NCBI GenBank assembly: GCA_001897535.1
Contig: MKTC01000043.1
Coordinates: 1-33,662 of the forward strand
Direction: 5' to 3'
Length of the DNA stretch: 33,662 bases
DNA from: Bacteroidetes bacterium 37-13
Lineage (GTDB): Bacteria > Bacteroidota > Bacteroidia > Chitinophagales > LD1
Part shown: positions 1 to 33,662 of the stretch, in pieces
How positions within the stretch are numbered: position 1 is the first letter of the stretch
Layout: the number at the start of each line of letters is the position of its first letter
Translations under genes and position numbers: made by a program
The notes under the pieces: generated by a model
The model's input: only the letters and a program-made list of their open reading frames with translations
Told to the model about the DNA's origin: nothing
Databases searched by the model: none

Positions 1-67
1 CAATAAAGTGAAACCTTTTGTTTGGAGTTGCCGTAAAGGATTACAGAACCAAATAAAATTTTATCCT

Positions 68-460
68 ATGAAAAACATAATAGCAACATTAGCGGTAATA
101 GGAACCTTCTCATATTCATTTGCAGCCAACCCGGGCGCTCGCCACGCATTTAAAGATGCCAATGCCGAAGTAGCCTTAGAAGTTGAACGCACGCAAGGTG
201 AAATTTCACTTCACATTTTAGCCCAAGATATGGCTCAATACGACCATATTATTATAGAGCGAAGCGGAAATGGCGGTGAATTTTTTAGCCAAGTGAAATA
301 CATACAAACCGAAGGCGCAGACATTGAAGATGGAAACTATGTGTTCCGCGCAGATAAATATCCATTGCCAAACAATATGGATTCTTACTACAGAATTAAA
401 ACAGTTTCTAAAGATGGAATTACACGCACTTTCCCAAGCGTAGCTTTAGCAACCAATTAA
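68..460 (+). CDS. Small exported protein of unknown function
   Basis: A 130-residue protein starting at the ATG at 68. An upstream in-frame start at position 8 would put 20 non-hydrophobic residues ahead of the signal peptide, so 68 is preferred. Residues 1-19 (MKNIIATLAVIGTFSYSFA) form a signal peptide with a likely cut after SFA. The mature part has alternating short strands and the segment YYRIKTVSKDG, which resembles the end of fibronectin-like or Por-secretion-associated beta domains in Bacteroidota. I do not recognise a named family. There is no lipobox cysteine, so it is probably periplasmic or secreted. It appears monocistronic and is followed by a strong terminator at 548-573. Confidence 0.7.
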   Translation: MKNIIATLAVIGTFSYSFAANPGARHAFKDANAEVALEVERTQGEISLHILAQDMAQYDHIIIERSGNGGEFFSQVKYIQTEGADIEDGNYVFRADKYPLPNNMDSYYRIKTVSKDGITRTFPSVALATN

Positions 461-547
461 AATAACTTACACCAACCACTAACTACCCAAACCATTTATC
501 CCTAACCCCATTTTTTAGTCACCAAACAAAGTGTCCATAGTCAGAGG

Positions 548-573
548 AGGGTCGCCATAATGCGACCCTTTTT
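548..573 (+). terminator. Rho-independent terminator after the small exported protein
   Basis: A 7-bp perfect stem (GGGTCGC at 549-555 pairing with GCGACCC at 562-568) with a 6-base loop, followed directly by five T residues. It ends the transcript from 68-460 and separates it from the helicase gene. Confidence 0.85.
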
Positions 574-662
574 CTATTTAGACTAATTGCGAAAAGTTCC
601 TAACGGCTTTTTTGTTGAAACAATTTTGTTGCGAAGCCTTAAAGGCTTGCTATTTTTATAGC

Positions 663-2918
663 ATGAATTTTTTAGATGAATTGAATGAAATACAGCGCGA
701 AGCTGTTGTGAATTTTGAAGGACCAACTTTAATTGTTGCTGGACCAGGTTCAGGCAAAACTCGCGTACTTACTTATAGAATTGCCTATTTGTTACAACAA
801 GGCGCTAGCCCGTTTTCTGTTTTATCACTCACGTTTACCAATAAAGCCGCAGAAGAAATGCGCCATAGAATTGAAAAAATTGCAGGCACCAATGCACGCA
901 GTTTATTTATGGGAACTTTCCACTCGGTTTTTGCGCGCATTTTGCGTGTGGAAGCACCGCGACTTGGCTATCCTTCAAACTTTACCATTTACGATACCGA
1001 AGACTCGCGCAGCTTGATTAAGTCTATCATAAAAGAGAAAAATTTAGATGACAAAATTTACAAGCCCAATCAAATTCAATACAGAATTTCCTCGGCAAAA
1101 AATGCACTTATTTTACCCGATGATTATCTTTTAGATGCCGAACTTACCGAGGAAGACCGCACTGCAAAAAAGCCTGAAACTGGCGCTATTTACAAGGCTT
1201 ATTGTGAGCGCTGTTTTAAAAGTGGCGCAATGGATTTTGATGATTTGCTTTTGAAAACACACGAAATACTAAACACTTTTCCTGAAGTGCTTTACAAATA
1301 CCAGCACAAGTTTAAGTATGTTTTAATTGATGAGTTTCAAGATACCAATCCACTGCAATACTCTATTGTGAAACGCATTGCGGATGCATTTCAAAACATT
1401 ACTGTAGTTGGCGATGATGCGCAAAGCATTTATGCTTTTCGCGGAGCTACTATTGATAATATTTTAAATTTTGAAAAAGATTTTCCAGACTTAAAAGTGT
1501 TTAAGCTGGAACAAAACTACCGCAGCACAGAGCAAATTGTAAAAGCTGCCAACAAACTAATTGCGCACAACAAAAATCAAATTAAAAAAGAAATTTGGAC
1601 CAGCAACGGCAGTGGAGAAAACATTAAAATTGTGCGCTCACCAAGCGATAAAGAAGAAGGAAAATTTGTTGCCGATAGCATTTTGGAAACTAAAATGCGC
1701 AACCGCTTAATGAATAGCGATTTTGCTATTTTATATAGAACCAATGCGCAATCCAGAGTGTTTGAAGAAAGCCTGCGCAGGGTAAATATTCCATATAAAA
1801 TTTATGGTGGCATGAGTTTTTACCAACGCAAAGAAATTAAAGACTTACTTGCTTATTTAAAACTTGCCATCAACCATTACGATGAAGAAGCGCTCAAACG
1901 TGTTATCAATTATCCGGCACGCGGCATTGGACAAACTTCTATTGATAAAATTATCACCACTGCTATAAACGAAGGCAAACGCGCTTGGGATATTTTGGAA
2001 ACCATAGACTTTCACGATTTTCCTTCGCGCACAAAAAATTCTATTGATGAATTTGTGAGCATGGTTAAAAGTTTTGCGGTGTTGGCTAAAGAAAAAAATG
2101 CTTACGAAGTAACAATTCACGCAGCAAAAATAACCACACTGCTTTCGGAGCTTCACAACGATAAAACAGTGGAAGGTTTAAGCCGCTACGAAAACATTCA
2201 AGAGCTGCTAAACGGCATAAAGGAATTTGTAGAAGAAGATGTGGTGGGCGAAGGTGAAGACGAAGCCTTGCTTTCAGATAAATCTTTAGGCAGCTATTTG
2301 CAAAACATTACACTGCTCACCGGAGATGAAAAAGATAAAGACAATATTGATACCGTGAAGCTAATGACCATTCACAGTGCAAAAGGTTTGGAATTTCCTG
2401 TGGTGTTTATTGTGGGAATGGAAGAAAATTTATTTCCCGCAGGGCAATCTATTTACAGTTTAGAAGATTTGGAAGAAGAAAGACGATTGTTTTATGTAGC
2501 AGTTACTCGCGCAGAGCGTAAACTGTTTTTATCGTATGCTTCAACCAGATATAAATTTGGGAGTTTGCAATATTGCGAGCCAAGCCGCTTTTTAAAAGAA
2601 ATACCGGAAGAAATTCTTTCCATTTTGGGCGATTTAAAACGTGAACAATCTAAGCAAATGCTTAATAAGCTTTCTACCACTATTAAAGTTCCTACACCTT
2701 CGCCTAAACCGCTTACCGGTATAGAAAATTTTGTGCCTGATGATGTGAGTAATCTGCAAACAGGTATGGATGTAATCCATGAAAAATTTGGCGAAGGGAA
2801 AGTGATTGCGATGGACGGGCAAGCTGCAAACCGTGTGGCTACTATATTTTTTGAAGGCTTCGGGCAAAAAAAGATTATGCTCAAATTTGCCAAATTAAAG
2901 ATACTTAAACACAGCTAA
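663..2918 (+). CDS. UvrD/PcrA-type superfamily 1 DNA helicase
   Basis: ATP-dependent 3'-5' DNA helicase, 751 residues from the ATG at 663. The frame stays open upstream to 612 but that extension is cysteine-rich and does not match the family, whose proteins start near the Q motif (LNEIQREAV). All SF1A motifs are visible in order: Walker A AGPGSGKTR, Ia TFTNKAAEEM, Walker B LIDEFQDTN, III VVGDDAQSIYAFRGA, IV LEQNYRST, V TIHSAKGLEFPVVF, VI RLFYVAVTRAE. The C-terminus (from about residue 700) has the FGEGKV segment typical of the PcrA/UvrD tail that contacts RNA polymerase. Expected roles are nucleotide excision repair and removal of stalled forks or polymerases. Its stop overlaps the start of the next gene by one base. 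Confidence 0.95.
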   Translation: MNFLDELNEIQREAVVNFEGPTLIVAGPGSGKTRVLTYRIAYLLQQGASPFSVLSLTFTNKAAEEMRHRIEKIAGTNARSLFMGTFHSVFARILRVEAPRLGYPSNFTIYDTEDSRSLIKSIIKEKNLDDKIYKPNQIQYRISSAKNALILPDDYLLDAELTEEDRTAKKPETGAIYKAYCERCFKSGAMDFDDLLLKTHEILNTFPEVLYKYQHKFKYVLIDEFQDTNPLQYSIVKRIADAFQNITVVGDDAQSIYAFRGATIDNILNFEKDFPDLKVFKLEQNYRSTEQIVKAANKLIAHNKNQIKKEIWTSNGSGENIKIVRSPSDKEEGKFVADSILETKMRNRLMNSDFAILYRTNAQSRVFEESLRRVNIPYKIYGGMSFYQRKEIKDLLAYLKLAINHYDEEALKRVINYPARGIGQTSIDKIITTAINEGKRAWDILETIDFHDFPSRTKNSIDEFVSMVKSFAVLAKEKNAYEVTIHAAKITTLLSELHNDKTVEGLSRYENIQELLNGIKEFVEEDVVGEGEDEALLSDKSLGSYLQNITLLTGDEKDKDNIDTVKLMTIHSAKGLEFPVVFIVGMEENLFPAGQSIYSLEDLEEERRLFYVAVTRAERKLFLSYASTRYKFGSLQYCEPSRFLKEIPEEILSILGDLKREQSKQMLNKLSTTIKVPTPSPKPLTGIENFVPDDVSNLQTGMDVIHEKFGEGKVIAMDGQAANRVATIFFEGFGQKKIMLKFAKLKILKHS

Positions 2919-3193
2919 TGGAATTAACAGAAGCCATAGGAACAGGAGCTGCAATTTGTACTACTACTGCTTTTATTCCGCAAATTATTCAGATAGTAAA
3001 AACACGAAATACACAAAGCATTTCACTTACCATGTATTCTATTTTTACACTTGGTGTTTTGCTATGGCTGGTGTATGGTTTGTATCTTAATTCTTTTCCA
3101 ATAATACTTGCCAATGCTGCCACTTTAGTATTGGCAGGCTGTGTGTTGCTAATGAAAATTTACGATGTGCAAAAAGGTAAAAACAAAGATTGA
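2918..3193 (+). CDS. SemiSWEET-type sugar transporter (PQ-loop, 3 TM helices)
   Basis: A 91-residue membrane protein with three hydrophobic helices (about residues 5-25, 38-56 and 63-82), the size of bacterial SemiSWEETs, which work as homodimers moving sugars through the inner membrane. Helix 1 carries the PQ motif (TTAFIPQIIQI), followed by KTRNTQSISLTMY, typical of the family; the helix-2/3 loop has a conserved-looking Asn (ILANAATL). The start ATG shares its A with the helicase TAA stop, so translation is probably coupled. Substrate cannot be told from sequence. It ends one base from the convergent CDGSH gene. Confidence 0.88.
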   Translation: MELTEAIGTGAAICTTTAFIPQIIQIVKTRNTQSISLTMYSIFTLGVLLWLVYGLYLNSFPIILANAATLVLAGCVLLMKIYDVQKGKNKD

Positions 3194-3194
3194 A

Positions 3195-3398
3195 TTAAAA
3201 GCAAAGTCCTTTATGTGTACCATCGCACACCGGCATTTTATCGCTCATTCCACACCGGCAAATAGAAATTTTTTCTCGCTTTGGTAATTCATTTCCTTCT
3301 TCATCAATAATAATAAAATCGCCTAAAATAGAAATGGGACCTTTGGGTTTTAAAGTGATAACGCAGGCGGCTTTTTTTTCTTCAGTAAATTCTTCCAT
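3195..3398 (-). CDS. CDGSH-type iron-sulfur protein
   Basis: A 67-residue protein with the iron-sulfur signature C-x-C-x2-S-x3-P-x-C-D-G-T-H (CRCGMSDKMPVCDGTH) near the C-terminus, which in mitoNEET-like proteins binds a 2Fe-2S cluster through three Cys and one His. The N-terminal half is a short beta-rich segment (ITLKPKGPISILGDFIIID), as in the single-CDGSH bacterial family. It is probably cytoplasmic; family roles are redox sensing or cluster transfer, and no specific partner is visible. It is the last of three closely spaced minus-strand genes (37 bp after ftsE) and converges on the SemiSWEET gene with one base between stops. Confidence 0.88.
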   Translation of the reverse strand: MEEFTEEKKAACVITLKPKGPISILGDFIIIDEEGNELPKREKISICRCGMSDKMPVCDGTHKGLCF

Positions 3399-3435
3399 AA
3401 ATATTTTTTAAAGCATTTTAAAATAGATTAAAATG

Positions 3436-4131
3436 CTATTCCATTACTATTCCCTTTTCTTGATTTACCATGCCATTTTCGCAGCGCAAAATTTTTGCAG
3501 GATACTTGCTAATAAGCTGGTAATTATGTGTTGCCATTAAAATGGCGGTGTTGTGTTCGCGATTTATTTTAATGAGCAAACGCATTATTTCATCTGTGGT
3601 TTCCGGGTCCAAATTTCCTGTTGGTTCATCGGCTAAAATTAGTGGAGGATTGTTAAGCAATGCGCGTGCTATTACTAGTCGCTGTTGTTCTCCACCGCTT
3701 AAATGCAATGGGTGCTTATGTGCTTTATCCAACAAGTTAAACTCAACTAAAAGTTCGTTTATTCTGTTTGAAATAGACTCACTGCTTACCCAGCCGGTAG
3801 CTTTTAAAACAAACTCTAAATTTTCGAAAACTGTGAGGTTGTGAAGTAGTTGAAAATCTTGAAAAACAATACCCAATTTTCTTCTAAGCAAAGGAATATT
3901 TTTTGCGCCCATTTCGTTTAAGTTAAATCCGCAAACGGTTGCTGTTCCCATTGCAATAGGCAAATCGGCATAAATGGTTTTCATTAAACTGCTTTTGCCG
4001 CTTCCTGTTTTGCCAATCAGATAAATAAAATCGCCCTGTTGAACTTCAAACGAAACGTTTACCAATACGGTTTTTTCGCTTTGCTTAATGCTTACGCCAT
4101 CATACGCTATTACCAATTCTTCTGTGCTCAT
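3436..4131 (-). CDS. ftsE: FtsE-type ABC transporter ATP-binding protein
   Basis: A 231-residue ABC ATPase with Walker A GKTGSGKSS, Q-loop FQDFQLL, signature LSGGEQQR, Walker B LILADEPTG with D-loop, and switch His in MATHNYQL. Wording around the motifs (FIYLIGKTGSGKSSLMKTIY, LRRKLGIVFQDF) matches Bacteroidota FtsE, the cytoplasmic ATPase that with FtsX controls septal peptidoglycan hydrolases. No FtsX-like permease lies next to it, as is common when ftsE and ftsX are split. It sits between the WbpB-like gene (29 bp upstream) and the CDGSH gene, so co-transcription is likely. The alternative is a LolD/MacB-like ATPase, but the sequence fits FtsE better. Confidence 0.85.
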   Translation of the reverse strand: MSTEELVIAYDGVSIKQSEKTVLVNVSFEVQQGDFIYLIGKTGSGKSSLMKTIYADLPIAMGTATVCGFNLNEMGAKNIPLLRRKLGIVFQDFQLLHNLTVFENLEFVLKATGWVSSESISNRINELLVEFNLLDKAHKHPLHLSGGEQQRLVIARALLNNPPLILADEPTGNLDPETTDEIMRLLIKINREHNTAILMATHNYQLISKYPAKILRCENGMVNQEKGIVME

Positions 4132-4160
4132 GCAGCTAAAATAGGAGAAAAATTTAAGTG

Positions 4161-5519
<1,359 letters not shown>

Positions 5520-5963
5520 ATGGCTGATAACAAAACACAAGAAACATTACGTAGATTATTTTACGCAAGTGTTGGTTTAGCTACAGAAGTATCTGAAAAA
5601 GTACAAGAAGCTGTAGAAGACTTAATTGAAAAAGGAAAAATGAATGAAAAGGACGGTCAAAAAATCGTGAACGAACTTTTCAAAAAAACAGAAGGTCGCA
5701 GAGGGCAAATTGAACAAAAGTACAACGAAACTGTAAAGAAATTCGTTCGCTTAGGAGCTTCTGAAGCTGAAAAACTTTCAAAGAAAATTGAGAAATTAGA
5801 AAACAAATTGGTTATTAAATCTGCTAAAGTTACTGCAAAACCTGCTGCTAAGCCGGTTGCTAAAAAAGCAGTTGCTAAAAAAGCGGTAGTTGTAAAGAAA
5901 GCAGTTGCAAAACCTGCTGCTAAGCCGGTTGCAAAAGCTGCAAACACCACAACTAACGCATAA
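5520..5963 (+). CDS. Phasin-family / histone H1-like protein with Lys-Ala-Pro tail
   Basis: A 147-residue protein in two parts. Residues 1-100 are an amphipathic, largely coiled-coil region (TLRRLFYASVGLATEVSEKVQ ... ASEAEKLSKKIEKLENKL) typical of phasin or PhaF/PhaI-like polyhydroxyalkanoate granule-associated proteins. Residues 101-140 are a basic low-complexity tail rich in AAKPVAKKA units, as in histone H1 and the DNA-binding tail of PhaF. Such proteins coat granules and bind DNA, or act simply as nucleoid proteins. No PHA synthase is in the window, so granule association is an inference from similarity. The tail contains a perfect 26-bp direct repeat (5835-5860 and 5907-5932). It has its own promoter and terminator. 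Confidence 0.75.
   Translation: MADNKTQETLRRLFYASVGLATEVSEKVQEAVEDLIEKGKMNEKDGQKIVNELFKKTEGRRGQIEQKYNETVKKFVRLGASEAEKLSKKIEKLENKLVIKSAKVTAKPAAKPVAKKAVAKKAVVVKKAVAKPAAKPVAKAANTTTNA
5835..5932 (+). repeat. Perfect 26-bp in-frame direct repeat in the phasin-like tail
   Basis: The 26 bases at 5835-5860 recur exactly at 5907-5932, offset by 72 bp (24 codons), both encoding AKPAAKPVA. The identity at the DNA level, not just the protein level, points to a recent duplication and makes this tail prone to length change by slippage or recombination. Confidence 0.85.
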
Positions 5964-5996
5964 TTAAGTTTTTCGTTTGTCCGTTTTATACTAAGG

Positions 5997-6028
5997 CTGC
6001 CTCCTGCAAAGGGGGCAGTTTTTATTTT
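5997..6028 (+). terminator. Rho-independent terminator after the phasin-like gene
   Basis: An 8-bp stem (CTGCCTCC at 5997-6004 with GGGGGCAG at 6011-6018, one U-G pair), 6-base loop TGCAAA, then a T-rich tract. It separates the phasin-like gene from pth. Confidence 0.8.
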
Positions 6029-6102
6029 AGCACATACGTTTAATCAATGTTGCCACTACGCTAAAATTGGGTTAATTTGTACTAAGAAAAATAATAGAAA
6101 AA

Positions 6103-6663
6103 GTGAGTTTTTTAATTGCAGGACTTGGAAATGTAGGCGATGAATATTCAGGCACCAGACATAATATTGGATTTGACGTTGTAGATAATCTGGCACAAAA
6201 AGCAGGAGCAACCTTTGCGCTCGATCGCCATGCCTACTTTGCAACTTACCGTTCGCGCGGCAAAAATATTTACCTTATTAAGCCAACTACTTTTATGAAT
6301 TTGAGTGGTAAGGCTGTGAGATATTGGATGACAGAATTAAAAATTCAACAACAAAATTTATTGGTTGTTTTAGATGACTTAGCTATTCCTTTTGGCTCTA
6401 TTCGCTTGCGCGGAAAAGGCGCAGATGGAGGACACAACGGGCTAAAAGACATTGATGCCACGCTTGGCAATGGCAACTACGCACGCTTGCGTTTTGGCAT
6501 TGGCAGCAACTACCCAAAAGGCGCACAGGTTCATTTTGTTTTAGGAAAATGGAATAATGAAGAGCAAAAGCAACTGCCGGAATTATTGCAAAAATCTGCT
6601 GATGCGGCAACGGCTTTTATGTTTGAAGGCTTAGAGCGCGCAATGACAAAGTTCAACAAATAA
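6103..6663 (+). CDS. pth: Peptidyl-tRNA hydrolase
   Basis: A 186-residue enzyme that frees tRNA from dropped-off peptidyl-tRNA. The family active-site residues are present at nearly the E. coli positions: Asn10 (GLGNVG), catalytic His20 (TRHNIGF), Asn66 (TFMNLSG), Asp92 (VVLDDLAIP) and Asn112 (GGHNGLKDI). The start is the GTG at 6103; no ATG lies nearby in frame and the protein begins exactly where the family starts (SFLIAGLGN). It lies downstream of the phasin terminator, so it needs its own promoter; TTAATTTG at 6073-6080, with TTG about 20 bases upstream, is a weak candidate. It ends 7 bp from the convergent outer-membrane barrel gene. Confidence 0.97.
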   Translation: MSFLIAGLGNVGDEYSGTRHNIGFDVVDNLAQKAGATFALDRHAYFATYRSRGKNIYLIKPTTFMNLSGKAVRYWMTELKIQQQNLLVVLDDLAIPFGSIRLRGKGADGGHNGLKDIDATLGNGNYARLRFGIGSNYPKGAQVHFVLGKWNNEEQKQLPELLQKSADAATAFMFEGLERAMTKFNK

Positions 6664-6670
6664 AAGTTGC

Positions 6671-9469
6671 TTACAGTGGTTTTGCTTGCTTAAAATATTT
6701 CAAGTTGTAAGTAATTGTAACTAAGAAATAGCGCTGTAAAACCTGTGTACGCACATCTTCTAAATACGTTTCGTTTACAGTGCGCGAAATACTACTGTTT
6801 TGTCCAAGAATATCGAACACACTTCCTTTTACTTCAAGCGAGCGATCTTTCAAGAACTTATATGCTAACGAGGCATTCCACAAAAAGAAATTTTGGTTGA
6901 AACCCTGCGACACTCCTGCATAAACAGTATTATCAATAGAAGTATTAAATACAAATCCTTTCCAGAAATTCCAGTTGAAACTTGCATTCGCATTGTGTGA
7001 ATAATAGTTGTTATTCTGCTGCTGGCGTAAGCTGTTTTTCACCACATTGTAATTACCCATGTAGCGGATTGTAAAATCAATTTTCTCGTTAATGTTGCTA
7101 CCTAAAACAAAACCTCCCATTGCACTCATGGTGTTTGAAGTATTAGTGATACCATTTATTAAACTTGGAGTTCGGCTATAAGTAATTCCTGCATGGAAAT
7201 TCAAATTGCTTTTAAGTGCTTTTACGGGCATACCATAACCAAAAAAACTACGCAAGCCCAAGCTGTTAGAAAGGTTCACCGGTTTAGTCAACTGCGACCC
7301 TGCATTCAACATAACATTGTTTTGCAGCAGCGTATCCCTAAGTGCAATAATAGTTGAATTGCCAATATAATTTTGAGTATAAGTAAAAGACACAAAGCCA
7401 AAAACACCACGCATGGTATTGTGATCCATGTTATTAAAGCGAACAGAAACAATATGCTGATAGTTCTGCTTTAAATTAGGGTTTCCGGTGCTTATTAAAA
7501 GTGGATTTGAATTATCTATTACATTTTGCATTTGCGAAATAGAAGGCGGAGTTGTGCTTGTGCTATAATTTATTCTGATGTTGCCCTGCTTGCTGAAATT
7601 GTATTTAAAAGTTGCATTAGGAAGTAAATTGTTGAAAGACTTTTTTACATCGCTTACGTTTGGATAAAGCTGTTTTCCTGTAAGTAGCGCGTATTGCATT
7701 TCTGCTCCGATGCTAAAATTTATTTTGTCGGTCTTTGTTTTTAAACGGTAATCGAATCCAACCTTATGTGTCATGTAAGTATTTTCAAAATTGCTTGAAA
7801 GCTGTAAGTTCCTTTGGTTGTAATTTTCCGTAACCGTATCTTTATTGAAAGTACTTTTATCTCGTTTGCTCCAACTGTAATTTGGTGTGTAAGTAAACTG
7901 CATCATGCTCAAATCGTTTATAGGTTCGGTATAAGCAAAATTTGCAGAGCCTGAATAATTTCTTGTGCTGTTATCTGTTTTTTGATTTAATTCAGTTGTG
8001 TCTTGCGCAATAGCAAAACTATTTTTTGAAATAAGAGTGGCATCTCCATCGCTATTGTTTAAATTACCTGTAAGCCCAACCGAGAACGTGCGTCCGGCTT
8101 TTGCAAACTTATGCTGAAACAATAAATCTAACGAGCCATTATAGCCAAAATTTTTAGTGCTGTAATTGCTGGAAAGTGAACTGATGGCATTGCCGTCTTT
8201 TAAACTGCTTATGCCATCTAAATTGCTCTTTTGGTTGTATTGTTGAATGCTGAGTTTTGGTGTAATGAACAAGGCATTATTGCTGTCTATGGCATATTCA
8301 AAACGAAAGTTTAAGCGATGGTTCATATTGCGTGTGGTGGACGCTGAAGTTTCTTTGTAATCGGTAGTTGAATCACCTTGTGCAAAATATTGACGATTGG
8401 TTTCGCTACTGTTTTTGTTATCTGTTAGGTTAAAAAAATAGCTTCCGGAAACTTTCACTTTATTGCTCCATTGGTCGCTGTAGTTTATGCCAACAGCCTG
8501 CGAAGTGGTAATGCCACCTTGCTGCCCAACCATAAAGTTTCCTGCGGGTGAGTTTTGCAGCATGCCAGGGCGCATTCTACCACCGCGCATTCTACCGGCA
8601 CCGCTACTTCCCGAAAGCCCCATTAAATCATCCATTGCAAAGTTCTGCTGGTTAATATTGTTGCTCATTGCCAATACCGAAATTCTTCGGTTTCCGTTAA
8701 ACCAATTCACGGTTGCTCCGGCACTGTAGCGGCTAGCGTTTATATAGCCATAACCGGCATAAACTTTACCAAATACACCATTGTTCATGTTGGGTTTTGT
8801 AATAATATTTATAGCGCGTTGGTCGTTGCCATCATTAAAACCAGTGAATCTACTTTGATCGCTTTGCTGGTCGTAAACCTGTATTTTATCTACGGCTTCT
8901 GCCGGCAAGTTTTTTAGTGCTGTGCTTGGGTCATCGCCAAAGAATGGTTTTCCATCTACCAATACTTTTTTTATTTCTTCCCCTTTTGCTTTCACGGTTC
9001 CATTTTCAACCGTAATACCCGGCATTTTTTGTATTAAATCTTCTGTGCTTGCATCTTTATTCGTTTTAAATGCAGCAGAATTATACTCCGTTGTATCTCC
9101 TTTTTGCACTGCCCGCACAGCCGTTTTTTCAATAGTAACACCTTTGAGTTCTTTTACATCTTCTGCCAATAAAATATTGGGCAATGCTATATTTTCGTTC
9201 TTGACATTTAATATCGAAAGTTGTGTTTTATAACTTAAGTAGGTATATTTCAGCAAATATTTTCCCGCAGTTACACTCATTGTAAACTTGCCGTTTTCAT
9301 CAGTAGCCACGCCTTTCACAAAGGTAGAATCCTTTGCTTTTAAAAGCACAACACCCACTCCGGCAAGCGCACTATTGTCGCTTTTATCTAATACAACGCC
9401 ACTTACATTTACTTGTGCAGATAAAAATTGAACACTAATAAATGTAACAAAGAATAAGGTTAAACGCAC
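6671..9469 (-). CDS. Outer-membrane beta-barrel protein with carboxypeptidase-regulatory-like N-domain (TonB-receptor-like)
   Basis: A 932-residue exported protein with a signal peptide (MRLTLFFVTFISVQFLSAQ). Residues 20-110 are a CarboxypepD_reg-like beta-sandwich (VNVSGVVLDKSDNSALAGVGVVL ... DENGKFTMSV). About 125-230 is a plug-like segment (TEDLIQKMPGITVENGTVKAKG, INIITKPN). The remainder is a long run of amphipathic strands ending in YFLVTITYNLKYFK. This is the architecture of the Bacteroidota outer-membrane beta-barrel family related to TonB-dependent receptors. No SusD partner lies adjacent and I see no TonB box, so the ligand is unknown. A short Gly/Arg/Met-rich insert (GRMRGGRMRPGM, about residues 285-296) is low complexity. 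It appears monocistronic and converges on pth. Confidence 0.85.
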   Translation of the reverse strand: MRLTLFFVTFISVQFLSAQVNVSGVVLDKSDNSALAGVGVVLLKAKDSTFVKGVATDENGKFTMSVTAGKYLLKYTYLSYKTQLSILNVKNENIALPNILLAEDVKELKGVTIEKTAVRAVQKGDTTEYNSAAFKTNKDASTEDLIQKMPGITVENGTVKAKGEEIKKVLVDGKPFFGDDPSTALKNLPAEAVDKIQVYDQQSDQSRFTGFNDGNDQRAINIITKPNMNNGVFGKVYAGYGYINASRYSAGATVNWFNGNRRISVLAMSNNINQQNFAMDDLMGLSGSSGAGRMRGGRMRPGMLQNSPAGNFMVGQQGGITTSQAVGINYSDQWSNKVKVSGSYFFNLTDNKNSSETNRQYFAQGDSTTDYKETSASTTRNMNHRLNFRFEYAIDSNNALFITPKLSIQQYNQKSNLDGISSLKDGNAISSLSSNYSTKNFGYNGSLDLLFQHKFAKAGRTFSVGLTGNLNNSDGDATLISKNSFAIAQDTTELNQKTDNSTRNYSGSANFAYTEPINDLSMMQFTYTPNYSWSKRDKSTFNKDTVTENYNQRNLQLSSNFENTYMTHKVGFDYRLKTKTDKINFSIGAEMQYALLTGKQLYPNVSDVKKSFNNLLPNATFKYNFSKQGNIRINYSTSTTPPSISQMQNVIDNSNPLLISTGNPNLKQNYQHIVSVRFNNMDHNTMRGVFGFVSFTYTQNYIGNSTIIALRDTLLQNNVMLNAGSQLTKPVNLSNSLGLRSFFGYGMPVKALKSNLNFHAGITYSRTPSLINGITNTSNTMSAMGGFVLGSNINEKIDFTIRYMGNYNVVKNSLRQQQNNNYYSHNANASFNWNFWKGFVFNTSIDNTVYAGVSQGFNQNFFLWNASLAYKFLKDRSLEVKGSVFDILGQNSSISRTVNETYLEDVRTQVLQRYFLVTITYNLKYFKQAKPL

Positions 9470-9666
9470 GGCAATATTTTACTGCGAAGATATTTTTAAG
9501 TATAAATGATGATGCCGAAAAATTGTGAAATAAGAAGCCCTATGAACTGTCGGCTTAGTTTTTCACCTTATCATGAAAGTTGATAATTTTAGAACTTCAT
9601 AATATGCCTAAAATTCAAGTTCTAAATGCAACTTTAGCGCTCAGGTAAAGCGGTTGATAGTTGATA

Positions 9667-11784
9667 TTATTTGTTGGTATTAAGCAAATTTTTTAGCTCG
9701 TCAATTTGCTTTTGTTGTTCTTGAATGGCTTTAATCATTGGCATAATAAATTCTGTATAACGAAGTGTATAGGTTTCGTTACTGTTGCTAGGTATTTCAA
9801 TACCTGTAAAATTATAACCGCTTTCGCGCATTGCCTTTTCCACATCTTGTGCTATTAAGCCAGTATAGCGTATCTGTTCGGTTTCTTTATGATTAATTTT
9901 TTCGATAATAGAATCTGGAGTTCCCCATATTTTGTGTAATTCTGAGGGTTTTACGTTGTATGTTACAGGTTTTAGCTTGGTAATAAAATCCAATCCACTA
10001 ACATCTTCCTTCACATTAGTTTTATATCTAGCATCACTATATGCTGTTATGCCAGATACTTGCGCACGAATAGAAGAAATAGAAGTATTGCCAAGTGCTA
10101 TTTGATTGTTGGCAGTGATTTGACCATTTTGAACAGAATGTCCAATCATTGTAATATTTACTCGAGATGCTGTAATTGTTGATGATGCTCCTAAAAAGGT
10201 GCAGTTGGAGAAATTGATGCCCGATGCACCAGCTCCCGCATCAAATCCAATAGCTGTATTTCCTTGTCCTATTGTGTTGGAATATAAAGAATTGATACCT
10301 ACGGAGGTGTTTCCAGTACCCCAAGTATTGTTTTCTTGACTCGATACCCCAAAAGCTGAATTTCCATTTCCAGAAGTATTTTTTAATAGTGCATTTAGCC
10401 CGAAAGCTGAATTACTTTCACCGGTAACCAATGCTCCTCCAAGCGCGTATGAGCCAACTGCAGTATTGTTATTTCCGGTGGTGTTTCCATTTAAAACATA
10501 ACTACCCACAGCAGTGTTGCTGACTCCCGTAGAATTGCTATAGAGCGCGTTAGACCCAATGGCTGTATTGCTATTTCCTATAGTATTGTTTAAGAGTGTT
10601 TGATACCCGACACTTGTATTATATGATCCTGTTGTGTTCTTGTGAAGTGCCATAGAACCAACCCCAACAGTTCCAAATGCGCGGTTGTTATATAGCGCAC
10701 TATCGCCTATTGCTACCGATTTATATGAGCTGCTATTAGCATTTAACATGGCTCTATATCCGATTGCTACTATATTATCTCCATTAAAAACGCTTGCAGC
10801 AGAGTTTCCAATTACTACATTTTGATTACCTGTGGAGTTGGAAAACAATGCAGATGCTCCGACAGCAATATTACTTACTCCAGAAGTATTACTCCAAAGA
10901 GCAGAATTGCCAACTGCTGTATTTAGACTGCCAGTATTCGTTTTGCCTACACTACCACCAATAAAAACATTTCTACTGTTTGAATTAGGTATTGAGTTTC
11001 CTGCTTCATATCCAATTATTACATTTTCAATTGCGCCATTTCCAATATAACCAGATCGAATATTGTTTACTTTTAAAACTAACGCATGATTATCGGTTGT
11101 TCCTAAAAAGTTGGTAGTTGAGTTTGTACCTCCATTACCAGTAAGCCCCCAAGCATTTGCTGCGCCATCGGCTCCAGTTGGACCGGTAACTCCAGTAGTG
11201 CCTTTGACTCCGGCTGCACCAGTAGCGCCTTTGGCGCCTTGCAATCCTTGTACACCAGTATCGCCTTTTGGCCCTGTAGGTCCTACACTGCCTCCGCTAA
11301 TTGGCAATATCACAGAGTTGCCTCCGGTTATTGAAAGTGTTTTTGTGCTTCCCTCCCATACTAAGGTTTGTTCATCAGGAGCACTAAGTGCATAGGGAAC
11401 ACTTTCTAACTTGCTTGCTCCCATGCTTACATAATTGTTTCCTCCGGTTACATCAATTTCTACTTGTAAATATTTTACTCCACTTTTCCAATTTATACCA
11501 GAAAAAGAGCCTTGTGTGGGTGTTGCCGAGCCTATTACATGTGAAAACAATCCTAATGTATTTGTAGCTGAAGTTAAGGTTTCTGAGTACAAAATATTGC
11601 CAGTGGCACCTCCTTCGTGTATGGTAAAACGCAACCCTAAATTTGCATTAGACAAAACATTCCCTGATGCATCGCGCACTACTGATTGATAATTAAACCC
11701 TTGCGGAATTTGAGCTTGCAGTTCATGATATGCAAGGTGAAAGAAGAATAGTGCCAAGCTCATAGAAATGTATATTCTCTTCAT
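9667..11784 (-). CDS. Collagen-like, YadA-head-like surface protein with S74 self-cleaving chaperone domain
   Basis: A 705-residue exported protein. Residues 1-25 are a signal peptide; 26-135 a beta domain common at the start of Bacteroidota tail-fibre-domain proteins (IPQGFNYQSVVRDASGN). Residues 168-209 form 14 uninterrupted Gly-X-Y triplets. About 253-520 are some 16 repeats of about 17 residues with the core NTAVG/AIG, like the YadA/Hia trimeric head. About 583-690 are an intramolecular chaperone (Peptidase S74) domain, followed by a short coiled coil. The S74 cleavage dyad is visible as Ser583 and Lys588 in SDARYK, so the chaperone is predicted to cut itself off after trimer folding. The likely product is a trimeric surface fibre. 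It lies 57 bp downstream of the beta-helix lipoprotein gene, probably co-transcribed. Confidence 0.85.
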   Translation of the reverse strand: MKRIYISMSLALFFFHLAYHELQAQIPQGFNYQSVVRDASGNVLSNANLGLRFTIHEGGATGNILYSETLTSATNTLGLFSHVIGSATPTQGSFSGINWKSGVKYLQVEIDVTGGNNYVSMGASKLESVPYALSAPDEQTLVWEGSTKTLSITGGNSVILPISGGSVGPTGPKGDTGVQGLQGAKGATGAAGVKGTTGVTGPTGADGAANAWGLTGNGGTNSTTNFLGTTDNHALVLKVNNIRSGYIGNGAIENVIIGYEAGNSIPNSNSRNVFIGGSVGKTNTGSLNTAVGNSALWSNTSGVSNIAVGASALFSNSTGNQNVVIGNSAASVFNGDNIVAIGYRAMLNANSSSYKSVAIGDSALYNNRAFGTVGVGSMALHKNTTGSYNTSVGYQTLLNNTIGNSNTAIGSNALYSNSTGVSNTAVGSYVLNGNTTGNNNTAVGSYALGGALVTGESNSAFGLNALLKNTSGNGNSAFGVSSQENNTWGTGNTSVGINSLYSNTIGQGNTAIGFDAGAGASGINFSNCTFLGASSTITASRVNITMIGHSVQNGQITANNQIALGNTSISSIRAQVSGITAYSDARYKTNVKEDVSGLDFITKLKPVTYNVKPSELHKIWGTPDSIIEKINHKETEQIRYTGLIAQDVEKAMRESGYNFTGIEIPSNSNETYTLRYTEFIMPMIKAIQEQQKQIDELKNLLNTNK
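10225..11028 (-). repeat. Coding region of about 16 head-domain repeats (about 17 residues each)
   Basis: Within the surface protein, the hydrophobic-Gly pair (VG, IG or FG) recurs near residues 257, 276, 292, 309, 326, 342, 360, 375, 393, 410, 427, 444, 462, 479, 496 and 513, a period of about 17 residues (51 bp). The DNA copies are diverged, so this is an old protein repeat, not a recent tandem expansion. Confidence 0.75.
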
Positions 11785-11841
11785 AATGTTTTTATTAGAA
11801 TTAAAATTGTTTATACAATTACAGTATTTGATTGCTTAGGT

Positions 11842-13023
11842 TTAGTAAGTACACACGTTGGTAATATTCGAGCTATTATTAACTATCGTTCCATCAGCTG
11901 TGCTATGTGAAAGTTGGCAACCAGCACTGCGAATAGACTCGCAGTTGTTTAATGTTAGTTGAGCTTTTGCTAATTCTCCTACTGCCAAATTTGTGATGCC
12001 TGTGCCAAAGCCTAATTCAGCTTGTCCGCCATCGCTTATTATTAGATAATTAAACACATTGTTGGTACTGTTAGAGCGCACTAACATTCCTCTCCACGAA
12101 CCTGCAACAGCGTTTTCTCCACTTATTTGTACTGGCTTAACGGCTGTGCCGTTAATTTTTAATGAAGAAGAGGGGTGAACAATGAATGCAGAGTTTTCAC
12201 TCATTGTTAAATGAACACCAGATGCCATAGTTGCTGGAGCCTGGAATGAAAGTGTAGAAAGCCCAAAGTAAGGAATAGATGTTTCAACAAAATTTACAGT
12301 TTCTGCTACTTCAGCATTAGATGACACTGAATAAATGCCGATATAATTTTTTGTATTTGCAGAGAAAGAGCAAGTGTTGAAAGCAGTATTGTTTAATTGT
12401 CCGGCATACATAAACACAGGAAAATTGTTGCACTGCTGTATAGTATTGCTGCTAAAGCCGAAGAGCTTTCCTGTTTCGTTAACCACAAGCCCACTTCCTG
12501 CGCTTTTTGAAATGGTTGAGTTACTCATTTTTAACCTTCCCGATACCGCTATTGCGGCATCTTGAATATTAGTTCCTCCTGCAACTTCAACACCTATTGC
12601 CCGCATTCCAGCATTTAAAATTTGAAAATGGTTTAACTCGTTGTTAGTACTATTGCTTTCAAAGCTTATACCTAACCAATAATTTTGCGAGACGCTGGAA
12701 CCTCTCATAATAATTGGCTCTGCTGCTGTGCCATTTGCAGATAATGCTCCGCTATTTGTAACCCTAATGCCACCGCCATTGGAAAATTCAATAGTTACGT
12801 TCTTCTCAATAGTATAGACTCCAGAAGAAATTTCCACATCACAATCGCAGATATAATCAACGCCATTTGGATTATGATTAGTAAGTGTAATATTTCCTGA
12901 AACTAAACAGTCTAATTTTTTTGCTCCAAGAGGAGTTCTGTCTACTTCTTTTCTACAAGCAGAGAGAAAAAGAGAAATCAACAAGAAGATGAAGAGATTT
13001 TTTTTTGTTCGTATAATTTTCAT
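11842..13023 (-). CDS. Predicted beta-helix lipoprotein
   Basis: A 393-residue lipoprotein: basic-hydrophobic signal (MKIIRTKKNLFIFLLISLFL) ending in the lipobox LSAC with Cys23. The rest is rich in Asn, Ser, Gly and short strands with recurring patterns (NSTNNELNHFQILNAG, NSTNNVFNYLIISDGG; SGALSANGTAAEPIIMRG, SSSLKINGTAVKPVQISG), consistent with a right-handed parallel beta-helix. Two halves (about residues 60-160 and 265-370) look like duplicates of the same module. It is probably anchored in the outer membrane, perhaps surface exposed. No catalytic motif is recognised, so it may be structural or adhesive. It is the first gene of a likely two-gene operon with the S74 surface protein and is divergent from the gene at 13179. 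Confidence 0.75.
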   Translation of the reverse strand: MKIIRTKKNLFIFLLISLFLSACRKEVDRTPLGAKKLDCLVSGNITLTNHNPNGVDYICDCDVEISSGVYTIEKNVTIEFSNGGGIRVTNSGALSANGTAAEPIIMRGSSVSQNYWLGISFESNSTNNELNHFQILNAGMRAIGVEVAGGTNIQDAAIAVSGRLKMSNSTISKSAGSGLVVNETGKLFGFSSNTIQQCNNFPVFMYAGQLNNTAFNTCSFSANTKNYIGIYSVSSNAEVAETVNFVETSIPYFGLSTLSFQAPATMASGVHLTMSENSAFIVHPSSSLKINGTAVKPVQISGENAVAGSWRGMLVRSNSTNNVFNYLIISDGGQAELGFGTGITNLAVGELAKAQLTLNNCESIRSAGCQLSHSTADGTIVNNSSNITNVCTY

Positions 13024-13038
13024 TAGTTTGAGTTTATC

Positions 13039-13051
13039 TCACATAGTGTGA
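13039..13051. promoter_or_regulatory. Possible operator: TCACA-N3-TGTGA inverted repeat
   Basis: TCACATAGTGTGA is an inverted repeat (5-bp arms, 3-bp spacer) in the divergent region between the beta-helix lipoprotein gene (start 13023, minus) and the gene at 13179 (plus). Its position in the leader of the surface operon suits a regulator binding site, but a short palindrome like this can arise by chance. Confidence 0.3.
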
Positions 13052-13178
13052 AATGCAATAATGACTATGAAGCATAAAAATTCGCATGGTGAATTGTATT
13101 GATTTGTGATGAAAAAGAAGAAGAATTGTGTATAAATATTGAAGATGATTAACCTCAAATATTGATAGAACAAGGCGC

Positions 13179-14609
13179 ATGAAAACACTTGAATTGTTGC
13201 AGATTTTAGATAAAAATGAACGAACTGTATTTGTGAGGCAACTAAAGTTACACAAGAGAAAGAGCCTCTATAAACTATATGTGGAGTTACAAAAAGGCAA
13301 TAATGTGATAGAAAAAGCGCAATTATTTCAAGCTACTTTTGGAACTCCTTATGCTGCTTCTAAAGATTATTTACTACGTAATGAACTACGGCTGCTCAAT
13401 AATGAAATTGAAAACTTTATAGTGCACCAACCTCTAAAAGAGAGCGATGCACAAATTGAGAAACGAAAAGGGCTTAAGTTCCTAACAAGACTAAGAAATA
13501 CAGGCAACTATCAACTGTTCAATCAGTACTTCAATGCCGCAGTTGAAGCCAAAAAAAATAAACACGATTATGAAACCTTAATAGACCTATATGCCATTAA
13601 AATTGAGTTTCAAATACACCACCAAGAAATTTCAAAAAGAAACTATTTAGATCTCATAGAATTACTTCAACTACAGCAGCAGTTTATGTGGGCTTGGATA
13701 AGCGAGATGCAAAGTGAAAATAAACTTAAACAGAATTTTGCTCATCGTGTATTACTCCAGTTAGGAAACACTGCTCAAATATTAGAAACAGATTACCAAG
13801 CCAAACTTCCTAAAGAAGCTAACGAATTGACACAATACAATGAGTTAATTGCTAAAAGCTACTTACAGCATGGGCAAGAAAAAATAGAAACATTACTTAC
13901 AGCTCTAAAACTACAACCAAGAGCATCAGCAATAAGACCGGAGAAAGAAAGAGACGCACTAACAATTTTGGGCAATATTGGACTGGAGTATTTTTTAGAA
14001 CACCAGTTTGATCAAGCTCACGCCTATTACAAAAAAGCAAATTCATTGATGCATGAGCAGAATCTAAACATCGAGCTTTTGTTTAATTTTTGTGTGAATG
14101 CTTTAGCTATTGGAAAGCATAAAGTACTCATTGAAATGGAAGCTAAATATCGCCACCAGATTCAGTTTAATGTTAAGTTGCGTTATCGTTTTTTATACTT
14201 TACTGCCATAGCATATTTGTTTGATAACAATCCACAGCAAGCCTTTAACCTTTTAGATCATGAACCGCATAAAAGACCAGAGCATGAATACTATTTTTAT
14301 AGGTTAGTATATGCGATGGTGTATTTTCAATTAAGAGATTACACCTTAGCTAAACGCGAATTAGAAAATATTTTACAGAGTTTTCGCTTTCGACAATCTG
14401 CTCCACAATACGACAAACCTTTGGTAAAATTTATGCTTCGTCTTACCGAAGTAGCAGATATAAAAGGACACGAAAAATATTTTTCTGCTGCGCTCAAAAA
14501 AGCTAATATACATCACCATAAAAATTCCAATACTGAGTCGCAGTTCAGCACAATTATTTACACTTGGACAAAGTGGCAATGGAAAGAATTACAAAAGAAA
14601 GAAAATTAG
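13179..14609 (+). CDS. Unrecognised 476-residue helical (TPR-like) protein
   Basis: I do not recognise this family. The protein is almost wholly alpha-helical, with no signal peptide or membrane segment, so cytoplasmic. The N-terminal 90 residues (LLQILDKNERTVFVRQLKLHKRKSLYKLY ... ASKDYLLRNELRLLNNEIENF) are basic. The C-terminal half has paired helices with TPR-like spacing, for example GNIGLEYFLEHQFDQAHAYYKKANSL (about 268-294) and the stretches at about 345-400. This suits a scaffold or regulator. It is divergent from the surface lipoprotein gene and sits directly before the interrupted two-component propeller gene, so a regulatory tie to either is possible but unproven. Confidence 0.7.
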   Translation: MKTLELLQILDKNERTVFVRQLKLHKRKSLYKLYVELQKGNNVIEKAQLFQATFGTPYAASKDYLLRNELRLLNNEIENFIVHQPLKESDAQIEKRKGLKFLTRLRNTGNYQLFNQYFNAAVEAKKNKHDYETLIDLYAIKIEFQIHHQEISKRNYLDLIELLQLQQQFMWAWISEMQSENKLKQNFAHRVLLQLGNTAQILETDYQAKLPKEANELTQYNELIAKSYLQHGQEKIETLLTALKLQPRASAIRPEKERDALTILGNIGLEYFLEHQFDQAHAYYKKANSLMHEQNLNIELLFNFCVNALAIGKHKVLIEMEAKYRHQIQFNVKLRYRFLYFTAIAYLFDNNPQQAFNLLDHEPHKRPEHEYYFYRLVYAMVYFQLRDYTLAKRELENILQSFRFRQSAPQYDKPLVKFMLRLTEVADIKGHEKYFSAALKKANIHHHKNSNTESQFSTIIYTWTKWQWKELQKKEN

Positions 14610-14742
14610 AAACTCAAGTTTTAAATCAGCGAAAAAATCCTATCTTTCGATTCATCTCGCGGAGAATTTCAAAAAAAATCAAAAGTTTAATAAAGCAACA
14701 ACTTCATTTTTATTCCCGCAATTAAAAACCAATTTTAGCCAC

Positions 14743-14982
14743 ATGAAAAACCGATGGTTATGTGGTGTTTTTTTGCTGATGAGTTTGTGTGCTGTTGCGC
14801 AATATCCGCACTACTATACCATAAACGATGAAAACAACTTGCCGAGCAATGTAGTTTACAGTTTGCTTCAAGATGAAAAAGGATTTATTTTTATTGGGTG
14901 CGATGCAGGCTTGTATAAGTTTGACGGAGTGCGATATACCCCTGTTTTGTGCGATGGGACACCCAAGCGAAAAACGGCTTAA
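14743..14982 (+). pseudogene. 5' fragment of a two-component propeller (Reg_prop) sensor, cut by an IS
   Basis: The first 71 or so codons look like the start of a hybrid or LytS-type two-component sensor with a periplasmic beta-propeller: signal peptide MKNRWLCGVFLLMSLCAVAQ, then YYTINDENNLPSNVVYSLLQDEKGFIFIGCDAGLYKFDGVRY, which is the first Reg_prop blade. Homologues run to about 700-1400 residues. Here homology stops at about 14955, where the mobile element begins, and the frame ends at 14982 inside it. The rest of the propeller, membrane segment and kinase are not found downstream of the element, so this is a remnant that followed insertion plus deletion. Confidence 0.8.
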
Positions 14983-16537
14983 ATTTCTAATTTGAAAATT
15001 CCTATGATTTCACTTTGTTCATTGGTTTTTATCAATAACCTATTGTAGATGTTATTTGAATATGGTGTTTTGAAACTTACTTTATAGATAGTCTTGACTA
15101 TGTCTATAGCTTGTTCTGTACTGCATTTAGCATGTTTCTCTTTTAAACGTCTTTCTAGTTCTTTATATACTTTGCAAGCTGCAAATGATATACAGATATG
15201 AGCTTCTATTCTTCTTTGTAGCCTGTGGTAAATCGGACGTATTTGGAGATCTGATTTCGATATTCTAAAAGTCTTTTCTATTTGCCAAAGCTGACTGTAT
15301 TGATCTATAACTTCTTCTTTAGTTAATCCTGCATTGGTTATATATCCTTTGAGACCATCCCATTTATCGTCATCAGTGTACCTATCGTAATTGATAGAGA
15401 TATTTACTTTTCCGTCTATCTGTAAATATTTATTGTAGCCTCTGTTGTTGATGTTTTGCTTGGTAAGTTTTCCTGTGATAATTGCTTTTTCTGGTTTTTC
15501 TAATCCTCTTTTTCTATTTTGGGAATCTTTATGTGCTCTGCTCTTTTTATATCCAATAATAAGTTTTTCGTTATCCGAGAGGTTGATAATAAGACTTTCT
15601 TTGTCTTGTAATGATAGATTGAGGATTTGCTCGGTCGCCTCTTTATTCATATTCTTAATACGTGCCCCGAGTATGTATTGATAGTTTTTCTCTTTAAGCA
15701 ATAATATATTCTTGTTGGATAGTAATCCAGCGTCTGCAACCACTATCAGATTTTCAACTTTATACTTTTGGCTGAAGTGGTTGATGACTGGCAATAAGGT
15801 ATCGCCTTCATATTTATTTCCTTCAAAAATTTCATAATCTAACGGATAGCCTCCAACACTTACCAATAACCCCAATACCATCTGTGGGTGCTGATGCTTC
15901 CCATCTTTACTAAATCCTGTTTTCCGCAAATCATCTTCATTGGCGGCTTCATAATATAATGTAGTTACATCATAAAATACCACTGAAAGGTTATTGCCTA
16001 ACACTTGTAAGGTGTGATGTAGGCTTATCTCCTCTACTTTCGCAATCTGTTCCGAATGAAGTTTATCCAAATACCTGTAAATGCTGTAAACACTTACTTC
16101 TATACCTTTGTATTTGAATAAATAATCGGTGGTTTTAAGTTTGCTTACAGGATAAATAAGGCGTGTGATGATTAAGTGTCTGAATAGCTCATCTGCAATA
16201 ACACCAAAGCCGATGTCGTCAAAAATTTACCCCAACAAGAGTTCTGGACCGACCAGTTCCATCGCATTTAGACTGTTGATGAAAGTATCTACAAAAGATA
16301 ATTCCTTTTCTTTATCGAATGGAAGCAATGATTGTCCACCATGCGTTTCAATTATTTTTTTTGCTTTCGTTACTAAAAAATCAATCTCAACGGAATCAGT
16401 AGAACTACCAACGGTTTGATACAAAATATACTTACCCGAAGATTTATCAATAATCTGTACACTTGTTGATCCACTTTTGTTCTTTTTGCATCTTACAAAC
16501 ATATAATTCAAAGGTAAAAAACAAGCGGGACACCCAA
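14956..16537 (-). mobile_element. Insertion sequence, IS4-superfamily / IS1634-like, about 1.58 kb
   Basis: The element is bounded by identical 11-bp sequences GGGACACCCAA at 14956-14966 and 16527-16537, in direct orientation. These may be a target duplication or part of the ends: the GGG...CCC arms make the sequence partly self-inverse, so I cannot separate terminal repeat from duplication with certainty. One long transposase frame fills it on the minus strand. It interrupts the two-component propeller gene at 14743. A hairpin with a T-run follows at 16681-16710. Boundaries are accurate to perhaps 10-15 bp. Confidence 0.7.
14979..16511 (-). pseudogene. IS1634-like DDE transposase with a single in-frame stop codon
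   Basis: A single 510-codon transposase frame from the ATG at 16511 to the stop at 14979, interrupted by one TAA at 16229-16227. Between the stop (after PELLLG) and the downstream part the frame is unbroken and reads IFDDIGFGVIADELFRHL then RLIYPVSKLKTTDYLF, which fits the family, so this is a nonsense mutation and not a frameshift. The catalytic parts are intact: first Asp in FYDVTTLYYEA, second in VVADAGLLSNK, and Glu in a Y-2-x-3-E-6-K signature (YSQLWQIEKTFRISK; the usual Arg is Leu). A TTG at 16070 could restart translation, but that product would lack the first 147 codons. Confidence 0.85.
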
Positions 16538-16680
16538 ATTGACATCAGCTATTCAATACTGGTAAGGGTTTCAGAGGATGGACTTCAACTACCGCACAAA
16601 ACAGGAGGTTTGCTTAAATCAGTAGTGAGATTGTAGTCAATTTCAAGCCCTCCCGCTACGTTGTAAATAGCGCTATATCC

Positions 16681-16710
16681 CTCTCTGCAAAAGTGGAGAG
16701 AGATTTTTTT
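16681..16710 (+). terminator. Hairpin with T-run downstream of the IS-disrupted gene
   Basis: CTCTCT (16681-16686) can pair with AGAGAG around a 10-base loop, followed by a run of seven T. It is placed to terminate plus-strand transcription arriving from the disrupted propeller gene or the element, and probably belonged to the original gene. Confidence 0.55.
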
Positions 16711-16759
16711 ATTTCACCATATCGGTTTTTATCTACTTTTTTTAACGCTTCTACTACTT

Positions 16760-16776
16760 AAACCCAAAATGGGTTT
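16760..16776 (+). other. Leader hairpin upstream of the Spy-like gene
   Basis: AAACCCA (16760-16766), AAA loop and TGGGTTT (16770-16776) form a perfect 7-bp stem about 31 bp before the start codon. No T-run follows, so it is not a terminator; it could stabilise the mRNA leader or be a protein-binding palindrome. Confidence 0.4.
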
Positions 16777-16807
16777 CTATATCGTAGCGACAATAAAACA
16801 AATTAAA

Positions 16808-17233
16808 ATGAAAAAATTAATGACTATCGCATTGATGCTATTTTTTGCAGTAGCATCTTCTAATGCGCAAGCAACTTTGCAATCTACAGCACAAGTTAAA
16901 CAAGGTAAATCTGCAAAGCATATAAAAGCCACACCGGAACAGAGAGCGCAAAACGCAGTGGCAAAACTGGACAAAGTGGTAACGCTCACTGCCGACCAAA
17001 AAACTAAAGTACAAGCGTTAGCTATCGAACGAGCTAAAAAGGTAGATGAAGTAAGAGCAAAATACAAAGGACAAGAAAATGCTAAAGAAGCAGCCAAAGC
17101 CGATTTAGCGCCAATTCGCAAAGAGTTTCGCAAAAATGTGAAGGCTTTGCTTACCCCAGAGCAACTTCAAAAACTAAAAGCTAAGGCAAAAGAACAAAAA
17201 ACACAGAACGATGCGCTTGATAAAGACGAATAA
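16808..17233 (+). CDS. Small periplasmic Spy/CpxP-like helical protein
   Basis: A 141-residue protein from the ATG at 16808; an earlier in-frame ATG at 16769 would place non-signal residues ahead of the signal peptide MKKLMTIALMLFFAVASSNAQ. The mature part is helical, rich in Lys and Ala, with LTADQKTKVQALA (about residues 64-76) and LLTPEQLQKLKAKAKEQ near the C-terminus. These are the LTxxQ-type motifs of the Spy/CpxP-like periplasmic family, which in enterobacteria includes a chaperone and an envelope-stress regulator. Function here is inferred only from that resemblance. A 7-bp hairpin (16760-16776) lies in the leader and a terminator follows at 17290-17331, so it seems monocistronic. Confidence 0.75.
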   Translation: MKKLMTIALMLFFAVASSNAQATLQSTAQVKQGKSAKHIKATPEQRAQNAVAKLDKVVTLTADQKTKVQALAIERAKKVDEVRAKYKGQENAKEAAKADLAPIRKEFRKNVKALLTPEQLQKLKAKAKEQKTQNDALDKDE

Positions 17234-17289
17234 AAATCTTTGATAGCAACTATCTCTTATGCAGGCAAAGCACAGATAGTTCAATAAGT

Positions 17290-17331
17290 GCAGTAAGTTT
17301 TATTCCTAAAGTAAAGCTTGCTGCATTTTTA
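17290..17331 (+). terminator. Terminator between the Spy-like gene and sucC
   Basis: TGCAGTAAG (17290-17298) pairs with CTTGCTGCA (17318-17326) with one G-U pair, a 19-base loop, then five T. The long loop makes it less certain than the others in the window. Confidence 0.55.
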
Positions 17332-17412
17332 GTTTATTGCTAATTTGTACTAAACAGAAACCTTTTGTTTCAAGATGTGCTAAAATATTCAACATAAATT
17401 CAAACAGCTTTG

Positions 17413-17420
17413 TACATTCG
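17413..17420 (+). promoter_or_regulatory. Candidate -7 promoter element of sucC
   Basis: TACATTCG differs at one position from TAnnTTTG and lies 34 bp before the sucC start codon. No perfect TTG -33 box is seen at the right spacing, only TTC at 17388-17390, so support is moderate. Confidence 0.35.
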
Positions 17421-17454
17421 TGCATCTAAAAAAGTGATTTAAGAATATATAGAA

Positions 17455-18666
17455 ATGAATTTACACGAGTATCAAGCAAAAGAATTGCTTAAAAAGAACG
17501 GAGCTTCAATTCAAGAGGGTATTGTGGCAGAAACAGTAGAACAAGCCGTAGAAGCAGCAAAGAAATTAGATGAACTTTACAATAGCAAATGGGTGGTGGT
17601 GAAAAGCCAAATTCATGCAGGCGGAAGAGGTAAAGGGAAAATTCGCGGCACAGAACAAAATGGTGTAGCACTGGCTAAAAGTTTAGATAAAGTAAAAGAA
17701 ATTGCAAGTAATATTTTAGGTGGTGTTTTGGTAACCAAACAAACCGGAGCAGCCGGAAAAACAGTTCACAAAATATTGGTGGCACAAGATGTTTATTACC
17801 CGGGCGAAAGCGAACCGAAAGAATTTTACATCTCTGTTTTAATGGATCGCGGCACAGGCAAAAATGTGTTTATCTATTCTACCGAAGGTGGTATGGATAT
17901 TGAAGAAGTGGCAGAAAAAACACCGGAATTAGTTCATAAAGAATGGATTGATCCTTCGCAAGGCTTACAAGAATTTCAATGCCGCAGAATTGCATTTAAT
18001 CTCGGCTTAAGCGGCAACGCTTTTAAAGAAATGACCAAGTTTGTAAAAGCACTTTACAAAACCTACATCACCAGCGATGCTGCAATGGTGGAAATAAATC
18101 CGTGCTTAAAAACTTCTGACAATAAAATTATTGCAGTGGACGGAAAAATTTCGTTAGACGATAACGCGCTTTACCGCCATCCTGATTTAGAAGCGTTGCG
18201 CGACATTAGCGAAGAAGACCCAACAGAAGTGGAAGCAACCAATGCCGATTTAAACTATGTGCAGTTAGATGGAAACGTTGGCTGTATGGTAAACGGAGCC
18301 GGATTGGCAATGGCAACAATGGATATGATAAAACTAAACGGAGGCGAGCCTGCAAACTTTCTTGATGTAGGCGGAACTGCCAATGCGGAGCGTGTAGAAA
18401 AAGCTTTCAGAATAATTTTGAAAGACCCAAATGTAAAAGCCATTTTGGTAAATATTTTTGGCGGAATTGTACGCTGCGACCGCGTAGCACAAGGTGTAGT
18501 AGATGCCTATAATTCAATCGGAAATATTCCTGTGCCGATAATTGTACGCTTGCAAGGAACCAATGCCGTTGAAGCTAAAAAGCTGATTGATGAAAGTGGA
18601 CTAAAAGTTCGCCCGGCAATTTTGCTTAAAGAAGCTGCCGAAGAAGTGCGAAAAGCTTTAGCATAG
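17455..18666 (+). CDS. sucC: Succinyl-CoA synthetase (ADP-forming) beta subunit
   Basis: The beta subunit, 403 residues, slightly longer than E. coli SucC (388). With SucD it interconverts succinyl-CoA and succinate with ATP formation in the TCA cycle. The N-terminal ATP-grasp part starts with MNLHEYQAKELLKKNGA and includes VVVKSQIHAGGRGKGK (nucleotide-binding loop) and MVEINPCLKT (Mg-binding region). The C-terminal CoA-ligase domain has NGAGLAMATMDMIKLNGGEPANFLDVGG and ILVNIFGGIVRCDRVAQGV, matching the family. sucD is not adjacent, as often in Bacteroidota. The histidine kinase gene follows 66 bp downstream. Confidence 0.97.
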   Translation: MNLHEYQAKELLKKNGASIQEGIVAETVEQAVEAAKKLDELYNSKWVVVKSQIHAGGRGKGKIRGTEQNGVALAKSLDKVKEIASNILGGVLVTKQTGAAGKTVHKILVAQDVYYPGESEPKEFYISVLMDRGTGKNVFIYSTEGGMDIEEVAEKTPELVHKEWIDPSQGLQEFQCRRIAFNLGLSGNAFKEMTKFVKALYKTYITSDAAMVEINPCLKTSDNKIIAVDGKISLDDNALYRHPDLEALRDISEEDPTEVEATNADLNYVQLDGNVGCMVNGAGLAMATMDMIKLNGGEPANFLDVGGTANAERVEKAFRIILKDPNVKAILVNIFGGIVRCDRVAQGVVDAYNSIGNIPVPIIVRLQGTNAVEAKKLIDESGLKVRPAILLKEAAEEVRKALA

Positions 18667-18732
18667 CAGTTTTTATAGTAAACTAAAATATTTCCCCCAA
18701 TACAATTTTGTGTTTATAGATATTTTTAAATA

Positions 18733-20043
18733 ATGACCTCCCAAAACGCACAAAACGAAACCGCAAATTCAAGTAATTGGCATAAGGAAATTATGCAAAA
18801 TTTGACTTTACTTCCACAGAGTTTACTTGAAAGTAAAGAGCTAAAGCAATTTCTATCGCAACTTGATAAGAAGTTACGCAACACTGAAAGCGATAAAGAT
18901 CTTGCGGAACATTCGCTGCGAATTGTAGAGATTGAAAAAAGAGAATTAGAAAGAAAAATAGCTGCAACCAATGAGAAATTCGATTTGGCATCGCAAGCAT
19001 CGCAAGCCGGAATTTGGGAATGGATGGGAACCACAGGTCAAATTTCGTGGGACGACCAAATGTTTAGAATTTACGGCATTGAAAACAAAGATTTATACTC
19101 CGATTTAAGTAAATCATTTTTCGACTTTGTGATACCGGAAGATAAAGCAAATCTGCGCAATAGCTTTTCTTCAATTAGCATAGTTTCTAATATTTTTAAT
19201 ACAGAATTTAGAATTTGCCGCGAAAGTGATCAAGCAATACGAAATCTTGAACTTACTGCTTTAATAAGGTTTGATTTGCGCTCAACACCCGTGAGAATGG
19301 TTGGTGTTTGTGTTGATGTTACAGAGAAAAAAATTACAGAAGCCGAGCGTTTGCAGTTCGTAAACAATTTGATAAACTACAACAAGGATTTGGAAGATTT
19401 TGCTTTTGTGGTTTCGCATCGCTTGCGCTCACATACTTCAAAATTTCAAACTGCTATTTCGGTGCTTACCAATGTGGCTTCTATCGAAAAATTGCGTGAT
19501 ATAATTATTGAGGAAGTAAACAAAGAAGCTAAAATGATGGACGAAACTTTGCGCGATTTAGCAAAGGTATTAAGTCTAAGAAGTGAGAACCATATTTTTG
19601 AAAGCATTCCGCTGAAGAGCTTTGTAAAAACAGTAGTAGATTCTTTTACCAGCACAGATTGCGAATTTCTATTGAAGATAAACAAAGACCTGAATATTTT
19701 AGGCATTTGCAATTACCTTTCCAGTATTTTTAATGAACTAATTCAAAATGCTATAAAGTTTCAACGAGAAAGTGAGAAGTTGATTATTTCTATTATCGCG
19801 AAAGAAAATGCAAACGAGATAGAAATAATTTTTAGCGACAATGGAATTGGAATAGATATGGAGAAAAATGAAGCAAAGCTGTTTGGACTATATCGAAAAT
19901 TCAATTTGAATATTGAAGGAAAAGGAATAGGTTTACACATCGTGAAGAAACAAATGGATATTATGAACGGAAAAGTGCGCATTCAAAGCGAACCCCAAGT
20001 TGGCACCACAATTAGTCTATTATTCCCAAAGTATAAAACATAA
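18733..20043 (+). CDS. PAS-domain sensor histidine kinase, cytoplasmic
   Basis: A 436-residue kinase with no membrane segment. Residues 35-85 are coiled coil; about 86-200 a PAS domain (AGIWEWMGTTGQISWDDQMFRIYGI), closing with VGVCVDVTEKK. About 208-275 is a Bacteroidota-style dimerisation domain with the H-box FAFVVSHRLRSHTSKF, predicted phospho-accepting His229. About 320-434 is the ATPase domain with N-box FNELIQNAIKF, G1 FSDNGIGID, F-box LYRKFN and G2 GKGIGLHIVKKQMDIM. It would autophosphorylate on a signal sensed by PAS, possibly a small ligand or redox state. A single-domain response regulator starts 5 bp downstream, so the two form a pair. Confidence 0.92.
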   Translation: MTSQNAQNETANSSNWHKEIMQNLTLLPQSLLESKELKQFLSQLDKKLRNTESDKDLAEHSLRIVEIEKRELERKIAATNEKFDLASQASQAGIWEWMGTTGQISWDDQMFRIYGIENKDLYSDLSKSFFDFVIPEDKANLRNSFSSISIVSNIFNTEFRICRESDQAIRNLELTALIRFDLRSTPVRMVGVCVDVTEKKITEAERLQFVNNLINYNKDLEDFAFVVSHRLRSHTSKFQTAISVLTNVASIEKLRDIIIEEVNKEAKMMDETLRDLAKVLSLRSENHIFESIPLKSFVKTVVDSFTSTDCEFLLKINKDLNILGICNYLSSIFNELIQNAIKFQRESEKLIISIIAKENANEIEIIFSDNGIGIDMEKNEAKLFGLYRKFNLNIEGKGIGLHIVKKQMDIMNGKVRIQSEPQVGTTISLLFPKYKT

Positions 20044-20048
20044 ACAAA

Positions 20049-20486
20049 ATGGAAAACAACACCCAAAAAGATTACCACATTCTTCTAGTTGATGACGACC
20101 GCGCATTCAATTTTCTAAACGAAAAAATTATTGAGTTTGAAAAATTTGCATCTAAAATTTCAAGCCAAGTAAGCCCTGTTGAAGCATTGGATTTTCTAAA
20201 ATCAACGATTGATACAGAACCAGAAACTTTCCCCGATTTTATTTTTTTAGACATCAATATGCCGGAAATGGACGGCTGGGAGTTTTTAGATGAATTCTGC
20301 AATTTGCCACACGGCTATATTTCTAAAACGCGAATTTTTATTCTCACGTCTTCGCTTAATCCATTGGATATTGAAAAAAGTAAAACCTATAACAATGTAA
20401 AAGGCTTTGCTTCTAAACCGCTTACTACAGAAGTTTTAAACTTTATCCGCAGCGAAAAAACAAATCAATTTATTGTGCTTACTTAA
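20049..20486 (+). CDS. Single-domain response regulator (receiver only)
   Basis: A 145-residue receiver domain with no output domain. The acidic pocket is in LLVDDDRAF (Asp15-17), the phospho-acceptor is Asp68 in FIFLDINMPEMDGWEF, the Thr/Ser switch is in FILTSS (about 97-102) and the conserved Lys is Lys123 in FASKPLT. Located 5 bp after the histidine kinase gene, it is that kinase's probable partner. CheY-like receivers without output act by protein contact or in a phosphorelay; this subgroup is common in Bacteroidota and targets are usually unknown. Its stop is 2 bp from the convergent epimerase gene. Confidence 0.92.
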   Translation: MENNTQKDYHILLVDDDRAFNFLNEKIIEFEKFASKISSQVSPVEALDFLKSTIDTEPETFPDFIFLDINMPEMDGWEFLDEFCNLPHGYISKTRIFILTSSLNPLDIEKSKTYNNVKGFASKPLTTEVLNFIRSEKTNQFIVLT

Positions 20487-20488
20487 AC

Positions 20489-21361
20489 TTAAGCAGCCGA
20501 AATTTCAACAAACATTGCAGCCGAAAAACTACGGTTAGCAGCCAAACTCAAAACACCTTCTTTCTTGGTGAAATCAGTTGGTTTCCCTGCCGTGTCGGCA
20601 CAACCGAGCCAAGGCTCAATACACACGTAAGGCGCACCTTCTTTTGTCCAAATTCCAAGATAAGGAAAGTCGCTAAAACTCACTTTTAGCTGCTGTGTGT
20701 TTTTCTTGCTTTTTATAGTTATGCTGCGCGAAGAAATATCTTTAAAAATGAGCGCATCATCATTAAACAATTCAGGAGTTAAATCTATTTTGCCATCAGC
20801 AGAAACCAAATCTTTTCTGCCATCAAAAAATCCTTCATTGTTGATGCGGTGTCGCGTTAAATTTTCACTCTTTTCAAACTCAATAAAGTAATCGTTGAAA
20901 CTTTCATTTGTATTAAACGGAACATTAAAAGCAGGATGTGCGCCAAGCGAAAAACAAAGCGTTTCGTTGCTATTATTTATCACTTCAAAACGTTGTTGTA
21001 GCTTGTTTTTACTTAATGAATATTCAATTCTAAATTCAAATTTAAAAGGAAAATTTTTTTCTGTTGCTTCGCTACTTTTTAAACTAAAAGTTAGCGAAAT
21101 TGGAGTTTGAGCAACTAACTCAAAATCACTTTTTCGGGCAAAGCCGTGTTTCTCTAAAGGGTATGTTTTTTCACCGAAATTTATTTGGTCATTTAAGCAT
21201 CTGCCAACAATTGGAAACAAAACCGGAGCGTGCCAGCCCCACCATTTTTTATCCGCTTGCCACAAATGCTCAACACCGTTTTTTTTGTTTAAAACAGAAG
21301 TGAGTTCTGCACCAAAATTGCGAACACTCACTTTCAAAAATTCATTTTCAATATTGTGCAT
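20489..21361 (-). CDS. Aldose 1-epimerase (galactose mutarotase-like, LacX/YeaD type)
   Basis: A 290-residue cytoplasmic sugar epimerase of the galactose mutarotase fold. Family landmarks: RNFGAELTSVLNKKNGVEHLW near the start, the substrate-binding His in PLEKHGFARKSDF, the second His in SLGAHPAFNVPF, and a probable catalytic Glu in CIEPWLGCADTAGK. Members interconvert the alpha and beta anomers of hexoses or hexose-6-phosphates; the exact sugar cannot be told. No sugar operon surrounds it. It is transcribed alone on the minus strand, convergent with the response regulator and divergent from the SPOR-like gene. Confidence 0.9.
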   Translation of the reverse strand: MHNIENEFLKVSVRNFGAELTSVLNKKNGVEHLWQADKKWWGWHAPVLFPIVGRCLNDQINFGEKTYPLEKHGFARKSDFELVAQTPISLTFSLKSSEATEKNFPFKFEFRIEYSLSKNKLQQRFEVINNSNETLCFSLGAHPAFNVPFNTNESFNDYFIEFEKSENLTRHRINNEGFFDGRKDLVSADGKIDLTPELFNDDALIFKDISSRSITIKSKKNTQQLKVSFSDFPYLGIWTKEGAPYVCIEPWLGCADTAGKPTDFTKKEGVLSLAANRSFSAAMFVEISAA

Positions 21362-21421
21362 AAATTATTGCGTTGTTAAATGCGGTAAATTTCTAAATTC
21401 GTTACTTTCAAAAACAAAAAT

Positions 21422-22051
21422 ATGACAAGATTTTTTCTATTCCTTTTTCTCTTTGCCATAGGTTTTTCAACCCAAGCCGATAAGCTTACAAAGGCACAAA
21501 AGAAGCAACTAAAAAACGAATTAAAAGCTTACAAAAAAAACCTTGAAGGTTACTACCAGCAAAAAGAAACAACCCAAAAAGAGAGTGAAGAAACGGCTAC
21601 TCAAATGCAAAAATTAAAAGATGATTTAGCTGTTGCAGAAGGCGAAAAAACTGAATTAACCAAGCGTTTAGATGCTGCCAACCGTTTGTTGGGAGAGTGC
21701 GAAACACAAGCAAAAGCCGTTGCCGAAACCGACCCTTCAGATATTCCAATGGGAACGGTTTACAAAGTACAAATCGGGTTTTACAAAAAGTACGACATCA
21801 CTGCCAACTTTGAAAAACCAAAGTTTATCGGCTACGAAGATGTTGAAGGTTTCAAACGTTATATCATCAGTTCTTTTGACACTGAAGAAGCAGCTGAAAA
21901 ATTAAAAACTGATTTGCGTGGCTTAGGAATTAAAGATGCTTTTGTTGCAAAATATGTGGATAAGCAACGCGTATTTGAATGGGAGAAAAACCCAAAATAC
22001 AAAGGAAAAAAAGCACCGGAGTCTTGGAAAGACGTGGTGAAAGAAAAGTAA
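21422..22051 (+). CDS. Exported coiled-coil protein with SPOR-like C-terminal domain
   Basis: A 209-residue protein with a signal peptide (MTRFFLFLFLFAIGFSTQA), a charged coiled coil at about 22-95 (KKQLKNELKAYKKNLEGYYQ through EGEKTELTKRLDAANRLL), then a compact domain at about 110-185 (YKVQIGFYKKYD ... RYIISSFDTEEAAEKLKTDL ... DAFVAKYVDKQRV). That pattern of strand, helix, strand, ending in a residue-rich AFV segment, looks like a SPOR fold, which binds denuded peptidoglycan at division sites. The SPOR call rests on pattern only. It is 61 bp upstream of the 3HCDH-like gene on the same strand. Confidence 0.7.
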   Translation: MTRFFLFLFLFAIGFSTQADKLTKAQKKQLKNELKAYKKNLEGYYQQKETTQKESEETATQMQKLKDDLAVAEGEKTELTKRLDAANRLLGECETQAKAVAETDPSDIPMGTVYKVQIGFYKKYDITANFEKPKFIGYEDVEGFKRYIISSFDTEEAAEKLKTDLRGLGIKDAFVAKYVDKQRVFEWEKNPKYKGKKAPESWKDVVKEK

Positions 22052-22112
22052 GCCAATATACTTTCCCGAGTCTAATTTTGTTACAGGTTTTAATAAAAGC
22101 CAAAGAAAAATC

Positions 22113-22805
22113 ATGCGTATTTTAGTTGTTGGAGAAGAAGAAAGAAGAAATACCTTACGTGAAAAATTCGCGAAGCAATGCCCACAAATAGAAGTAGAAA
22201 TAAGCGATGGCGATGCCGAAGAAGATTTTGATGAATACGATGCCATTTTCGATTTGAATTTTGATGACGATAGCGAAAATTTTCAGCAGTATGCAGCACT
22301 TCGCGAGAAACCAATTTTTGTAAGCGCTTTAAAACAACAGTTGGCAGAAGCCGTTTATTTAGGTGATGTAAAAATCCGCTGCCGCTTGTTTGGCATCAAT
22401 GCGTTACCCGTTTTTTTAGAAAATGATATTTGGGAAATCAGCACTTTTAGAAAATTTGAAACGCCAGAATTAGAAAAGCTCATGCAACTGTTTAACCAAA
22501 AATGGTTGCCGGTAGAAGACCGCGTTGGCTTAGTAAAAGCACGTGTAATTTTTATGATTATCAACGAAGCGTGCTACACTTTGCAAGAAGGCACAGCGAG
22601 TATCGAAGATATTGATTTAGCGATGAAACAAGGAACAGGCTATCCTTTCGGGCCATTTGAATGGTGCGATAAAATCGGCATCACCAATGTGTTTGAAACT
22701 TTAGCGGCTTTGTATGATGACACTAAAGACGAGCGCTACAAAATTTGCCCGCTGTTGAAGACTAAATATCTGCGCAACGAAACTTTTTACCGCGCAGCAA
22801 AATAA
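22113..22805 (+). CDS. 3-hydroxyacyl-CoA dehydrogenase-like protein, probably catalytically inactive
   Basis: A 230-residue protein. Residues 140-230 clearly match the C-terminal 3HCDH domain (IDLAMKQGTGYPFGPFEWCDKIG). The N-terminal half resembles a Rossmann fold but lacks GxGxxG (it reads VVGEEERRN) and carries a strongly acidic stretch at about 30-56. By hand alignment to human HAD, the catalytic His (in HFFNPVP) corresponds to Phe here (FGINALP), the Asn in PGFIVNRLL to Ala, while the Glu partner (WEIST) remains. So NAD binding and catalysis look lost. Only 12 bp separate it from nnr, suggesting one transcript. It may be a regulatory or structural paralogue. Confidence 0.75.
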   Translation: MRILVVGEEERRNTLREKFAKQCPQIEVEISDGDAEEDFDEYDAIFDLNFDDDSENFQQYAALREKPIFVSALKQQLAEAVYLGDVKIRCRLFGINALPVFLENDIWEISTFRKFETPELEKLMQLFNQKWLPVEDRVGLVKARVIFMIINEACYTLQEGTASIEDIDLAMKQGTGYPFGPFEWCDKIGITNVFETLAALYDDTKDERYKICPLLKTKYLRNETFYRAAK

Positions 22806-22817
22806 ATTTTACAGACA

Positions 22818-24320
22818 ATGAAAATATTGTCGGCAACACAAATAAAAGAAGCAGATGCGTTTACGATTGCAAACGAACCAATCGCTTCCATTGATTTAAT
22901 GGAGCGCGCAGCTTCAGCTTTCACCGATAAATTTTTAGAACTGTTTGATGTTTACGATAAACCAATCACTATAATTTGTGGTATAGGAAACAACGGTGGC
23001 GATGGCTTGGCAATAGCGCGATTACTGCATTTTTTACGTGCAAAACCTTCGGTGTTTATTATTGGCGATAAACTAAAAGCAACAGAAGATTTCAATAAAA
23101 ATTACGAGCGACTGGAGGCAACTCAAGTTCCTATGTTTTTGGGAAATGAAAAACTGCAACTTGACATAAACAAAAGTGAAATTGTAATTGATGCGCTTTT
23201 CGGAATAGGGCTTTCGCGCAAGCTTGAAAATGTTTACAAAGAAGTGGTTGAATGTATCAATCAATCCGGCAAAACGGTTGTGAGTGTTGATATGCCATCG
23301 GGATTATTTTGCGATGTTTTAAACAAAGAAAACGATACTTTAATTTGTGCTGCACACACTATTACTTTTCAGCAACCTAAGTTGAGTTTTTTATTTCCCG
23401 AAAACGAAATGTTTTGTGGCAATGTTCACACTGTAAATATTGGGTTGAACAAGCGATTTTATAGTGAAACAAACAGCGATTATTTTATTTCTGAGAAAGC
23501 AGAATTTTTAAGTGCAAAAGTGTTTCACCGCAACCGGTTTTCGCACAAAGGAACTTTTGGGCATTTGCTTTTAGTGGCAGGCAGCAAAGGCAAAGCAGGA
23601 GCTGCTGTTTTGAGCGCAAAATCTGCATTGCGCAGTGGTGTTGGTTTACTCTCAATACTTTCTGCTGCGGCAAATATTCCGGTGTTGCAAACTGTTGTAA
23701 ACGAAGCGATGTGTTTGGAAGATGAAGCGCAAAATTTCATTACAAAAATAGAAGCAGAATTTCCCGATGCCTTTGCGATTGGACCCGGAATTGACACAAA
23801 TGAAAATACAGCAGATGCGCTTTTACTTTTTCTAAAACAAAACGAAAAACCATTAGTGTTAGATGCAGATGCGCTAAACATTTTAGCGCAGCAAAAGGAG
23901 TTTAAAAATTTGTTTCCAAAAGAATGTGTAATTACTCCGCACCCAAAAGAATTTGATAGACTTACAGGAAAGAGCAATAACAGTTTTGAGCGCCTGCAAA
24001 AAGCGCGAGCTTTTTCAAAAGAACATAAAGTTGTGGTGGTGCTGAAAGGCGCACACACTGCGGTGGTTGAGCCAAGCGGAAATGTTTATTTCAACTCTAC
24101 CGGAAATGCAGGAATGGCAACTGCCGGAAGCGGTGATGTGCTAACCGGAATAGTTGGTAGCTTTTTAGCACAAGGTTTATCTGCTTTAGAAGCTGCGCGT
24201 TTAGCAGTTTTTTTACATGGCTTAGCCGGTGATTTTGCAGCTAAGGAAAAAACAGAAATGGCTTTAATAGCAGGCGATATTATTGAATTTCTGCCGCAGG
24301 CAATAAAAGAAATGTCCTAA
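22818..24320 (+). CDS. nnr: Bifunctional NAD(P)H-hydrate epimerase / ADP-dependent dehydratase
   Basis: A 500-residue two-domain metabolite-repair enzyme. Residues 1-215 are the YjeF_N epimerase (MKILSATQIKEADAFTIANEP, CGIGNNGGDGLAIARLL, VIDALFGIGLSR, VSVDMPSGLFCD), which interconverts the R and S forms of hydrated NAD(P)H. Residues 225-500 are the ribokinase-like dehydratase (HKGTFGHLLLVAGSKGKAGA, AIGPGID, VITPHPKEFDRLTG, and the catalytic GMATAGSGDVLTGIVGSFLAQG), which restores NAD(P)H using ADP. Both halves look intact. It is 12 bp downstream of the degenerate dehydrogenase-like gene. MITE copy A lies about 100 bp after its stop. Confidence 0.95.
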   Translation: MKILSATQIKEADAFTIANEPIASIDLMERAASAFTDKFLELFDVYDKPITIICGIGNNGGDGLAIARLLHFLRAKPSVFIIGDKLKATEDFNKNYERLEATQVPMFLGNEKLQLDINKSEIVIDALFGIGLSRKLENVYKEVVECINQSGKTVVSVDMPSGLFCDVLNKENDTLICAAHTITFQQPKLSFLFPENEMFCGNVHTVNIGLNKRFYSETNSDYFISEKAEFLSAKVFHRNRFSHKGTFGHLLLVAGSKGKAGAAVLSAKSALRSGVGLLSILSAAANIPVLQTVVNEAMCLEDEAQNFITKIEAEFPDAFAIGPGIDTNENTADALLLFLKQNEKPLVLDADALNILAQQKEFKNLFPKECVITPHPKEFDRLTGKSNNSFERLQKARAFSKEHKVVVVLKGAHTAVVEPSGNVYFNSTGNAGMATAGSGDVLTGIVGSFLAQGLSALEAARLAVFLHGLAGDFAAKEKTEMALIAGDIIEFLPQAIKEMS

Positions 24321-24423
24321 CTTTTTAGTTTGCACACATGCTGTTCGATATGTTATTTTGGGCAAATACCGATACTGCACTTTACACAGGTTGCTTAGAA
24401 TAACAACTTTTTCATTTCTTCAA

Positions 24424-24576
24424 CCCAAATTTTGCAGTAGAAATTTAAGCGAGATGAAATAATACAAAATAGCCGCAAAACTGTGATAAAAGCATAATGA
24501 ATTATGTTTTTTGAACAGTTGAAGCAGATATAAAGTAGTATTTTATCGTAGCAAAGAATCTACTGCAAAATCTGGG
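24424..24576 (+). mobile_element. MITE copy A, 153 bp, target duplication TTCAA
   Basis: A 153-bp non-coding element with terminal inverted repeats: left CCCAAATTTTGCAGTAGA, right end the reverse complement of CCCAGATTTTGCAGTAGA (17 of 18 match). It is flanked by the 5-bp direct duplication TTCAA at 24419-24423 and 24577-24581. Copy B (32148-32300) is the same length in opposite orientation with about 16 differences by hand alignment (about 90% identity). It sits in the convergent gap between nnr and the DUF5777 gene; the right duplication overlaps that gene's stop codon. The CCC start and 5-bp TTYAA target recall IS1380/piggyBac-type ends, but the parent transposon is not in this window. Confidence 0.9.
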
Positions 24577-24577
24577 T

Positions 24578-25612
24578 TCAATTTGCTTTTTCTGCTCGTG
24601 CTTTCATATCTTGCAGCAGTTTCTTTTTGGTGTATCTTCCTGTCCAAGGGTTTATATCTTTCCCAAATTGAAAAGCCCGAGTAATGGTAAACCCTAATCT
24701 AAATTGCCCTTGTGCCCAATTGTTGGCGTTGTAAACCAGATAGTCATTTTCTAATAACCCTCCGGTATTGGTTAGGTTAATTTGAAAAACGTGTCCTCCG
24801 GTTTCAATTTCATAACCAAGGTGAATTCCGGGATAGTATCCTGCGTTTTTAATACCGCGCACCATTGGAAAATACTCTCTGAATGTGGCTCCATTTTTAG
24901 TAATTGGCAAAAAATATTCAAAAACAATGGCAGAGCGTTTGCTCACTTTTGCTCGTGCTAAAAACCCCATCACAAACAAACCGTTTTTATCGTTTGGCAA
25001 CACTAAATTTCGCCAAATAAAAGTAGGCGAAAGCTGCAAACTAAGCCAGCTTGTAGCTTTTATGGCTATCTGCGACTGCAATACATAGCTGAAACGGTGA
25101 TACCATTTGGGGAAGCTCTGCAACAATTCCGGTGCATTTTTTTGTTGCCGCTGTGCGCTCACTGCCGCTTGTGCTAAAAACGAAATGCTCATTGGATATT
25201 TAAAGTCAGTAGTTTGCCGCAGTGCGCGATACTTTACATTCGCAAACCACAGCTCGTTGAGTGCACCATTACCTTTGGCACGCCCCCAGCCTGCACTCAA
25301 ATTTTCCAATATTCCGTAATCTAACGAAAAAAGAATATCAGCAGCCTGATCGAAACCAAACATATTATGTATGTGGTCGTTTGGCGCAGATGCTATATTG
25401 CCAAAGCGGTGCGAAATGCGGAAGTCTAAAGCATTCTTCTTGGTCATTTCTACTGTTTGCACATTTATGAGCCGCGTAGATTTAAATGTGGCAAACACAT
25501 ATTCTTTGGTCTTCTTTTTTTGATCCTTGGTTAATTCATCCATTAAATCTTGCCCCTTGGTGCTTGTAACAACAAAAGCAAATACAGATAATAGAAGTAA
25601 ATATTTTTGCAT
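24578..25612 (-). CDS. DUF5777-type predicted outer-membrane beta-barrel protein
   Basis: A 344-residue exported protein from the ATG at 25612, which begins the signal peptide MQKYLLLLSVFAFVVTSTKG. The frame extends upstream to 25678 but that would add a second hydrophobic run. The mature protein is a series of short amphipathic strands with the conserved-looking RISHRFGNI, FGFDQAADILFSLDYGI and TWRNL-like segments of the DUF5777 family of Bacteroidota, predicted barrels of unknown function sometimes found near YceI or thioredoxin genes; neither is here. The stop codon overlaps the target duplication of MITE copy A, so the extreme C-terminus may have been set by that insertion. Confidence 0.8.
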   Translation of the reverse strand: MQKYLLLLSVFAFVVTSTKGQDLMDELTKDQKKKTKEYVFATFKSTRLINVQTVEMTKKNALDFRISHRFGNIASAPNDHIHNMFGFDQAADILFSLDYGILENLSAGWGRAKGNGALNELWFANVKYRALRQTTDFKYPMSISFLAQAAVSAQRQQKNAPELLQSFPKWYHRFSYVLQSQIAIKATSWLSLQLSPTFIWRNLVLPNDKNGLFVMGFLARAKVSKRSAIVFEYFLPITKNGATFREYFPMVRGIKNAGYYPGIHLGYEIETGGHVFQINLTNTGGLLENDYLVYNANNWAQGQFRLGFTITRAFQFGKDINPWTGRYTKKKLLQDMKARAEKAN

Positions 25613-25738
25613 CAGTACAGTATTTTGATTAAGAAAAAGGAGTGTACAATATATTATTGTTCCGAAAAAAACAAGCAAGCCTATAATTTTATCAAAAAAT
25701 AATATTTATCTTTCCTTTGATGTTAAAAACAATTCTTT

Positions 25739-26309
25739 ATGAAAAAAACTATTCCAAACATTAGTAGTAGTACTTGTTACCACAAGTGTAATCGGCATTT
25801 CTTCTTGTAACAAAGAACTTGATGTGCTTTACAACATGCCGGACTATGAATTTTGTATTCCTGCATAAACATATTCTTCGAGCACAGGATTGGTGCAATA
25901 TTTTCCTCTTGATAAAGATTTAATTAAAAAGGCCTTTGATGCTGCTTCTGCAGACTTTTCTGAGGGCAAAATTACTTCTGCAAAAATTACAGGCATTACC
26001 CTTAAAACAAGCGAAACAAAAAAACCAGTATTAAATGGATTAAATACGGTAGCAAAAGGTGTACAAGGATATATTGTTAATTCACACTCGAGCGCTCTTG
26101 ATGATAAAAGTATGGTGGCTTCTACAAACACAAATATTCCTACAAGTGCAACAGAGATAGAACTCTCAGTTAGTGGTATTGATTTAACCAGCCTACTTGC
26201 AAGTTCCGACACTACATATCTTGCTTTAAAAGTGTAGAACGTAGATAATTCTCCTGCTGCTTGTGTAAAGCTAACTAAAGGAGTAATTAAATTTAATGTG
26301 AAGAAATAA
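25739..26309 (+). pseudogene. Decayed lipoprotein gene: one frameshift and two in-frame stops
   Basis: Reads as a lipoprotein of about 190 residues once three lesions are bridged. (1) Seven A follow the ATG at 25739; with six, the frame gives MKKLFQTLVVVLVTTSVIGISSC, a lipoprotein signal with Cys. (2) TAA at 25866-25868 after YEFCIPA. (3) TAG at 26235-26237 after LALKV, beyond which the same frame continues NVDNSPAACVKLTKGVIKFNVKK to a TAA at 26307. Between the two stops there are 122 open codons with good protein texture (PLDKDLIKKAFDAASADF). I do not recognise the family. It lies between the DUF5777 and E1 genes. Confidence 0.75.
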
Positions 26310-26381
26310 TACATTCAGCATCTACGGCATTCTATTACTAACAATGTAGTGGTATGCGTCTATAACATTTGCCAAATGAAA

Positions 26382-26411
26382 TTTGGATAATAAAAATCTG
26401 AGTTTTATTTG
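26382..26411 (+). promoter_or_regulatory. Candidate promoter of the E1 fusion gene
   Basis: TTTG at 26382-26385 and TTTATTTG at 26404-26411 (one mismatch to TAnnTTTG) with an 18-base spacer. It would start transcription only a few bases before the ATG at 26425, giving a very short leader. Confidence 0.4.
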
Positions 26412-26424
26412 GCATGTTTGCTAA

Positions 26425-28515
26425 ATGGCAGAAATTGAAGCAACTACAGCGACAACTACTTCAACAGAAACTTATGTAAGGGCATTTCGGTTAATGGCAA
26501 CTGCCAAAGCCATGGCCGAATTATTTGAAGAACGAAAAGACATTTGTGCAAAATATGTTCATGCTACTTCGCGCGGACACGAAGCCATTCAGTTAGCTAC
26601 GGCACTTCAGTTAAAGCCGCAAGATTTTGTTTTTCCATACTACCGCGATGATGCTATGCTGCTCGGCATGGGATTTTCGCCTTTCGATTTAATGCTTCAG
26701 CTTTTGGCAAAAGGTACCGATTATTTTAGTGGAGGAAAAACCTATTATGCTCATCCTTCTTCAAACAGAAGCGACTTGCCAAAAATTCCACATCAAAGTT
26801 CAGCCACAGGAATGCAGGCAATTCCTGCCACCGGAACAGCACAAGGCTTGCAATACAAAGAGTTTCATAATTTAGAAAAATTTGATCGGGGCGAAGAACC
26901 AATAGTAGTCTGTTCTTTGGGCGATGGCTCCATTACAGAAGGTGAGGTGAGTGAAGCTTTCCAAATGGCAGTTTTGCACCAATATCCAATTATTTATTTG
27001 GTACAAGACAACGAATGGGATATTTCAGCGCATTCATCAGAAATTCGCGCGCAAGATGCTCCGGATTTTGCCAAAGGTTTTAAAGGACTTCGGGTAAAAA
27101 GCATAAACGGAACAAACTTTAAAGAGTGTTTGCAAACACTTCAAGAAGTAGTAGCAACTGTGCGAGAAGATAGAAAACCGTATATGGTTCATGCAAAAGT
27201 TCCGTTGCTAAATCACCACACTTCGGGTGTGCGAAAAGAATGGTACCGCCCAAAAGAAAACTTAGAAGCCGATGCCAAGCGCGATCCATATCGTTGGTTG
27301 CGACTTTTTATACAAAGTGTAGGAAAAACAGAAGATGAAATTGTAGCAATAGAGAACGAAACAAAGCAGTTTGTTGCCGCAGAATTTGAACGCGCTTTGC
27401 AAGAGCCGGATCCAACTCCTGAAAGCTTAACGCAACATATTTTTGCTCCAGAAAATATTTTAAACGAAGAAGGAAACCGAAAGCCCGAAGGCGCAGAAAC
27501 GGTGGTGATGGTTGATGCTGCGCTCCATGCAGTTGATGAAATTTTGCGTAAGCACCCGGAAGCATTGCTCTATGGGCAAGATGTGGGTGGTGAACTCGGA
27601 GGTGTTTTTCGCGAAGCGGCTTTATTGGCAAAAAAATATGGAGAAGATCGTGTTTTTAATACGCCAATTCAGGAAGCATATATTGTTGGAAGTACTGTAG
27701 GAATGAGTGCCACAGGCTGTAAGCCAATAGTTGAAATTCAGTTTGCAGATTATATTTTTCCGGGGCTTAACCAACTTTTTACAGAAGTTAGCCGTTCGTG
27801 TTATTTAAGCAATGGCAAATTTCCTGTAAGTGCTGTGTATCGCATTCCCATTGGTGCTTACGGTAGTGGTGGCCCTTATCACTCATCGAGTGTAGAGAGC
27901 GTGGTGCTGCAACTCAAAGGCATAAAAATTGCTTATCCGAGCAATGCTGCCGATATGAAAGGACTTTTAAAAGCTTCTTTTTACGACTCAAATCCGGTAG
28001 TGATTTTTGAACATAAAGGTTTGTATTGGAGCAAAGTTCCGGGTACGCAAGAAGCCAAAACGCCCGAGCCTGATGAAAACTATATTATTCCTTTTGGCAA
28101 AGCCAGAGTGGCTTTAGAGGCCGAAAAAGAAAAAGTGGAAAGCGGAGAAACATTAGTGGTAATCACTTATGGAATGGGCGTTCATTGGGCGCTAAATGCT
28201 TCAAAAGATTTTGTTGGGCAAATTGAAATTATTGATTTGCGCACCTTAAATCCTTTGGATAACGAAGCTATAGAACAAGCTGTAAAAAAACACGGCAAAG
28301 TGATTGTGCTTACTGAAGAAACTATTACACATTCTTTTGCCGAAGCTCTTGCGGGTAGAATTTCATCTCAGTATTTTGAAAACTTAGATGCGCCTGTAAA
28401 AATTATTGGCTCAATAAATACACCTGCAATACCGCTAAACAGTACGCTTGAAAAAGCTATGCTGCCAAATGTAGAAATAGTAAAAAATGCAATGCAAAAT
28501 TTATTAGCATGGTAA
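26425..28515 (+). CDS. Fused alpha-beta E1 component of a 2-oxoacid (branched-chain type) dehydrogenase
   Basis: A 696-residue fusion of the two E1 subunits. Residues 15-340 are the alpha part with the thiamine diphosphate motif GDGSITEGE (166-174) ending at Asn196 (VQDNEWDIS) and the phosphorylation-loop-like HHTSGVRKEWYRP. Residues 358-696 are the beta part (LLYGQDVGGELGGVFREAALLAKKYG, NTPIQEAYIVGSTVGMS, IEIIDLRTLNPLDNEAIEQAVKKHGKVIVLTEE). It decarboxylates a 2-oxoacid and passes the acyl group to lipoyl-E2. Sequence texture favours the branched-chain 2-oxoacid type (BkdA plus BkdB), but pyruvate cannot be excluded. Fused E1 is common in Bacteroidota. E2 and E3 are not in the window. lptC follows 47 bp downstream. 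Confidence 0.93.
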   Translation: MAEIEATTATTTSTETYVRAFRLMATAKAMAELFEERKDICAKYVHATSRGHEAIQLATALQLKPQDFVFPYYRDDAMLLGMGFSPFDLMLQLLAKGTDYFSGGKTYYAHPSSNRSDLPKIPHQSSATGMQAIPATGTAQGLQYKEFHNLEKFDRGEEPIVVCSLGDGSITEGEVSEAFQMAVLHQYPIIYLVQDNEWDISAHSSEIRAQDAPDFAKGFKGLRVKSINGTNFKECLQTLQEVVATVREDRKPYMVHAKVPLLNHHTSGVRKEWYRPKENLEADAKRDPYRWLRLFIQSVGKTEDEIVAIENETKQFVAAEFERALQEPDPTPESLTQHIFAPENILNEEGNRKPEGAETVVMVDAALHAVDEILRKHPEALLYGQDVGGELGGVFREAALLAKKYGEDRVFNTPIQEAYIVGSTVGMSATGCKPIVEIQFADYIFPGLNQLFTEVSRSCYLSNGKFPVSAVYRIPIGAYGSGGPYHSSSVESVVLQLKGIKIAYPSNAADMKGLLKASFYDSNPVVIFEHKGLYWSKVPGTQEAKTPEPDENYIIPFGKARVALEAEKEKVESGETLVVITYGMGVHWALNASKDFVGQIEIIDLRTLNPLDNEAIEQAVKKHGKVIVLTEETITHSFAEALAGRISSQYFENLDAPVKIIGSINTPAIPLNSTLEKAMLPNVEIVKNAMQNLLAW

Positions 28516-28562
28516 GGCAAAAACCGTATCCATTTTGTTTGAATTTTTTTTCTGCTTTTCAA

Positions 28563-29111
28563 ATGAAAGCACTACTGATTTTATGTGTTACGGCTACATT
28601 GCTTTCACTTTTTTCTTCTTGTAAAAACGATGTTGATGAAGCTAAAAAAATTACCCTGCGCACCAATACCAATATTGAAAAAGCGACCAATATTGAAATT
28701 GTTTTTTCAGAGCAAGGAGTAAGCCAAATTGTTGCCAATGCACCGGAGTTGTTGCGCTATGCAGTTGAAAAGCCTTACATGGAATTTCCGAAAGGAATAG
28801 TGCTTAAATTTTACAGTAACAAAAAAGTTGAAAGCACCATGACTGCAAATTACGCTATTGCACAAGAAGGCGACAAAAGAATGGTGGCGCGAAATAATGT
28901 GGTAGTGATAAACAACAAAGGTGAAACGCTAAATACCGAAGAACTTATTTGGGACGAAGCGCAAGAAATAATCTACAGTAATGCTTTCGTGAAAATTTCT
29001 ACCAAAGATGAAATAATTATGGGCACCGGAATGACCGCCAACCAAAACTTTACCAACTATGTGATTAAGAATATTTCAGGCATTATTAAAGTGAAGCAAA
29101 CTGAATTGTGA
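28563..29111 (+). CDS. lptC: LptC-type lipopolysaccharide export lipoprotein
   Basis: A 182-residue lipoprotein from the ATG at 28563; the frame is open back to 28509 but the signal MKALLILCVTATLLSLFSSC begins here, with Cys20 as lipidation site. The mature part (SEQGVSQIVANAPELLRYAVEKPYMEFPKGIVLKFYSNKKVE ... YAIAQEGDKRMVARNNVVVINNKGETLNTEEL) matches the LptC/OstA-like beta-jellyroll of Bacteroidota, which bridges the LptBFG pump to LptA in moving LPS across the periplasm. Bacteroidota versions are lipoproteins where enterobacterial LptC has a membrane anchor. Its TGA stop overlaps the next ATG, so translation of the methylase gene is probably coupled. Confidence 0.87.
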   Translation: MKALLILCVTATLLSLFSSCKNDVDEAKKITLRTNTNIEKATNIEIVFSEQGVSQIVANAPELLRYAVEKPYMEFPKGIVLKFYSNKKVESTMTANYAIAQEGDKRMVARNNVVVINNKGETLNTEELIWDEAQEIIYSNAFVKISTKDEIIMGTGMTANQNFTNYVIKNISGIIKVKQTEL

Positions 29112-29818
29112 TGGCAAAAGGAAAACTCTATTTAATTCCCTGTTTATTGGGCGGTGAAGACACTTCAATTTTGCCCGATTACAACAAAAACTTACTTGTA
29201 GAAATTTCGGTATTTGCAGTAGAAAATTTGCGCAGCGCACGAAGGTTTTTGCGCAGTGTTGGCTATTCAAAAAACTTCGATACCGAAGTGCTTTTTTTTG
29301 AGTTTGATAAACATCAATCATCGCAACAATTTCAACAAGTTATTGCTGCGCTTAACAATGGAAAAAATGTTGGAATTATTAGCGAAGCAGGAAATCCTTG
29401 CATTGCCGATCCCGGTTTTGAATTGGTAGCCAAAGCGCATCGCCAAAAAATTGAAGTTGTGCCGCTGGTAGGACCAAGTTCCATTTTGCTAGCTTTAATT
29501 GCATCGGGCTTTAACGGACAAAATTTTTGTTTTCACGGTTATTTGCCAATAGAAAATACTGATAGAAATAAGAAGCTAAAACAAATTGAAAACGAGAGTT
29601 TAAAAAGCGGAAGCACTCAAATTTTCATGGAAACGCCTTACCGAAATCAAAAACTATTTGAGCAAATTTTACAACAGTTTCAAGCTGAAACAAAACTGTG
29701 TGTTGCAGCAGATATTACTTTGCCAACACAATACATTTCCACCCAAAGTATAGCTGCTTGGAAAAAAGAAAATGTAAATCTGCACAAACGCTATGTGATG
29801 TTTGTGGTTGGAAAATAA
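29111..29818 (+). CDS. RsmI-like tetrapyrrole-methylase-family SAM methyltransferase
   Basis: A 235-residue SAM-dependent methyltransferase of the tetrapyrrole-methylase fold. Landmarks: GKLYLIPCLLG at the start (RsmI has YLVATPIGN there), VGIISEAGNPCIADPGFELV (RsmI VALISDAGTPLISDPG), VVPLVGPSSILLALIASGFNG, and TQIFMETPYRN near the end of the core. RsmI 2'-O-methylates C1402 of 16S rRNA. This is the shorter, diverged Bacteroidota paralogue, so the RNA target is not certain. The start is the ATG overlapping the lptC stop (TGATG); a GTG one codon upstream is less likely. Confidence 0.85.
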   Translation: MAKGKLYLIPCLLGGEDTSILPDYNKNLLVEISVFAVENLRSARRFLRSVGYSKNFDTEVLFFEFDKHQSSQQFQQVIAALNNGKNVGIISEAGNPCIADPGFELVAKAHRQKIEVVPLVGPSSILLALIASGFNGQNFCFHGYLPIENTDRNKKLKQIENESLKSGSTQIFMETPYRNQKLFEQILQQFQAETKLCVAADITLPTQYISTQSIAAWKKENVNLHKRYVMFVVGK

Positions 29819-29832
29819 ATTGGATGATTTTT

Positions 29833-31101
29833 TTACTTGCGCACAAGCAATTCTTCTCTTCCCGGTCCGGTAGAAAGCATACTGATTGGCGTGTTCAGTT
29901 CTTTTGATAAAAAGTTCATGTAGTTGGTAAGCTGCGCAGGCAGTTCACTAAACTCTTTAAACGATTCCAAAGATTGCTGCCAACCTTCCACACTTTTGTA
30001 AACAGGAGTTATTTGCTTGCCAATCATATCAAAAGGAATTTCCTGCATCTGTTTACCATCAATTTCGTAAGCAGTGCAAACATCAATTTGTTCAAAGTTA
30101 TTTAGCACATCAGCTTTGGTTATTGCAATTTGCGTAACACCGTTTATCATACAAGCATAGTGCATGGCAGGCAAATCGAACCAACCACATCTGCGCGGTC
30201 TGCCGGTGGTAGCACCAAATTCATTTCCTTGTGAACGAATTTTGTCGCCAACCGCATCGTGCAATTCGGTAGGAAACGGTCCGCCACCCACACGCGTGCA
30301 ATACGCTTTTGCAATGCCTATAACTTCGCGTACTTTAGATGGAGCAATGCCCAATCCGTTGCAAGCAGCAGCAGTTACTGTGTTTGATGAAGTAACGAAA
30401 GGATAAGTGCCAAAATCTATATCGAGCATTGTTCCTTGTGCGCCTTCTGCCAATATTTTTTTATCGGAGCGCAATGCATTATTCAAATAATATTCTGCAT
30501 CAATAAATTGCAAACTGCTTAGTTGTTCAATGCTTTCAAACCATTGCGCTTCAATTTCCTTTAAAGAAAAATCGAAGTTGTAAAGTGTAAGCAAATGCAA
30601 ATGCTTATCGCGAATTTTTTCGTAGCGCTGGCGGAAATCTTTTTCAAGCATATCGCCAATGCGCAAACCGTTTCTTCCGGTTTTGTCCATGTAGGTTGGT
30701 CCAATGCCGCGCAAAGTAGAACCAATTTTTTCTGCACCTTTTGCAGCTTCAGAAGCGGCATCTAAAATTTTATGCGTAGGCAAAATTAAGTGCGCACGTT
30801 TCGATATCAATAAATGTTTTTTTACTTCAACTCCTTTAGCTTCTAATTGGTTTATTTCCTTAAGTAAAGTTGTTGGGTCTATTACCACGCCATTGCCAAT
30901 CACGTTCATAATTCCGGGTTTCAAAATGCCGCTTGGAATAGTATGAAGTACCGTTTTTACCCCGTCAATCACTAAAGTGTGCCCTGCATTTGGTCCACCT
31001 TGAAAGCGGGCAATAATATCATACTTATCTGCTAAGTAATCTACAATTTTTCCTTTCCCTTCATCGCCCCATTGAAGTCCTAATAGAATGTCTGTGTACA
31101 T
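29833..31101 (-). CDS. purA: Adenylosuccinate synthetase
   Basis: Joins IMP and aspartate using GTP, the first committed step to AMP. 422 residues from the ATG at 31101; the frame extends to 31137 but the family starts at MYTDILLGLQWGDEGKGK. Active-site Asp13 and His41 (GGPNAGHTL) sit at the E. coli numbering. Other signatures are STLRGIGPTYMDKTGRNGLR, GAQGTMLDIDFGTYPFVTSS, RVGGGPFPTEL and GRPRRCGWFDLPAM. The C-terminus ends STGPGREELLVR, the normal family end. It is convergent with the RsmI-like gene (14 bp apart) and in the same orientation as the STAS gene upstream. Confidence 0.97.
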   Translation of the reverse strand: MYTDILLGLQWGDEGKGKIVDYLADKYDIIARFQGGPNAGHTLVIDGVKTVLHTIPSGILKPGIMNVIGNGVVIDPTTLLKEINQLEAKGVEVKKHLLISKRAHLILPTHKILDAASEAAKGAEKIGSTLRGIGPTYMDKTGRNGLRIGDMLEKDFRQRYEKIRDKHLHLLTLYNFDFSLKEIEAQWFESIEQLSSLQFIDAEYYLNNALRSDKKILAEGAQGTMLDIDFGTYPFVTSSNTVTAAACNGLGIAPSKVREVIGIAKAYCTRVGGGPFPTELHDAVGDKIRSQGNEFGATTGRPRRCGWFDLPAMHYACMINGVTQIAITKADVLNNFEQIDVCTAYEIDGKQMQEIPFDMIGKQITPVYKSVEGWQQSLESFKEFSELPAQLTNYMNFLSKELNTPISMLSTGPGREELLVRK

Positions 31102-31277
31102 TTTAAATATTACAAGTTGAAAGTTGCAATCGGCCATTATTCACTATTGCAGCACACAAAAACTCAACAACTTTATGGCGCAAATAGATAGAGAACAGCA
31201 TAAAACAACGCATTTAATTAAATAAAAACAGCGCAGCAATTTACACTACCGCGCTGAAAAAGTTGCAAATATAAAAT

Positions 31278-31622
31278 TTAAGCGCTTTTGAGAAAATCTA
31301 AACCCGAAGCTTCGCTTTCGTGCACATTAAAAATGTCTTTCAGCTTTGTCATCACTAAAAGCTTATTCATTTGCTCGGGCACATTGGTAAGCGTGAGTTC
31401 TCCTCCGGCATTACGTGTTTTGGTAAGTGCTGTAAGCAACATGCCAAGCCCTGTTGAATTGATAAATTTCAATTCAGCCAAGTTGAACAATACCTTGTTG
31501 TGGCCTGCTTCTAAATTGTTTCTTAATGTTTCCATAACAGGCTCGTTGGCATGTTCTCCCAATAAATTTCCATTCAAGTAAAACACTAATACGCCTTGTT
31601 TTTGTTCAGTTTTTATATCCAT
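31278..31622 (-). CDS. STAS-domain anti-sigma-factor antagonist-like protein
   Basis: A 114-residue single STAS domain. The phosphorylation site region reads FINSTGLGML, so Ser56 aligns with the Ser phosphorylated in SpoIIAA and RsbV (DSSG/DSTG); here the Asp before it is Asn. In the family, the unphosphorylated form binds an anti-sigma kinase or another partner. No RsbW-type kinase, sigma factor or PP2C phosphatase lies nearby, so the partner is encoded elsewhere. In Bacteroidota such orphan STAS proteins often go with SpoIIE-type phosphatases. It is monocistronic on the minus strand, 176 bp upstream of purA. Confidence 0.88.
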   Translation of the reverse strand: MDIKTEQKQGVLVFYLNGNLLGEHANEPVMETLRNNLEAGHNKVLFNLAELKFINSTGLGMLLTALTKTRNAGGELTLTNVPEQMNKLLVMTKLKDIFNVHESEASGLDFLKSA

Positions 31623-31782
31623 AATTTGTGCGGAATAAAGATTAAATTTTTCGCAATGAAAGTAGTTATTTGTTCAAGATTTGCAAGAGTAAGAAATTAA
31701 CACACATCTTCTCCAAATAACTTAAGATGAATAGTATTTCATTCACTCTAAAAAAATATTTTCTCTATTTTTTTAAATACGC

Positions 31783-31812
31783 TTGCTATAGTGCGTAGAA
31801 AAATTACTTTTG
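31783..31812 (+). promoter_or_regulatory. Bacteroidota-type promoter of the DUF2795 gene
   Basis: TTG at 31783-31785 and TACTTTTG at 31805-31812 (exact TAnnTTTG) with a 19-base spacer. The start codon follows at 31835, after an AAGGAAAGG sequence that may serve as a ribosome-binding site. Confidence 0.65.
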
Positions 31813-31834
31813 CCGCCTCAAAAAAGGAAAGGTC

Positions 31835-32056
31835 ATGTTTTGGACATTAGAATTAGCATCATATTTAGAAGACGCTCCTTGGCCCTCAACCAAAGATGAA
31901 TTGATTGATTACGCCATTCGTTCGGGCGCTCCTGTGGAAGTGATTGAAAACTTGCAAGAGCTTGAAGATGATAGCGAAATGTATGAAGGAATTGAAGATA
32001 TTTGGCCGGATTATCCAACTAAAGATGATTTCTTCTTTAACGAAGAAGAACACTAA
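31835..32056 (+). CDS. DUF2795-family small acidic protein
   Basis: A 73-residue acidic protein: FWTLELASYLEDAPWPSTKD, ELIDYAIRSGAPVEVIENLQ, then an acidic C-terminal tail (EDIWPDYPTKDDFFFNEEE). This is the very conserved Bacteroidota form of DUF2795, whose helix-turn-helix-like first half is of unknown function. The strong conservation across the phylum and its clear promoter and terminator point to a housekeeping role. The start has a good upstream purine stretch. It is monocistronic, followed by a terminator at 32093-32120. Confidence 0.9.
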   Translation: MFWTLELASYLEDAPWPSTKDELIDYAIRSGAPVEVIENLQELEDDSEMYEGIEDIWPDYPTKDDFFFNEEEH

Positions 32057-32092
32057 CATATTTACACGGAACTATTAAGTGTAAACACGAAG

Positions 32093-32120
32093 AAAGACTG
32101 CTCCTGTGGCGGTCTTTTTT
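32093..32120 (+). terminator. Rho-independent terminator after the DUF2795 gene
   Basis: AAAGACTGC (32093-32101) pairs with GCGGTCTTT (32109-32117), one G-U pair, around a 7-base loop, running into six T. Confidence 0.8.
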
Positions 32121-32147
32121 GTTTCAGAAAAAAAGCATTGTGTTTAA

Positions 32148-32300
32148 CCCAGATTCCGCAATAGATTCTTTGCTACGATAAAATACTACTTTACATCTGC
32201 TTTAACTGCTCAAAAACCATAATTCATTATGCTTTTATTGCATTTTTGCAGCTGTTTTGTATTATTTCATCTCGCTTAAATTTCTATTGCGGAATCTGGG
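32148..32300 (-). mobile_element. MITE copy B, 153 bp, target duplication TTTAA
   Basis: Second copy of the 153-bp element, inverted relative to copy A. Terminal inverted repeats are perfect over 18 bp (CCCAGATTCCGCAATAGA at 32148-32165; reverse complement at 32283-32300). The 5-bp duplication TTTAA flanks it at 32143-32147 and 32301-32305. The inside, such as AATTTAAGCGAGATG and TAGTATTTTATCGTAGC on the element's plus strand, is nearly identical to copy A and has no credible reading frame. It sits between the DUF2795 terminator and the recA promoter. The stretch 32057-32451 otherwise holds only those two signals. Confidence 0.92.
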
Positions 32301-32406
32301 TTTAAAATTGAGGAACAATTTCTCTTCAATAATTTACTCAAAAAAGCGATTGTTTTTTTGTACATTTTTATACAGCAGTAAAAAACGTTTTTACGTTTAA
32401 AAAAAT

Positions 32407-32414
32407 TAGGTTTG
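32407..32414 (+). promoter_or_regulatory. Candidate -7 promoter element of recA
   Basis: TAGGTTTG is an exact TAnnTTTG match 37 bp before the recA ATG. The -33 region is only T-rich, without a clean TTG. No LexA-like palindrome is evident between it and the gene. Confidence 0.5.
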
Positions 32415-32451
32415 TACCTCTCTATTATTAACCCTTTTCAAAAACAAAAAA

Positions 32452-33486
32452 ATGAGCAACGCAACAAACGAAAAATTAAAAGCGCTACAGCTTACGGTTG
32501 AAAAACTGGATAAGGCTTATGGCAAAGGAACTGTAATGAAATTAGGCGACTCTAAAATAGCTGCGGCAGAAATAATTTCTACCGGCTCTATCGGTTTAGA
32601 TATTGCCTTGGGAATTGGCGGCTTACCAAAAGGAAGAGTGGTTGAAATTTACGGGCCGGAAAGCTCAGGGAAAACCACTTTAGCTTTACAAGCAATTGCC
32701 AATGCACAAAAAAATGGCGGTATTGCTGCTTTTATTGATGCAGAACATGCTTTCGATAAATCTTATGCAGCCAAACTTGGAATAGACTGCGCCAACTTGT
32801 TGATTTCTCAACCCGATGATGGCGAACAAGCATTAGATATTGCAGAGCATTTAATTCGCTCCGGAGCAATAGATATTTGCGTAATTGACTCTGTGGCCGC
32901 ATTGGTTCCACGTGGTGAATTAGAAGGCGAAATGGGCGAAAGCAAAATGGGTTTGCAAGCTCGCTTAATGAGCCAAGCCTTGAGAAAACTAACCGGAACA
33001 ATTTCTAAAACCGGTTGTTGCTGTATTTTCATTAACCAGTTGCGCGATAAAATTGGTGTAATGTTTGGCAGCCCTGAAACCACTACTGGAGGAAACGCGC
33101 TTAAATTCTATTCTTCCGTGCGCTTAGATATTCGCAGAATTGGCGCTATTAAAGACAAAGAAGAAGTGATAGGAAACAGAACTAGAGTTAAAGTGGTGAA
33201 AAACAAATTAGCTCCGCCTTTCCGTTTAACCGAGTTTGATATTATGTATGGCACAGGAGTTTCAAAAAGTGGCGAAATTGTTGATATAGGAGTAGATTTG
33301 AATATTCTGCAAAAAAGTGGCTCTTGGTATAGCTACGAAGGCACAAAACTCGGCCAAGGACGCGATTCTGTAAAACAACTTTTAGAAGATAATCCCGAAA
33401 TGATGGCAGAAATTGAAGCTAAAATAAAGGCTCAACATCTTGCAGGAATTGAAGTGGTGAAAACCGAACAAGGAGGAGAAGAATAG
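32452..33486 (+). CDS. recA: RecA recombinase
   Basis: A 344-residue strand-exchange protein for homologous recombination and SOS induction. Walker A is GPESSGKTT (68-76), followed by the conserved FIDAEHAFD (catalytic Glu region), Walker [23 protein letters not shown] with the L1 loop, [37 protein letters not shown] (L2 loop and following strand), and the C-terminal domain ending at about 335. The GDS at 32-34 (VMKLGDS) is typical of the N-terminus. Full length compared with about 345-350 residues in Bacteroidota. The ATG at 32452 follows an A-rich leader without a clear Shine-Dalgarno. Confidence 0.98.
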
Positions 33487-33521
33487 TTTTTAAAATAGAT
33501 GGAAATTTTGCCGTAAAATAC

Positions 33522-33539
33522 TCCCGATAGCTATCGGGA
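33522..33539. repeat. 18-bp perfect palindrome TCCCGATAGCTATCGGGA
   Basis: A perfect palindrome 36 bp after the recA stop. From memory, similar CCCGATAGCTATCGGG palindromes recur in many Bacteroidota genomes, which would make this an interspersed REP-like unit; only one copy is in the window. No T-run follows on either strand, so it is a weak terminator at best. The rest of the window end (33540-33662) shows no supported gene. Confidence 0.6.
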
Positions 33540-33662
33540 TGATAGCCGTTTAGAACAATTTTATTGGTCTATTACGGATATCCTTTAAGATATTATTAGT
33601 TGGCTATTTGAACAATATCAACAGCGACAGAGCTTTGCTTCGCTATTGCAGCAATTGCTTAG

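Follow-up and report, generated by a model that had tools for sequence, protein, structure and literature searches.

A conserved putative pseudoenzyme of Bacteroidota, probably the second half of a PaaH-type 3-hydroxyacyl-CoA dehydrogenase encoded by two separate genes

In dehydrogenases of the 3HCDH fold, a second dimerization domain can be supplied either by a second chain or by the same chain. Domain E of MFE1 is reported to correspond to the dimerization domain that the second chain contributes in HAD, and the tunnel in these enzymes owes its shape to both DH2-DH3 loops (PMC10988713, PMC5715344); the former paper also names Glu170 and Asn208 of HAD. E. coli PaaH (PRK08268; PDB entry 3mog) carries its second 3HCDH domain after a reduced Rossmann segment, an arrangement for which Pfam has a family, 3HCDH_RFF (PF18321), describing a shortened Rossmann fold before 3HCDH domain 2. 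Many other Bacteroidota have shortened, fused PaaH proteins of 377–417 aa, two of them seen in paa operons, with the same catalytic half and a homologous domain 2. A search of the literature, mostly without subscription papers, returned no description of a split PaaH or of the free-standing short form considered here (PMC13186573, PMC5715344 and PMC10988713, each in its accessible part); the part of PMC13186573 that was available names PaaH three times, and the words fusion, split, Bacteroid and Chitinophag do not appear in it.

The window, by which we mean the whole stretch of 33,662 nucleotides analysed (contig MKTC01000043.1 of Bacteroidetes bacterium 37-13), carries such a short form at 22113–22805 on the forward strand. 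The open reading frame is intact, starts with ATG and encodes 230 aa; from the frame itself, its Pfam match, its relatives and its position in trees, it can be described as a putative 3HCDH-fold pseudoenzyme, PaaH-C-like, and a free-standing homologue of the second half of PaaH. The sole Pfam match over cut-off is the 3HCDH C-terminal domain (residues 139–221, 71.5 bits against a cut-off of 22.1), which bears out the clear domain seen in the first-pass annotation; together with conservation, it places the dimerization-type 3HCDH domain at residues 136–221 (22518–22775, forward strand). The same domain (PF00725) is matched by all 23 short-form members at E ≤ 1. PF18321, on the other hand, is matched by none of the 23 at the same threshold, while E. 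coli PaaH, as a positive control, matches it at 7.2e-12 and has two 3HCDH stretches besides. Membership of that family is thus ruled out, and what precedes the 3HCDH domain seems to be a Rossmann remnant reduced in another way. Compared with E. coli PaaH, then, the window protein is encoded by a separate gene, has a longer N-terminal segment and lacks the PF18321 match, and it differs from the fused Bacteroidota proteins in that those are single chains whose two domains are joined just by a short linker, with the Rossmann remnant missing.

Could such a gene simply be decaying? The window protein finds a match at E ≤ 5.4e-41 in 35 of 40 related genomes. Among the 80 named orthologues (loci L031–L110), which are the best 80 of 586 relatives and so lean towards near relatives, the frame is open in every one and begins with a start codon where the alignment places it. 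These 80 open frames and the strongly conserved C-terminal domain rule out a pseudogene, and the earlier impression of a protein well conserved in texture was correct.

The catalytic apparatus appears to be gone throughout the family. In an alignment of 81 orthologues that includes the window protein, no row carries GxGxxG within its N-terminal 20 residues. All rows but one of the 81 have Gly at position 7, and positions 9 and 12 are never Gly, so that only the first glycine of the motif reported absent is retained. The catalytic sites are named here by the residue numbers of HAD, His158 among them. The place of the lost histidine is, by alignment, at residues 92–97 (LFGINA; 22386–22403, forward strand). 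The window protein has no histidine over its full length, and none of the 81 rows has one at residues 92–96; residue 93 is F in 49, I in 19, Y in eight, V in three, and L and A in one each. (A histidine does occur somewhere in residues 88–112 in 15 of the 81 rows, at varying places, mostly residue 91.) The annotation had the catalytic His aligned with Phe. The loss holds, but the equivalence with Phe depends on the alignment, because in the HMMER alignment to Clostridium 3-hydroxybutyryl-CoA dehydrogenase (HBD) the HFF of GMHFFNP falls in a three-residue deletion. Its replacement of the active-site Asn by Ala was right for the window protein, where by alignment the Asn208 position, before a conserved Arg, is Ala143 (22539–22541, forward strand); across the alignment this position is Pro in 78 rows, Ala in two, of which the window protein is one, and Thr in one. 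E108 is invariant (81/81), although it lies three residues out of register with the catalytic Glu170 of human HAD unless compensating indels are allowed. Being common to 81 aligned orthologues, the catalytic losses are family-wide and do not reflect local damage. That the protein is a conserved pseudoenzyme, an inactive relative of the dehydrogenase fold, is well supported, as far as sequence can indicate inactivity. The acidic run DGDAEEDFDEYD, said to replace part of the N-terminal domain, is present in the window protein but absent from the distant orthologues L026–L030, and is thus no universal trait.

Structure prediction gives a confident model of the whole protein (pLDDT 92.3, pTM 0.84). 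Residues 1–135 (22113–22517, forward strand) form a degenerate, shortened Rossmann-like domain, as judged from the model, the VIA match to HBD and conservation, with the alternation of strands and helices predicted at high confidence. In VIA the protein matches HBD/HAD chains over its full length (residues 1–230), the best being 9jhz_B (Z 19.2, 222 residues, 2.5 Å); 3mog_A follows with Z 14.7, aligned over the first half of 3mog. Conservation is distributed very unevenly. In the 81-row alignment, the mean share of the commonest residue is 0.54 for residues 1–135 and 0.86 for residues 136–220, and columns that are at least 95% identical number 47/85 in the C-terminal domain and 12/135 in the N-terminal part. 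One stretch, GTGYPFGPFEW at residues 174–184 (22632–22664, forward strand), reaches 0.95 and is nearly invariant. In the model it bridges the turn between helices 164–175 and 181–188, and from the predicted order of helices it is the DH2-DH3 loop, which joins the second and third helix of the domain; its proposed role is assigned by analogy with MFE1/HAD, with model and conservation as the other grounds.

Four residues are invariant in the alignment (N96, E108, R137 and R144), and D47 (78/81), D51 (75/81) and K74 are nearly so. The protein might be an enzyme whose degenerate cleft catalyses some other reaction, with an enamine or imine that RidA deals with as one conceivable substrate. N96 and E108, which are polar, invariant and N-terminal, would suit such an activity, as would the confident Rossmann-like prediction and a conserved ridA neighbour (see below). 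However, the protein is without dinucleotide motif, catalytic His or catalytic Asn, and an N-terminal conservation of 0.54 against 0.86 is below what an active site would lead one to expect, which makes this reading improbable.

The gene lies 12 bp ahead of nnr, as had been reported. The latter (22818–24320, forward strand; YjeF_N and Carb_kinase domains) encodes an NAD(P)H-hydrate epimerase/dehydratase, and a spacing of 12 bp suggests co-transcription in the window's genome. In the annotation the protein is placed with NADH-hydrate repair and could bind a damaged cofactor, NAD(P)H, or acyl-CoA, serving as a sensor or scaffold, a role in which it would act with Nnr. Among the relatives, however, nnr is found beside the short form at one of 30 loci (tblastn, 1.5 kb flanks), which is the window itself, and at none of the 80 named loci (best 80 of 586 relatives; tblastn, flanks of at most 6 kb, some contigs stopping within the flanks). 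The congener G002 has a different downstream gene on the opposite strand, an alpha/beta hydrolase by eye. These findings rule out the nnr linkage and leave nnr outside the conserved unit: the reading goes back to a single local arrangement, the adjacency seems to be a local coincidence, and a partnership with Nnr is largely refuted by synteny and very improbable. The sensor for damaged NAD loses its main basis, since it is ridA that is conserved next to the gene and the signal for a partner comes from a PaaH-type dehydrogenase; the acyl-CoA scaffold survives in an altered form. Elsewhere in the window, a 436-aa sensor-kinase-like protein (by eye) adjoins a response regulator (PF00072) at 18733–20486.

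The neighbour that recurs is ridA, placed head-to-head upstream at 78 of the 80 named loci (best 80 of 586 relatives), the other two ending at a contig edge. Measured between tblastn match ends, the distance is 36–70 bp at 68 of these 78 loci and about 700 bp at three. Divergent ridA was found as well in 27/30 related-genome loci, 8/8 short forms and 18/26 class-level loci, samples that partly overlap, with some genomes common to several, and in none of 21 distant forms from other classes. The window's genome and its congener G002 have lost the pairing and have ridA-like genes elsewhere; a second congener, G001, retains the pair. In one sublineage (L036–L054), a DUF7033 protein and a GNAT (Acetyltransf_6) protein are often encoded downstream of the short form.

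A pairing as strict as this could mean that the protein is an independent acyl-CoA- or nucleotide-binding protein, presumably a sensor, working as a homodimer or with RidA, so that its kinship to PaaH domain 2 would be mere history; the invariant and near-invariant N-terminal residues, together with R137 and R144, could form a pocket. Against this, ridA adjacency is absent from 8/26 class-level loci and from all 21 of the other-class forms, and the complementarity with PaaH architecture and the dehydrogenase genes adjacent in three genomes, both described below, would have to be coincidences. We regard the independent sensor as unlikely.

Where did the protein come from? By E-value, the best NCBIfam match is PRK08268, over residues 336–501 of 507, that is, in the second half (98 bits against a cut-off of 508); the PaaH equivalog TIGR02279 likewise matches in its second half only, at 83.8 bits against 669.4, short of a full PaaH. 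Among PDB chains, E. coli 3mog comes first in sequence similarity, again with its best stretch in the second half. In an IQ-TREE analysis of 3HCDH domains, the window protein falls inside a PaaH domain-2 clade (UFBoot 99) that comprises 26 short forms, E. coli PaaH domain 2, 15 distinct fused domains 2 and 11 forms from other classes. HBD, PaaH domain 1, fused domain 1 and the standalone dehydrogenases occupy the opposite side (UFBoot 95), and FastTree supports the same two groups at 0.86 (domain 2) and 0.96. The trees are built on domains of 73–101 aa from chosen representatives, with the fused protein of G205 and the standalone one of G371 entered twice in IQ-TREE. The evolutionary identity as a relative of PaaH domain 2 is strong. 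The standalone dehydrogenases form a clade (UFBoot 100), sister to fused domain 1, so that independent events may be few.

Two sets of unusual relatives were encountered. Longer forms of 270–335 aa from other classes of the phylum (L122–L124, L126, L131, L132) group with PaaH domain 2; in a simple sequence-pattern search they are without HFFNP and NR motifs, and several retain an HBD-like GxGF/Y..Y tail. In two genomes of one genus, the short form lies in frame with a following apparent signal segment and a protein that is amylase-like by eye, within a single frame of 1000–1200 aa (L240, 27–3647, reverse strand; L241, 1592–4618, forward strand).

The window's genome encodes a separate 283-aa dehydrogenase of the PaaH domain-1 lineage with intact motifs (contig C16, 96290–97138), on a different contig from the short form. 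In a search of 296 genomes of the class, short-form matches were chosen in 61 at E ≤ 5.5e-36 and in nine with divergent forms. The catalytic half found matches in 268 of the 296, with frames listed for part of them; 150 listed genomes were tabulated by hand, leaving out 8 of the 70 short-form genomes, for which no frame was listed. Where the short form is present, the dehydrogenase frame is 282–333 aa (about 285 aa) in 61 of 62 listed genomes; where it is absent, the frame is 378–474 aa in 87 of 88, these lengths being those of open reading frames and not of genes, and apparent absence may conceal divergent forms, such as the one that G468 and G515, outside the table, each have within a long frame. 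The association among the 150 listed genomes has a Fisher p of 6e-40, in a test that ignores kinship. The two exceptions are G205, with both a short form and a fused PaaH, and G371, with a standalone dehydrogenase and no short form found. All 15 long frames that were read encode fused PaaH, with domain 2 after a short linker. As for the genomes with a short form outside the table, a follow-up search found a standalone dehydrogenase of the same clade in G529 and in six genomes of family f98; in G476, which is 95% complete, no standalone dehydrogenase was found, only pieces of HBD.

Within families, both halves switch state together. In f106, one genome (G486) has a 386-aa frame and no short form, and six others have the short form and frames of 282–296 aa; in f67, G552 has a 419-aa frame and no short form, and G335, G397 and G479 have the short form. 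In three of the seven genomes of genus g190, the halves are neighbouring genes on the same strand: the gaps are 24 and 25 bp in G461 and G478, and for G495 the arrangement is read from match coordinates. The remaining four genomes have them apart. Could the partner be HBD, the 298-aa 3-hydroxybutyryl-CoA dehydrogenase? HBD is present in the window's genome and its chains are the best fold matches, but domain 2 is fused to the PaaH-type unit and not to HBD, and we consider such a partnership quite improbable.

Two of the long frames that were read (L248, L249) lie in clear paa operons, and in three of four genomes the fused gene is near paaA/paaC by coordinates (G401, G388 and G552; not G450). 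The window's genome has homologues of PaaA and PaaC; homologues of paaA, paaB and paaC are seen together on contig C6 (L236, 8082–10288). PaaZ, at E ≤ 1e-60, was not found in nine of ten short-form genomes tested, including that of the window, which disfavours the phenylacetate pathway as the setting there; phenylacetate is therefore probably not the substrate in that genome. G072 does have PaaZ, and its best PaaH-type frame is a standalone one.

The reading we favour, with a probability of roughly 0.6, is that a PaaH-type 3-hydroxyacyl-CoA dehydrogenase is here split into two proteins and that the window protein, its second half, stands alone as the pseudo-dimer partner of the active half. 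It is preferred because of the predicted fold, the catalytic loss, the clade, the co-distribution, the fusion and the adjacency, and the concentration of conservation in the C-terminal domain, GTGYPFGPFEW loop included, is counted in its favour. The physical pairing, the effect on activity and the substrate are matters that we infer. In E. coli PaaH and the shortened fused PaaH of many Bacteroidota, a single chain runs from the active unit, made of the NAD domain and 3HCDH domain 1, to another 3HCDH domain. The window's lineage has a separate protein of about 283 aa as its active unit, and domain 2 would be the window protein, with its degenerate Rossmann remnant in front. This protein would pack on the active subunit like domain E of MFE1 or the second chain of dimeric HAD, taking the place of a second active subunit, and the conserved GTxYPxGPxEW loop would line the acyl-CoA (pantetheine) tunnel of its partner on one side. 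The proposed job would thus be like that of domain E of MFE1/FadB or of the second HAD chain, namely a second dimerization domain, to judge by analogy (PMC10988713), but performed in trans, without catalytic residues and with an N-terminal domain of its own.

Several observations count against the split-PaaH reading: the halves are side by side in three genomes only, G205, G371 and G476 break the pattern, full HBD chains surpass 3mog by fold (Z 19.2 and 14.7, as above), and the ridA pairing is left unaccounted for. To these come the location of the two genes on different contigs in the window's genome, the 23 members without a PF18321 match, the lack of a PaaZ match in that genome, and the single clade of the standalone dehydrogenases behind an association that ignores kinship. 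One could imagine a dedicated regulatory pseudo-dehydrogenase subunit, encoded head-to-head with ridA, in which a remodelled pocket for a ligand in the degenerate N-terminal domain would tune the asymmetric heterodimer to some reactive metabolite shared with RidA, a tentative idea and a rather unlikely one.

What might be taken for the gene of a truncated dehydrogenase is thus better read as encoding a conserved, putatively non-catalytic subunit in many Bacteroidota. Its strict pairing with ridA may point to a possible link between CoA metabolism and the clearance of reactive intermediates, and the fused, adjacent and separated forms would allow one to test how an enzyme of the beta-oxidation type became a pair of active and inactive subunits.
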